The notes: generated from the letters alone by a model not told the origin. Positions 1 through 51,844 are shown, counted from the first letter of the stretch. The stretch is 51,844 nt of DNA from Spirochaetia bacterium (GCA_009930195.1 RZYT01000001.1:1-51844), one strand, 5' to 3'. Numbers and translations: made by a program.

Positions 1-144
1 CAGAAGTAACAATGCTCCACAGACGAAAAGGAGCAGGATGTCCGCAAGGACGGCCTTCTTGCCGGATAGGAATGCCTTATCAAGCAGAAACTCTGTGAAT
101 TGAGTTGTAAATCGTTGATACTCGGTCGGCAAGTCGACAAAGTT
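1..144 (-). pseudogene. Possible truncated coding fragment at left edge
   Basis: On the minus strand a frame stays open from a TGA near 144 down to the window edge. It reads NFVDLPTEYQRFTTQFTEFL and continues into a hydrophobic stretch (ADILLLFVCGALLLL) that could be a membrane helix. The composition looks protein-like, whereas the plus frames meet stops early. I see no ATG and no ribosome binding site upstream, so this is either a decayed gene missing its 5' end or a gene starting at the TTG at 130-132. I do not recognise the family. Confidence 0.25.
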
Positions 145-189
145 TCAATTTTTATTGCACTTTGCTACTCATTGAAGTAGCATTAAGTA

Positions 190-219
190 GAAAGTAGGTC
201 GACATGTTGAGCTACTTTC
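190..219 (+). promoter_or_regulatory. Inverted repeat just upstream of the ATPase gene
   Basis: GAAAGTAG (190-197) and CTACTTTC (212-219) are perfect 8-bp complements around a 14-base loop, directly before the gaggag ribosome binding site at 224-229. A second smaller hairpin, TGCTAC/GTAGCA, lies at 163-182. They could form an mRNA hairpin or an operator; neither role can be settled from sequence alone. Confidence 0.35.
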
Positions 220-231
220 AAAAGAGGAGTG

Positions 232-1524
232 ATGTATATACAGAGAGATACGTATCTCGAGCAGCTTAAAAACAGCAGATTCAATGGGCAGATTAAGGTA
301 ATCACAGGAATCAGAAGATGCGGGAAGAGCTTTCTCCTTTTCAGAATCTACCACGATCATCTGAGAGAAGAAGGTGTCAAGGAAGAGAACATAATCAAAA
401 TTGTTTTGGATGATGATGCCTATACACAGTTGTGTGACCCATACGAGCTTTCCAAGTATATCCGCTCGCGTGTAACTGACAAGGATCAAAAATTCTATGT
501 GTTCATCGACGAGGTACAGTATGCAATTTCCAAGGAGGAAACAAGAAATCCTGACACACCAATACGGCTCTATAGTGTTCTGAACGGATTGATTCATCTT
601 GGCAATGTCGATGTCTACGTGACCGGAAGCAACTCGAAATTCCTCTCCAAGGATGTGATGACAGAGTTTCGAGGACGTGGTGATGTGATTCATATTTATC
701 CTTTGTCCTTTAAGGAATACTATGACTATGTTGGCGGAGAAAAAGCAGAGGCATACGAACAATACGCGATGTTCGGGGGCCTGCCGTTTGTCCTGACGAA
801 AAATACGGATGAGAAGAAAGCCCACTATCTTTCCAACTTGTTCTCCGAAGTCTATTTCAGGGATATAGTTGAGCGCTATAGGGTTGATCTCGACTCTATT
901 CTTGCCCAGTTGACAGACACACTTTGTTCATCAATAGGCTCGCTGACTAATGCGAACAAACTCTCGAAAACGCTGGCAAGTGTTGGAGGCAGAAAAGTTT
1001 CTTCTGAGACTATTGCTGCATATATCGGATACCTTTCAGATTCCTTCCTCTTTCGGGAAGCAAAGCGCTTTGATGTAAAAGGGAAACGTTACTTCCAGTA
1101 TCCATGCAAGTATTACTGTGCAGATATAGGATTGAGAAATGCACGGCTCAATTTCAGACAGCAAGAAGAAAGCCACATCATGGAGAACATCATATTCAAT
1201 GAATTGGTCTCAAGAAATTATAGTGTTGATGTTGGTGTGGTGGAGCTTACAGAGACAGCCGAAGACGGCAAACGGCACCAGAAACACTATGAAATCGATT
1301 TTGTGGTGAACAAGGGATCGACGAAGTACTATATCCAGTCAGCACTGATCATGGATACTGAGAAAAAGACAAAACAGGAGTTGAGATCTCTCCTCAGAGT
1401 CAATGATTCATTCAGGAAAATTGTCATTACCAAAACTCACGCAAAACCATGGACTGATGAAACAGGCATTCTCCACATAGGTCTCTATCAGTTCTTATTG
1501 GATAAAGATGTTTTCATGTCTTGA
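232..1524 (+). CDS. DUF4143 / AAA_14 family ATPase
   Basis: A cytoplasmic P-loop ATPase of the AAA_14 plus DUF4143 architecture, 430 residues, which is the normal full length. Walker A is GIRRCGKS (residues about 26-33), Walker B is VFIDE (about 90-94), and the sensor-like YVTGSNS follows. The C-terminal half carries the DUF4143 region, which resembles restriction-endonuclease-like folds. The start is taken at ATG 232, behind gaggag; a GTG at 229 is directly in front. The family is widespread, often in many paralogues in anaerobes and spirochaetes, and its cellular role is unknown. The gene stands alone between gene-poor flanks, which suggests a mobile or recently gained gene. Confidence 0.88.
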   Translation: MYIQRDTYLEQLKNSRFNGQIKVITGIRRCGKSFLLFRIYHDHLREEGVKEENIIKIVLDDDAYTQLCDPYELSKYIRSRVTDKDQKFYVFIDEVQYAISKEETRNPDTPIRLYSVLNGLIHLGNVDVYVTGSNSKFLSKDVMTEFRGRGDVIHIYPLSFKEYYDYVGGEKAEAYEQYAMFGGLPFVLTKNTDEKKAHYLSNLFSEVYFRDIVERYRVDLDSILAQLTDTLCSSIGSLTNANKLSKTLASVGGRKVSSETIAAYIGYLSDSFLFREAKRFDVKGKRYFQYPCKYYCADIGLRNARLNFRQQEESHIMENIIFNELVSRNYSVDVGVVELTETAEDGKRHQKHYEIDFVVNKGSTKYYIQSALIMDTEKKTKQELRSLLRVNDSFRKIVITKTHAKPWTDETGILHIGLYQFLLDKDVFMS

Positions 1525-1858
1525 GTATATGGGCTAAAAGTGGAGCCAATACCGTATGCTTCTTCAATTGGCCAAGATGGGAGCATTAATCAGACCTGTA
1601 GACAATTGAACCCCTTTTCCTCTTCAAAAGCTGATATGCAATTGCTCCCTTTAGCCTTAGCTGCAAATCGACGTTCACTCTGGATCGAGTATCACTTCAA
1701 GGAGAGCTTCAACAACGTGATGGCAGTTCTCCTGCTTACGGTGCTGTTGCGAGAAAATGATTTTGTTGCCATTGCTGTCCCTTCCTTAAGATTTCTATCC
1801 AATATATGTACTGTTGAGTCCATAAAGTACAGTGAGTCTGGTTTCGTAAACAATGAAA
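1525..1858. other. Gene-poor stretch with decayed-looking fragments
   Basis: No convincing gene is seen. On the minus strand a 26-codon frame (1692-1772) starts MATKSFSRNSTVSRRTAITL behind a GGAAGGGAC-like ribosome binding site and then stops. Its opening resembles small antitoxin-like proteins that begin MATKSF, but it is far too short to be intact. A plus-strand frame at 1540-1866 has no ribosome binding site and no recognisable domain. I read the stretch as remnants rather than functional genes. Confidence 0.4.
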
Positions 1859-1882
1859 GGGCATGAACCGAAGCCCATGCCC
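1859..1882 (-). terminator. Hairpin terminator of the RND efflux operon
   Basis: GGGCATG (from 1859) pairs with CATGCCC (to 1882) across a short loop, about 35 bases past the stop of the pump gene. Read on the minus strand it is followed by ccctttcattgttt, a modest T-rich tail. It fits a Rho-independent terminator for the minus-strand operon. Confidence 0.6.
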
Positions 1883-1915
1883 AAGTACGTTTGGAGAGAA
1901 CGTCTGTGAAGAGAT

Positions 1916-4900
1916 CTATCTGCCTTCCTGGTCAAACAGCGCCAGCTGGTTGGCGAGGCTGTCAGCAGCAAAATAACGTTTCTCACGACGCTTGTTCAGC
2001 AGTGTATACAAGGTCGGAGAGAGAAAGAGCGTGAGCAGGGAACCGGTGGCAAGCCCACCGATGAACGTAAGGGCAATCGGTTGCATCATCTCCGAACCTT
2101 CCCCTGGAAAGAAGGCGAGGGGTATCAAGCCCAGAATCGTAGTCAGGGTGGTCATGAGAATCGGCCTGAGACGGGTCCTTGCAGCGGTGAGACATGCTTC
2201 ATGCACACGTACTTTCTGGGCAACCAATTGATTGATCGAGTCGATGAGCACAATACCATTGTTCACGACCACCCCGATCAGGGCCACGATGCCGACGATG
2301 GAGAAGAGGGTGAAGCTCTGGTTCATGACCAGATGAATACCCACCACTCCGATCAGAAGCATCGGGATGGTTGCAAAGATGATGAAAGGATCTACCAGTG
2401 ATTCAAACTGCGCGGCCATCACAGCGTACACAAGCAAAAGGGCAAGCACGATGATGAGTATCAGGGTAGGGCCATAGGAGGTCATCTGTTGCATGTCTCC
2501 TCCAAGAGATACCTCCACGCCCTCAGGAATCAGGAGCTGGGCGTCAAGCGCTTGCTGCACCTGTTCCTGCACCTGGTTGGCTGAATACCCATCCGCAAGA
2601 CTTGCTGTCACATGGTTCACCCGCACTTTGTCCTCCCTGGTGATGGAAGCCGGGGCGGTGCTGGTGGAGAAGCTTGCAATGCTTCCAAGCCGTATCGTTG
2701 ATGAGTTGGTCTTGAGCAGAAGACTTCCCAGGTCATTGATGCTTGTATAGTTTGCATCATCCATTGCCACAACAAGATCGTAGGTCTGTTCACTGCTGAA
2801 GGTTGAGATTGTGGAGGCAGTGCTCCCTGAAAGAGCAATGCTCACAGTGGAGTAGATGTCACTCATTGTCAATCCGAGGTCTTGTGCCTTCTGTTCATCA
2901 ATGTCGACGAGAATTTTGGGAGAACCGTTTTCCAAATCTGTGGCAACATTGGTCGCCGAAGGTACTGATGAGGAAATGATGGTTGCAATCTGGTTTGCCG
3001 TTTCCGTGATCAGCGCCGTATCGGTTGCACTGACACTGATATTGATCGGGGAGCTGTTCATTGGGCCCCTTCCTCCACCATAGGTCCACGTTGCACGTGG
3101 ATTTTGTTCAAGGAGGGGAGAGATGGTTGCTTTCAGTTCGGTTGTTGAGTACACCTGCTCAGTGATATCCGGCAAGCTGATCTCAATCGAACCGGTATTG
3201 CCACTGCCTACCTCAACCATGATCTGTGTGTAGGCATCGGCGCTGAGTTCTTCCAGCAATCCTCGCTGAACCCTGAATAGTTCATCCTTGGTTGCCTCCT
3301 TGGTATAGCCGCTGGGCATGGTCAGCGAGATGCTGATGCTGTCATCGGTAGCCATCTGTGGGGTGAGGTTCATCCCGATCCCTCCAAAGTACTGGGTGCT
3401 GAATACCAAAAGGAGAACAAGCAGGACAATCACCAGCAAGCGATGCTTGAGCACATACTCCAAGGAGGAAGCGTACGCGTTTTCCAATGCAGTCTCAGCT
3501 TTGCAGTACAAACTGTCCAGCCGTCTCAGCACACCCCACCTCAGTGGTCTCTGAACCCTGGTGTCGAGCCTGAGAATGCTCCCGCTGAGTGCGGGTACAA
3601 GCGTGACTGCGACAAAGAGAGAGGAGATGAGAGCGATGCAGACGGTGATGATGAGGTCCTGGAACATGATACCGACCATCTCCAGCTGATTCTTATAGAT
3701 GAGCAGGGGGATGAAGACGCAGATGGTGGTAAGGGTGGAGGCCACAATGGCGGTGCTCATGTTCTTGCTTCCCAGGATGGCTGAGGCAGCACTGCCATGG
3801 TTCTTCTCCCGATATTTGTAGGTGTTCTCAAGGATGATGATCGAGGCGTCCACGATCATGCCGATGCCAAGAATGAGACCACTCATGCTCATGCTGTTGA
3901 TGGAGATGTCAAAGAAGGACATAGCCATCAGGGTGAAGAGGATGGAAATCGGCATGGAAAGGGAGATGACCAAGGTCGCCTTGAGGTTGCGCAGAAACAG
4001 GAAGATGACCAGCGCGGCCAGCAGGACCCCCTGCAATGCGCTTTTGTACACCTCTTGCATGGTTGAACTGATCATGGTTGTGGAGTCTTGTTGCAAGGAA
4101 AGGATCACCCCCTCGGGAAGTTCATCCTGGATTGATGCAAGATTCTGTTTGACGGCTTTCGCAACCGTTGAAGCATTGCTGTCCGACTCGTTGGTAAGCG
4201 AAAGAGAGACCACAGGAGAGCCGTCCAAGTACTGCTCACGGAAGCTGGTGGTACTTTCCATTTCCACCGTCGCCACATCATCGATAGTGATGTTTGCCCC
4301 TTCGATGGTGGCAATGACCGTATTTCTGATTGCATCCAGTGATTCGTAGCGCTCATCGAGGGTAACCGAATAGCTGATGAGGTTCTGCGTGATGGAACCC
4401 ACTTTCCCTTGGGTGTTGCGCGCAGCGAGGGCATTCTTCACTTCTCCCAGCGTCAAGTTGTAGCCTTCCAAGCGAATGGGATCCACCTTCACTGCAACCT
4501 GCGTATCTGCACTACCTCTCACCTCAACCTGGCTCACCCCGTCGATGCGCAGCAACAGTGGGGAGATGGTATCTTCTGCAACCTGCTTGAGGACGTCCTC
4601 GTCGTTCAGGCCGTTGACGATCAGGCGCATGAATGAGGAGGACCCGGAGGCATCAAAGCGCATGACCGAAGGCGTTCCTGCCCAACTGGGCAACTCCCGG
4701 GAGATGCGACTTATCAGTGTGGTGATGGAGTCACTTGCCTCGTCAAGATCGGTACCATAAGCAAACTCCAGCATGACCATGGAACTGGATTGCGAAGATT
4801 GGCTGGTGATGGAGGAGAGATTTTCCAAGGAGCTGAGAGAGTTCTCCAAAACCTTGGTTACCTGCATTTCCACTTCCTCCGGTCCGGCATCCTCTACTGA

Positions 4901-5047
4901 TACCATTACCGATATCACCGGCATGCCGACCGAGGGATAGAGTGCAATATCGAGATTTTGCACAAACAAGGAGGCAATGACCAAGAGCAGTACATAGACC
5001 ATGGTGATCAGAACCGGCCTGCGGACAGAGAGTTCACTCAGTTTCAT
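1916..5047 (-). CDS. RND multidrug efflux pump, inner-membrane subunit (AcrB/HAE family)
   Basis: The proton-driven pump of a tripartite drug or solvent exporter, 1043 residues, typical for the family. Residues ~10-30 form the first membrane helix. The porter domain follows (EDAGPEEVEMQVTKVLENS region), then helix blocks at about 335-540 and 850-1020, giving the usual twofold architecture. In the helix 4 motif, AcrB has VDDA; here it reads GMIVDASIIILEN, so the first Asp is kept and the second is Ala. The second-half motif reads GVVVNNGIVLID, with Asn where AcrB has the key Lys. This is closer to the HAE variants of Firmicutes and Bacteroidetes. The ATG overlaps the adaptor stop by four bases (ATGA). 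The substrate cannot be told from sequence. Confidence 0.95.
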   Translation of the reverse strand: MKLSELSVRRPVLITMVYVLLLVIASLFVQNLDIALYPSVGMPVISVMVSVEDAGPEEVEMQVTKVLENSLSSLENLSSITSQSSQSSSMVMLEFAYGTDLDEASDSITTLISRISRELPSWAGTPSVMRFDASGSSSFMRLIVNGLNDEDVLKQVAEDTISPLLLRIDGVSQVEVRGSADTQVAVKVDPIRLEGYNLTLGEVKNALAARNTQGKVGSITQNLISYSVTLDERYESLDAIRNTVIATIEGANITIDDVATVEMESTTSFREQYLDGSPVVSLSLTNESDSNASTVAKAVKQNLASIQDELPEGVILSLQQDSTTMISSTMQEVYKSALQGVLLAALVIFLFLRNLKATLVISLSMPISILFTLMAMSFFDISINSMSMSGLILGIGMIVDASIIILENTYKYREKNHGSAASAILGSKNMSTAIVASTLTTICVFIPLLIYKNQLEMVGIMFQDLIITVCIALISSLFVAVTLVPALSGSILRLDTRVQRPLRWGVLRRLDSLYCKAETALENAYASSLEYVLKHRLLVIVLLVLLLVFSTQYFGGIGMNLTPQMATDDSISISLTMPSGYTKEATKDELFRVQRGLLEELSADAYTQIMVEVGSGNTGSIEISLPDITEQVYSTTELKATISPLLEQNPRATWTYGGGRGPMNSSPINISVSATDTALITETANQIATIISSSVPSATNVATDLENGSPKILVDIDEQKAQDLGLTMSDIYSTVSIALSGSTASTISTFSSEQTYDLVVAMDDANYTSINDLGSLLLKTNSSTIRLGSIASFSTSTAPASITREDKVRVNHVTASLADGYSANQVQEQVQQALDAQLLIPEGVEVSLGGDMQQMTSYGPTLILIIVLALLLVYAVMAAQFESLVDPFIIFATIPMLLIGVVGIHLVMNQSFTLFSIVGIVALIGVVVNNGIVLIDSINQLVAQKVRVHEACLTAARTRLRPILMTTLTTILGLIPLAFFPGEGSEMMQPIALTFIGGLATGSLLTLFLSPTLYTLLNKRREKRYFAADSLANQLALFDQEGR

Positions 5048-5985
5048 ACAGACTCCTTGATGATGTTGACGAGACTGCCTTCGGTCACCGAACCGGCAGT
5101 GATCAGGAGCTCCCCGCCTTCCAACCCTTCAAGGATGACACTCCTGCTGTCATCAGAAGAACCGGTGACGATTGCCTTTCTCTTGGCCACCCCATCCTCA
5201 ACGACATAGACGACACTTTCACCAAGGTACGTGGTGATGGCCTCGGTAGGTATGGCAATCACCTGTTCTTGCAGCTCTGTGACAAGACTGAGGCTGACAA
5301 ACATTCCTTCCCTAAGCCGGGAGTCAACCTGGGAGGGCTTGAGCGTCACCTCCATCGTGCGATTGGTGGGATTCACCGATGCACTGATGTCAGTCAGGGT
5401 GGCCTCAAAAGGCTCATCGGGCCAAGCACTGGTGGTGAAGGTTGCGCCCAGCCCGACTTTGAGACTGGAGAGGAAACGTTCGCTGATCTGGGCTTTGATG
5501 AGCAACTCCCCACCACCTTCAATGTTGATGAGGGCTTGGCCTTGGGAAACCCGTTCTCCGACATAGGTGTGAACCTCGGAGACAACGCCTGTGAGTGCAC
5601 TGGTGATGGAGGTGCTCTTGTAGGTGCTGCCGGCTGTTGAGGGATCGATTACCGCAATCACATCACCAACCTGTATCGGGTCTCCCTGGGAGAGAGGCAA
5701 GGTTGCGACCTTGCCGGCCACTGTGCTGCTTATCTGCACCTCATCCATGCTGCCGGTCAATTCAGCACCAAGGACGGTTGTTTTTGCAAAGGTATCCCGT
5801 TGTACCTGGATCGTCGATACATTGATCTGATTCTGCATCCTTGCCTGCTCAGATGCAGGCGGCATGCCTCCTGCCTGAGTGGATTCCTGCGAAGTGAAAC
5901 GAATGGCAATGACTGCTGCAAGAGCGATGCAGAGCGTAAGCAGGATGAGGGTGATGATACGATCGAAGAGGGATTTTGTTTCCAT
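5044..5985 (-). CDS. RND efflux periplasmic adaptor (membrane fusion protein)
   Basis: The HlyD/AcrA-type adaptor linking the inner-membrane pump to the outer-membrane channel, 313 residues. The N-terminus has a positively charged start and one hydrophobic helix (IITLILLTLCIALAAVIAI), an uncleaved anchor or signal. Two biotinyl-lipoyl half-motifs follow (STVAGKVATLPLSQGDPIQVG and GVVSEVHTYVGERVSQGQAL), then beta-barrel and membrane-proximal domains ending in EGLEGGELLITAG. I choose ATG 5985 because AGGAG lies 5-10 bases before it and the upstream stop is only one base away; a longer frame upstream lacks a ribosome binding site. It is the middle gene of the efflux operon and is translationally coupled on both sides. 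Confidence 0.93.
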   Translation of the reverse strand: METKSLFDRIITLILLTLCIALAAVIAIRFTSQESTQAGGMPPASEQARMQNQINVSTIQVQRDTFAKTTVLGAELTGSMDEVQISSTVAGKVATLPLSQGDPIQVGDVIAVIDPSTAGSTYKSTSITSALTGVVSEVHTYVGERVSQGQALINIEGGGELLIKAQISERFLSSLKVGLGATFTTSAWPDEPFEATLTDISASVNPTNRTMEVTLKPSQVDSRLREGMFVSLSLVTELQEQVIAIPTEAITTYLGESVVYVVEDGVAKRKAIVTGSSDDSRSVILEGLEGGELLITAGSVTEGSLVNIIKESV

Positions 5986-5986
5986 G

Positions 5987-7252
5987 TCAGGACTCCTTGT
6001 AGAGGGTGGTGGTAGGTACTTGCAGAAGATGGGCAAGCTCGTGGATGAGAAGTGTGTGGTTTACCTGTTCGGCAAGCAGGGAGAGGTGGGCTTGGGAAAG
6101 ACTCTTCTGGCTTTCAGCCAGTTCCCGATATGAGATTTCTCCCGCATCGTAAGCACGTTGGGATAGGTCTGCCGACTGCTGTGCCAAAAGCTCATAGTCA
6201 CCAAGATAGTCGATGGTCTTCTTTGCCTCCTCGATGCTTCGATAGGCACTGGTTATGGATGAGGCCAAGGTTTTTTTGCCTGCCTCAAGCGTGTTCTCGG
6301 CAACTTCGATGTCTGAATCAAGATTCTTCAAGGTTATGTTGGCTTTTGAGTTTTTCAGGTATGCGTCGACAGGAATCGAGATGGTAACCCCGACGGTTGT
6401 TGCATCCCGCAGCGTGGAAGCTGTTGTTGATAGGTTTGCAGCAAAGGAAGTGGAAGCGTCCAGAGACAATATCGGTGATGCTGAGCTTGCCTGGGCTTCA
6501 AGATAGGCAAGCTTCGCCTGTTCTAGCGCAAGTTCCGATTTCTTGATGGTTGTTGTTGAGGAGGCGAGCGCAAGCAGTGCATCAAGGCTTTCCAGTTCTC
6601 CAATCGGAAGCAAATCATCGAGCTTGCCTTCCACTGTTGCTCCGGTGAGGAGTGACAGCTGGTCTTTCGCTTCCTGCAGGTTCCGCTCGCGACTGCCTTT
6701 GCCCAGCTTTGCATCTGCAAGTGAGAGTTCGGCTTGGCTTACTGCGAGCGTGGTAGTCTCTCCCCCCTCATATTCGGAACGGACCCGTTCCAGCGCCTCT
6801 TGCTTTTGGGCAACTTCGAGTTGCTGCATTTGCAATGAGAGCTCGGCGGCTACAACATTCCAATAGGCTGTGGTAACAGCAAGCTCAATCTGTTGCATGG
6901 TAGAGGCATAGCTGGATTGCGCCGATTGTGCGGACAGACTCTGCTGCTCATCCGTATAGCGGTTGGCGCTGGAGAGTGAGAAGGAGAGCGTCGCGGTGGG
7001 GGAGATATTGGCGCTGTAGCTCGCATCGAGCAAGCTTGCTTGCGCAGTTGCTCCTGCAGAAAGTCGTATGGAAGGCAAATACTCATTGATCTGTGCTTCA
7101 TTGAGCTTTTGGGAGAGGGTGATGGCAGCATTCTGCGCATCAGTGTTGTACGCTTTGGCCTGTTTGATGGCATCTGCAAGACTCATGCTTTGCGCTCCCA
7201 GCGGGGAGAGGATGCACATCAGCAATAACAGGCTGACTGAACGATGGTTCAT
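5987..7252 (-). CDS. TolC-family outer-membrane efflux channel
   Basis: The outer-membrane exit duct of the tripartite pump, 421 residues, normal size. A clear signal peptide (MNHRSVSLLLLMCILSPLGAQ) is followed by two repeats of long amphipathic helices rich in Ala, Gln, Leu and Ser (for example LSQKLNEAQINEYLPSIRLS, and LEQAKLAYLEAQASSASP). These are the OEP repeats that form the coiled-coil barrel. ATG 7252 lies behind AGGAGTCCAAC. It is the first gene of the operon and transcribes leftward into the adaptor and pump. The presence of TolC implies a true outer membrane, consistent with a diderm spirochaete. Confidence 0.92.
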   Translation of the reverse strand: MNHRSVSLLLLMCILSPLGAQSMSLADAIKQAKAYNTDAQNAAITLSQKLNEAQINEYLPSIRLSAGATAQASLLDASYSANISPTATLSFSLSSANRYTDEQQSLSAQSAQSSYASTMQQIELAVTTAYWNVVAAELSLQMQQLEVAQKQEALERVRSEYEGGETTTLAVSQAELSLADAKLGKGSRERNLQEAKDQLSLLTGATVEGKLDDLLPIGELESLDALLALASSTTTIKKSELALEQAKLAYLEAQASSASPILSLDASTSFAANLSTTASTLRDATTVGVTISIPVDAYLKNSKANITLKNLDSDIEVAENTLEAGKKTLASSITSAYRSIEEAKKTIDYLGDYELLAQQSADLSQRAYDAGEISYRELAESQKSLSQAHLSLLAEQVNHTLLIHELAHLLQVPTTTLYKES

Positions 7253-7349
7253 GTTGGACTCCTGGTTCGGTTGGTTTCGTTTGTGTCATCAACCTAGCAC
7301 GGTGAGGATGTGGTCTTGCTCAAGGGATGATGTACTGTGTAGGGAGCAA

Positions 7350-7377
7350 TATGAAGTTGGTATGAAGCCTGCTTCAT
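7350..7377. promoter_or_regulatory. 16-bp palindrome plus extra half-site (candidate operator)
   Basis: ATGAAGC-CT-GCTTCAT at 7362-7377 is a perfect inverted repeat with a 2-base centre. TATGAAG occurs again at 7350-7356, eleven bases (one helical turn) upstream of TATGAAG at 7361-7367. The palindrome abuts the -35 box TTGACC (7377-7382) of the flavoprotein gene and lies about 110 bases from the divergent tolC start. It has the form of a dimeric regulator site. No regulator gene is adjacent. Confidence 0.5.
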
Positions 7378-7406
7378 TGACCGTCTGCCACTTGGGCAGG
7401 TAGAAT
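7377..7406 (+). promoter_or_regulatory. Sigma-70 promoter of the flavoprotein gene
   Basis: TTGACC (7377-7382) and TAGAAT (7401-7406) are separated by 18 bases. The spacer holds a small inverted repeat CTGCC/GGCAG (7385-7399). Transcription would start at about 7412-7413, right at the ATG at 7413, so the mRNA may be leaderless. That agrees with the lack of a well-placed ribosome binding site. Confidence 0.5.
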
Positions 7407-7412
7407 GAAACA

Positions 7413-8963
7413 ATGCAAAAAGACATCAACATCCGGCTCTCTGCAGAAGAAGCAGCCGATACCTCCCTCATTCGTACGAAAGCAGCCGCAAAGGCTGGCC
7501 TTTCCCTTTCCGACATTGCATCGAGCCGAGTCATCCGGCGCAGCATCGATGCCAGGCGTTCCCCTGTCGTAGTTGACCTGGTGGTCCGTCTTTCTGGTGA
7601 GGAGGAGCAAGCCTTCCAGCCAACAACCTACAAGATGGTGGACAACTCCAAAGCGGTGATCGTGGTTGGGGCGGGTCCTGCCGGACTGTTTGCGGCCCTT
7701 CGGTTGCTGGAGCTGGGCCTGAAGCCCATCGTGCTGGAGCGTGGGGTGGATGTTCATCAGAGAAAGAAGGATATTGCCTCATTGATGAAGACCGGCAAGG
7801 TCAATTCTGAAAGCAATTACAGCTATGGTGAAGGGGGGGCTGGAGCCTTCAGTGATGGCAAGCTCTATACCAGGGCAACCAAACGGGGCAATGTGAACAG
7901 TGTACTCGACCAGCTGTGTCAGCACGGAGCTTCCCTGGATATTCTCAGTGATGCCCATCCGCACCTTGGCAGCGACCGGTTGCCAGTCATCGTGGAAGCG
8001 ATCCGGAACACCATCCTCTCCCACGGTGGTGAGGTTCACTTCAAGACAAAGGTCATTTCTTTCGTGAGAAAATCCTCCAAGCTTGTCGGTGTGGTGACCC
8101 AGACAGGTCAGACGTTCCACGGTCCGGTCATCCTGGCCACCGGCCACAGTGCCCGTGACATCTATGAATATCTTGATGCAGAGCACATTGCGCTTGAGCC
8201 GAAGGCTTTGGCCATTGGTGTTCGCCTTGAGCATCCCCAACATCTCATTGACCAGATGCAATACAAGCAGAAAGAAGGGCGGGGTCTCTACCTTCCAGCC
8301 GCTGAATATTCTTTTGCCGAGCAAGTCAAAGGCCGCGGCGTCTATTCGTTCTGTATGTGCCCGGGAGGTTTTGTCATTGCGGCAGCCACTGAGAATGGGC
8401 AGCAGGTGGTGAACGGGATGAGCAGTGCAGCCCGCGCAGGTAAGTTTGCCAACAGCGGTATGGTAGTCGAACTCAAGCCGGAAGATCTTGAACAGGATCA
8501 GTTTGGAGGAGCTTTGGGAGTGATGCGTTTCCAGGAGGCTCTGGAAAGACGCTGTTATCGTGCAAGCGGAGAGACCATCAAGGCACCTGCCCAGCGAATG
8601 GTGGACTTTGTGAATCATCGTGTTTCCAAGGATCTTCCTGAGACCTCGTACATTCCCGGCCTCGTCAACAGTGATTTGCACCGTGTGCTCCCCCAGTTCC
8701 TCTCAGAGCGGTTGGCTCTCGGCTTCGAGGCATATGGAAGAAAGGCTTCGCGTTTCCTGACCAATGAGGCAATTTTGCTGGCAGCGGAAACCCGAACCAG
8801 CAGCCCGGTGAGAATCGTGCGTGATCCTGAGACACGCATGCATACAACGCTGGACGGATTGTTTCCCTGTGGTGAGGGAAGCGGGTATGCAGGAGGGATT
8901 GTCAGTGCTGCCATGGACGGTATGGCAAGTGCTGATGCCGTCAAGGCATATCTGGAATGCTGA
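7413..8963 (+). CDS. FAD-dependent oxidoreductase (COG2509 family)
   Basis: A flavoprotein dehydrogenase of unknown substrate, 516 residues, matching the usual ~520 of this family. An N-terminal ~85-residue domain (INIRLSAEEAADTSL onward) precedes a Rossmann FAD site VIVVGAGPAGLFAALRLLE with the trailing acid in VLERG. Further on are the GEGGAGAFSDGKL motif, a second dinucleotide region ending ILATGHSARD, and the C-terminal GEGSGYAGGIVSAAMDG that closes over the flavin. It resembles NAD(FAD)-utilising dehydrogenases related to GidA and geranylgeranyl reductase folds. The stop overlaps the next gene by seven bases, so the two are co-translated. Confidence 0.9.
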   Translation: MQKDINIRLSAEEAADTSLIRTKAAAKAGLSLSDIASSRVIRRSIDARRSPVVVDLVVRLSGEEEQAFQPTTYKMVDNSKAVIVVGAGPAGLFAALRLLELGLKPIVLERGVDVHQRKKDIASLMKTGKVNSESNYSYGEGGAGAFSDGKLYTRATKRGNVNSVLDQLCQHGASLDILSDAHPHLGSDRLPVIVEAIRNTILSHGGEVHFKTKVISFVRKSSKLVGVVTQTGQTFHGPVILATGHSARDIYEYLDAEHIALEPKALAIGVRLEHPQHLIDQMQYKQKEGRGLYLPAAEYSFAEQVKGRGVYSFCMCPGGFVIAAATENGQQVVNGMSSAARAGKFANSGMVVELKPEDLEQDQFGGALGVMRFQEALERRCYRASGETIKAPAQRMVDFVNHRVSKDLPETSYIPGLVNSDLHRVLPQFLSERLALGFEAYGRKASRFLTNEAILLAAETRTSSPVRIVRDPETRMHTTLDGLFPCGEGSGYAGGIVSAAMDGMASADAVKAYLEC

Positions 8964-9433
8964 GCGGCTTTCCCCCAATCGAGAGCCCCCAAAGCAAGAT
9001 ACTCATCCTGGGTACCGGCCCAAGTGTCCGATCCTTGCAGAAACAACAGTACTACGGCCATGAACAAAATGCGTTCTGGCCGATCATGGCTGAAATTCTT
9101 GGGGGCAGCATCGAAACCTACGAGCAAAAATACCATCTTCTGCTGAACCACGACATCGCTCTTTGGGATGTGCTTGCAAGGTTCGAGCGGAAGGGCTCGA
9201 GTGATGCTGCGTATACCCAGGCTGTTCCCAATGATATCAAATCCTTTCTTGCTGAGCATGACCGGATTGACCGAGTGCTCTTCAATGGACAGAAGGCACA
9301 CCTGCTCCATCGCAAGCTGATTGCGCTGGAAATCCCGGGACTGCAGGTTTGCATTCTTCCTTCCACCTCCCCAGCCTATACGCTTCCCTATGCGGAAAAG
9401 CGCAAGCGATGGCAAGAAGCCCTTGGGATGTAA
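8957..9433 (+). CDS. DNA-deoxyinosine glycosylase (UDG superfamily)
   Basis: A repair enzyme of the uracil-DNA-glycosylase fold that removes hypoxanthine (deaminated adenine) from DNA, 158 residues, the normal size. The family motif near the N-terminus is ILGTGPSVRSLQKQQYYGHE followed by QNAFWPIMAEILGG; the YY..H.xNAFWPI signature marks this subfamily apart from Ung and Mug. The C-terminal LPSTSPAYTLPYAEK is the second active-site loop. The start overlaps the flavoprotein stop by seven bases. The coupling with a redox flavoprotein is not explained by known biology and may be only genomic packing. Confidence 0.82.
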   Translation: MLSGFPPIESPQSKILILGTGPSVRSLQKQQYYGHEQNAFWPIMAEILGGSIETYEQKYHLLLNHDIALWDVLARFERKGSSDAAYTQAVPNDIKSFLAEHDRIDRVLFNGQKAHLLHRKLIALEIPGLQVCILPSTSPAYTLPYAEKRKRWQEALGM

Positions 9434-9546
9434 AATCGGGCGAAAATCTGTATCGGTTGGTACGTCACAAGTTGGCATTACGTTGCACTGAAAGAAAAAA
9501 TGCTTTCCTCTGGGTGAGAATACCGCTTTTGTTGCGCTCAGGGCTG

Positions 9547-9555
9547 TGGTATGCT
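9547..9555 (+). promoter_or_regulatory. Extended -10 promoter element before the EAL gene
   Basis: TGG-TATGCT at 9547-9555 matches an extended -10 element (TGn plus TATGCT). The -35 region is poor. It lies ~43 bases before ATG 9598 and within the only non-coding gap upstream of the gene. Confidence 0.35.
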
Positions 9556-9597
9556 GAGGCAAGATGATGGGTTTTGATTTGGAAAAAGGGAGTTGTT

Positions 9598-12270
9598 ATG
9601 GCCCTACAAGGCAAGCTCTACTCACGAATCTTCCGTAATGTCTTGTTCTTGGTGATTCCCTTTGTGGCAATCAGTTTGTTCTTGTTCTCCTCATACGAAC
9701 GGTCTGTTTCCAGCCAGGCTTCTCTCCGTCTGCAGGCAGAACAGCAACGGGGTGTGCTGATCATCGGCAATCAGATTGAGTCGGCCTTTTCCCAGTTTGT
9801 TTCCGATCTTCTGGTTGTGTATAATTCCAATGAGTTTTCCTCCTACACCCAGAATGTGGATGAGCAATCCCTGCTCGACGTGGCACGGCTGTTTGTCCGC
9901 ATCACCACCCAGAAAGAGTACATTCTCAGTCAGCGGTTCATTGGTGCTGACGGACGTGAATTGGTGCAGGTCGACAGAAGGGCTGGGAACTACATCACTC
10001 TTGCGGAGAGGCAGGAATTGGAAGACCTTGGGCGCAGCGAGCTGTTCCGCTACACCCGCTTTCTTGCCCCTCGTGTGCTCCATATTTCCGGGGTTTCCGT
10101 GGAAACCGATGAGAATGACCAGGAGAGGACTATCATTACCCTTGCGTTGCCAGCATACCAAGGTTCGAAATTCCTGGGCGTGGTCGCCATTGATTTTGAT
10201 GCCTGTTACTTGTTTTCCTTCCTCTCCGCCTATCAATCTTCACTTCAAAAAGATCTCAACTTCCTGCTCATCGATACCGATGGGGAGGTCGTGCTTACCG
10301 GGGATGCAAAGTGTCCCGATGTGTATGCGGATGAAAGGAATCTTTTCTCAGACGTTCCTGCATTGAGAAAGCTCTTCATCGAGACAACGCAAGGGAGCAG
10401 ATCTGTGGATGAGGTTACCTATACCTTTCAGGCGGTATACCCCAAGACCAGTGAACGTCTGTCCTGGTCTCCGGGACCGGTGAGATTGTGGACACTGGTC
10501 AGTTACTTCGAGGAGAGCCAACTTCCCGATCTTGCTGATAACTTCTGGCTGGACAATCCTTTGATCAAGTACGGATTGGCGTTTCTCATTCTGGCTCTTG
10601 GTACAGCGCTGGTGGTTTTTCAGCAACTCAGGGCAGGGGACAAGCAGCAGATGCGCATCAGTTCCCTGATAGCAGGGTATGCAAACAACGGCATTGTGGT
10701 ATGCAATGCCGAGGGAAGCATCACGTTTTGCAACAAAGCCTTCGAAGAGTTGTCCGGTTATTCGCAGGAGTATCTGATAGGAAAGACATCCCCAAGAATG
10801 CGCAATGAGGCGAACCCGATTTCTTCTTCACATGGTGATACGGTTGCAAATCCTGCATGGGTATTGCATCACTCCGGACAGAGGTTTCTCACCCACCTTT
10901 CCATCACCACCATAACTGACAGACGTTCCCGGGTGGAGCATACCATTGAAATCTACGAGAATTCGAAATGGACTCCCGCCCGCCTGACTTCTTTGCGAAA
11001 TGGTGAAGCAACGCTTCCACACCAATTCCATGCCACAATTCTTCCCTCATTTCCCGAAGACCAGATGGTTGCCTGCCTTTGTTTCCATCTTGAGAACACG
11101 AGGGAAGTGGAGACGCGTTTGAGTCAGACCGAACGGGTGCTTTTCTCTTCAAATTTTGCATCAACCTTGGCCAACCTGATCGGAAGTCGTTTTCCAGTCT
11201 ACTGTTTCTCTTTAGACTACTATGTGCTTTTCATGGAACATGAGGGTCCCTCAGAGGCATTTGGGAAGCGGATGAAATCCATCCTTGTAAACCTGTCAGG
11301 ACCCTATCCCTTTCATTCTGGGAGCCTCCCGGTGCGCCTAGGCTGTGGGGTTTCCTTCAAGCCTTCCACTTCTACCTCAGTGTTTGCCTTGCTTTCGGAT
11401 GCAGCGCTTGCCAGTACCATGATCGAGAGTAGAAAGAATGGGCCTTTACTCTTCTGCAGTGAAGAGGTGCGATCCCAATTCCAAAGGCAGAATGCCATCC
11501 GTGAGGCCCTGGAAGGAGTGTTCAAGACTGATCAGCTGTCTCTCCATTACCAAGCACAAGTCTCTGTTGCTTCAGCAAAAATCATTGGCGCCGAGGCCTT
11601 GATCAGGTGGCACCATCCTGAGCTTGGTTCCATCCGGCCGGATGAGTTCCTGCCGATGCTCAAGGATCAAGGACGACTGGATCAACTGGGTCGGTTTGTG
11701 ATCACCGAATCGATAGAGTTCCTGCATCGAAACAGGAAAACCCTCGAAAACCTCTGCCCCTCATTCTCCCTTGCGCTGAACCTCAGTGCAGAAGAGTTGT
11801 CCAATCCCGCACTCATCGACCAGTTGGGCGCCTTGCTCAGACAGTACCACATCCCTGACGATATGCTCTCTGTTGAGCTTACCGAGCACACTGCAGTGGA
11901 AAGCTTTGTGAATACTAACTCCATCTTGGAAAAGTTGCATGCCCAAGGCATTGCCATTGCCATCGATGATTTTGGTACCGGCTTCTCCTCCCTCTCGTAT
12001 CTCTTGGAGCTATCAGCTGACAAAATCAAGATCGACCGGTCTTTCATCAGCAGATATCCTGAAAGCGAATCCATCACCATCTACAAGACAGTGCTCCTGC
12101 TGGCAAAGGAAGTCGGGGCTGTCGTATTGGCGGAAGGGGTGGAAGACGAGCAGCAGCTTGCGTTCCTGACTGAGATTGGGTGTGATGAGTATCAGGGATA
12201 CCTTTTCTCTCCTGCTGTGAATGAGCAGGCTTTCCTAACGCAACTGGATGAGGTGAATCAGGGAACATGA
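9598..12270 (+). CDS. Membrane sensor PAS-EAL protein, c-di-GMP phosphodiesterase
   Basis: A transmembrane signalling enzyme that would hydrolyse cyclic di-GMP to pGpG, 890 residues. The first helix is at about 10-30, an extracytoplasmic Cache-like sensor domain follows to about 320, and a second helix (about 322-344, FLILALGTALVVFQQL) leads to a PAS domain (352-450). A poorly conserved GGDEF-like stretch without the signature loop spans about 500-630. The EAL domain (634-884) has all the expected catalytic elements: EALIRW, NLSAEEL, ELTEH, IDDFGTGFSS, KIDRSF and AEGVED. I choose ATG 9598 behind GGGAG; a TTG at 9574 has no better site. It should be active and respond to an external ligand. 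Confidence 0.92.
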   Translation: MALQGKLYSRIFRNVLFLVIPFVAISLFLFSSYERSVSSQASLRLQAEQQRGVLIIGNQIESAFSQFVSDLLVVYNSNEFSSYTQNVDEQSLLDVARLFVRITTQKEYILSQRFIGADGRELVQVDRRAGNYITLAERQELEDLGRSELFRYTRFLAPRVLHISGVSVETDENDQERTIITLALPAYQGSKFLGVVAIDFDACYLFSFLSAYQSSLQKDLNFLLIDTDGEVVLTGDAKCPDVYADERNLFSDVPALRKLFIETTQGSRSVDEVTYTFQAVYPKTSERLSWSPGPVRLWTLVSYFEESQLPDLADNFWLDNPLIKYGLAFLILALGTALVVFQQLRAGDKQQMRISSLIAGYANNGIVVCNAEGSITFCNKAFEELSGYSQEYLIGKTSPRMRNEANPISSSHGDTVANPAWVLHHSGQRFLTHLSITTITDRRSRVEHTIEIYENSKWTPARLTSLRNGEATLPHQFHATILPSFPEDQMVACLCFHLENTREVETRLSQTERVLFSSNFASTLANLIGSRFPVYCFSLDYYVLFMEHEGPSEAFGKRMKSILVNLSGPYPFHSGSLPVRLGCGVSFKPSTSTSVFALLSDAALASTMIESRKNGPLLFCSEEVRSQFQRQNAIREALEGVFKTDQLSLHYQAQVSVASAKIIGAEALIRWHHPELGSIRPDEFLPMLKDQGRLDQLGRFVITESIEFLHRNRKTLENLCPSFSLALNLSAEELSNPALIDQLGALLRQYHIPDDMLSVELTEHTAVESFVNTNSILEKLHAQGIAIAIDDFGTGFSSLSYLLELSADKIKIDRSFISRYPESESITIYKTVLLLAKEVGAVVLAEGVEDEQQLAFLTEIGCDEYQGYLFSPAVNEQAFLTQLDEVNQGT

Positions 12271-12274
12271 GCCC

Positions 12275-12301
12275 AAAAAAAGGGAACCCCGAAAGGTTCC
12301 C
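12275..12301 (-). terminator. Terminator of the RRM gene
   Basis: GGGAACC (12282-12288) pairs with GGTTCCC (12295-12301). Read on the minus strand it ends in a run of seven T's (12275-12281), a textbook Rho-independent terminator for the RNA-binding protein gene. On the plus strand the same hairpin follows the EAL gene, but without a T-run. Confidence 0.85.
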
Positions 12302-12322
12302 TGGTTGCTCAATCAAGCGCTC

Positions 12323-12595
12323 TTAGTAGCGGTTGTAGGTCGGGCGGGGCTTGGCGATAGCTTCGTTGACACGAAGGTTGCGACCACCAAAGTCCTGGCC
12401 GTCAAGCTGGCTGATTGCAGCGATAGCAGCGGAATCGTCTTCCATCTCTACGAAGCCGAAGCCCTTGGGGCGGCGGGTTTCGCGGTCAATGATGATGTTT
12501 GCACTCAGCACGGTACCGTACTGTGCGAACAGGTCGCGAAGCTCTTCTTCGCTGGTGTTGTAACTCATGTTACCAACATAGATTTTCTTTGCCAT
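12323..12595 (-). CDS. RRM-type RNA-binding protein
   Basis: A small cytoplasmic RNA-binding protein, 90 residues, made of one RNA recognition motif. RNP2 is KIYVGNMSY at the N-terminus and RNP1 is KGFGFVEME around residues 45-54, with the aromatic residues that stack on RNA. A short basic tail (RPTYNRY) follows. Such stand-alone RRM proteins occur in cyanobacteria, spirochaetes and some proteobacteria and often act in cold adaptation or as RNA chaperones. It is monocistronic, with its own terminator. The ribosome binding site is AAGGA before ATG 12595. Confidence 0.93.
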   Translation of the reverse strand: MAKKIYVGNMSYNTSEEELRDLFAQYGTVLSANIIIDRETRRPKGFGFVEMEDDSAAIAAISQLDGQDFGGRNLRVNEAIAKPRPTYNRY

Positions 12596-12893
12596 TCAAA
12601 GCATCCTTCACAGGCCTGTGCCTGTACTATAGAGTATTTGCTCTTTTTGGCGCAGTCTTGAACGTTTAACCTGTCTGGAAGTGGGATTCAGTGAAGAACG
12701 CTTACATACTAAGATAGGATAAGGGACTAGCTGCAACGCAAAAACCAAAGCATCTGTACCCTACCATGCAAAAGACCGCTTGTCAATTCGGCGCTTATGG
12801 GGTAGTGAACATATTTTGCAAATTTGAAAGGAAAAAGTAGTACAGAAGGCGCAATTTCCTCTCCTTGGAGAGAACATCCCCGGGCAATTATGC
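12596..12893. other. Non-coding gap between RRM and hydrolase genes
   Basis: No gene is seen. Just upstream of the RRM start is a perfect 12-bp palindrome CACAGGCCTGTG (12609-12620), inside the predicted leader, where it could fold next to the ribosome binding site. A long leader is common for RRM and cold-shock genes. The rest shows no repeats or conserved elements that I can recognise. Confidence 0.4.
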
Positions 12894-12922
12894 TTGCTTC
12901 AGCTCGACTCCTCCATGATACT
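12894..12922 (+). promoter_or_regulatory. Promoter of the alpha/beta hydrolase gene
   Basis: TTGCTT (12894-12899) and GATACT (12917-12922) are spaced by exactly 17 bases. A start near 12929 gives a very short leader carrying the strong ribosome binding site AGAGGAGG before ATG 12943. Confidence 0.45.
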
Positions 12923-12942
12923 TACTCGTAGAGGAGGCAACC

Positions 12943-13833
12943 ATGGAACCGGTTCTGGTCCCATCGATGGATGGGTTTTTTCTCTCTTGCATGCTCTATG
13001 GGGTTGAAAACCCGAAAGGCTTGGTACAAATCATCCATGGGGCTGCCGAGCACAAGGGGCGGTATCATGAGGTTGCCAGCATCTTGCAAGCGGCAGGGTA
13101 TTGCACCTTGGTAAGTGACTTGCGGGGACACGGTGAATCCATTGACAGCCGTTTTGTACGAGGGTATATGCCACCCATCAGGGTGTTGGTTGAGGACCAG
13201 TACAAGATAAGTTGCTTCCTCATGGATCTTCATCCTGGGGTTCCCCTTCATATGCTTGGACACTCCCTGGGTTCGAATATTGCCCGTCTCTACCTTGGCT
13301 CGCATGATGGACAGCTCTCCTCCCTGGCAATGACCGGCTGTCCTTTCCACGTTCCCGGCATTATGTTTGGCAAGGCGTTCGTTCGCATCCTGATGCTGTT
13401 GCTTTCCGAGCATGGGTATGGCTTCATCTCCAGCAAACTCACCACCAGTGCTTCGCTGAAGTGGGTCTGTTCAGATCCCAGCGTCATAGAAGAGCGCCGT
13501 TCAGATCCCTACCGGAAGAATTACCGGTATCAGCTGGCTTCGATTCATACCATTTTCGACTCAGTGCAAAAACTGCATGCCTGGAAGCTGTATGCTTGTA
13601 CCAATCCGACGCTCCCGATTCTCTGCATCACCGGTTCTGATGATCCTGTTCCCGGAGGTGCCGCAGGCCTTGCCGACACCAAGCATTCGCTGCATCGGAT
13701 AGGCTATACGCAGGTAGAGAGCAAGGTATTCGATGGCATGCGCCATGAGGTTCTGATGGAGGTGGACAAGCAAGACGTGTTTGATTTGGTACTCTCCTTT
13801 CTCGAACACCCTGGGCACAGCCGAACCACTTGA
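12943..13833 (+). CDS. Alpha/beta hydrolase, lysophospholipase/monoacylglycerol lipase-like
   Basis: A serine hydrolase of the Hydrolase_4 (lysophospholipase) family, 296 residues. The oxyanion region is QIIHGAAEHKGRY (about 30), the nucleophile elbow GHSLGS (about 106-111), the acid in ITGSDDPVPG (about 230) and the catalytic His in MRHEVLME (about 267). The HGAAEH signature and LRGHGES are typical of monoacylglycerol lipase-like enzymes. There is no signal peptide, so it acts in the cytoplasm, probably on membrane-derived lipids. The start is certain, with AGAGGAGG eight bases before the ATG. The exact substrate is unknown. Confidence 0.88.
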   Translation: MEPVLVPSMDGFFLSCMLYGVENPKGLVQIIHGAAEHKGRYHEVASILQAAGYCTLVSDLRGHGESIDSRFVRGYMPPIRVLVEDQYKISCFLMDLHPGVPLHMLGHSLGSNIARLYLGSHDGQLSSLAMTGCPFHVPGIMFGKAFVRILMLLLSEHGYGFISSKLTTSASLKWVCSDPSVIEERRSDPYRKNYRYQLASIHTIFDSVQKLHAWKLYACTNPTLPILCITGSDDPVPGGAAGLADTKHSLHRIGYTQVESKVFDGMRHEVLMEVDKQDVFDLVLSFLEHPGHSRTT

Positions 13834-13866
13834 CGTTTCACCCTTTTGCTATGATTGTTGTGAGTA

Positions 13867-13881
13867 GGGGAGTTGTTCCCC
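13867..13881 (+). terminator. Weak hairpin after the hydrolase gene
   Basis: GGGGA (13867-13871) pairs with TCCCC (13877-13881) and is followed after four bases by the T-rich stretch GGTTTTGTTTTCTTTT. It is a plausible weak terminator, or part of the leader of the following small gene. Confidence 0.45.
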
Positions 13882-13928
13882 ACGGTTTTGTTTTCTTTTG
13901 CATTTCATCGAACAAGGAGTGATGGATT

Positions 13929-14096
13929 ATGACAAAGAACACACGGGACACAATCAGAAGACCCAAGGACCATGAAATGGATCCTCAGTGGGAATCCGAT
14001 GATCGAGAGCTGATGGGAGATGTGGAGAAAGAGCCTAAACCCAAGACAATAGACAAGGAAGCTCGCCTTGAGCGGGAAGATGAGGAAGGAATGTAG
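13929..14096 (+). CDS. Small highly charged protein of unknown function
   Basis: A 55-residue protein, with no recognised domain, no signal and no cysteines. It opens MTKNTRDTIRRPKDHEMDP and ends in acidic EREDEEGM, so it is almost wholly polar and likely disordered. I accept it as a gene because AAGGAG stands nine bases before the ATG and a strong terminator with a UUCG loop follows 20 bases after the stop. It has its own transcription unit between the hydrolase and the lipoprotein cluster. Confidence 0.65.
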   Translation: MTKNTRDTIRRPKDHEMDPQWESDDRELMGDVEKEPKPKTIDKEARLEREDEEGM

Positions 14097-14118
14097 GAAT
14101 CCTTCCTCTGTTCGGAAG

Positions 14119-14139
14119 ACCTCCCTTCGGGGAGGTTTT
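14119..14139 (+). terminator. UUCG-loop terminator
   Basis: ACCTCCC (14119-14125), loop TTCG, then GGGAGGT (14130-14136) and TTTT. The stem is perfect with an extra-stable UUCG tetraloop. It ends the small charged-protein gene and may also serve the converging lipoprotein gene, which stops at 14144. Confidence 0.88.
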
Positions 14140-14143
14140 CTGC

Positions 14144-15457
14144 TTAGTAGGGGCAGAAGGTCTCAGCAAGGTTCACCCCATTTTCCCGTACCACCTGATT
14201 GGGGAGAATTTCCTGGTGGAGCACCCTGCCCGATGCATTGAGGAATGAGAGTTCCACGGTATACGTTCCCGGCTGGAGGTCCAGATACCCTACCCAAGCT
14301 TCTGAGGGGAGAAAGTGAGTACTGCGGACATCTGCAGATTCTGAGACATCGCGGGCGATGCGGAAAATCCATCCGAGCAACTCCTCGGCGGCAGTGACTT
14401 GGTTATCCTCCAGCGCTGCTGCATCATAGGCTGCAATCCCGATTGCCTTCGCCATGGCACGGGTAACCGCTTTCAGTTTCGCAAGCTCACTCGTTGCTCT
14501 GAAGGTGTCTATGGCAATATCCTTGATGGACTCGATGCGCTCAAGGCGCTGAACCCGATTCCCATCCACGCTGATTTCGATGGCCTGCACCTGTGAGGGT
14601 CTTCCCACCAACACTGGATAGGCAATTTTTGCCCGGTTGGCATATGACACATAGATTGATTCGACCCGTTCCTCCTTGAGCGGAGCCTGACCGGTAAAGC
14701 CCACTACGTGCAACCTTCCCATCCCGCTTTCCACCTTTTGGGGATCTTCTGCAGCAGTTGAGGGGAGGGGAAAGGCATAGAGAGCCGGCTGGCTTGCAAA
14801 CGCATGGCGCACCTGGTTCATGGCATAGTAACGGGTATTCTCTTCTCCCATACCTTCAGCGACGACGGCACTGAGATAGTTGGCCAGGGCGCTGGTGGAG
14901 AAGGATGATGCATAGCTTTGGCCTTCCACGGAACCCAAGCCCTGTTTCTCACGGTAGGACGCGACTTGCTCCACCTGTTTCTCATATTTCTGCTTCAGGA
15001 ATGCCTGTTTTTCGATGCTGCGGTTCAGCTCGACCAGGGCTGACTCTTCCTCTCCCTGGTGCAGATAGTTGAGGGCCTTGAACACATTGAGGTAGATGTC
15101 CTCGTAGTCCTCTCCCGTATACGCTTTGGTATTGTCATTGACGATGAAGGAGGCGACATTTGCCGTGATGCTTTGGGTATAGGCTTCCCTGATCAGGCGT
15201 TCTGACTCTGAGAGATAGTTGTTCGAATCCTTGTATGCCTTGTTCAGGCGTGCAAGCATACCCAAATCGTAATTCAGGATGATGGGCCCTTGGGCCTTGA
15301 GCACAGAGGGTGCTTGCTGCTCAAGATCCAGAAATGCCTGGCTGTAGTTGCTGTTCAGATACTGCGATTGGGCATTTGAGATGTCAATGCGGGAGGAGCA
15401 GCCGGACAGCAACAGAGTGACAAGAAGCAGAAAGCAGAGAGGTGTGTACCTATTCAC
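14144..15457 (-). CDS. COG3014-family lipoprotein
   Basis: An envelope lipoprotein of the COG3014 family, 437 residues. The signal peptide runs from about VNRYTPLCFLLL to the lipobox LLSGC, so the mature protein is lipid-anchored. The first half (SQYLNSNYSQAFLDLEQQAP and the ALNYLHQGEEESALVELNRS region) looks like TPR-type helical hairpins; the second half is mostly beta. I choose GTG 15457 behind AGGAG (ten bases upstream); the longer frame puts 26 odd residues before the signal peptide. In other bacteria this family is found beside LpoB and LPP20 genes, exactly as here, where it is divergent to them. It probably belongs to an envelope complex; its biochemical role is unknown. Confidence 0.82.
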   Translation of the reverse strand: MNRYTPLCFLLLVTLLLSGCSSRIDISNAQSQYLNSNYSQAFLDLEQQAPSVLKAQGPIILNYDLGMLARLNKAYKDSNNYLSESERLIREAYTQSITANVASFIVNDNTKAYTGEDYEDIYLNVFKALNYLHQGEEESALVELNRSIEKQAFLKQKYEKQVEQVASYREKQGLGSVEGQSYASSFSTSALANYLSAVVAEGMGEENTRYYAMNQVRHAFASQPALYAFPLPSTAAEDPQKVESGMGRLHVVGFTGQAPLKEERVESIYVSYANRAKIAYPVLVGRPSQVQAIEISVDGNRVQRLERIESIKDIAIDTFRATSELAKLKAVTRAMAKAIGIAAYDAAALEDNQVTAAEELLGWIFRIARDVSESADVRSTHFLPSEAWVGYLDLQPGTYTVELSFLNASGRVLHQEILPNQVVRENGVNLAETFCPY

Positions 15458-15583
15458 AATCAATTGTCTCCTAAAAAATGCAGAGAGAATCTTGTATGGG
15501 CACAATGTAGCATTGCTGATTATCCGGCGCAACAATCCGATACATTTTTATCAGGATTTTCTTTGTTCACGCAGATGAATTCC

Positions 15584-15612
15584 TACACATCGCTCATATC
15601 ATCTGTTACACT
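15584..15612 (+). promoter_or_regulatory. Promoter of the lpoB-LPP20 lipoprotein operon
   Basis: TACACA (15584-15589) and TACACT (15607-15612) are spaced by 17 bases, and the -10 is preceded by TG one base away (TGTTACACT, an extended -10). It lies ~70 bases before the lpoB-like start in the divergent gap. Confidence 0.4.
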
Positions 15613-15680
15613 GTGGCCACAAACCTGTTTTGTGAATGTAGTGACCAAAAAAATGAACATCCTGTACGAGGAGAATACCG

Positions 15681-16292
15681 ATGAAAAGAATCCCTTTGCT
15701 GTTGTTGCTTGTTGCCCTGTTGACCGGGCTGCTCATCTCATGCCAGTCCGCAGTTTCCGTCAACCGGCTGAGTGCCGATACGGACATTGATTTGAGCGGG
15801 AATTGGAATGATACGGATATCCGTCTGGTTGCACAGGCTTTGGTTGAGTCCAGCCTTTCTTCTCCCTGGGTCAACCAGTTCAAGATGAAGAATCCCGGCA
15901 AGAACCCGGTGGTAATCGTCGGTACCTTCATGAACCGCAGCAGCGAACATATTGACACCTCAATCATAGCCAAGCGTTACGAGATGGAACTGGTGAATTC
16001 CGGCAAGGTCGACATGGTGGCCGACCAGAACTTCCGAGCCTCGGTCCGTGATGAGCGCGAGGAGCAGCAGTACTTCGCCAGTGAGGATACGGCGAAGGCC
16101 CTGGGCAAGGAAATCGGCGCTGATTACCTGTTGCAGGGTGCGGTCAGAACCAACCTTGACCAAAGTGGCGGCTCCATGGTGAGAACCTACTACGTATCCG
16201 CTGAGTTGATCGACATTGAGACGAACCGCAAGGTATGGGTAGGGGAAGAGACCATCAAGAAGCTCATCAAACAGAGCAAGTTCAAATTCTGA
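15681..16292 (+). CDS. LpoB-like penicillin-binding-protein activator lipoprotein
   Basis: A lipoprotein with the LpoB (former YcfM) domain, 203 residues. The signal peptide MKRIPLLLLLVALLTGLLIS ends in the lipobox ISC. The characteristic stretch NPVVIVGTFMNRSSEHIDTS, then LGKEIGADYLLQGAV and YYVSAELIDIETNRKVWVGE, are the core strands and helices of this fold. In E. coli LpoB spans the periplasm from the outer membrane and switches on the peptidoglycan synthase PBP1b. Here the long disordered linker of enterobacterial LpoB is absent. It leads an operon of five lipoproteins. A role in wall synthesis is inference from the family. Confidence 0.85.
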   Translation: MKRIPLLLLLVALLTGLLISCQSAVSVNRLSADTDIDLSGNWNDTDIRLVAQALVESSLSSPWVNQFKMKNPGKNPVVIVGTFMNRSSEHIDTSIIAKRYEMELVNSGKVDMVADQNFRASVRDEREEQQYFASEDTAKALGKEIGADYLLQGAVRTNLDQSGGSMVRTYYVSAELIDIETNRKVWVGEETIKKLIKQSKFKF

Positions 16293-16301
16293 GGATAGCC
16301 T

Positions 16302-17324
16302 ATGAAACCCTTGAAAAAGATGGCGTTGGTGCTTTCTTTCCTGGCTTTGCTTGTCTCTTGTGCTTCCGGTCCCCAGGCAAAGGCACACCCTTCCTGGATG
16401 GACAGCCCGTATGACAAAGCGTATGACGAGGCAACGTATCTGTGTGCTGTGGGATCGGGCTCAACGCGCCAGCGTGCTGTCGATGCAGCACTCTCTTCGC
16501 TCTCACAGGTTTTCAATGCACAGGTGAAATCGGTTACCGAAGTAACCAGCCTCAGCACAGCAGCCACCGACATGCAGGGCAATGTCACGTTCACCGATGC
16601 CTCCGAAATGCTGGAGATGGGAAGCATCACCAGCGAGACCGACCAAATCATTGGGGCTGAGGTGGTCAGTGTCCATACTGATGAGCTCGGAAGGGTCTAT
16701 GCTCGTGTGGCGTTGCATCGCAAGCAGACGGCTGATTTGTATCAGGGAAAAATCCGCGATTTGGCGACTTCCATTGCACAGCAGCGCATGGCACTTGCCA
16801 AGTCAGCCGATCCTCTGCGCCAGTATGTTGCACTGCTGGGTGTGCGTGATCTTGCGCGTCAGCAGCAGTCATTGCTGGATCAGATACAAGTGTTGCTCAA
16901 GCAACCGCAACAGCAAGTCTTCTCTCCGATACAACGTGAACTGACGGCCCTTGCACAGGCCATATCCATCCAAGTCATGGTCGATGCCGATGCTCAGAGC
17001 AGTACTGCCCTGCAGTCTGCCTTTGAGAAAGGCTTGCAGAATCTCGGGTTCCAGGTTGGCGGTGCACAGGCTGCCTCGACGCTTGCGGTAACTTACCGTG
17101 TTGAGCCCATGGTACTTGCAGACAGCCCATACCGATATGCACGGTATGTGCTTACGGCACAATTGAAGGGAGCCGACGCCACCTATGTCTCCTATGAGAA
17201 GACTGAGCGTGAAGCGGCCATGGCTGAAGCGGATGCTGTGGCACGTGCGTTGCGTGCGGCCACAGGCGATGGTGTTGATGAGTTCTTTACCCTCATGCTG
17301 AGTACGCTTGGGGATGAAACATAA
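16302..17324 (+). CDS. LPP20-family lipoprotein (long form)
   Basis: An envelope lipoprotein, 340 residues. The signal peptide MKPLKKMALVLSFLALLVSC gives a Cys at about residue 20. PSWMDSPYD, CAVGSGSTRQRAVDAALSSL and the strand-helix pattern after it form the LPP20 domain, known from the Helicobacter lipoprotein LPP20 and related to the flagellar outer-membrane proteins FlgP and FlgT. A long C-terminal part (QVMVDADAQSSTALQSAFE to the end) looks like a second lipoprotein domain. The ribosome binding site is GAGG, nine bases after the LpoB-like stop. The function is unknown; the operon context points to envelope assembly or stability. Confidence 0.8.
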   Translation: MKPLKKMALVLSFLALLVSCASGPQAKAHPSWMDSPYDKAYDEATYLCAVGSGSTRQRAVDAALSSLSQVFNAQVKSVTEVTSLSTAATDMQGNVTFTDASEMLEMGSITSETDQIIGAEVVSVHTDELGRVYARVALHRKQTADLYQGKIRDLATSIAQQRMALAKSADPLRQYVALLGVRDLARQQQSLLDQIQVLLKQPQQQVFSPIQRELTALAQAISIQVMVDADAQSSTALQSAFEKGLQNLGFQVGGAQAASTLAVTYRVEPMVLADSPYRYARYVLTAQLKGADATYVSYEKTEREAAMAEADAVARALRAATGDGVDEFFTLMLSTLGDET

Positions 17325-17338
17325 CTATGGAGGTCTTT

Positions 17339-17926
17339 ATGAAAAAGTGGCTTGTGATTCTCACACTGGTAATGGTTTCGATCGTGCTGTCCGGTTGTGC
17401 TTCCACGGCAAAGGTTGAGGAAGCCCCGGCTCCTGTTCGTCCTGTGGTCATTGGTGCCGAGGGAATTCCCCAGCCTGAGTGGGTGTACAAGACTGTTTCG
17501 ACGCAGGATGTCCACTATGAAACCGGCTATGGCAAGATGAGCGACAAACAAAACTCCATCAAGCGTGCAACCGTTGAGGCAAAGAACAAGATTGCCGCAT
17601 GGGTCAGCACCCAGGTCAAGGAAGTGGTCGTGACCTACGTCAACGATGCTGGCAGCGGTGACAATCGCCAAGCCCTTGATGCAATGGAAGTGATCAGTCA
17701 GCAAGTTGCTGAAGCAACCCTTTCGGGCGTGACCACCGAGGAAATCTGGGTTGATGCAGACAATGGCGTCTGGGTATTGTGCACCATTCCCATCGCAAAC
17801 ATCCAGAAGAGTTTCGAGCCCGCAGCAGAAGCTGTCGCCGAAGCCTTCGTCGAGAGCGAGGCTGCTGAAGCTGCCAATGCAAAGATGAAAGATGCCTTTG
17901 CGAACCTGCTTAAGGGAGCCAATTAA
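17339..17926 (+). CDS. LPP20-like lipoprotein
   Basis: A small lipoprotein of 195 residues. The signal peptide MKKWLVILTLVMVSIVLSGC is ideal. The core PEWVYKTVSTQDVHYETGYG, then KNKIAAWVSTQVKEVV, repeats the W...Y..G.G and amphipathic-helix pattern of the LPP20 domain. The C-terminus is an Ala/Glu-rich helix (about residues 165-190) that may form a coiled coil. I choose ATG 17339, whose GGAGG is six bases upstream; the earlier ATG at 17327 overlaps that site. It is clearly paralogous to the gene at 18710. Confidence 0.8.
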   Translation: MKKWLVILTLVMVSIVLSGCASTAKVEEAPAPVRPVVIGAEGIPQPEWVYKTVSTQDVHYETGYGKMSDKQNSIKRATVEAKNKIAAWVSTQVKEVVVTYVNDAGSGDNRQALDAMEVISQQVAEATLSGVTTEEIWVDADNGVWVLCTIPIANIQKSFEPAAEAVAEAFVESEAAEAANAKMKDAFANLLKGAN

Positions 17927-17929
17927 GCT

Positions 17930-18697
17930 TTGGGTAGGCGACCTTCAGTAGTGTTGCTGGTACTCCTCGGTTCCGTTCTGCTCCTGTCTGGATGCAGGAC
18001 GGTATCGATGGAGCCGAAGCAAGAGGATGCCTTGGCCTATCTGGATGTTTCTTCTCATCCCTCCAACGTCTATGTGGGGCTTTCGGGTCCGTATTCGACG
18101 CAGGAGCGGATGGTACAGGAAGCAATTCTTTCTGCAGCCACATCCATCCACCTGAAGAAAGCGCTTGCCTTGGACAGCAGGCTTGTTTCCTCATACAAGT
18201 CGGACAAAGGCCTGCTCTCCTTCGCCAGCGATGAGGCAGCATTCTTTGATGATACCAAGATGGCTGACACCATCCAAGCGCTTGAGGTGCTTGCAATCCA
18301 TTTCGACCCTGAGGCAGGGGCGGTGGTCATTGTCAAGGATCCACGGGAGGATGGGAGCAAGCGAGTCTATCAGAGTTCCTATGGGGAAGACGGAAAACCC
18401 ACCTGGATCACCACCTATCCCAAAGTGAAGGGGTACCAGTTTGGGGTGGGCTCTGCAAAGCGGCACTATTTTCTCAACGATTCGCTGGAGGCTGCCGATT
18501 TTGCAGCTGCGCAAAACCTCTTGGATCTGAAGACTGAGCATGCATTCTCGGTGGAAAAAGTAACCACGGCAAACCAACAGATGGAAAGCCATCTGTACCA
18601 AGCCCAGAGGGGTTTGCTCAAAGGCTTCACCATCATAGCAAGGTATTATGACCGAGCCACCCAAACCTATTGGAGCTTGGCCTGTGCCGAGGAATAA
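17930..18697 (+). CDS. Envelope lipoprotein, function unknown
   Basis: A 255-residue lipoprotein. The signal peptide is MGRRPSVVLLVLLGSVLLLSGC with TTG as the start codon, the second codon after the stop of the gene before and in the same frame. The start is probably reached by coupled translation, with GGGAG twelve bases upstream. The mature part has GLSGPYSTQERMVQEAILSA near the N-terminus and PTWITTYPKVKGYQFGVGSA in the middle, the latter echoing the W..YP..GY.FGVGSA pattern of the LPP20 neighbours. So it may be a divergent two-domain member. I do not recognise a named family. Confidence 0.72.
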   Translation: MGRRPSVVLLVLLGSVLLLSGCRTVSMEPKQEDALAYLDVSSHPSNVYVGLSGPYSTQERMVQEAILSAATSIHLKKALALDSRLVSSYKSDKGLLSFASDEAAFFDDTKMADTIQALEVLAIHFDPEAGAVVIVKDPREDGSKRVYQSSYGEDGKPTWITTYPKVKGYQFGVGSAKRHYFLNDSLEAADFAAAQNLLDLKTEHAFSVEKVTTANQQMESHLYQAQRGLLKGFTIIARYYDRATQTYWSLACAEE

Positions 18698-18709
18698 AGG
18701 AACGATAGT

Positions 18710-19288
18710 ATGAAACGAATCATGGTTGTTCTCTCTCTCTGCGCCATTCTGCTTGCAAGTTGTGCAACCACTCCCAAAGCAAATCCTGACGGGTCTCCCT
18801 ACTGGACGACCCATACGCCGAAGAGCACCCGCTCCCTCCACTATGAGGTGGGCAGTGCCAAGCAGTCGACGGTGCAACTGAGCACCCTGAGAGCTGAATC
18901 GGCCGCAAAGGATGCCATTGGTCGTTGGGCTTCCACGAACGTGGACAATGCCTTGGTCACCTTTGTCGAGGAAGCAGGGGAAGCCTTGCGCAACAAGCAG
19001 ATGCTGGAAGTTTTGCAGAACCTGAGTGTGCAGACGGTAAGCATCGGGTTGCGTGGGGTATCGATCGAGGAACGGTATACTGCTCCTGATGGAACTGTGT
19101 GGGTGCTGGCTTCCTATCCGGTGAAGAATCTCAAGGATGCGTATCAGATGCAGGCCGAGGCTTTGCAGCGTGATCTGGAGATGGCTAAAGCCGAAGCCCA
19201 GGAAGCACAGGCGGAGGCTGCTTTGGTCAAGGCGGAAGTCCTTATGGCCTATCTGGACCAACAATTGGAGAGTGAAGTTCTCGAATAG
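18710..19288 (+). CDS. LPP20-like lipoprotein with C-terminal coiled coil
   Basis: A 192-residue lipoprotein, the last gene of the cluster. The signal peptide MKRIMVVLSLCAILLASC is followed by SPYWTTHTPKSTRSLHYEVG and a helix-strand order close to that of the 17339 gene, so the two are paralogues. After VWVLASYPVKNLKDAYQMQA comes an Ala/Glu-rich helix (LEMAKAEAQEAQAEAALVKA), probably a coiled coil. The ribosome binding site is AGGA. A terminator follows at once, closing the operon. Confidence 0.8.
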   Translation: MKRIMVVLSLCAILLASCATTPKANPDGSPYWTTHTPKSTRSLHYEVGSAKQSTVQLSTLRAESAAKDAIGRWASTNVDNALVTFVEEAGEALRNKQMLEVLQNLSVQTVSIGLRGVSIEERYTAPDGTVWVLASYPVKNLKDAYQMQAEALQRDLEMAKAEAQEAQAEAALVKAEVLMAYLDQQLESEVLE

Positions 19289-19314
19289 TTGCCTTCTCAT
19301 CCCCGTCTTACAAG

Positions 19315-19345
19315 GCCAAGGGTTTGACCGCTCTTGGCTTTTTGT
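19315..19345 (+). terminator. Terminator of the lipoprotein operon
   Basis: GCCAAG (19315-19320) pairs with CTTGGC (19333-19338), followed by TTTTTGTTT. It stands 27 bases after the last lipoprotein stop and separates that operon from the rhodanese gene. Confidence 0.75.
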
Positions 19346-19406
19346 TTGTCTTGCTGTTGACGCAACTCTTTTTTATTGTCATCTTTGCAGCAGGAGAACC
19401 TACCAA

Positions 19407-19826
19407 ATGAGTAAGATATTCATTGCAGCACTTGTCATTCTTTCTCTCGTTGTCGTGGTTTCCTGCAAGAATCAGAATGCTGGAGCAGCAGAACAGACTG
19501 AAAGCAGGAGTACTGCAGTCTATACAAAGATTTCGCCCCAAGCGGCCAAAACGATGATGGATGAGCAACCTGGCATCACGGTTGTTGATGTAAGGACTCG
19601 TCAGGAGTATGAGGCCGGCCATATCGACGGATCGATCAACATACCCAATGAGACCATTGGGACGAGCAACGTGGAAACCCTTCCTGACCTTGATGCAACC
19701 ATTCTGCTCTATTGCAGGAGTGGATCCCGCAGCAGCCAGGCAGCACGCAAGCTGATTGCTCTTGGGTATACCAATGTTTTGGACTTCGGAGGGATCATCG
19801 ATTGGCCCTATGAAGTGGTGAAGTAA
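19407..19826 (+). CDS. Rhodanese-domain lipoprotein
   Basis: A secreted, lipid-anchored sulfurtransferase-type domain, 139 residues. The signal peptide MSKIFIAALVILSLVVVVSC gives the lipidated Cys 20. The rhodanese fold follows: ITVVDVRTRQEYEAGHIDGS is the CH2A-like motif and LYCRSGSRSSQAA is the active loop with Cys and the Arg/Ser phosphate-like cradle; LDFGGIIDWP closes the domain. The loop CRSGSRS is intact, so persulfide transfer is possible. The start is fixed by CAGGAGA eleven bases upstream. Its partner outside the cytoplasm is unknown. Confidence 0.88.
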   Translation: MSKIFIAALVILSLVVVVSCKNQNAGAAEQTESRSTAVYTKISPQAAKTMMDEQPGITVVDVRTRQEYEAGHIDGSINIPNETIGTSNVETLPDLDATILLYCRSGSRSSQAARKLIALGYTNVLDFGGIIDWPYEVVK

Positions 19827-19836
19827 GGGGATGTCC

Positions 19837-20469
19837 GTGCATAGTTCCTTACGACTTGCCCATCTTGAGCACCTTCATCTTCATGCAGGATCTTCAAGCC
19901 GGTTTTTGGGGGCGGACCAAGAGTGGTATCCTCAGCTCTGGCAACGCAAAGCCGGGTGCGGGCCCACCACAGCCAGCAATCTGGTGGCCTACAACGCCAA
20001 TGCGCATCCCTCATTGGGCCTGAATCCGATCACTGAAAAGCATGGGATGATTGCACTGATGGAGACGATGTGGACGTATATCACTCCCGGCATCATGGGC
20101 GTGCATCTGGTAAGCCAGTTTTCCCGTGGTCTGGAGCGCTATCTTGCCGATCGCAAACTCCCTTTGCGTGTTGCATCCCTCGCCTTGGCCAAGGACAGGA
20201 AGCAACGTGTTGGGTTTGATGAGGTGAAGGAGTTTCTGCTTTCCAGCCTTGCAGACAATCAGCCGGTTGCATTTCTGAATCTCAGCAATGGGGAGGTGGA
20301 GAACCTTGATCCCTGGCACTGGGTGACAATCGTGGGGCTGGAGCAAGAGGAGGAAGGGGGATCCCTCGTGGTGGAAGTGTATGATGCGGGAAAGCGTTGG
20401 CTCATTGATCTGACGACCTGGTATTACACCACCACGCGTTCAGCTGGGTTTGCCCGTCTCGTCATGTGA
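19837..20469 (+). CDS. Peptidase C39-like (papain-fold) protein
   Basis: A predicted cysteine-peptidase-like protein of 210 residues without a signal peptide. The triad is visible: Cys in AGCGPTTASNL (about residue 43), His in WHWVTIVGLE (about 167) and Asp in VYDAGKRWLIDL (about 188). The Q before the Cys region (YPQLWQRKAGCGP) could supply the oxyanion Gln. I prefer GTG 19837, six bases after AAGGGG; the ATG at 19831 abuts that site. It starts eleven bases after the rhodanese gene, and its end overlaps the converging HD gene by 30 bases. The substrate is unknown. Confidence 0.65.
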   Translation: MHSSLRLAHLEHLHLHAGSSSRFLGADQEWYPQLWQRKAGCGPTTASNLVAYNANAHPSLGLNPITEKHGMIALMETMWTYITPGIMGVHLVSQFSRGLERYLADRKLPLRVASLALAKDRKQRVGFDEVKEFLLSSLADNQPVAFLNLSNGEVENLDPWHWVTIVGLEQEEEGGSLVVEVYDAGKRWLIDLTTWYYTTTRSAGFARLVM

Positions 20470-23244
20470 TGCGAGTCGCCTCAGGATCTGGTCGACGAGA
20501 TTGGGGTCAGCCTCAGTGCCTGCCAGATTCCGGAGGATCTCGTTTCTTGTTTCAAATGTTGCGTTTTCAAGTCCTTCCCGTTCCCATAGTTCAGCAATGC
20601 GCAGTATTCGGCTGATCAGTGGGATATCCTCAGCTTTCAACCCCCTGAGGTAGCCTTTCCCATCCCACCGTTCATGATGATTGAGTACGAGTGGCGCGAT
20701 GTCCATCGTCTCCTCAAAGGTGTTGAGAATACGGAAGGCTGCACTCACATGGTCCTGATAGGCTCGTTGCATGCTCGGGGAGCGTTGCTTGGTTTCAATG
20801 AGAGCACGGTCCAGTACCACTTTCCCTATGTCATGGTAATAGCCTGCCTTGGAAAGCAGATTGAGATCCTCATTGCTGAGATTCAGGAGCTTTCCTATGA
20901 ACACTGCATGGTTTTGTACCTGTTGAGCATGATGTTCTTCCGAAGGGGCTTTCCCAAAGAGCATTCTGAGCAATACTTCCAGCTGTTGGCGCTGGGTTTC
21001 TGTTTTTGTGAGGGTTTTCTCACGGTACATACGGTCTTCTGCTTGCTCAAACACATCATGGATCCGTTCTTTCATGGTGGTCTTGGTTCCTATTCCAAGG
21101 GCTAGAGCCCGGCTTCCTGCGAGTATCTCTTTCCCATCAAGGTCCCTTCGTATGCGTTCGACAATCTGCACAGCGATCACCTCGCTGGTGTTTGGGAGGA
21201 GGACGACAAACTCATCGCCACCGATACGGCTCACGATATCACTTTTTCTGCAGGAGTTGCTGAGCACATCGGCAATATCGGTGAGTAATCCATCCCCTGC
21301 ACTATGCCCAAAAATATCATTGGAAAGCTTCAGGCCATTTACGTCTCCCACAATGATGGAAATAGGCAAGAGTTCCTTGCGATTGATCTTGACCAGTGCA
21401 TCATCAAAGAAGGCGCGGTTGTAAAGCCCGGTGAGCTGGTCATGCAAGCTCAGGTATTCGATCTTGGCAAGATTCGCCTTTCGTTCAGTATTATCGGTAA
21501 AAGTGACGACTGAGCCGATCACGTTGCCCTCTCTCATTTGGGGATACGCATGGCAGAGCACATCAAAAGAGCTTCCATCCTTGCGGAAGAAAACCTCATC
21601 ATCCATGACGACACCGATACCATCCACAAGGGCGCGACTGATGGGGCAGTCCTCCTCCTCGATGGGTTTTCCGGTTCTGGTTGAATGATGGATCAATCGG
21701 TGCATATTCCTGCCGAGCAGCTCGGCCTCGTTGTCGTAGCCGAGAATCGAAAGACAGCTTGCATTGCAGAAGGTACAGTTGCCCTTTGTATCCATGCCAT
21801 AGATGCCTTCTGCAGTCGAATCCAGGATCAGGCGCAGGCTTTGCTTGCTTGTCTCAAGTTCCACTTCTTTCTGCGCTTTCTGGATGGATGTATGGATGCC
21901 TGCAAACAGAAGTTGCACCTGATAGCCATCCCCTTCATCGTAGCCGTAGGGGTTGTTGGCGAGCAACACGATACCGGCAAGTTGCTCATCCACGAAGAAC
22001 GGGACGGTGATCAGCGTGTTCAGCGTACCTTCAAGTCCATGGATATAGGTTTGCATCGCACTGGTGATGGGTTTCTGGTTTTGTATCAACGGTTTGCCAT
22101 CATCAGTCAATTGTCGGAAGGATACAGAGAGCGAAGCATCAAGGACCTGCGGATGCTCCTCAAGCCGGCATGAGGGGACAAGATTCCCACTGGTTGCTGC
22201 CAGCATCAAACCTGAAGAGCTCTTGTCGTTGAGCAGCAGGATACCCAGATTGCTTTGCGTAAGCTCGCATGCCTTGTCCAATGCTTTGTGCATCTGTAGC
22301 TGGGGGTGCGCTATCGAGGAAGAAAGCAGGTCTACCAGCATGGCTGAACGTTTCAGGCTGAGGTTGAGCGTTTCATCCTGTCTTTTTGCCTCAGTGATGT
22401 CCTGTGCAAACGTTCCCATGCCCGGTTTCCCATCGGGAAGAATCAAGGGGAACTTGGTGACCTGGTAGACCTGTTGGTTCCATGCAGATTCAAAGGTGAG
22501 CAAACGCATGGTCTCCATGACCTTTTGGTCGCTTAGGGTGGTCATTGCTGCAAAGTCAGGATGAGCTACCTCATCCAATCGTTTTCCGAGCAATTGTTCA
22601 TTATTTTTCCCAAGAAATGCTGCAAGTGCGGCATTTACGAATATGAAACGCCCATCATCGTCCTTTACGTAGCTGATTCTGTCATCCGCATCGAGAAAGC
22701 GTTGCAGCAACTGTACGGTATACTCTTGTTGTTGCTGCTGTTGTTGCACCTGTTTGGTGAGCTTGAGTTGCAGGAACAGGAAAAACAGCAGGAAGAGCAG
22801 GGTGATGGCAAGCAAGGTGCTGAGTGCGATGGTAAGGATGCGATTGCGAATGACCAGATTGGCCTGTTGGGTTTGGTCCAGCAGCAGTGCCATATAGTAG
22901 GAGCCATCCTCGTTTTGGAACGGTTGGAGTCCTATGAGCAGGTGTAGCAGGGAACCGTCAGGCTGGGCATGGATCACCGTCTTTGCCTGCAATGAGGCAA
23001 GACTCTGATTTCCCAGGGAGAGCAGGGATGAGAACAATCTCCCGTTGAGGCGTTCTTGGGGGACAGAGAAAAGCTTTGCTGTGGCTGCATTGGCATGAAT
23101 GATGGTCCCTGTTTCTGCATCCAGTACCAGGATGGGGTGGATTGATGCTTGGGTGGCCTCTTCAAAGGAGGGAAGGTTTGCCGCAGACAGCTGAGCGAGC
23201 AGGAATAGCAGGCAAAGTGTCAGCAGTACCCTAGGCTTGGGCAT
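20440..23244 (-). CDS. Membrane PAS-GAF-PAS-GGDEF-HD protein (c-di-GMP signalling)
   Basis: A large sensor with both synthesis and HD-type output domains, 934 residues. Order: signal or first helix, PAS (about 30-110), a membrane helix at 133-158, PAS (180-300), GAF (330-460), PAS (470-590), GGDEF (600-770), HD (780-930). The GGDEF loop RIGGDEF (about 673) is intact, so it should make c-di-GMP. The HD domain keeps YYHDIGK (about 800) and HHERWDGKGY (about 855). However the GYP triplet reads GYL and the usual IADxYDA reads IAELWER, so the HD half may be weak or regulatory. ATG 23244 lies behind GGGGAG and overlaps the upstream gene by 14 bases. Confidence 0.9.
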   Translation of the reverse strand: MPKPRVLLTLCLLFLLAQLSAANLPSFEEATQASIHPILVLDAETGTIIHANAATAKLFSVPQERLNGRLFSSLLSLGNQSLASLQAKTVIHAQPDGSLLHLLIGLQPFQNEDGSYYMALLLDQTQQANLVIRNRILTIALSTLLAITLLFLLFFLFLQLKLTKQVQQQQQQQEYTVQLLQRFLDADDRISYVKDDDGRFIFVNAALAAFLGKNNEQLLGKRLDEVAHPDFAAMTTLSDQKVMETMRLLTFESAWNQQVYQVTKFPLILPDGKPGMGTFAQDITEAKRQDETLNLSLKRSAMLVDLLSSSIAHPQLQMHKALDKACELTQSNLGILLLNDKSSSGLMLAATSGNLVPSCRLEEHPQVLDASLSVSFRQLTDDGKPLIQNQKPITSAMQTYIHGLEGTLNTLITVPFFVDEQLAGIVLLANNPYGYDEGDGYQVQLLFAGIHTSIQKAQKEVELETSKQSLRLILDSTAEGIYGMDTKGNCTFCNASCLSILGYDNEAELLGRNMHRLIHHSTRTGKPIEEEDCPISRALVDGIGVVMDDEVFFRKDGSSFDVLCHAYPQMREGNVIGSVVTFTDNTERKANLAKIEYLSLHDQLTGLYNRAFFDDALVKINRKELLPISIIVGDVNGLKLSNDIFGHSAGDGLLTDIADVLSNSCRKSDIVSRIGGDEFVVLLPNTSEVIAVQIVERIRRDLDGKEILAGSRALALGIGTKTTMKERIHDVFEQAEDRMYREKTLTKTETQRQQLEVLLRMLFGKAPSEEHHAQQVQNHAVFIGKLLNLSNEDLNLLSKAGYYHDIGKVVLDRALIETKQRSPSMQRAYQDHVSAAFRILNTFEETMDIAPLVLNHHERWDGKGYLRGLKAEDIPLISRILRIAELWEREGLENATFETRNEILRNLAGTEADPNLVDQILRRLASHDETGKPS

Positions 23245-25474
23245 GGCTCTCCCCTTTGAGACGCAGCAGGTCGAGGGCGTTTGCGGAGGGAATCGGCTTG
23301 CTGAAAAGGTATCCCTGCAGCAAATCACACTCCATGCCGATCAGTATTTCTTTCTGATCCTCCTGTTCGACCCCTTCCGCGACTACCAGTTTTCCCACAT
23401 GGTGTGCCATGGAGATGATATCGCTTGCAAGTCCATTGTCCTGCTCATGGAGGGCATTCAGCGTATCGACGAACTGTTTGTCCAGTTTGAGCGTATCTAC
23501 CGGAAGGTTCCCCAAGCGGCTGAGGGACGAATAGCCGGTACCGAAGTCATCGATGGATATCCTGATTCCCATTGACCGGATTTGTCGAAGCTGCTTGGAC
23601 AGCAGTTCCAAATCCTGGGCAAACACTGATTCGGTTAGCTCGAGTTCCAGATTTGCTGCACGCACCCCTTTATCCTTCAGCAAGGAGGCCAGGTCCGGAA
23701 CGAATGATTCATGCATCAACTGCATCACGGAAATGTTCACCGCCACCGAGATGGAGGTAAAACCGTTTGCTTGCAACAAGGCAATGAAGTCGCAGGCCAA
23801 GCTGAGAATCTTTCGCCCCAGTGGGATGATCAACTGGCGTTGTTCGGCAATCTGAATGAAGGTGAGCGGACTGATCATCCCCAGCTTTTCGCTCTTCAGT
23901 CTTGCAAGCGCTTCGAAACTGCTGATGGTTCCTGTTTTGCTTTCGATGATTGCTTGGTAAACCAGACTCAGGCCACCCTCTGCCGAGGAGACGGCCTGTT
24001 TCAAATCACTTTCGATCGTATCCCCTTGGATAAGTTTTTCTTCCAGGGTTTTGTTGTAGAACTGGAGATGATTGCTGCTGGATGTAGCATTCAGCGCTAT
24101 CAGGGCTTCCTTGAGCAAGCGGGTGGAGTCGTGTGTTTCCGAGTCGCTTTGGGAAACCCCCAGACAAATCTCGATGGATCCAAACAATCCGGACCTTTCC
24201 TTGATGGAAATCAGCTCATCACAGAAGACCTGGAGCGCTTGCTCATGGGGAATCTCCGCATACACCACCAGAAATCGATCATCTGACAACCGGAAGGCTT
24301 GGCATGCCTGGTGCCTTTTGCACAGCTGGTCCAGCATCTCACCGATACCGATCAAGACCTTGTCGCCGTGCTCATAGCCGTACAACATGTTCAACAACCG
24401 GAAATTGGTCGGATTGAGGACGATGCAGGCAATTTCCCTGCTCTTCAAAGTAAGTATGTACTGGTGGAAAAATCTGAGGTTGGGTAATCCTGTCAGCTCA
24501 TCGTGGTAGGCGATATTCAGTATCCGTCGGTTCTTCGCCCGAATGTTGAGGAAGGAGAACAGGAAGATGCTGAAAAAGAGGAGCAGGCTGATCGAAACGA
24601 TGAGCGAAACACGAAGCATCAGGAGGTTGACCTGAGTCAGATCATAATAGAGTACCAGCGAACCGACCCGCTCATCCTTGATGATGATTGGGAGATGAAA
24701 TGCGAGATACTCCTTGTCTTTCCACGCAATCCGCTTGTATTGGGTATCGGAGATGGGTAGTCCTACGGTTTCAGGATTGATGAGGGTTCCCACAATCGCA
24801 GGATCGGAAGCTGCCAGGACGGACCCCTTTGCATCGAGGAGGGCAAGCAGGTTGTCTGTGGCATCACGGCTGAGCTTGTTGACTATGAACTGTGGTTCGA
24901 ATTGGGAGTAGAGCTTGGAGATGTTGCTGGCAAAAATCCCTACTTGGACGATTCTGCCATCTTCGAAGCGATGATACCCATACTTATGGGGAATCCCGGA
25001 GACCGTATCCTCACGGATTTCCTCCACCAGCGAAATCTGGTTGCTCATGGAGAAGGTACGGATAGGATGCTCTTGTGGCACTTGCCAACCCAGGTACTCC
25101 CCATTGCTGGAATGTGTTACGGTCAGGGAATCGTCGTATACGTACAGGACATCAACTTCGAGGTTGCGTGCCATGGATGAGAGAACTGCCTGGGAGAAGG
25201 GGAGTTCATAGTTTGCAACGGTGACCCCGGCTACCCGCAAGGTGCTGTTGAGCTGTTCCTCGATTTGCTGCTCAGCATCGATGACCGTTGAAATAACGCT
25301 CGTATAGCTTTTTGCAAGAACTGAAGCTTCCTCAGCACGTTCGCGGTAATAAAAACTGAGTATGGAAGCGATTACGTAATAGCCTACCCCAAGGAAGATG
25401 AGCAGGATGAGCAGCGATGGCAACACCAATGTCTTCCATGAATTGGATTGTACTTTTGCCTGTGCTTGTACCAT
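23231..25474 (-). CDS. Membrane GGDEF-EAL protein, c-di-GMP phosphodiesterase
   Basis: A sensor enzyme of 747 residues. Helix 1 is at about 15-40, an extracytoplasmic Cache-type domain follows to about 265, and helix 2 (SLIVSISLLLFFSIFLFSFL) leads to GGDEF and EAL domains. The GGDEF loop has decayed to RLSDDRF (about 395), so it cannot make c-di-GMP but may bind GTP. The EAL domain has FEALARL (about 523), VNIS, ELTES, IDDFGTGYSS, KLDKQF and AEGVEQ, so it looks catalytic. ATG 25474 has GAGGAGG ten bases upstream. With the next gene it forms an opposing pair: this one degrades and the other makes c-di-GMP. Confidence 0.92.
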   Translation of the reverse strand: MVQAQAKVQSNSWKTLVLPSLLILLIFLGVGYYVIASILSFYYRERAEEASVLAKSYTSVISTVIDAEQQIEEQLNSTLRVAGVTVANYELPFSQAVLSSMARNLEVDVLYVYDDSLTVTHSSNGEYLGWQVPQEHPIRTFSMSNQISLVEEIREDTVSGIPHKYGYHRFEDGRIVQVGIFASNISKLYSQFEPQFIVNKLSRDATDNLLALLDAKGSVLAASDPAIVGTLINPETVGLPISDTQYKRIAWKDKEYLAFHLPIIIKDERVGSLVLYYDLTQVNLLMLRVSLIVSISLLLFFSIFLFSFLNIRAKNRRILNIAYHDELTGLPNLRFFHQYILTLKSREIACIVLNPTNFRLLNMLYGYEHGDKVLIGIGEMLDQLCKRHQACQAFRLSDDRFLVVYAEIPHEQALQVFCDELISIKERSGLFGSIEICLGVSQSDSETHDSTRLLKEALIALNATSSSNHLQFYNKTLEEKLIQGDTIESDLKQAVSSAEGGLSLVYQAIIESKTGTISSFEALARLKSEKLGMISPLTFIQIAEQRQLIIPLGRKILSLACDFIALLQANGFTSISVAVNISVMQLMHESFVPDLASLLKDKGVRAANLELELTESVFAQDLELLSKQLRQIRSMGIRISIDDFGTGYSSLSRLGNLPVDTLKLDKQFVDTLNALHEQDNGLASDIISMAHHVGKLVVAEGVEQEDQKEILIGMECDLLQGYLFSKPIPSANALDLLRLKGESHAQA

Positions 25475-25529
25475 GGAACACCAGCCTCCTCTTGGGGTAT
25501 CTGCATGCTACCATTGCCCCAAACCATCG

Positions 25530-26582
25530 TCAAGGAAACCGCTTGGATATCCATCTGAGAAAGCCTGTCTCATACCCTAGGGTTTTCTGCGGACAGGCAT
25601 CAATGCAGTGACCGCATCCCACGCAACGGTCAGAGATGACGGGTTTTCCCTCACGAGCCATAGCCATGATGGAAATCGTTGCCGGACAGGCCCTGTCACA
25701 CGCACCACACCCGATGCAGCTTGTCTTGGCCGTGGTAATCCTCATTCCCCCCAACTTTGCCAGCAATGCAAGCACCGTTCCCAGAGGACAGAGATGGCAG
25801 TATCGCCGTGGTTGGGAAGCGACCCAGAATCCCATCGCAAGGATGAGGTTGGCACCCAAGTACCAGATCAGCTCAAGGGTTCGCATCACTGAGATGGACT
25901 GGGACGGCAGATGCTTGGCTGGATAGAGCCAGAAGATGGTGAAAAGCAGTGCGATGCCCAAAAAAAGATACCGCAACCAATCCAGGTGCTTGAGCATCTT
26001 TGCCGATGGCCTTTTGCGCTTTCCGAAAAGGGGAATGGCAAGATCGAACACTTCGGCTGCAAATCCGTTGAAGAGGCACAGATGCGAACAGTGCAATCTT
26101 CTCCCCAGCAAGATTGTGCCTATGGCGATACAGGCGCTGTACAGCCAAAAGAAGGCAATGGCCCAGGCTATGCCATCCAACCCGAGCGTGTACTGATGAC
26201 TTTGGAAGAATGAGGATTGTTCGAAGCCTGCTTGCAGGGGAAGGGTTGTCCAGGGGAGGGGCATGGCAAAGAAATACAGCTCAGGATTTCCGGTGAACAG
26301 CGGAAGCAGGATATGGATGCACAGGGCAGTTGCAAACAAGAACGCCAGGTTTGCTTTCTGCTTGGTGATGCGACCCTTTTTCTTTTTGATGCTGAGTGTC
26401 AGATACCCGCACACAAGAATCAGGGCTGTTTTAAGCTCATTCTCAGAGAAATGCCACCAAGGAGCCACTTTTCGTGCAATCTCCTCATTTGTTCCTTGGT
26501 TGAGGGCAGCAAGCACAAGGCTCAGGAGGATGTAGAATCCCAGCAAGAGTCGCAGCGCGACAAGCCTGCGATCAGTTTTCAT
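25530..26582 (-). CDS. NapH/NosR-like membrane polyferredoxin
   Basis: An integral membrane iron-sulfur protein, 350 residues. About five to six helices in the first 280 residues precede two 4Fe-4S motifs: CIGCGACDRACP (about 288) and CVGCGHCIDACP (about 316). Between helices lies a Cys-bearing segment (RRLHCSHLCLFNG) like the CxxxCP loops of the family. NapH and NosR-type proteins move electrons between quinol or ferredoxin and periplasmic enzymes. No nitrate or nitrous oxide reductase is nearby, so the partner is unknown. The start overlaps the stop of the TspO-like gene by 11 bases. Confidence 0.82.
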   Translation of the reverse strand: MKTDRRLVALRLLLGFYILLSLVLAALNQGTNEEIARKVAPWWHFSENELKTALILVCGYLTLSIKKKKGRITKQKANLAFLFATALCIHILLPLFTGNPELYFFAMPLPWTTLPLQAGFEQSSFFQSHQYTLGLDGIAWAIAFFWLYSACIAIGTILLGRRLHCSHLCLFNGFAAEVFDLAIPLFGKRKRPSAKMLKHLDWLRYLFLGIALLFTIFWLYPAKHLPSQSISVMRTLELIWYLGANLILAMGFWVASQPRRYCHLCPLGTVLALLAKLGGMRITTAKTSCIGCGACDRACPATISIMAMAREGKPVISDRCVGCGHCIDACPQKTLGYETGFLRWISKRFP

Positions 26583-27342
26583 GCACTTTGCCCACGCGGT
26601 ATGTCAGCACAATGGCATAGACGAGGGCTACCAGACAAAGGGAAACGGTGATGAGGACCGATAGGTAGGCTGATGCAAAAACAGAGGTGTGCTTGATCAG
26701 AATACCAAGAAAGGCCCAGATAAACGTGAAAAGATAGGCCTTGTCGTTGGTGGGAAGGCCCCAGGAAAGGCCGATGATCAAGCCAACCACCAAAACCAGA
26801 GACGTCCAGAAGGATTCAGAGAAGGGAGTGCCCGACCAACCAAGGTCAACCAGGAAGGTGGTGATGTTGGCTATGGTTGCCACCGTAATCCAACCAAAGT
26901 ATACAGAGAAAGGCAGACGTACTGTCCAATAGAAGGCTGTGCCTAGTTTCTGGGCACTGGTGAGTCGATTGATCAGAATCAGGGAGATGAGGATCACGAG
27001 CATCAGCACCACCGAAAGGGCGATGTACTGGTAGTGCCATGTGAATATCCACAGCGCGTTGGCAACCGATGAGAGGGAGAATATGAGTCCGATTCTCTTG
27101 CGAAGCGGCAGTTGGTCCTTTGCCGAAAACTGGAAAATGGTATGTATGGCAAGCAAGAGATAGATGAGTCCCCAGATGGAGAAGGTGAGACCCGCCGGAG
27201 CAAAGAGGTTTGGATACGCATCTGAGACGGCACCCGTATTCATACCTGCAATCGGGAGAATGTTGGCAAGGGCGTTGATTGTCACCATGAGTACATAAGT
27301 CAATGCTGCAACAATCGGGACCAAGAAGGACCTGTTTTTCAT
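26572..27342 (-). CDS. TspO/MBR-related tryptophan-rich membrane protein
   Basis: An integral membrane protein, 256 residues, with about eight hydrophobic segments. The start MKNRSFLVPIVAALTYVLMV is followed by FSIWGLIYLLLAIHTIFQF and later FYWTVRLPFSVYFGWITVAT, the W-rich pattern of the TspO family. At 256 residues it is longer than classic TspO (~160) and belongs to the extended group common in Firmicutes. TspO proteins bind porphyrins and can act as stress or oxygen sensors. ATG 27342 has AGGAG upstream; a longer frame lacks one. The tight overlap with the polyferredoxin gene suggests a joint membrane role. Confidence 0.75.
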   Translation of the reverse strand: MKNRSFLVPIVAALTYVLMVTINALANILPIAGMNTGAVSDAYPNLFAPAGLTFSIWGLIYLLLAIHTIFQFSAKDQLPLRKRIGLIFSLSSVANALWIFTWHYQYIALSVVLMLVILISLILINRLTSAQKLGTAFYWTVRLPFSVYFGWITVATIANITTFLVDLGWSGTPFSESFWTSLVLVVGLIIGLSWGLPTNDKAYLFTFIWAFLGILIKHTSVFASAYLSVLITVSLCLVALVYAIVLTYRVGKVHEN

Positions 27343-27460
27343 GATTCCTGCACTCCTCTTGTTGGTACTAGTGTACAAGAGAGAACCTGGCAAGTCAAAA
27401 CAAATGCAGGAAGCGGCAATTGCGTGTATACTATGGAACACACGATACAAGGAGGCCACC

Positions 27461-28486
27461 ATGTACAAGCCAAATCCGGAACGCTACGATTCGATGCTCT
27501 ACAACCGATGTGGGAAGAGCGGCCTGAAGCTTCCTGCCATTTCCCTTGGGCTCTGGCACAACTATGGGGACACCACTTCGTTGGCCAACTCCCGGAAGAT
27601 GTTGCATACTGCTTTCGATTTGGGTATCACCCATTTTGACTTGGCGAACAACTATGGGCCACCTCCGGGTTCTGCCGAATTGAATTTCGGAAAGCTGCTT
27701 GCCCAGGACTTTGCCGCCTACCGCGATGAGCTCATCATCTCCACCAAGGCTGGATATCGCATGTGGCCCGGGATCTATGGGGAGTGGGGAAGCCGCAAAT
27801 ATGTGCTCGCCAGTCTCGACCAGAGTCTCAAGCGAATGGGCTTGGACTATGTCGACATCTTCTATTCACACCGGTTTGATCCCGACACACCGCTTGAGGA
27901 GACCATGGGAGCGCTTGCAAGTGCGTACAAGGCGGGCAAGTGCCTCTATGTAGGCATCTCCTCGTATTCGGCAGCCAAAACGAAAGCAGCATATGAGATC
28001 CTTGCATCCATGGATGTGCCGCTGCTGATTCACCAGCCATCCTACTCGATGCTCAACCGTTGGGTGGAAGAGTCCCTGCTTGATACCCTCAATACCTTGG
28101 GCGTGGGTACGATTTGCTTTTCTCCGCTAGCCCAGGGGATGCTCAGCAACCGCTATCTGAAAGAAATACCGGAAGGAAGCCGTGCTGCAAAGTCGGGAAG
28201 TTCCCTCTCCCAAGAGCTGCTGACGGAACAAAACCTCAAGAACATCCACTCGCTCAATGAGATTGCCCTCTCCCGTGGACAAAGCTTGCCGCAAATGGCA
28301 TTGGCTTGGTGTTTGCGCAGGAAGGAGATTACCAGTGTGCTCATCGGCGCAAGTTCGCCGGAGCAGATTGTGGAGAATGTGGGCTCCTTGCAGAACCTTT
28401 CCTTCTCCCAAGAGGAACTTGCGGCGATAGATTCCTACGCCAAGGAGGGGGGGATCAACCTCTGGGCGCGATCCAGCAAGGATTGA
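27461..28486 (+). CDS. gpr: Aldo-keto reductase, L-glyceraldehyde 3-phosphate reductase (YghZ/Gpr-like)
   Basis: An NADPH-dependent aldo-keto reductase of 341 residues. The opening NPERYDSMLYNRCGKSGLKL, LSLGLWHN and FDLANNYGPPPGSAE match the YghZ/Gpr group strongly. The catalytic set is Asp and Tyr in FDLANNYG, Lys in ISTKAG and His in FYSHRFDPDTP; the C-terminal LIGASSPEQI binds the cofactor phosphate. In E. coli this enzyme detoxifies L-glyceraldehyde 3-phosphate and reduces methylglyoxal. ATG 27461 has AAGGAGG eight bases upstream. It is divergent to the TspO-like gene, and its stop codon lies inside the -35 box of the peroxidase promoter. Confidence 0.9.
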   Translation: MYKPNPERYDSMLYNRCGKSGLKLPAISLGLWHNYGDTTSLANSRKMLHTAFDLGITHFDLANNYGPPPGSAELNFGKLLAQDFAAYRDELIISTKAGYRMWPGIYGEWGSRKYVLASLDQSLKRMGLDYVDIFYSHRFDPDTPLEETMGALASAYKAGKCLYVGISSYSAAKTKAAYEILASMDVPLLIHQPSYSMLNRWVEESLLDTLNTLGVGTICFSPLAQGMLSNRYLKEIPEGSRAAKSGSSLSQELLTEQNLKNIHSLNEIALSRGQSLPQMALAWCLRRKEITSVLIGASSPEQIVENVGSLQNLSFSQEELAAIDSYAKEGGINLWARSSKD

Positions 28487-28511
28487 CAAGAATATTTGCT
28501 TCTGTTATATT
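28483..28511 (+). promoter_or_regulatory. Strong promoter of the peroxidase operon
   Basis: TTGACA (28483-28488), a 17-base spacer, and TATATT (28506-28511). The -35 is a perfect consensus and contains the TGA stop of the reductase gene. Transcription would begin near 28518. Confidence 0.8.
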
Positions 28512-28519
28512 GTTCACAA
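28510..28519. promoter_or_regulatory. Candidate MarR/OhrR operator
   Basis: TTGT-TC-ACAA at 28510-28519 is an inverted repeat whose left end overlaps the -10 box. OhrR-type operators contain TTGT/ACAA-like half-sites in AT-rich DNA. Binding here would block the promoter, consistent with repression by the MarR-family gene two positions downstream. Confidence 0.4.
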
Positions 28520-28545
28520 CTTAATAGATGATACCAGGAGCAATC

Positions 28546-29022
28546 ATGCCAAACCTATATGATTTTTCAGCACAGAACTCCAATGGGACGCCTTTTGACT
28601 TTTCTTCACTGAAAGGGAAAACGGTTCTTATTGTGAATACTGCCACCAAATGTGGCTTTGCACCCCAATTCGATGGGCTTGAGGCCTTGCATCAACAGTA
28701 CAAGGACAAGGGCCTTGTAGTGCTCGGGTTTCCGTGCGACCAGTTCGCCCATCAGGAACCTGTAACAGACTCCGATATGACCGAGTTCTGCAAAGTGAAC
28801 CATGGCGTTACTTTCCCTCTGATGGGAAAGATCAAGGTCAACGGCAAGGAAGCGCACCCCCTGTATGTCTGGCTCAAGGAGCAGGCTCCGGGTACGCTTG
28901 GCAGTACGATCAAGTGGAACTTCACCAAATTCCTGGTGGAGAAGGATGGGGTGACGGTGCACCGCTACGCACCTACCGATGTACCATCCTCCATCGCTCC
29001 CAAAATTGAGGAGGTCCTGTAA
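28546..29022 (+). CDS. Glutathione peroxidase-family thiol peroxidase
   Basis: A cytoplasmic peroxide-reducing enzyme, 158 residues. The peroxidatic residue is Cys 36 (TATKCGFAPQ, encoded by TGT, not selenocysteine), with Gln 66 in FPCDQFAHQEP and Trp 123-Asn 124 in WNFTKF completing the tetrad. Cys 81 (EFCKVNHGVTFP) is in the position of the resolving Cys of thioredoxin-dependent members, so thioredoxin is the likelier electron donor. ATG 28546 follows AGGAGCAATC. The stop TAA shares its last A with the start of the MarR-family gene, so the two are coupled. Confidence 0.93.
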   Translation: MPNLYDFSAQNSNGTPFDFSSLKGKTVLIVNTATKCGFAPQFDGLEALHQQYKDKGLVVLGFPCDQFAHQEPVTDSDMTEFCKVNHGVTFPLMGKIKVNGKEAHPLYVWLKEQAPGTLGSTIKWNFTKFLVEKDGVTVHRYAPTDVPSSIAPKIEEVL

Positions 29023-29495
29023 TGGCACACCCACAGCTGTTGCTTTCAAATCAGCTTTGTTTTCGTTTCTATGCGCTCGAACGTGAGTTGATGGCTGCCT
29101 ACCGGCCCTTGTTGGATGAGCTTGGCCTGACGTATGCACAATACATCACGCTTATGTATCTCTGGGAACATGGAAAAGGAACGGTAGGAGAGCTTTGCAG
29201 CGCGCTGAGCTTGGATACAGGGACGATGTCCCCTTTGCTCAAGCGGCTGGAAGCGGCAAACCTTATTGAGCGACACCGGCTTGTCACTGATGAACGGACC
29301 GTGGAAGTCAGCCTGACGGCAAAAGGTCGTGAGTTGGAACAAAAGGCGCTCACCATTCCCTCCCACATTGCAACGTGCCTGCTCAGCAGCAATCAAGATG
29401 AGCAGACACGCAAATATGCTGAACTTCGCACGATGCTGGACGATACACTCACCCAGCTCAAGCAGACACGCAAGGAACGTGAGGAAGACAGATAA
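29022..29495 (+). CDS. OhrR-like MarR-family peroxide sensor
   Basis: A winged-helix repressor, 157 residues. The N-terminal SNQLCFRFYALERE carries Cys 13 at the place of the peroxide-sensing Cys of OhrR. The DNA-binding domain follows: TVGELCSALSLDTGTMSPLL is the helix-turn-helix and RHRLVTDERTVEVSLT the wing with the expected D-R pair. OhrR proteins release DNA when the Cys is oxidised by organic peroxides. The one-base overlap with the peroxidase gene argues that it controls that operon and itself. Confidence 0.88.
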   Translation: MAHPQLLLSNQLCFRFYALERELMAAYRPLLDELGLTYAQYITLMYLWEHGKGTVGELCSALSLDTGTMSPLLKRLEAANLIERHRLVTDERTVEVSLTAKGRELEQKALTIPSHIATCLLSSNQDEQTRKYAELRTMLDDTLTQLKQTRKEREEDR

Positions 29496-29498
29496 CAT

Positions 29499-30047
29499 AT
29501 GTTTAGGCAGGGAGGCATGGTCATGATGGTTTTGCTTTCACTAGCTCTCTTGGCTTCCTGCACTACGGAAGGTGGTGCAACGGCGCCCCTCCAGACAGTA
29601 CCGGTTCTTGATCTGGACCGGTATCTTGGTTCTTGGTATGAAATCGGGCGGTACCAACATGGTTTTGAGAAAAACCTGGTGGGTGTAAAAGCCGACTACT
29701 CCTTGCGGGAAGACGGCCGTGTCCAAGTGGTGAACAGCGGACTGAAAAGGGATCTGGATGGCAAGCTTACTCAGGTGAAGGCCGTTGCCTGGAGACCGGA
29801 TGACACGCAAGCCGGGAAGTTGAAGGTTAGGTTTTTCGGCCTCTTCACCAGTGACTATCTTGTGTTTGGATTGGATGACCAGCACTACCAGTGGGCGGTA
29901 GTGGGAAATGACAGCCGCACCATGTTGTGGTTTCTCTCCAGAACCCCATTCGTTGATGCAACGGTCCTTGATCGGATGAAAGCCATAGCCCAGGACCAGG
30001 GCTATGAGCTTTCCTCCTTGTACTTGGTACCACAGAAGGAGCGATGA
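29499..30047 (+). CDS. Lipocalin-family lipoprotein (Blc-like)
   Basis: A lipid-anchored lipocalin, 182 residues if ATG 29499 is used. The lipobox is LALLASC. The lipocalin signature LDLDRYLGSWYEIGRYQHGF is followed by the remaining strands and the terminal WFLSRTPFVDATVLDRMKAI, as in bacterial Blc. Blc binds lysophospholipids and fatty acids at the outer membrane and is stress-induced. ATG 29523 has a better-spaced GGGAGG and still leaves a signal peptide, so the start is uncertain by eight codons. It follows the peroxide sensor by three bases, suggesting a role in repairing oxidised membranes. Confidence 0.88.
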   Translation: MFRQGGMVMMVLLSLALLASCTTEGGATAPLQTVPVLDLDRYLGSWYEIGRYQHGFEKNLVGVKADYSLREDGRVQVVNSGLKRDLDGKLTQVKAVAWRPDDTQAGKLKVRFFGLFTSDYLVFGLDDQHYQWAVVGNDSRTMLWFLSRTPFVDATVLDRMKAIAQDQGYELSSLYLVPQKER

Positions 30048-30073
30048 TCTTTCTTCTGTTTCGTGTTCGTTCG

Positions 30074-30104
30074 AGCTCCTGCCCACCAGCAGGAGCTTGT
30101 TTTA
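30074..30104 (+). terminator. Terminator after the peroxidase-lipocalin operon
   Basis: AGCTCCTGC (30074-30082) pairs perfectly with GCAGGAGCT (30089-30097), followed by TGTTTTA. It ends the plus-strand operon just before the converging pflA stop. Confidence 0.85.
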
Positions 30105-30872
30105 TCAGCCAACCTTTGTCTTCTGCTCGTCTTCCAGGTAGCTGGTCATGAGAACTTTCAGACCTTGGTCCTCGAAGATGGCTCTTGCCATGGAAAGCTC
30201 TTCCTTCGTGGGTTCTGAAACGTTCTTCAATGAGTAGTTGAGTTTCAGCTGTTCCCACTTGTACTGACCCATGCGATGGTAGGGCAACAGCTCCACCTGC
30301 TCGATGCAGTCGAATGCGGTCAGGAATGCTGCCAGATCCTCAAGTTTCTTTCTCTCAAGCGTCCAACCGGGAACCAGCACATGCCTGAGCCAGACTTTTT
30401 TCCTTGTTGCCTGACAGTAGGCGAGGGTGGCAAGGGTGTTCGCATTGCCCATACCGGTCAGACTGAAGCAGAGCTTGTCGTCCAGGCTTTTGATATCCAG
30501 CAGAATAAGGTCTGCAGCATCCAACACAGGCTTGGAAAGCTCAAGGGGAACACTGCCGGCGGTATCAAGGGCTGTATGAAGTCCTTCTTTCTTCAGGCGG
30601 TTGATCACATCAAGGGCAAACTCTGGTTGCTTCAGCGGTTCCCCTCCGCTGATGGTCACCCCTCCCTTGGAAATGAAGTTTCGGTACCCCAGGATATCCC
30701 TGACCAGATCCTCACTGGTGGTATCCTTGCCACCGTGCATATTCCAGGTGTCCGGATTATGGCAGTAGCGGCACCTCAGCGAGCATCCTTGCAAAAATAC
30801 TACGTAGCGCACTCCGGGACCATCGAGGGTCCCGAAGCTCTCCACTGAATGGACATTGCCGTGTACAGACAT
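30105..30872 (-). CDS. pflA: Pyruvate formate-lyase activating enzyme
   Basis: A radical SAM enzyme, 255 residues, which generates the glycyl radical of PflB. The cluster motif is CSLRCRYC (Cys 30, 34, 37). TISGGEPLKQPEF is the SAM-contacting GGE region and LLDIKSLD the substrate-binding strand. ATG 30872 follows AAGGAGGAACC. It stands nine bases after pflB, the usual order, and is transcribed with it. Confidence 0.96.
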   Translation of the reverse strand: MSVHGNVHSVESFGTLDGPGVRYVVFLQGCSLRCRYCHNPDTWNMHGGKDTTSEDLVRDILGYRNFISKGGVTISGGEPLKQPEFALDVINRLKKEGLHTALDTAGSVPLELSKPVLDAADLILLDIKSLDDKLCFSLTGMGNANTLATLAYCQATRKKVWLRHVLVPGWTLERKKLEDLAAFLTAFDCIEQVELLPYHRMGQYKWEQLKLNYSLKNVSEPTKEELSMARAIFEDQGLKVLMTSYLEDEQKTKVG

Positions 30873-30881
30873 GGTTCCTCC

Positions 30882-33092
30882 TTAGAGTGTTTCGTGGAAG
30901 GTGCGGTGGATGACATCAAGCTGCTGTTCCCTGGTGAGTTTGATGAAGTTGACCGCGTATCCGCTGACCCGGATGGTCAGCTGGGGATACTTCTCAGGGT
31001 GATCCATGGCATCGAGCAGGGTGCTCTTCTCCATGACGTTCACATTGATGTGGTGTCCCGTTTCCTCAAAATATCCGTCCATCAGGGTGACAAGATTGGA
31101 GATCTGCATCTCCTTGTTCTTTCCCAAGGTGGAGGGAATGATGGAAAAGGTATAGGAAATTCCATCCTGGGCTGCTGCATAGGAGAGCTTCGCAACGCTC
31201 TTCATGCTGGCCACACACCCTTTTGTGTCACGACCGTGCATGGGGTTCGCACCCGGTGCAAACGGTTCGCCCACTTTCCGTCCATCGGGTGTGGACCCGG
31301 TCTTCTTGCCATACACCACATTGCTGGTGATGGTAAGCACGGAAAGGGTGGGGATGCTCTTGCGGTACGTGGTATGCTTTCTCATCTTTGCGATGAAGCT
31401 CTTCACAAGTTCCTGGGCAAGGGAATCGACACGGTCATCGTTGTTTCCATAGGAGGGGTACTCACCCTCAACGATAAAGTCCACGGCAAGGCCGCTCTCA
31501 TCACGGATGGGCTTGACCTTTGCATACTTGATCGCCGAGAGGCTGTCAGCCACCACACTCAGGCCGGCGATGCCTCCTGCCATGGTCCTGACGATCTGCT
31601 CATCATGCAATGCCATCTCTATGCGCTCGTAACTGTACTTGTCGTGCATGAAGTGGATGACATTGAGGGTGTCGAGGTAGAGCTTTGCAAGCCAGCCGCT
31701 CATGGCTTCAAACCTATCCATCACCTCATCAAAATCGAGGTATTCGCTGGTGATAGGGGCAACCTTCGGTCCGATCTGTTCCCCGCTCTTCTCGTCTCTT
31801 CCTCCGTTGATGGCGTACAGCAGCGTCTTTGCAAGGTTCACCCGTGCTCCGAAGAACTGCATCTGCTTGCCGATGCGCATAGCAGAGACACAGCAGGCAA
31901 TGCCGTAGTCATCCCCATAGTCGTAACGCATGAGGTCATCATTCTCATACTGGATGGACGAGGTCTCGATGGAGAGATGGGCGCAATACCGCTTGAACGG
32001 CTGGGGAAGATGCTTGCTCCACAGAACGGTGAGGTTCGGTTCCGGTGCGGGTCCGAGATTGGTCAGGCTGTGCAGGAACCGATAGCTCATTTTGGTGACC
32101 ATGTGTCTCCCGTCATGGCCGACCCCGCCGATGGATTCGGTGACCCAGGTGGGATCCCCGCTGAACAACTCGTCATAGCTGGGAGTGCGCAGGAAGCGGA
32201 TGATCCTCAGCTTCATGATGAAGTGATCGACCAGCTCCTGGATCTCCGACTCGCTGAAGGTTCCGTTTGCAAGGTCACGCTCGCTGTAAATGTCCAGGAA
32301 CGTGGAAACACGCCCAAGGCTCATTGCCGCCCCATTCTGTTCCTTGGTAGCCGCAAGGAAGGCGAAGTAGAGCCACTGGATGGCTTGCTTGGTGTCCTTG
32401 GCAGGCTGGGAGATGTCAAAGCCGTAGGCTGCAGCCATCTCCTTGAGCTCAACCAGACTCCTGATCTGTTCGCTCAGCTCCTCCCGATCGCGGATTACCT
32501 CCTCGGTCATTGCATCAAACGAATACTGGTTTTTTGCCTCTTTCTTCTGTTCAATGAGATAGTCGATACCGTACAGAGGAACCCTTCGGTAGTCACCGAT
32601 GATTCTTCCCCGGCCATAGGCATCGGGCAGGCCGGTGATGATGCCGCTGTGGCGTACTTTCTTCATCTCCTCGGTGTACACATCGAAGACACCGTCATTG
32701 TGGGTCTTTCTGTATTTGAAGACTTCATCAACACTCTCGGGAAGGGTGCGTCCATATGCCTTGAGCTCGGTGTGCACCAGACGAATGCCACCGAAAGGCA
32801 TGATGGCTCGCTTGAGCGGCTCGTCGGTCTGCAGGCCTACAATCTGCTCGTCATCCTTGTCAATGTATCCGCTCGTGTGGCTGGTGATGGTGGAAATGGT
32901 CTTCTCATCGATATCATACATGCCGTTGCGTTCGCGCTCGATGGCAAGCAAGCCCTTCAGCTTATCCCAGAGCCTGAGGGTCCTGTCGGTAGGACCTTGG
33001 AGAAAGCTCTCATCGCCATCATACGGAGTATAGTGGGTGTTGATGAAGGATCGGGTGTCGATTTCGTGGGTTGTCATTTCTGTATCGTTCAT
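30882..33092 (-). CDS. pflB: Formate acetyltransferase (pyruvate formate-lyase)
   Basis: The oxygen-sensitive glycyl-radical enzyme that splits pyruvate with CoA into acetyl-CoA and formate, 736 residues. The catalytic Cys pair is in [12 protein letters not shown] (about 400) and the glycyl radical site in RVSGYAVNF (about 707). [19 protein letters not shown] and [16 protein letters not shown] are strongly conserved blocks. It is the central fermentation enzyme of an anaerobe. The promoter region carries a perfect CRP/FNR-type palindrome about 61.5 bases upstream of a plausible start point, so it is probably activated without oxygen by the divergent regulator. Confidence 0.97.
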
Positions 33093-33117
33093 GGTGTTTC
33101 CTCTTGCAATGAATTTC

Positions 33118-33146
33118 CGTATACTTTGTCTGAGTTTGTTCTACCA
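33118..33146 (-). promoter_or_regulatory. Candidate pflB promoter
   Basis: On the minus strand TATACG (33123-33118) is a fair -10 and TGGTAG (33146-33141) a poor -35, 17 bases apart. Transcription would start near 33111, which puts the centre of the upstream palindrome at -61.5, the classic class I activator position. A weak -35 fits an activator-dependent promoter. Confidence 0.45.
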
Positions 33147-33164
33147 TGTTTGCAAATGTTTCAC

Positions 33165-33180
33165 TGTGATTGAAATCACA
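33165..33180. promoter_or_regulatory. CRP/FNR-type operator between pflB and the regulator gene
   Basis: TGTGAT-TGAA-ATCACA is a perfect inverted repeat and matches the CRP consensus TGTGA-N6-TCACA on both arms; the inner GAT...ATC also matches FNR half-sites. It is centred at 33172.5 between the divergent genes. It suits activation of pflB and, being close to the regulator start, autorepression. Confidence 0.8.
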
Positions 33181-33206
33181 AAGATAGTATTTTACTAGGA
33201 GATAGG

Positions 33207-33926
33207 ATGGAAGAGTTGCACGAGTGCAGCGGATGCACCAACGACCTCTGCTTACGGAATGTCCCGCTTTTCGCCTCCTTGGACAAGGATTCGATGCACG
33301 CCCTCACAGCCCAGATGGAGCACCGTCATTACAAGAAGGGAGAGCTCATGGTCCGGGAAGGGGACAAGGCCACTACCTTTACGGTTATCCGTACCGGGAG
33401 TGCGAAAGCGTATCGCTCCACCGCAGATGGGCGGGAGCAGATCCTCTACATCTTTCCGGCCAATGACTATTTTGGAGCCCGATTTCTCTTTACAGCAGAG
33501 CGCGTTCCCTACACCGTGGAAGCATTGGAAGAGAGTGATGTATGCATCCTGAGCAAGACACAGTTCTCATCCCTTCTGGTGACCCACAGCCAGGTGGCCC
33601 TCGAGATCATCGAGGCAATGGCCAATCGAATGAGTCGACTGGAAACTGCGATGCAAAGCATGGGTGGACGCAACGCCGATGTCCGGCTTGCTTCGTTCCT
33701 GTTGGAGTTCAAGGATTCGTATGGAAAGTGGGATGGTTCCTATCTGGATATAACCCTTCCGCTGAGTAGGGAAGGGTTGGCCAACTATCTGGGATTGGCT
33801 CGTGAAACACTCAGCCGCAAGCTTGCACAATTTGAGGAGGAGGGGCTCATCGAGAACCTCGGCACCAAGGTGGTGCGGATTCTCGATCTTGAAAGCCTCA
33901 CTGAGCGGGCGGGTGTTCCCGATTGA
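33207..33926 (+). CDS. Crp/Fnr-family regulator with FNR-type cysteines
   Basis: A transcription factor of 239 residues: cyclic-nucleotide-like beta-barrel, dimer helix and winged helix. Cys 7, 10 and 15 in HECSGCTNDLC, plus Cys 113 in SDVCILSK, are placed like the four 4Fe-4S ligands of E. coli FNR (spacing one residue shorter). So oxygen sensing is likely. The recognition helix ARETLSRKL (about 198-206) carries Arg-Glu-x-x-Ser-Arg: Arg 199 is at the CRP position that reads the G of TGTGA, and Ser is at an FNR position. This matches the hybrid site at 33165. The ribosome binding site is AGGAG. Its stop is only three bases from the converging permease stop. Confidence 0.9.
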   Translation: MEELHECSGCTNDLCLRNVPLFASLDKDSMHALTAQMEHRHYKKGELMVREGDKATTFTVIRTGSAKAYRSTADGREQILYIFPANDYFGARFLFTAERVPYTVEALEESDVCILSKTQFSSLLVTHSQVALEIIEAMANRMSRLETAMQSMGGRNADVRLASFLLEFKDSYGKWDGSYLDITLPLSREGLANYLGLARETLSRKLAQFEEEGLIENLGTKVVRILDLESLTERAGVPD

Positions 33927-33929
33927 AAG

Positions 33930-34463
33930 CTAGAGTGACTGGGCGCGCTCATACAGGGAATCTTTCTCCTTCTGGCTCATGAGCTTTTCCAGGATTGCTG
34001 CAATGATGATGATCCCCGGCAAATTCACCAGCAGTCTGGTAAGGGCAAACGGCACCCCCAGCGCAGTGAATTCAAAAAGCAGCATCGGTATTTTTGTGGT
34101 TGACCAAGCACCCAGGAAGATGAGGATATTGGAGAGTTTCACCCCCTTTTTCATGAAGACTGCTGCAACAGGGAAGGCTCCGTAGAGCGGTCCTGCGGCA
34201 GCGCTGCCGATGAAGAGTGCAAGCAGAACACCTTTCAGTCCGCTTCCTTCTCCCATGAACCTGACCATTGTCTGTTTGGGCACCCAAATGTCAAGCAAGC
34301 CAAGCAGGATGAAGATCGGGGGGATGACCAGGATCATCTCACGAAGCTGATATGCGGTGGTGTCATAGACTTGCTGACCCAACTCACGATCCAGCAGGCT
34401 CAACCCGAGCAGCACGACGCTCACCAATAGGAATGCACGATAGCGTACAACGAGGCTTCTCAC
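33930..34463 (-). CDS. Permease, second half-gene (COG0701-like)
   Basis: An integral membrane protein of 177 residues with about four to five helices. It resembles the C-terminal half of the ArsP/COG0701 permeases, with the PPIFILLGLLDIWVPKQTMVRF and GPLYGAFPVAAVFMKKGVKL blocks. The start is GTG 34463, overlapping the TGA of the upstream gene (GTGA) with GGAGG seven bases before. The family includes organoarsenical and metal-related exporters, but the substrate here is unknown. The two coupled genes presumably make one heteromeric transporter. Confidence 0.78.
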   Translation of the reverse strand: MRSLVVRYRAFLLVSVVLLGLSLLDRELGQQVYDTTAYQLREMILVIPPIFILLGLLDIWVPKQTMVRFMGEGSGLKGVLLALFIGSAAAGPLYGAFPVAAVFMKKGVKLSNILIFLGAWSTTKIPMLLFEFTALGVPFALTRLLVNLPGIIIIAAILEKLMSQKEKDSLYERAQSL

Positions 34464-34945
34464 AGCACTACCTCCATGACCTGTCCGATAACGAATGCAA
34501 CAAGCAGGGAAAAGATGAAGGCCAATGCATTGCGTTGGAGAGCGAGCCGCTTGCCGAAATACTTGAACTCCACAGGAAGGGTGACAATACCCACCATCAT
34601 GAGGGTGGAGATGAACGCAGCAATCTGCATATAGCCTGCCCCCCCATTGAGCAAGAGCGCTGCAGTGGGGAAGGCCACGAAGCCGGGTATCAGGGTGATG
34701 GCCCCGATGATGGCTGCAAGACCGACGCCCAACCAACCCGATTCCTTTCCGATGACCGCAAGGATGGTATCATGGTCGAGCAAGCTCAACAGCAGGCTTA
34801 CCAGCAGAATGACCACCAGGAATTGGGGAAGGATGTTTTCGAACGCTTTCCAGGCTTTTTTCAGGGCTTGCTTTGTTTTTCCCTTGTCCCGGTACAATGA
34901 GAGCAACAACAACACCGCTGTCACTCCGTAGAGAACTATCGTCAT
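34460..34945 (-). CDS. Permease, first half-gene (COG0701-like)
   Basis: An integral membrane protein of 161 residues, partner of the next gene. A membrane helix at the N-terminus, a basic cytoplasmic stretch (DKGKTKQALKKAWKAFENIL) and four more helices are visible. The motif GFVAFPTAALLLNGGAGYMQ parallels the GPLYGAFPVAAVFMKKG block of its partner, so the halves look homologous. Its stop overlaps the partner's GTG. Confidence 0.75.
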   Translation of the reverse strand: MTIVLYGVTAVLLLLSLYRDKGKTKQALKKAWKAFENILPQFLVVILLVSLLLSLLDHDTILAVIGKESGWLGVGLAAIIGAITLIPGFVAFPTAALLLNGGAGYMQIAAFISTLMMVGIVTLPVEFKYFGKRLALQRNALAFIFSLLVAFVIGQVMEVVL

Positions 34946-34972
34946 GGAACCACCTCATTCGTACTAATTAAG

Positions 34973-35001
34973 GTTATAGCAAAAATACTTGCCAATAGCA
35001 A
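34973..35001 (-). promoter_or_regulatory. Promoter of the permease pair
   Basis: On the minus strand TTGCTA (35001-34996) and TATAAC (34978-34973) are exactly 17 bases apart, and TGC precedes the -10 (extended -10). The surrounding DNA is AT-rich. Confidence 0.6.
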
Positions 35002-35164
35002 TAATATCAGTATATATTCATAGAATGATTTTTGTCTTCAGCGTCTACTACAAGAATGGTAGGAATTTTGGAGTCCTCCTGCACAATTCTCTTGCGGATT
35101 CGCATCCGCTGCAGTACGCTTGAAACAGAAAGAGAGCGAATGTTTGACATAATGGAGGTAACGT

Positions 35165-35608
35165 ATGGCAAATGTACAATCGATCTTGGATCAGAAGGGG
35201 AGTGCTGTGTTCAGCATCAGTCCTGAAGAGGCGCTTTCCCATGCCCTCTTGCAGCTCACTGAACATAAGATTGGTGCCCTGTTGGTGCTGAATGAGCAAG
35301 GTGATATCAAGGGAATTCTTTCAGAACGTGATATCATCCGGCATTTTTCCAAAAAGCTTGAGCACCTGAACACTGCCCAGATCAAGGTACGTGAGGTTAT
35401 GACCACCGGAGTAACGTATGTAAAGCCTCATCAGAGTTTGGAAGACTGCCTCCAGCTGATGACTGCAGGCAGATTCCGTCACCTACCGGTTGTTGATGAC
35501 GACAAGGTGGTTGGTATGGTCTCAATCGGAGATGTTGTAAAGGCGGCCCTGGAGGAACGTGACTTCCAGATAGGCGAGCTTGAGCACTATATCACCAATG
35601 CCTACTAA
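35165..35608 (+). CDS. CBS-domain pair protein
   Basis: A stand-alone Bateman module of 147 residues: two CBS domains (about 8-65 and 75-135) with the typical GALLVLNEQGDIKGILSERD and RHLPVVDDDKVVGMVSIGDV blocks. CBS pairs bind adenine nucleotides or NAD and regulate a partner protein. No enzyme or channel is fused, so it acts in trans. ATG 35165 follows TGGAGGTAACGT. It is monocistronic, with a strong terminator. Confidence 0.9.
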   Translation: MANVQSILDQKGSAVFSISPEEALSHALLQLTEHKIGALLVLNEQGDIKGILSERDIIRHFSKKLEHLNTAQIKVREVMTTGVTYVKPHQSLEDCLQLMTAGRFRHLPVVDDDKVVGMVSIGDVVKAALEERDFQIGELEHYITNAY

Positions 35609-35636
35609 CTATTTGAAAAAAAGTATAGTTTCTCCG

Positions 35637-35667
35637 AAAAAGCACTTCACTTATGAGGTGCTTTTTA
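35637..35667 (+). terminator. Terminator of the CBS gene
   Basis: AAAAAGCAC...GTGCTTTTT with a seven-pair stem including TTC/GAG and an ACTTAT loop, flanked by A's and T's on both sides. It is a clear Rho-independent terminator and could work in both directions. Confidence 0.88.
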
Positions 35668-35673
35668 TCATAG

Positions 35674-35693
35674 TATTATAGTAGGAATTACTA
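35674..35693 (+). promoter_or_regulatory. Candidate -10 and overlapping inverted repeat before the DUF438 gene
   Basis: TATTAT (35674-35679) could be a -10 element. TAGTA-GGAAT-TACTA (35679-35693) is a perfect inverted repeat just downstream, where a repressor would block transcription. No regulator is identified. Confidence 0.35.
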
Positions 35694-35707
35694 CGATAGG
35701 AGTTAAG

Positions 35708-36934
35708 ATGGACGAACAGAAGATAGTGAAGCTGAAAGCAATCATTGAAAGACTGCACGCTGGTGTCAGCAGTGCCGACGTCAAGAAGGAGTTTGAGGCT
35801 GAATTCGGGAGTGTGAGTGCCGAAGAGCTCGCAGCAGCGGAACGCAAGCTGATGGAAGACGGAGAGATCCAGGTGGAGCAGGTACAGAAGTTGTGTGACG
35901 TACATGCATCTGTCTTCGGCGGCAGTGTTGAGGAAATTCATCAGGGCAAGCAGGTTGACAAGACACCCGGACACCCCGCCTTTGTCTTCATCAAGGAGAA
36001 CGAAGGGCTCAAAGCCTTCCTCGATGGTGATTTCGCCAAGGCTGTCCAGACGTACAAGGCACAAAAAGACGAGAACAGCAAACTGAATCTGCTGGCTGCA
36101 TTGAAGACGCTGTCAAGCTTGGAGAAACATTATCTTCGCAAGGAAAACCTGTTCTTCCCCTATCTGGAGAAAGCCGGTATCACCGCTCCTCCCAAGGTAA
36201 TGTGGGGTGTTGATGACGAAATACGTGCCCTGTGGAAGCTGGTGATCAGAACTCTTGAATCTTCTTCCGAGGTACTTGAGGCGGAGCTGGCAAAACTTGA
36301 GGAGCAGGTACGCAGCATGATTGACAAGGAGAACAATATTCTTCTTCCCATGTTGCAGGGCTGTATGGATGGTGATGCCTGGCTTACGGTAGGCCGTGAC
36401 AGCGCAGATATCGGATACTGCTTCAATGGTGGTATCGAGGGAGCCAGTCCTTCCGATGCAACCACGTGGTATCGTTGGAATGCAAGTATGAGTGGCAAGG
36501 AAGATTTTGCCCCCAAGCAGGAGGATACCGGAGAGATTGTGCTTCCCAGTGGCCATATGAGCCTTGATGAGCTTACGTGGATGCTCAACACACTTCCTGG
36601 TGACGTAACCTTTGTTGGGGTTGATGACAAGGTACGGTACTTCAGTGAAGGAAAGGATCGTGTCTTCCCGAGAACCCGCAGTATTGTGGGTAGGGATGTT
36701 GCACACTGCCACCCCCCCAAGAGTCTGAAGGTGGTGGAGAAGCTGGTTGAGGATTTCAAAGCGGGCAGAAAGGACAGCGAGTCATTCTGGATCCAGAAGG
36801 GCACCATGTTCATTCTCATCAGATACTTTGCCGTACGCAATGAGCACGGTGAGTACCTGGGAGTACTGGAGGTAACCGAAGAGATCTCGTCACTTCGCAG
36901 CCTTGAAGGTCAGAAGACTCTGCTCAGTGAGTAG
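35708..36934 (+). CDS. DUF438-hemerythrin-PAS protein
   Basis: A cytoplasmic protein of 408 residues in the known DUF438 architecture. DUF438 covers about 1-80 (IIERLHAGVSSADVKKEFEA). A hemerythrin-like four-helix region follows at about 90-230, with HPAFVFIKENEGL, LEKHYLRKENLFFPYLEK and DKENNILLPML supplying His and Glu ligands for a di-iron site. A PAS domain is at about 285-400 (VTFVGVDDKVRYFSEG). Such proteins probably sense oxygen, nitric oxide or redox state; the output is unknown. In this family the PAS part often replaces a kinase input. The ribosome binding site is TAGGAG. Confidence 0.85.
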   Translation: MDEQKIVKLKAIIERLHAGVSSADVKKEFEAEFGSVSAEELAAAERKLMEDGEIQVEQVQKLCDVHASVFGGSVEEIHQGKQVDKTPGHPAFVFIKENEGLKAFLDGDFAKAVQTYKAQKDENSKLNLLAALKTLSSLEKHYLRKENLFFPYLEKAGITAPPKVMWGVDDEIRALWKLVIRTLESSSEVLEAELAKLEEQVRSMIDKENNILLPMLQGCMDGDAWLTVGRDSADIGYCFNGGIEGASPSDATTWYRWNASMSGKEDFAPKQEDTGEIVLPSGHMSLDELTWMLNTLPGDVTFVGVDDKVRYFSEGKDRVFPRTRSIVGRDVAHCHPPKSLKVVEKLVEDFKAGRKDSESFWIQKGTMFILIRYFAVRNEHGEYLGVLEVTEEISSLRSLEGQKTLLSE

Positions 36935-36942
36935 TAACATAA

Positions 36943-36985
36943 GGGGGCTGGGAAGGAAAACTTCTACAGCCCCTGTTCTTTTTTC
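36943..36985 (+). terminator. Terminator of the DUF438 gene
   Basis: GGGGCTG (36944-36950) pairs with CAGCCCC (36967-36973), with an inner GAAG/CTTC stem and a T-rich tail (to 36985). It overlaps the last codons of the converging minus-strand gene. Confidence 0.8.
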
Positions 36986-37227
36986 ATCTCATTGATGAAA
37001 GCGATGTAAGCATAGATTTGCCCTTGGATTTCTGCATTCTTCAATATGCCACGCCCTCCCCAATCCTGTCCTTCATAGACAGTGAGATGAAACAGTTCTC
37101 CCTCAACATCAATGAGATTTTGCTTGGAGACCTGCTGACGGGTCCGTAGGTAGTGCAGCGTGGTATCGTACGCAGTGTGGAAAGCATTCTGCTCCCCGGT
37201 GAGATCAGAGATATGTTCTTCGTCCAT
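36964..37227 (-). CDS. Small conserved-looking protein, function unknown
   Basis: An 87-residue soluble protein with no recognised domain. It starts MDEEHISDLTGEQNAFHTAY and contains GELFHLTVYEGQDWGGRGIL; there is no signal peptide and no Cys. Predicted helices at both ends surround a short beta section. AGGAAACACC precedes the ATG, which lies eight bases after the polyprenyl synthase stop, so it is the third gene of the NDH-2 operon. Its place there suggests, but does not show, a role with that module. Confidence 0.72.
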   Translation of the reverse strand: MDEEHISDLTGEQNAFHTAYDTTLHYLRTRQQVSKQNLIDVEGELFHLTVYEGQDWGGRGILKNAEIQGQIYAYIAFINEMKKEQGL

Positions 37228-37235
37228 GGTGTTTC

Positions 37236-38222
37236 CTATAGTGAGCGGTCCGAGAGTTTTGCGAACAAGTGCAACAACTGTCGCCTTACCTCAGCATTCT
37301 CAAGATTCTCGATATCCTTGAGTGCACGCTTCTGATAGGATTCTGCAAGATTTTGTGCTTTTTGTACACCACCCAGCGCATGTACCAATTCCAGGGCGCG
37401 TTTGACCGAGCGTCCTTTCAGCGGCATGCTTGCCTGGCTGAGCAGGGTGGCTAGTTCTGCACTTCCCCTGCTTCGTTCCTCGTTGAGCGCATACAGAAGA
37501 GGCAAGGTGGGGATACCACATTTCAAATCGTTCCCCGTGGCCTTTCCCAGTGTTGCCGAACTGCCGCTGTAATCAAGGATGTCATCCTGGATCTGGAACG
37601 CCATTCCCATGCAATATCCGATGCGATGGCAGCGCATCGTCTGGATGGCAGGTCCTTCCTGCAAGGCTGCTCCACCGTAGCAGCTGAGCGCAAACAGACT
37701 GGCGGTCTTGCCGGCAATTCTTCTCAGGTAGGTAGGTACGGAGATGAAGAAGTTGCCCACTCCCGCATCCTGGTCCAGCTCGCTTTCGCAAAGCCTGCTC
37801 AGGGCGGCACTGACAACCCGGCTGTCCATCCCCCGTTCCTTGCCGCTTGTCAGCAACAACGCCTTGGCCAGGAGGAAGTCTCCTGCGAGTACTGCCTGCT
37901 TGGCCCCAAGCTTTGCGTAAATGGTGGACTTTCCCCGTCTTTGCGAGGCAGAGTCGAGGATATCGTCGTGTACCAGCGAGGCAAGATGAATCAGCTCAAT
38001 GATTGAGCCTACCCGTATTGCATCCTCGGCAACCTCATGGTCGCCGAGTTGGCTGGTGATGAGTACCAGGGCAGGACGCAACATCTTGCCCACACCCTGC
38101 ACATGATCGAGCAGGATGGGGCGAATGAAACCATGAGCAGTCGATACCGTATGCTCTATGGTATGGCTCACCTGTTTGAGCTGGTCTTGCAAGATCGGCT
38201 CGTCGTTCCAGAATGAAGGCAT
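37236..38222 (-). CDS. Polyprenyl diphosphate synthase
   Basis: A trans-isoprenyl diphosphate synthase of 328 residues, which would elongate farnesyl diphosphate with isopentenyl units. The first Asp-rich motif is in LASLVHDDILDSASQRRGKS (about 85-104) and the second is FQIQDDILDYSG (about 205); GVGKMLRPALVL is the early GxxxRP block. Its length and second motif fit long-chain (hepta- to octaprenyl) synthases that make quinone tails. ATG 38222 follows TAGGAC and comes eight bases after the NDH-2 stop. The link to a dehydrogenase suggests its product is the tail of a quinone used there. Confidence 0.9.
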   Translation of the reverse strand: MPSFWNDEPILQDQLKQVSHTIEHTVSTAHGFIRPILLDHVQGVGKMLRPALVLITSQLGDHEVAEDAIRVGSIIELIHLASLVHDDILDSASQRRGKSTIYAKLGAKQAVLAGDFLLAKALLLTSGKERGMDSRVVSAALSRLCESELDQDAGVGNFFISVPTYLRRIAGKTASLFALSCYGGAALQEGPAIQTMRCHRIGYCMGMAFQIQDDILDYSGSSATLGKATGNDLKCGIPTLPLLYALNEERSRGSAELATLLSQASMPLKGRSVKRALELVHALGGVQKAQNLAESYQKRALKDIENLENAEVRRQLLHLFAKLSDRSL

Positions 38223-38229
38223 CAGCGTC

Positions 38230-40311
38230 CTACTTTTTCCCAAGTTTCTTTTCCATCTGCCTGCGGGTGAACTCTGGTTCTCCGAGGTAGAAGTACGTTT
38301 TCTTGGCAAGCGGTGTCTTGTTCCACAGCTTTTTCAGGTAGGGCATGACCCAGTAGTCAAGTCCGAAAGCCTTGCCAGCTCCACCAAGCATCACGATGGA
38401 AACCGCCATGTACCAGAGAATTTCCTTGCCAGCCAAGGCACCGATCAGGAACATGACCGAAAGGCCCAATGAGACAATGGCTGCGGGGAAGGTGAAAAGT
38501 CCGGCAAAGAGTGCCAAACCGATACCCAGTTCCGCAAGCACAATCATCAGCTGGAAGAGATACGGAGCCTGGGCAACGAAGGTGTCGTTGATCCAGGTGA
38601 AGATGGCAAGCGGCTCAGAGAGGAGCGGAGGAGCAAACTGCTTGACTGCTCCTGTTTCTGCAATTGCCTGGCTCACTGAGGCGACTGTGTCCACGACAGC
38701 CTGGCTGGCAGAAGCTGCAGTATCTACCACCGCTTGGGTTGCAGAGCTGGTTGCTTCCACATAGACCTGCGAGGCTGAGCTTGTGCTCTGTACCGCTGCC
38801 TGGCTTACGGAGGCTAAACTGTCAGTGACTGACTGGCTTGCTGAGGCAACTGTCTCTGCTACCGTCTGGCTAGCCGATGCCCATGCATCTGCAACACCTA
38901 CTGCAGGAGCTCCCCAGTAGACTTTTCCGCCGGTGGTATCGGTCAACCAACCGTCTTTTATCTTCCCTAGGCCTTCGATGAACCACATCACCCCAAGATA
39001 CATTCTGAGGAACGTGGTCCAGTAGGAGGGAACCTTGTATGAGGCGAGACCCCCGATAAGGGATCGCTTCTGCTTGATTTCCAGAATCTCATGCTTGAAA
39101 TAACTCCAAGCCCCGTTGATGCCGCATACGCCCGCCTGGTAGTACATGTTCACCATGTGTTTCAGTGCCTGGGCGAAGAAGCCTGAGAGGGACATGCCTG
39201 CCGTATGGCTCACTGCATAGCGACCACCGATCGAGACCATGAAACCGTGGAAGTTTGATTTGAACGGCTTAGGATGCTCGGCCTTGATTCCCATTTCGCT
39301 CTTGATGGTGTAGGTGACCCCGTCGGCAGCAGTTTTTGCAGTCTGCTCAGCAGCTTCCACGATCTGTGGGACAGCGCGATCATTCTCGAGGAACCACATG
39401 CCGTCGCCGACCAGATACACATTCTGGTAATCGGGGCTTTGCATGTACTCATTGACAGCCTTTCTGCCGATCTTGCCGTCGGTGAGAGGAAGGCGTTCAC
39501 AGAACTCGGTGCCGCGAACCCCACACGTCCAGATGAGGGTCTTGGTCTTGATGACATCGCCGTGGCGAGTGGTGAAACCCTCGGCATCCACATGCGTAAT
39601 CAGGGAGTTGAGCATGATCTCAACACCCTTCTTTTCCATATACTTTACCGCTTTTGCCCTTGGTTTCTCAGGCAGCATGTTCAGGATATTGCCCAAGGCC
39701 TCACAGTTGATGAGCCTGACTTCTTTCTTGAAATCGATGCCATTGTCCTTGCAGAGGGTGGGCAGCCACTCAGTCAGCTCCCCAACCAATTCGACACCGG
39801 TGAAGCCACCGCCGGCGATCACGAAGGTGAGCATCTGCTCGCGCTTTTCCTGATCTGCCTCCCTGCTTGCATCCTTGACCATCTGTTCAATATGGCAGCG
39901 GATGCGTAGTGCATCATCCAAGCTCCAGAGGTAGAATGCGTGCTCCTTGACTCCAGGAATATTGAAGTCTGCTGTCTGGGCACCAGTGCCGATGATAAGC
40001 TGATCATAGTGGTAGGAGGAACGTTCTCCTTTGAGAATCTGTCCCTTGAAGTCTATGTCACCAATGGTATCCTGCACAACGTTGACCATCTTGCCGCTGA
40101 AAATGCGGTCAAAGGAAATCTTGACCGATTCCTCTCCCACACGGTTGCCGGCGACTTCATGCAGCTCGGTCATCAATATGTGGTGACGGTTTTTGTCGAT
40201 CAAGGTGATCTCCACCTTGTCCTGGTATTTCTTGAATGCCTTGTGCAGATTCTTGGCGGCATGTACCCCGGCATACCCTCCGCCCAATACCACAATGTGC
40301 TTCTTGTCCAT
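38230..40311 (-). CDS. NDH-2-type NADH dehydrogenase fused to a DoxX-like membrane domain
   Basis: A flavoprotein of 693 residues. Residues ~1-400 are a type II NADH:quinone oxidoreductase: FAD motif IVVLGGGYAGVHAAKNL, IGTGAQTADFNIPG, NADH motif FVIAGGGFTGVELVGEL, and VYLVGDGMWF before the quinone-side helix. An added C-terminal region (from about 430) has a helix near YWTTFLRMYLGVMWFIEGLG, a 77-residue repetitive linker of seven 11-residue repeats, and four helices resembling DoxX (LFQLMIVLAELGIGLALFAG onward). NDH-2 enzymes with an extra C-terminal membrane domain occur in the EET locus of Listeria. ATG 40311 follows AAGGAAGGAAAC. It heads an operon with the polyprenyl synthase. Confidence 0.9.
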   Translation of the reverse strand: MDKKHIVVLGGGYAGVHAAKNLHKAFKKYQDKVEITLIDKNRHHILMTELHEVAGNRVGEESVKISFDRIFSGKMVNVVQDTIGDIDFKGQILKGERSSYHYDQLIIGTGAQTADFNIPGVKEHAFYLWSLDDALRIRCHIEQMVKDASREADQEKREQMLTFVIAGGGFTGVELVGELTEWLPTLCKDNGIDFKKEVRLINCEALGNILNMLPEKPRAKAVKYMEKKGVEIMLNSLITHVDAEGFTTRHGDVIKTKTLIWTCGVRGTEFCERLPLTDGKIGRKAVNEYMQSPDYQNVYLVGDGMWFLENDRAVPQIVEAAEQTAKTAADGVTYTIKSEMGIKAEHPKPFKSNFHGFMVSIGGRYAVSHTAGMSLSGFFAQALKHMVNMYYQAGVCGINGAWSYFKHEILEIKQKRSLIGGLASYKVPSYWTTFLRMYLGVMWFIEGLGKIKDGWLTDTTGGKVYWGAPAVGVADAWASASQTVAETVASASQSVTDSLASVSQAAVQSTSSASQVYVEATSSATQAVVDTAASASQAVVDTVASVSQAIAETGAVKQFAPPLLSEPLAIFTWINDTFVAQAPYLFQLMIVLAELGIGLALFAGLFTFPAAIVSLGLSVMFLIGALAGKEILWYMAVSIVMLGGAGKAFGLDYWVMPYLKKLWNKTPLAKKTYFYLGEPEFTRRQMEKKLGKK
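38650..38880 (-). repeat. Seven 33-bp repeats coding an 11-residue (hendecad) linker
   Basis: Seven in-frame units of exactly 33 bp encode units such as ASASQTVAETV, ASASQSVTDSL and SSATQAVVDTA. Small residues, a fixed Gln at position 5 and hydrophobics at 7, 8 and 11 mark an amphipathic 11-residue helix period, as in right-handed coiled coils or apolipoprotein-like helices. The units differ in sequence, so the array is old rather than a fresh slippage product. Confidence 0.9.
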
Positions 40312-40409
40312 GTTTCCTTCCTTGGGTCCCTGATAAGGTTGAATAGGCTGCATTTGAACCACTTGAAGGTGTCCGATCCTCCGATCAGTCCTCATGCAGA
40401 CAGAATGAC

Positions 40410-40439
40410 ACTCTAGCACAAAAGTAGGATTTGGTGCAA
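40410..40439 (-). promoter_or_regulatory. Candidate promoter of the NDH-2 operon
   Basis: On the minus strand TTGCAC (40439-40434) and TAGAGT (40415-40410) are 18 bases apart, giving a leader of about 90 bases. Upstream, CGAAA...TTTCG (40456-40469) is a small inverted repeat that may be an operator. Confidence 0.4.
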
Positions 40440-40765
40440 TTGTGTCTTTTTTTATCGAAAGTATTTTCGCATAATTTTGGTGTTTGTGCTATATAAAGAG
40501 GTTTGCTTGTTGGAAATATTTCTCAGCCCAAAGAAATTACCATTCTACGAATGAGAAAATTCACGTGGATATTGGGATGTGTAAGTAAAGTGATGGGAAT
40601 TAGGATTGGAATACTCGTTATCTTGTAAATATTTATCAAGAAAATAGTGTAACTGATAATTTATATTGATAATTTTATGACGATATTGAATCTGTGTCAT
40701 GTTTGGTATATGATTATATGTACGAACGATGAAATGAATTTCTGCATGAGAGGAGTTACGTAACG
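40440..40765. other. AT-rich divergent regulatory region
   Basis: No gene is seen. The region is much richer in A and T than its flanks. TGATAATTT occurs twice, at 40654-40662 and 40667-40675, thirteen bases apart. It must hold the promoter of the FMN-binding lipoprotein gene; I cannot pick a clear -35/-10 pair. Its size and composition suggest several regulator sites or DNA bending. Confidence 0.4.
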
Positions 40766-42067
40766 ATGAGAAAGAATGTGTTGGTTGCATTGGCAGCCCT
40801 GGCTTTGCTCTCTTTGGTTGTGTTCGCCGGCTGTTCAAAGTCTGAGGCGAAAACCGCTGCACCGTCTGCTGCTGCAGCACCTGCACCAGCAGCCCCTGCT
40901 GCTGAACCGGTAGCAAAACCGGCTTCCCCTGCCTATCAGGACGGTATCTATTTTGCTATGGATGATAGCTTCGCTTCTTCCGGTTGGAAGGAAACCGTCA
41001 CCCTGACGGTATCCGGTGGAAAGATTGTTGATGCTGATTGGAATGCCGTGAACATTGCTGGTGGAGCTGACAAGAAAACCTACGACAAAGCCGGTAAATA
41101 CAATATGGTCAAGTTCGGCAAGGCCCAGGGAGAGTGGTATCAGCAGGCAGAGAAGGCCGAGGCCCATCTGTTGGCTACCCAGGATCCTGCTGCGATCAGC
41201 TACAAGGATGCCGAAGGCCACACTGATGACATCGCAGGTGTATCGGTTCATGTCAACGCTTTCTTTGAGCTTGCCCAGAAGGCACTTGCCGCCGGTCCGG
41301 TCGGTCGTGGTCCCTATGCTGATGGTGCATACTTTGCCATTGACGAGGCTTACCCGAACTCCGGTTGGAAAGAATATGTTTCCCTTACCGTGCTCAATGG
41401 CAGGATTGCCGGCGTTAACTGGAGTGCAGTGAACCGCAACGGCGATGACAAGAAGGCCTACGACAAGGCTGGCAAGTACAACATGGTCAAGTTCGGCAAG
41501 GCTCAGGATGAGTGGTATGTTCAGGCTGAGAAGACTGAGAACCACCTGATTGCGACCCAGGACCTGAAGGCAATCACCTACAAGGATGCCGAAGGACATA
41601 CCGATGACATCGCTGGAGTCTCCGTGCATGTGAACTCCCTGTATGCACTGGTTGAGAAGGCTTTGGCCAACGGTCCTGTTGCACTCGGCCCGTTTGCCAA
41701 CGGTGGCTACTATGCAACCGAAGCTGAATTCGGTTCCTCCGGCTGGAAGGGCTTTGTCTCCCTCTTTGTCAGCAACGGCAACCTGGTGAACGTCTATTGG
41801 AGCGCTGTCGACAAGGACAACCGTGACAAGCAGACCGTCGCAAAAGAGGGTGGCTATGGCATGATCAAGGCAAGTACAATCGGCAAGGAGTGGCACGAGC
41901 AGGCAGCTGCAGTCCAGTCCCACCTTTTGAGCACCCAGGATCCGAAGAAGATCAACTACAAGGATGAGAAGGGTCACACCGATGACATCGCCGGTGCAAC
42001 CGTCCATGTGAATGACTTCTATGCTCTGGTTGAGCAGGCTCTGGCGAATGGGGCTAAGAAGTACTAA
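40766..42067 (+). CDS. Secreted lipoprotein with three FMN-binding repeats (PplA-like)
   Basis: An exported flavoprotein of 433 residues. The signal peptide MRKNVLVALAALALLSLVVF ends in the lipobox FAGC (Cys 23), followed by an Ala/Pro linker to about 55. Three repeats of ~126 residues follow, each with DGIYFA/DGAYFA/NGGYYA, SGWKE/SGWKG, W.AV and GHTDDIAG. The proposed flavinylation motif lies at about 154 (DDIAGVS), 280 (DDIAGVS) and 406 (DDIAGAT); the Ser/Thr would carry covalent FMN added by an ApbE transferase. Listeria PplA, the surface flavoprotein of EET, has two such domains. ATG 40766 follows GAGAGGAG. The gene is divergent to the NDH-2 operon, supporting a joint role. No ApbE gene is in the window. 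Confidence 0.87.
   Translation: MRKNVLVALAALALLSLVVFAGCSKSEAKTAAPSAAAAPAPAAPAAEPVAKPASPAYQDGIYFAMDDSFASSGWKETVTLTVSGGKIVDADWNAVNIAGGADKKTYDKAGKYNMVKFGKAQGEWYQQAEKAEAHLLATQDPAAISYKDAEGHTDDIAGVSVHVNAFFELAQKALAAGPVGRGPYADGAYFAIDEAYPNSGWKEYVSLTVLNGRIAGVNWSAVNRNGDDKKAYDKAGKYNMVKFGKAQDEWYVQAEKTENHLIATQDLKAITYKDAEGHTDDIAGVSVHVNSLYALVEKALANGPVALGPFANGGYYATEAEFGSSGWKGFVSLFVSNGNLVNVYWSAVDKDNRDKQTVAKEGGYGMIKASTIGKEWHEQAAAVQSHLLSTQDPKKINYKDEKGHTDDIAGATVHVNDFYALVEQALANGAKKY
40931..42055 (+). repeat. Three tandem ~378-bp repeats inside the lipoprotein gene
   Basis: The coding sequence repeats with a 378-bp period (equivalent GATGACATCG motifs at about 41225, 41603 and 41981). Units 1 and 2 are closest; unit 3 has diverged and lacks the AGKYNMVKFG block, reading GGYGMIKAST instead. 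The pattern shows two internal duplications. Confidence 0.85.
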
Positions 42068-42085
42068 GCTTCCGCCCTTTCAGAA

Positions 42086-42121
42086 AAGACTCCGGTTGGT
42101 TTCCTTCCGGGGTCTTTTTTT
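42086..42121 (+). terminator. Terminator of the FMN-binding lipoprotein gene
   Basis: AAGACTCCGG (42086-42095) pairs with CCGGGGTCTT (42107-42116) with one G-T pair, followed by eight T's. It is a strong Rho-independent terminator. Confidence 0.92.
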
Positions 42122-42158
42122 ATTCGCAAGCGGGCAGAACTTCTGCTAGAGTATCTGC

Positions 42159-42758
42159 ATGGAAATCGATCTGTTTTCAACGTTTCTGTTTGCCTTCATC
42201 ACCACATTCACCCCAGGCCCGAACACCATCAGCAGCCATGCCATGGGAATGAACTACGGATACCGTAGGTCTTTGCCGTATTTTGCAGGAATTGCCACAG
42301 GCTTCTTCTCCATCATGGTGCTCAGTGCACTGTTTGCAACGTTGCTGCAGCAGCTCATGCCCTCTGTCGTGCCGCTGCTGACCATCCTTGGGTCGCTCTA
42401 CATCCTCTACCTTGCCTATCATGTGTTCTTTGCCTCCTACCTGCTTTCCCAACGCGCTGTGAAGGCTTTGGGATACAGCAATGGCCTCCTGCTGCAACTG
42501 CTCAATCCGAAGGTGATCATCCTGGGACTTACGGTGTATTCCACTTTTCTCAAGGAGATGGACCGAAGCCCAATTCCCATCATTCTCAGTGCCTTGGTCT
42601 TTACCCTGATGAGTTTCACCGCCCTCACCACCTGGGCTCTGTTTGGTTTGGGAATAGCACGGTTGCTCAAAACGGAGCGAACGCGGCGTATCGTCAATGC
42701 CATCCTGTCACTGTTGTTGGTATACACGGCTGTGAAGATGGTTCTCAATCAGTGGTAG
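42159..42758 (+). CDS. LysE/RhtB-family amino acid exporter
   Basis: An inner-membrane exporter of 199 residues with six predicted helices. The family signature FTPGPNTISSHAMGMNYGYR is near the N-terminus (about residues 17-36), and LLQLLNPKVIILGLTVYSTF covers the second conserved block. LysE and RhtB proteins export amino acids such as lysine, threonine or homoserine; the substrate here is not predictable. The ribosome binding site is weak. It is monocistronic, between the lipoprotein terminator and the cas promoter. Confidence 0.88.
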   Translation: MEIDLFSTFLFAFITTFTPGPNTISSHAMGMNYGYRRSLPYFAGIATGFFSIMVLSALFATLLQQLMPSVVPLLTILGSLYILYLAYHVFFASYLLSQRAVKALGYSNGLLLQLLNPKVIILGLTVYSTFLKEMDRSPIPIILSALVFTLMSFTALTTWALFGLGIARLLKTERTRRIVNAILSLLLVYTAVKMVLNQW

Positions 42759-42851
42759 CACAGAGTTCACATGAAAGTTTTTCAATAGATTTTTGATAGG
42801 TAATTCATTGATTTTCAAAAAATTCAATATTTTCTTGAACTATAAGCAAAA

Positions 42852-42917
42852 AAAGCCACTACAGTAATTATTACGTTTTGGAATTTGTGCTATTAGCTGT
42901 ATAATACACGTGGCTTT
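42852..42917. repeat. Inverted repeat around the cas promoter
   Basis: AAAGCCAC (42852-42859) and GTGGCTTT (42910-42917) are perfect complements on either side of the cas promoter, 50 bases apart. The right arm covers the predicted start point. It could bind a looping regulator, or fold in read-through RNA from the LysE gene. Confidence 0.45.
42878..42905 (+). promoter_or_regulatory. Promoter of the cas operon
   Basis: TTGGAA (42878-42883), a 16-base spacer and a perfect TATAAT (42900-42905). Transcription would start near 42912, giving a leader of about 110 bases before cas3. Confidence 0.65.
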
Positions 42918-42942
42918 GGTATCGACAGCTACATAATAATCT

Positions 42943-43018
42943 ACTCCGAGGTAATTCAACCATTCATGCTGTCATGAGCCATTTTGGCAGATATGTTGGA
43001 GGTTTTCCAAATCGGAGT
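42943..43018 (+). promoter_or_regulatory. Leader RNA pairing that could hide the cas3 ribosome binding site
   Basis: ACTCCGA (42943-42949) is perfectly complementary to TCGGAGT (43012-43018), and the latter contains the GGAG that should start cas3 translation. A CAAC/GTTG pair lies inside. In the leader RNA this would close a large stem-loop and block the site. Confidence 0.4.
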
Positions 43019-43023
43019 GGTTA

Positions 43024-45858
43024 TTGCGTATGGAGAATTATGTAAGGTACTGGGGAAAAGCGGACCAAACAACAAAGCAGTGGCATCCACTAGTCTGTCA
43101 TATGCTGGACGTAGCCGCTGTAGCTCGAGTAATGATGCAGTCTATGCCAGATTTTCTAGGTGATTGGAGTGCAAGGTTAGATATCTCTCCAAAGCATCTG
43201 TTGGATCTGATCTGTTTCTATTCTTTCCTCCATGATATAGGAAAATTCTCGTCTGAATTTCAATGTAAAATCCCCGCGTTGGCTGAATTGCTTCAGGAAT
43301 CACTTAAGCCTTCACTTTCGGGTAATCCACATACTGCATTGGCTTGGTTGTTGTGGGATGAATGTCTCGAAACACAGTTGTACACAAGGTATAACATTCA
43401 ATTCAATCAAGCAATTGATCTATGCAATACGTTGGAACCACTGTTTTCAGCATCATTTGGGCATCATGGAAGCCCTGTAATGGAACCAAATGCCATTTCA
43501 AAACGGACCTTTGGAAGAATATTTTCTGATTCAACAATTGCTGATGCTACAGCCTTATTGTCGGAGATCTTGGTTGTTTTCGATGGAATTCAAACAATCT
43601 TGCTCAAACCGGAAAAGCTGATCTCTCATCGTAAAGATATTGCTTCATTTTCTTTCATCCTATCCGGTTTGATTATTCTTGCAGATTGGACTGCTTCCGC
43701 CACCTCGAATATTCCATACCTAGTACATGCTGGAAATGGAGGATTCTCCGATGAATTTGAATTCGATGATTTGGCGGGTTATTTTTCGTGGTCATGCGTA
43801 CTTGCAAAAGGTGCTGTTGAACGACAAGGACTAGTACCTGTACTAAAGAAGCGTCTGAGAAATCCATGGAAGGAACTATTTCCAAATCTTTATGAAGCAC
43901 AATATGACCCTTCACCGTTGCAAGAGATGATGATTCACTTAGAACCGGCGGATGAACCTGGGTTATATGTAATTGAAGATTTGGCAGGATCCGGGAAGAC
44001 CGAAGCAGCGTTGGTTCTTTATTCCAAACTTCAGATGAAGAGCTCTGCTGATGGTTTGTATTTTGCTCTGCCTACCATGGCAACTTCAAATGGTATGTAT
44101 GCACGGTTGAAAGAGACCCACAAGAGGTTTTTTGTTGATGGCACTGGCCCTTCATTCATTCTTGCTCATGGTGGGAGTAGATTTCATAAGGATTTCCAAG
44201 ATTCGATTATTTTTGATGTACATACTATTCCCAAGGATACGTATGACGATTCACAGTTGCATGCTCAAACACAAGAGATAGATCATCAAACCAGCCAATC
44301 CTCATGCAGCGAATGGATTGCCGACCGATCACGCAAAGTCTTCTTGGCGCAGGTGGGAGTAGGGAGTATCGACCAAGCTTTGTTATCGGTTCTTTACGCA
44401 AAACATAATACTCTTAGGATGTTTGGATTGGCACGGAAAATTCTAATTATCGATGAAGTACACGCCTATGATCTTTATATGCAACGAATCCTTCATACCC
44501 TTCTGGAGTTCATGGCATCACAACACCGAAGTGTCATCCTTTTATCAGCTACATTGCCATTGGCAATGAAAGCAGATTTGGCTAATGCGTATAGGAAAGG
44601 GCTGCATCACGGGGTTACTACAGAAATGGAAGAAAGCGATGCAGACTCTTCATTCCCGATGGTGACAATCTATCAGAAGGGGCAAAGCATCCATATTCCG
44701 GTACAAGCAAGAACCTTCTGCAGAAGGACTGTGAAATTGGAATTCTTTTCCTCGATAGGCATTGAAGGACCATTGAAATTTCTGAAGGAGGTGTCAGAAA
44801 GCGGCAGGTGTGGTGTTTGGATCAGAAATACAGTTTTTGATGTACAAACGGCATATGCCAAGCTTGTTGAAGCAATTGGTTCTGCAAATGTGCTTGTATT
44901 CCATTCAAGATATTCCATGGAAGACAGGCAGCGAATTGAAAGTAATGTTTTGGAGATTTTTGGAAAAGAATCAAGTGAAGATCAGCGGAAGGGAAAAATC
45001 CTTATTGCATCACAAGTTGTCGAGCAATCTCTTGATCTTGATTTTGATGAGATGATTACAGATCTTTGCCCGATAGATCTGATTATCCAAAGAGCAGGAA
45101 GACTCAAGCGCCACACCCGAGACAGCAGTGGGAATCCTATATCAGGAGATAAGGATAAGCGTGGTATTCCTTTGCTTCATATTTATGGGCCTTGCATCGA
45201 GGGGATTATATCAAAAAATTGGTATTCCGAGTTTTTTCTTGGAGGATCGTGTGTATATCGTGATGCAGGAATTCTTTGGAGAACAGCTAAACTCCTATTT
45301 GAAGAGAAAGAGTTGGCAGTTCCTGAAAAATCGCGCTATATGATTGAGCGTGTCTACGGGAAGAATGCAGAGAGGATACCCGATTCCCTTAAGGAAATTT
45401 CTGGAATTGCAGCAAAGAAAAATCATCATGATGAGGCTGTTGCAGAGTCAAATGTGTTTCCCCTTTTTGATGGATTTGCCAAACCTTCCAACACTAGTCC
45501 ATGGCCGGACCATTTGGCTCCCACCCGTCTCACAGACGATGTAGTTGCGTACCGGTTGTGCCTTTATGTGAATGAAAAGCTTATCCCGATGACTAAAGAT
45601 AAGGATTTTGCATGGCAGATGTGCGAAGTGAAATTCCGTAAAACAACCATTGAGTATGAGCATGTATTCGAAACGTTGATAAGGGAGACCGAGAAGGGTT
45701 TGCCCGACTTTGGTCGTGGAGGTGTCCTGCTTCCAATGGAGCTGGATTCAAAAAGCAATACTGAGAATATGAGTTATCACAGTATCGGACACACCTGTGA
45801 CGGTATGTCGTTCTCATATGACAGTATTCGGGGATTGAGTTTGAGAAGTACGGGATAA
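43024..45858 (+). CDS. cas3: Cas3 helicase-nuclease (type I-E CRISPR)
   Basis: The effector that unwinds and degrades DNA marked by Cascade, 944 residues. The N-terminal HD nuclease has HPLVCHMLDVA, LHDIGKF (His 70-Asp 71) and FGHHGSP. The helicase follows: Walker A DLAGSGKTEAAL (about 322), DEVH box (about 477), LLSATLP, and motif VI QRAGRLKRH (about 689), then the C-terminal domain. All catalytic motifs are intact. The start is TTG 43024, six bases after GGAG; ATG 43030 is the alternative. It is first of eight cas genes on the same strand. Confidence 0.95.
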   Translation: MRMENYVRYWGKADQTTKQWHPLVCHMLDVAAVARVMMQSMPDFLGDWSARLDISPKHLLDLICFYSFLHDIGKFSSEFQCKIPALAELLQESLKPSLSGNPHTALAWLLWDECLETQLYTRYNIQFNQAIDLCNTLEPLFSASFGHHGSPVMEPNAISKRTFGRIFSDSTIADATALLSEILVVFDGIQTILLKPEKLISHRKDIASFSFILSGLIILADWTASATSNIPYLVHAGNGGFSDEFEFDDLAGYFSWSCVLAKGAVERQGLVPVLKKRLRNPWKELFPNLYEAQYDPSPLQEMMIHLEPADEPGLYVIEDLAGSGKTEAALVLYSKLQMKSSADGLYFALPTMATSNGMYARLKETHKRFFVDGTGPSFILAHGGSRFHKDFQDSIIFDVHTIPKDTYDDSQLHAQTQEIDHQTSQSSCSEWIADRSRKVFLAQVGVGSIDQALLSVLYAKHNTLRMFGLARKILIIDEVHAYDLYMQRILHTLLEFMASQHRSVILLSATLPLAMKADLANAYRKGLHHGVTTEMEESDADSSFPMVTIYQKGQSIHIPVQARTFCRRTVKLEFFSSIGIEGPLKFLKEVSESGRCGVWIRNTVFDVQTAYAKLVEAIGSANVLVFHSRYSMEDRQRIESNVLEIFGKESSEDQRKGKILIASQVVEQSLDLDFDEMITDLCPIDLIIQRAGRLKRHTRDSSGNPISGDKDKRGIPLLHIYGPCIEGIISKNWYSEFFLGGSCVYRDAGILWRTAKLLFEEKELAVPEKSRYMIERVYGKNAERIPDSLKEISGIAAKKNHHDEAVAESNVFPLFDGFAKPSNTSPWPDHLAPTRLTDDVVAYRLCLYVNEKLIPMTKDKDFAWQMCEVKFRKTTIEYEHVFETLIRETEKGLPDFGRGGVLLPMELDSKSNTENMSYHSIGHTCDGMSFSYDSIRGLSLRSTG

Positions 45859-45871
45859 AAAAGGGGGGAAG

Positions 45872-47506
45872 ATGAATTTATTGCATGATGCTTGGATACC
45901 GGTAAAAAGAAGAGATTCTCATAAAAGAGAGTTGATACGACCCTGTGACTTGACGAATGGAATTGATGAAGATCCATATCACTCAATTGATGCTGTCAGG
46001 CCGGATTTCAAAGAATCTCTCCTGCAATTTCTTATTGGGCTGATACAGACAGTCATGACTCCAACCAGTGAAGTCGAATGGGTCGCCTTGTTTCGTAATC
46101 CTCCTTCACAAGATGTATTGTCTGAAGCTATGGAGAAAGAACTGGAGTATTTCGAACTTGTAGGCGACACAGTCAGCTTCATGCAAGAGCCATCTCTTCA
46201 TGATGCAAAAATCAAACCCATTGCAAGTTTGCTGATTGATTCTCCGGGTGATAACACCATTGAAATGAATACTGATCATTTTGTGAAACGAGACGGTGTG
46301 AAAGGCTTGTGTGAGGCTTGCACGGCAACAGCTTTGTATACTCTTAATGTGAATGCTCCTGCTGGTGGCGCCGGCATCAGAACATCTCTTAGAGGAGGCG
46401 GTCCTCTTACTGCCATCATCATTCCGGATGGCTATGATAAAGCATTTGATACACTGTGGCACTTGGTTTGGTTGAATGTCCTAGTACAGAAAGATCAGGA
46501 GAGGACCCAGTGCAATTCATCCCTTATTAGACCTGAAGCAAAGTATCCATGGATCGGAAACATTAAGGTAAGCAATGAAAAAGGTTCAGAGACAACAGCA
46601 AAACACATACATCCATTCCAAACTTATTGGGGGATGCCAAGAAGGATAAATCTGATTGGTTGTAAGACATCCATCGGGACTTGTGATGTATGTGGCACTG
46701 AAAATGTCTTGCTCTATCAGTATTACAAGTCACTTCCTTGGGGTATTAACTATGGAGAAGGCATAATTCATCCGCTGTCTCCATACTATTCAGACAAGGA
46801 TGGACTGAAACTTCCTGTTCATCCACAGCCGGGTGGTTTTACGTACAGGCACTGGCCACTGTACATCGCCTCAAACAGCAGTTTGAATCCTAGGCCGATT
46901 ACTTTACAAGTATTGGACAGAAGGTTGAGAGATCTTAAAAAATCCATGGTTGAATGCGGGGTCCGTGTAAAAGTGTCCGGATATGATATGGACAACATGA
47001 AAGCAAGGTGTTGGTACGAATCTGAAATGCCGTATTGGCTTGTACCTGTAGAAATCCGAGAAGAATTGGTGGAGCACTCCACTCGGTTGGCAGAATCAGC
47101 AAATGCTATTGCCAAGAATACCAATAATGCCGTGAAGGAATCATGGTTAAATCCAGGTGCAAAGGTGAGAGGAGATTTGAGCTATCTTGAGAGTGAATTT
47201 TGGGCTTCCACGGAACACGAGTATTACCAAAGAATCCGGAAATGTGAAGAGCTCATGAATCATGGGGATATCGATTATCAAGGCATGTATGAGACCTGGC
47301 TACAGTATCTAAATCGTGCATCACTGAGGATTTTTGACGAATATGCGGAACAAGTATCTCTAGATTCAGGGAAAAGTAAATCAGGTATTCCTCGAGTGAT
47401 CACGGCACGGAATGCCCTTATTGGGAACAACATGGGCAAAAAGATACGCGAAAAGATTTTAGGGCTCCCTACGAAGCCTACGAAAAAAACAAAGGAGGAT
47501 GTGTGA
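45872..47506 (+). CDS. casA: Cse1/Cas8e, large subunit of Cascade
   Basis: The type I-E large subunit, 544 residues, which reads the PAM and recruits Cas3. It opens MNLLHDAWIPVKRRDSHKRE, the typical CasA start, has FLIGLIQTVM, the NAPAGGAGIRTSLRGGGPLT block and a CDVCGTENVLLY cysteine pair in the middle, and ends in the four-helix bundle. It starts 14 bases after cas3 with AAGGGGGGAA just before the ATG. The stop overlaps the start of cse2 (TGATG). Confidence 0.93.
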   Translation: MNLLHDAWIPVKRRDSHKRELIRPCDLTNGIDEDPYHSIDAVRPDFKESLLQFLIGLIQTVMTPTSEVEWVALFRNPPSQDVLSEAMEKELEYFELVGDTVSFMQEPSLHDAKIKPIASLLIDSPGDNTIEMNTDHFVKRDGVKGLCEACTATALYTLNVNAPAGGAGIRTSLRGGGPLTAIIIPDGYDKAFDTLWHLVWLNVLVQKDQERTQCNSSLIRPEAKYPWIGNIKVSNEKGSETTAKHIHPFQTYWGMPRRINLIGCKTSIGTCDVCGTENVLLYQYYKSLPWGINYGEGIIHPLSPYYSDKDGLKLPVHPQPGGFTYRHWPLYIASNSSLNPRPITLQVLDRRLRDLKKSMVECGVRVKVSGYDMDNMKARCWYESEMPYWLVPVEIREELVEHSTRLAESANAIAKNTNNAVKESWLNPGAKVRGDLSYLESEFWASTEHEYYQRIRKCEELMNHGDIDYQGMYETWLQYLNRASLRIFDEYAEQVSLDSGKSKSGIPRVITARNALIGNNMGKKIREKILGLPTKPTKKTKEDV

Positions 47507-48036
47507 TGGAAAACTCTTCAGAAATCCGAAGTACAAATGCGTTTCCATTGGTTTTGGAGCAGGTTGTGAAATGGTGGCTTATGATTCAGGGTCCCCATGC
47601 ATCGGGGGAAAGGGCGATGTTAAGGCGGTTGAAGAGTCCTGATGAAGTTGCACTGCAGAGTGTTTATTACAAGTTATTGGACTCTGTGCTAGAGATTGAA
47701 GGAATGAAGCAATTCTCTGGCCCACTTGCTTCTCGGCTTCCTTTCATTGCCGGGATTCTTGCACATGTTGAACAAGACAATCCCGGATGTCCAATTGCCA
47801 AATCCATGGGAATGAAGCAACAGGGGAGTGATAGACCAACAATTAGTGATCTTCGATTCCGTAAAATCTTGCGAACTGATGAGAGTGCAGAGTTGTACAT
47901 TATCATGATTCGCATAGTCAAAATGCTCGGCAAGAAAGCTGATGTCAGAAATCTAATCCAGTCTCTCTATTTTTGGAATGAACAGACGAAGAAGAGTTGG
48001 GCATCCCAATATTATCTTCAGAAAGATATATATTGA
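47506..48036 (+). CDS. casB: Cse2, small subunit of Cascade
   Basis: The small, all-helical type I-E subunit, 176 residues, present in two copies per Cascade and contacting the displaced strand. GERAMLRRLKSPDEVALQSVYYKLL and RFRKILRTDESAELYIIMIR are the family's two conserved blocks. ATG 47506 overlaps the cse1 stop and follows GGAGG by eight bases; GTG 47503 is a second possibility. Confidence 0.9.
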   Translation: MENSSEIRSTNAFPLVLEQVVKWWLMIQGPHASGERAMLRRLKSPDEVALQSVYYKLLDSVLEIEGMKQFSGPLASRLPFIAGILAHVEQDNPGCPIAKSMGMKQQGSDRPTISDLRFRKILRTDESAELYIIMIRIVKMLGKKADVRNLIQSLYFWNEQTKKSWASQYYLQKDIY

Positions 48037-48075
48037 TTGCAATTAAGCTATTGAGAAATTCAAAGGAGTTAGAAA

Positions 48076-49155
48076 ATGAGAAAATTTTTGCAGATTCATT
48101 TGTTGACGTCGTATCCCCCAGCCAATTTAAACAGGGATGATTTGGGCAGACCGAAAACCGCTATTGTCGGAGGAACTACCAGGCTTCGCGTATCATCTCA
48201 AAGTTTGAAACGTGCTTGGAGAACTTCAGATGTTTTTGAGCAGAAGATTGGAGAGATCAAAATTGGAGGGAAAAACGGTATCAGGACAAAACGGTTTGGT
48301 GAGACAGTCTACAAGCTCTTGCTTGAGGGTGGTATCAAAGATGCAATCGCGCAAGAATGGGCCCGTAGTATTGCCGGCTGTTTTGGTGCAATAAAAAGTG
48401 AGAAAGAGAAATTTCCTGTTAACTTGCATATTGAGCAATTGGCTTTCATCTCACCCGAAGAGCAGTCGGCTGCTTTGGAGTTGGTAAAGACATTACTTGA
48501 AAAACATGAAAAACCGACAGAAACCCAGCTCAAGTTGTTGAGAGTGGATACTTCTGCTGCTGATATGGCTCTCTTTGGGCGTATGTTAGCTGGTAATCCT
48601 TTTTTCAACATTGAGGCTTCAATCCAGGTTGCTCATGCTTTCAGTGTGCAAAAAATTGTGGTAGAGGATGATTTTTTCACTGCTGTTGATGATCTAAATG
48701 CGGGAGAGGAAGACCAAGGTGCCGGTCATATGGGTGACACTGAATTCGCTTCCGGTGTGTTTTATACATATATCAATATCGATAGAGAATTGCTGATGGA
48801 GAATCTACGTGGCTGCAATGAGCATGCTGATGGCGTCTGGGAAAAAACCATCCAGGGGTTGGTGGAATGTGCAGCAAAGGTTGCTCCTACAGGTAAACAG
48901 AATTCCTTTGGATCCAGGGCATATGCACACTATATTCTTGCTGAGTTGGGCAACCAACAACCAAGAACTCTTTCCTTGGCATTCATCAAGGATATCAGCG
49001 GCGATATTATCAACGAGTCGATTCAGAAGCTCGAAAGTACCAAAGAGAAGATGGATGCTTCGTATGGCAATTGCAGTGATGAATCACTTGTTCTCGATGT
49101 TATATCTGGTCGAGGGTCATTAATGGAACTCATGGAATTTTGCGTCAAGGAGTGA
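48076..49155 (+). CDS. casC: Cas7e (Cse4/CasC), Cascade backbone
   Basis: The RNA-binding backbone subunit of type I-E Cascade, 359 residues, six copies per complex. FLQIHLLTSYPPANLNRDDL, GGTTRLRVSSQSLKRAWRTS and the NSFGSRAYAHYILAELGNQQ region are diagnostic. AAAGGAG precedes the ATG. Confidence 0.95.
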   Translation: MRKFLQIHLLTSYPPANLNRDDLGRPKTAIVGGTTRLRVSSQSLKRAWRTSDVFEQKIGEIKIGGKNGIRTKRFGETVYKLLLEGGIKDAIAQEWARSIAGCFGAIKSEKEKFPVNLHIEQLAFISPEEQSAALELVKTLLEKHEKPTETQLKLLRVDTSAADMALFGRMLAGNPFFNIEASIQVAHAFSVQKIVVEDDFFTAVDDLNAGEEDQGAGHMGDTEFASGVFYTYINIDRELLMENLRGCNEHADGVWEKTIQGLVECAAKVAPTGKQNSFGSRAYAHYILAELGNQQPRTLSLAFIKDISGDIINESIQKLESTKEKMDASYGNCSDESLVLDVISGRGSLMELMEFCVKE

Positions 49156-49158
49156 TGA

Positions 49159-49905
49159 ATGGCAACATATCTTGTATTCGATTTGTACGGTCCATTTGTT
49201 TCATTCGGTGATGTTGCAGTCGGAGATTACAGGCCTACGTACTCGTATCCGTCGAAATCAGCCGTTCTCGGGCTTTTAGCCGCTTCTCTTGGCTTTAGAA
49301 GGAAGGATGAAGATCGACTAAAAGCTCTTGACGATGATTTGCGAATAGCAGTGCTGGTTTTGCATTCCGGAAAATTACTGAGAGATTTTCATACGATTCA
49401 AGTACCACCTGATGTTCAAATGAAGCGTCGTAACATAGTGACACGAAAAGACGAGTTATCACTAAAGAAGCAGAACACAATCATTTCAACGAGAGATTAT
49501 CGAATGGATTCTTATTACCGTGTAGCTGTATGGAGTGCTTCTGGAGTATTTGATTTAGTTAAGCTTCAAGAAGCACTGTCGTACCCAAAATTCTCACCAT
49601 ATCTAGGTCGAAAATCTTGCCCGCCGGCACTTCCCTTCAAAGCAGAGGTCATTGATTCAGACGACGTATGCAAAGCATTGACTATTCCTGGCTTCAATGG
49701 GGATTTGTTGCAGATCATTCCCAAATTGGATAGGAATGCCTCTTATATGCTGTATTCAGAGACTTTGCCTAAGAAGTCTGAAGGTAAAATCATGATTGTA
49801 ACAAAGAACGACCGGTTGGTGAGCAGAAAGAGCTGGCAATATGGTGAACGGAAAGAATTCATTCAATACGTAGGAGGGGAAAATGTATTTCAGCAGAATA
49901 CGTAG
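49159..49905 (+). CDS. cas5e: Cas5e (CasD), crRNA 5'-end subunit
   Basis: The RAMP protein that holds the 5' handle of the crRNA, 248 residues. LVFDLYGPFVSFGDVAVGDY and TYSYPSKSAVLGLLAASLG are the Cas5e signature, and LSYPKFSPYLGRKSCPPALP is the second conserved block. AAGGAGTGA precedes the ATG, three bases after cas7. Its end overlaps cas6e by 23 bases. Confidence 0.95.
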   Translation: MATYLVFDLYGPFVSFGDVAVGDYRPTYSYPSKSAVLGLLAASLGFRRKDEDRLKALDDDLRIAVLVLHSGKLLRDFHTIQVPPDVQMKRRNIVTRKDELSLKKQNTIISTRDYRMDSYYRVAVWSASGVFDLVKLQEALSYPKFSPYLGRKSCPPALPFKAEVIDSDDVCKALTIPGFNGDLLQIIPKLDRNASYMLYSETLPKKSEGKIMIVTKNDRLVSRKSWQYGERKEFIQYVGGENVFQQNT

Positions 49906-50569
49906 GCCTGTTGAGCTTGCTCTTTCTCAGAAGTATCTGAAGTTGTCAGTTGGAAATATTGGTGAGGAGCATAAGTTCATTTGGCAGCTGTTCCCCCATG
50001 ATAAGGACGCTGACCGGGATTTCCTATATAGAAGATTCGATACTGATGCCTTCCAGCAGTTTTTTGTGTTATCAAGCAGAAAGCCGTTGGAAAATTTGCC
50101 TACATGGGAGATTGATGCAAAACTCTATGAACCCAAGATAAAGGTAGGCAATCATTATCATTTCAACCTGAGGGTGAATCCAGTTGTTACCAAAATGCCA
50201 ATGGGAACTGATTCCAAGAAAAGAAAACGGGATGATGTCTACATGGATGCGCTAGCAAAGAACAAAGCAGCTCCCGAAACGGAGAGGGTTTCAAAAGCAG
50301 AAATCCTCCAGAATAGTGCCATGCAATGGCTTTTAGAGCGAGCTGAATCAAATGGATTCTCCGTTTCTCGGGATACTGTTCTTGTAGAAGGCTATCAACG
50401 TTTTGAGATGAATTCCAGAAAGGATAAGCAAAGAATTCAAATAGGTGTCATAGACTATAGCGGTAGCTTGACTGTGTCCAATGTGGGTTTATTCTATAGG
50501 ACCCTAAACCAAGGATTGGGCAAATCCAGAGCTTTTGGTTGTGGTCTTTTGATGATAAAGAAGGTCTAG
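49883..50569 (+). CDS. cas6e: Cas6e (CasE), crRNA endonuclease
   Basis: The RNase that cuts the repeat RNA and stays on the 3' hairpin, 228 residues. The start MYFSRIRRPVELALSQKYLK leads to EEHKFIWQLFP, where the His matches the catalytic one. The C-terminal glycine-rich loop GLGKSRAFGCGLLMI is the RAMP signature. GGAGGGGAAA precedes the ATG. Confidence 0.93.
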   Translation: MYFSRIRRPVELALSQKYLKLSVGNIGEEHKFIWQLFPHDKDADRDFLYRRFDTDAFQQFFVLSSRKPLENLPTWEIDAKLYEPKIKVGNHYHFNLRVNPVVTKMPMGTDSKKRKRDDVYMDALAKNKAAPETERVSKAEILQNSAMQWLLERAESNGFSVSRDTVLVEGYQRFEMNSRKDKQRIQIGVIDYSGSLTVSNVGLFYRTLNQGLGKSRAFGCGLLMIKKV

Positions 50570-50571
50570 GC

Positions 50572-51456
50572 ATGAAAAATGTAAATCTTCAAGGAATCCC
50601 GAAATTTGAAGATTCATGGTCTTATCTTTACTTTGAGAAAGGAATGATTGACCAGCATCAAAAGTCGATTGGATTTCACTATCTAGATAGGGTTGTCCCC
50701 GTACCGATAGAAACCTTATGCCTTTTGATGCTGGGTCCAGGAACTTCAATCACCCATGAGGCGATCAAAAGGATTTCTGAAAGCCGTTGCCTTCTTGCAT
50801 GGACAGGAGAGATGGGTATTCGGTTTTATTCTTCTGGATATTCTGGTACCTACTCAGCGAAGAATTTGTTGCGCCAAATTGAGGTCTATTCAAATGAAGA
50901 TACTCGATTGGGCGTTGCGCGGTCTATGTATCAAAAAAGGTTTATTGAAACGGTTAGTAAAGAGCTTAGTATTGAGCAACTTCGGGGTCTTGAAGGGATC
51001 CGAGTAAGAAGAGCCTATGAGCAATTTTCCCAATTGTATAGTGTAGAATGGGATAGACGTGACTATGATCAAAGTAATTGGGATTTTGGAAATCCAATCA
51101 ACAGAGCTCTTTCATCGGCCAATGCATGTCTTTATGGCGTAGTCCATGCTGCTATCTTGGCATGTGGTTTTTCTCCTGCGATAGGATTCGTACATACGGG
51201 CAAACAACTGTCTTTTGTGTATGATATTGCTGATTTGTATAAAACTGAAACTTCAATACCAGTTGCTTTTCAAGTTGTGAGCGAATCACATGAGGATGTC
51301 GAACGTAGAGTCAGGTATACCTTGCGCGATTTGTTCAAAGAACAAAAACTGATGAAGCGGATTATTCCTGACTTGAAGGACCTTATGTATGGTAGTGATT
51401 ATGCTGGAGAAATCGACCCCTTCTCAGAAGGGCGAGATGTCGCGGTTAGCTATTGA
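50572..51456 (+). CDS. cas1: Cas1 (type I-E), spacer integrase
   Basis: The integrase subunit of spacer acquisition, 294 residues. GIRVRRAYEQFSQLYSVEWD has the metal-binding Glu region and NRALSSANACLYGVVHAAIL carries the helical domain; GFVHTGKQLSFVYDIADLYK has the active-site His and Asp. ATG 50572 lies two bases after the cas6e stop. The end overlaps cas2 by 68 bases. Confidence 0.95.
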   Translation: MKNVNLQGIPKFEDSWSYLYFEKGMIDQHQKSIGFHYLDRVVPVPIETLCLLMLGPGTSITHEAIKRISESRCLLAWTGEMGIRFYSSGYSGTYSAKNLLRQIEVYSNEDTRLGVARSMYQKRFIETVSKELSIEQLRGLEGIRVRRAYEQFSQLYSVEWDRRDYDQSNWDFGNPINRALSSANACLYGVVHAAILACGFSPAIGFVHTGKQLSFVYDIADLYKTETSIPVAFQVVSESHEDVERRVRYTLRDLFKEQKLMKRIIPDLKDLMYGSDYAGEIDPFSEGRDVAVSY

Positions 51457-51673
51457 GCTAAAAAGTGGTGTATTCTTGGCTGATTTGAGCGCCCGTGTAA
51501 GAGATGTTCTATGGGAGAAGATCACCATTGAATGGGGTCTTGCGGCAATAATGGTTTATTCGGCGAATACTGAACAATCCTATGGGATCAAAATAAATGG
51601 AGAGCCAACGAAGTCAGTTGAGAATTTTGATGGGATATTACTATTGAGTAATCCGGTCAAATCGAAAGAATAA
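51389..51673 (+). CDS. cas2: Cas2 (type I-E)
   Basis: The dimeric partner of Cas1 that bridges two Cas1 dimers, 94 residues, the same length as E. coli Cas2e. MVVIMLEKSTPSQKGEMSRL aligns with the family start, where a strand of hydrophobics precedes the P.xLRG-like loop, and SGVFLADLSARVRDVLWEKI is the conserved core. This supports ATG 51389 (GAAGGA eight bases before) over the later ATG 51437, despite the long overlap with cas1. Confidence 0.92.
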   Translation: MVVIMLEKSTPSQKGEMSRLAIELKSGVFLADLSARVRDVLWEKITIEWGLAAIMVYSANTEQSYGIKINGEPTKSVENFDGILLLSNPVKSKE

Positions 51674-51675
51674 GT

Positions 51676-51703
51676 TTGCTAGTATTTGAAAAAGTACTAT
51701 ACA
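51676..51703 (+). promoter_or_regulatory. Candidate CRISPR array promoter in the leader
   Basis: TTGCTA (51676-51681), 16 bases, TATACA (51698-51703). The leader between the cas2 stop and the first repeat is only 40 bases, so this pair would start transcription near 51710, right before repeat 1. Confidence 0.45.
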
Positions 51704-51713
51704 AGCTTTTAGA

Positions 51714-51844
51714 GTATTCCCCACGTGTGTGGGGATGAACCGAAACAAGAGGAGCTTGCAGAAAGCTATGTGAAGTATTACCCACGTGTGTGGGGATGAA
51801 CAGGCTCTTGCGTTCCGCTGAGGTCAAAAAAGGAAGTATTCCCC
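51714..51844 (+). CRISPR. Type I-E CRISPR array, first two repeats and spacers (cut by window end)
   Basis: Repeats of 29 bases at 51714-51742 and 51775-51803, and a third starting at 51836 that runs off the window. Spacers are 32 bases (51743-51774, 51804-51835), so the period is 61, the type I-E standard. Each repeat begins GTATT and has a stem CCCCAC/GTGGGG around GTGT, then ATGAAC. Repeat 2 differs from repeat 1 at two positions (6, C to A, which breaks the outer stem pair; 28, C to A). The leader lies on the cas2 side, so these are the newest spacers. Confidence 0.96.

Follow-up and report, generated by a model that had tools for sequence, protein, structure and literature searches.

A dispersed gene set for a probable Listeria-type flavin-based extracytosolic electron transfer system in Sphaerochaeta

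A block of four genes found in a draft genome of a Sphaerochaeta species very probably represents the core of a flavin-based extracytosolic electron transfer system of the Listeria (FLEET) type. This interpretation held in every sequence test that was run, and as a gene system it is supported. The sequence-only reading had described the block as a reduced variant of the Listeria pathway for extracellular electron transfer (EET). Homology, synteny and phylogeny support the pathway, but the remaining parts are present elsewhere in the genome, thus "dispersed" fits better than "reduced". We prefer the name "extracytosolic electron transfer of FLEET type" because the outer membrane intervenes: a periplasmic lipoprotein in a diderm bacterium does not by itself reach the outside, and it is the extracytosolic step that the sequences support well.

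The divergent gene block and its surroundings

The window, i.e. the whole stretch of 51,844 nucleotides that was analysed, comes from a draft assembly in 609 contigs, with 92% completeness and 6.6% contamination. Judged by its closest named relatives, which are Sphaerochaeta, the host is a species of this genus. Absences were checked in G100, a complete genome from this species, and the family survey covered 139 genomes. The block consists of the following features:

36964 to 37227, minus strand: small conserved protein of 87 aa, the last gene of the operon (Sphaerochaetaceae homologues, predicted structure)
37236 to 38222, minus strand: long-chain trans-polyprenyl diphosphate synthase, DmkB homologue (polyprenyl_synt, HepT model, Listeria DmkB)
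38230 to 40311, minus strand: EET-type NDH-2, Ndh2 (Pfam, Listeria Ndh2 alignment, tree, linker)
About 38660 to 38900, minus strand: variable linker of 11-residue repeats in the C-terminal membrane domain of the NDH-2
40312 to 40765, no strand: AT-rich divergent intergenic region, presumably with both promoters (sequence)
40766 to 42067, plus strand: PplA-like lipoprotein with three FMN-binding repeats (domain models, repeats, Listeria PplA)

The likely starts are ATG 40311 for the NDH-2 (stop 38230, 693 aa), ATG 38222 for the synthase (stop 37236) and ATG 37227 for the small gene (stop 36964); for the synthase an alternative TTG exists at 38309, and ATG 38222 was preferred because relatives start at the equivalent position. 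With gaps of 7-8 nt the three genes form one minus-strand operon, as the sequence-only reading had proposed, and 454 bp separate it from the divergent lipoprotein gene. Three promoter-like matches in the intergenic region (40312-40765) were not above chance expectation, and the promoter and terminator scan gave no excess over shuffled sequences. The order NDH-2, synthase, small gene, with the lipoprotein divergent, is kept in every examined genome of the window's genus, thus the arrangement is not due to chance. The split over two divergent units, which had been regarded as a feature of the variant, is real, but it is no departure from Listeria, where pplA and ndh2 are divergent as well.

Genes for a CBS-domain protein, a DUF438-hemerythrin-PAS protein and an Fnr-like regulator adjoin the locus (35165-36934 and 33207-33926) and stay beside it across most of the genus, which suggests redox or oxygen/NO control. 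On the other side, from 43024 to 49905 and beyond, there is a Type I-E CRISPR-Cas operon (cas3, cse1, cse2, cas7, cas5), directly downstream of a gene for a LysE-type transporter.

Properties of the encoded proteins

The NDH-2 matched Pyr_redox_2 (Pfam, E 7e-36), with a weak DoxX-like match in the tail. Its alignment with Listeria Ndh2 was near full length and included the tail (40% over 665 residues, E 3e-144), whereas the best solved ordinary NDH-2s aligned to residues 1-399 only. In a tree of 50 N-terminal domains one branch (support 98/91) split off eight ordinary NDH-2s, and the window protein fell with the EET-type sequences from Listeria, Enterococcus, clostridia and spirochaetes; it must be noted that the clostridial and spirochaete rows of this tree had been selected for their resemblance to the window family, and that some of the ordinary rows were long-branched. 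The alignment, the comparison with solved structures and the tree agree in identifying an EET-type Ndh2 with an extra C-terminal membrane domain, and the phylogenetic check suggested with the sequence-only reading came out in its favour.

The membrane tail of the window NDH-2 contains seven copies of an 11-residue repeat (ASASQxVxETV), of which the complete conspecific genome has about two and other Sphaerochaeta species have up to eight. The repeat was seen in the protein only, at the DNA level no tandem repeats were found at score 30. By its sequence it is probably a periplasmic helical linker whose length changes fast. We do not claim linker length as an adaptation to the diderm envelope because the groups overlap widely (medians of 114 residues in Bacillota, 124 in Sphaerochaetaceae and 148 in other spirochaetes).

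The synthase was recognised by Pfam (polyprenyl_synt, E 2e-55), had HepT as its best NCBIfam model (212 bits), and matched Listeria DmkB (34%, E 9e-67). Both aspartate-rich motifs are present (DDILD and DDILD), with an alanine five positions ahead of the first; a small residue at this position is associated with a long-chain product. Of the 80 best relatives nearly all have linked NDH-2 and polyprenyl diphosphate synthase (PPS) genes, across Spirochaetota and Clostridia, and many of these gene pairs, including those of Clostridium, are adjoined by ApbE, EetA and EetB.

The small protein has 17 homologues, located downstream of the synthase in Sphaerochaetaceae. It gave no Pfam match, and its predicted structure, a three-helix bundle (pLDDT 87), had no fold match in the PDB. 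The core E..HL..Y.G..W.GR is invariant; in our searches the protein was confined to Sphaerochaetaceae, always behind the EET synthase, and it has no known relatives.

The lipoprotein (433 aa) has Cys23 within a spirochaete-type lipobox. Its similarity to Listeria PplA was low but recognisable in pairwise (25%, E 8e-9) and in profile comparison (E 4e-16), while the PplA model NF041941 scored 99 bits against a cut-off of 325 and Pfam FMN_bind matched repeat 3 (E 7e-5). In most relatives three copies were detected with a profile built from 23 repeats of eight family lipoproteins; among solved structures the single-domain protein 2kzx closely resembles the first repeat (E 1e-38). The gene beside ndh2 thus encodes a PplA-type secreted lipoprotein with three FMN-binding repeats. 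The sequence-only reading gave the number of repeats correctly, but the attachment motif turned out to be non-canonical.

The predicted FMN attachment sites are DDIAGVS, DDIAGVS and DDIAGAT. Compared with the ApbE motif D-x-x-[S/T]-G-A-[S/T] (PMC12052999), none has S or T at position 4, and repeats 1 and 2 carry V-S instead of A-T. All 82 repeat-end motifs collected from 30 related lipoproteins keep the D, the G and the final S/T, positions 4 and 6 being dominated by A and V, respectively; four further pattern matches, ending in G or Q, were taken as lying outside repeat ends. According to mutational work reviewed in PMC12052999, the change of A to V reduced flavinylation to about half and that of T to S lowered it by 10-55%, and neither abolished it. 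In view of these effects and of the relaxed motif, flavinylation of the lipoprotein is plausible, it may be partial or may depend on a matched ApbE. When the draft genome was searched with Pfam FMN_bind, three other proteins were listed and the window lipoprotein was missed, thus surveys based on Pfam may miss this subfamily.

Parts encoded elsewhere and conservation in the family

The sequence-only reading had placed ApbE, EetA/EetB and the demethylmenaquinone (DMK) enzyme elsewhere in the genome, and there they were found, all outside the window. The single ApbE of the genome is on contig C532 (314 bits; 39% to FmnB, E 3e-98). On C403 a NusG_II protein (EetA) adjoins a PF07456 protein (EetB) fused to an FmnA-like half; EetB matched its Listeria/Enterococcus counterpart with E 1e-15, EetA that of Enterococcus with E 4e-7. 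The second half of the fusion is related to a separate FmnA-like protein of sister genera, which gave no BLASTP match to Listeria FmnA and E 1e-3 in profile comparison; the assignment was settled by fold search, in which the AlphaFold model matched ECF-T subunits first (7nnu, E 1e-4). For Listeria, EetB and FmnA have been shown to export FAD for flavinylation, and EetB/ECF-T fusions have been noted (PMC9973259). The dedicated pair for the quinone tail is divided, with DmkB adjacent to the NDH-2 and DmkA, a MenA-type prenyltransferase, on C525 (31% to Enterococcus DmkA, E 9e-42).

Comparison of synteny, which had been suggested as a check, revealed that seven further genera of this family (g5, g6, g9, g13, g16, g19 and g20) have the full locus as a single block. 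There EetA-EetB-FmnA-ApbE are inserted between the lipoprotein and the NDH-2, the order being lipoprotein-EetA-EetB-FmnA-ApbE-NDH2-PPS (in G089 and G079 read across contig ends). Among the family genera compared, only the window's genus has the block scattered. The simplest reading of these gene orders is that in Sphaerochaeta an ancestral complete locus was broken up, or that its EetAB and ApbE genes were replaced by copies elsewhere.

An NDH-2 of the EET type is present in 37 of the 139 family genomes. The lipoprotein occurs in 34 of these and in one other genome (unshared: 3 and 1), and DmkA, counted as a strong match or as a divergent copy beside the lipoprotein in genus g13, in 35 of the 37 and in two others (unshared: 2 and 2). 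Most exceptions concern genomes less than 90% complete, and all eight NDH2-positive genera have both DmkA and the lipoprotein. Fisher p-values overstate this co-occurrence because genomes within one genus are not independent. PF07456 (EetB) was rejected as a marker of EET: it was found in 128 of the 139 genomes, and for this reason EetB-like genes in this genus may mainly serve Rnf/Nqr. Both kinds of complex are encoded in the genome, Rnf as well as an Nqr-like BCDEF cluster with no NqrA gene next to it (L037 2209-6153, L038), and their G/C subunits are likely other clients of ApbE.

Quinone supply, acceptors and comparison with known systems

The search for quinone-synthesis genes was successful in part: DmkA and DmkB were found, but genes for making the naphthoate head were not. 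In 20 genomes menD and menB gave no match over the cut-off, and MqnA/MqnD (PF02621) gave none in ten Sphaerochaeta genomes including the complete one of the same species, so that own synthesis of the head was detected neither in G000 and G100 nor in the genus. Since these genes were not found, the quinone is probably built from a scavenged precursor, the likely route being prenylation of imported DHNA. In Lactiplantibacillus plantarum, too, the DHNA pathway is incomplete (PMC8837199), thus own synthesis of the head does not define the system.

A cassette of UbiD, an MqnP-like UbiA, UbiX, an SsuA/NMT1-type binding protein (separated in Vallitalea), an ABC ATPase and a permease is linked to the EET loci of several members of the Sphaerochaetaceae, of one further spirochaete and of Vallitalea, which belongs to the Bacillota (L052 2458-7833; L053 2740-8110, the same as the L166 region; L151; L167; L189 2501-7843; L190 7915-16601). 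Its gene content suggests a possible role in the uptake and processing of an aromatic precursor of the quinone. No such cassette was found beside the window's locus.

The missing head genes, and the fact that a synthase alone does not identify its product, would also fit a synthase making a tail unrelated to quinone, with an ordinary respiratory NDH-2 standing beside a flavin lipoprotein by chance. We give this almost no chance, as it is contradicted by the NDH2-PPS linkage across Spirochaetota and Clostridia, by the co-occurrence with a MenA-type prenyltransferase and by the NDH-2 tree.

For the FLEET-type system we infer flavinylation, electron flow and acceptors as follows. The NDH-2 would oxidise cytosolic NADH and reduce membrane (demethyl)menaquinone, whose tail would come from the adjacent synthase, to be attached by the MenA/DmkA-type enzyme encoded elsewhere to a head that is probably imported and not made. 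Electrons of the quinol would be handed to the FMN groups that the triple-repeat lipoprotein carries outside the cytoplasmic membrane. The single ApbE of the genome would attach these groups, using FAD for which the EetB-FmnA fusion would be the exporter. Acceptors in the periplasm or beyond would then be reduced by the lipoprotein, and in this way the fermenter could regenerate NAD+.

It is possible, with a somewhat less than even chance, that this same chain is purely periplasmic and reduces nothing outside the cell, its acceptor being soluble or periplasmic: a fumarate-type reductase, methionine sulfoxide repair, or soluble ferric or humic compounds. The diderm envelope is consistent with this, and the Listeria chain also feeds a fumarate reductase (PMC9094743), but the FMN_bind search of the draft genome, which missed the lipoprotein too, gave no FMN-binding protein resembling a fumarate reductase. 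A further point in its favour comes from contig C149 (L039 6724-9554), where the gene for a secreted MsrB-MsrA lipoprotein has in its vicinity one for a small FMN-binding protein that is membrane-anchored and has a canonical site (DTISGAT); from their sequences these two possibly form a periplasmic methionine sulfoxide repair chain.

NDH-2 and quinone could also serve oxygen tolerance by passing quinol to an oxidase, with the lipoprotein incidental. The DUF438-hemerythrin-PAS and Fnr-like neighbours would suit such a role, as would a flavodiiron-like gene (judged from sequence) beside them in G094, but cytochrome bd subunit I was absent from all 20 EET-positive genomes searched while the same search was positive in 10 of 14 controls, and NDH-2 and lipoprotein co-occur tightly. 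Oxygen respiration via cytochrome bd is rejected for lack of CydA, and oxygen tolerance as the role of the block appears very unlikely.

A more far-reaching version of the FLEET-type reading is that in diderm spirochaetes auxotrophic for the quinone precursor a haem-free chain of EET Ndh2, scavenged naphthoquinone and a triple-FMN lipoprotein with relaxed motif leads across both membranes to outside acceptors, fed in some relatives by the linked MqnP-UbiD-UbiX and ABC-importer cassette with an imported aromatic precursor. We regard this as doubtful. FLEET-type transfer itself would give common anaerobic fermenters a route for disposing of electrons that depends on neighbours for the quinone precursor. 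The locus is present in named strains, for example Sphaerochaeta halotolerans 4-11 (L147), and is therefore open to testing.

It is instructive to compare the spirochaete genes with the FLEET locus of Listeria monocytogenes (lmo2634-lmo2641, compared as L226), in which FmnA-DmkA-FmnB-PplA are divergent from Ndh2-EetA-EetB-DmkB; DmkA is unannotated in that record, and its position is the one we take it to have. In both systems pplA and ndh2 are divergent, DmkB lies downstream of the latter, and Ndh2 has the membrane tail with its Ala/Ser-rich linker; FmnB, EetA, EetB and DmkA have homologues in the spirochaete. They differ in that the spirochaete lipoprotein has three FMN repeats with a relaxed motif instead of two, that ApbE, EetA, EetB and DmkA are dispersed and EetB is fused to its ECF-T partner, and that there is an extra small gene, a diderm host and no DHNA synthesis found. 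Lactiplantibacillus plantarum (PMC8837199, PMC10746273) resembles the host as a fermenter without a complete DHNA pathway, needing exogenous quinone precursor, but it is a monoderm, and for the spirochaete use of such a precursor is our reading of the genome.

Among spirochaetes, periplasmic flavinylation is described for Treponema pallidum Tp0171 and Ftp, in passages (PMC12052999, PMC4767422) that draw no link to an EET-type NDH-2/quinone locus. A spirochaete with a cad(PplA)-apbE-NDH2-prenyltransferase-HepT module was mentioned in passing in 2019 (PMC7074142); it is the same module, and the passage names no spirochaete species and contains no analysis of dispersal, quinone auxotrophy or motif. 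Among open-licence papers we found no analysis of the locus in Sphaerochaeta. Flavinylation across bacteria is the subject of a survey (PMC8238504), and EetB homologues outside Firmicutes are reported in PMC9973259. The system is thus already known, what is new is its completeness, its rearrangement and its sharing across spirochaetes. Flavin-based EET has so far been described mainly for Gram-positive bacteria (Light 2018, as cited in PMC8238504 and PMC8837199), and the complete Sphaerochaeta set, together with the loci of other Spirochaetota, would extend it to diderms.
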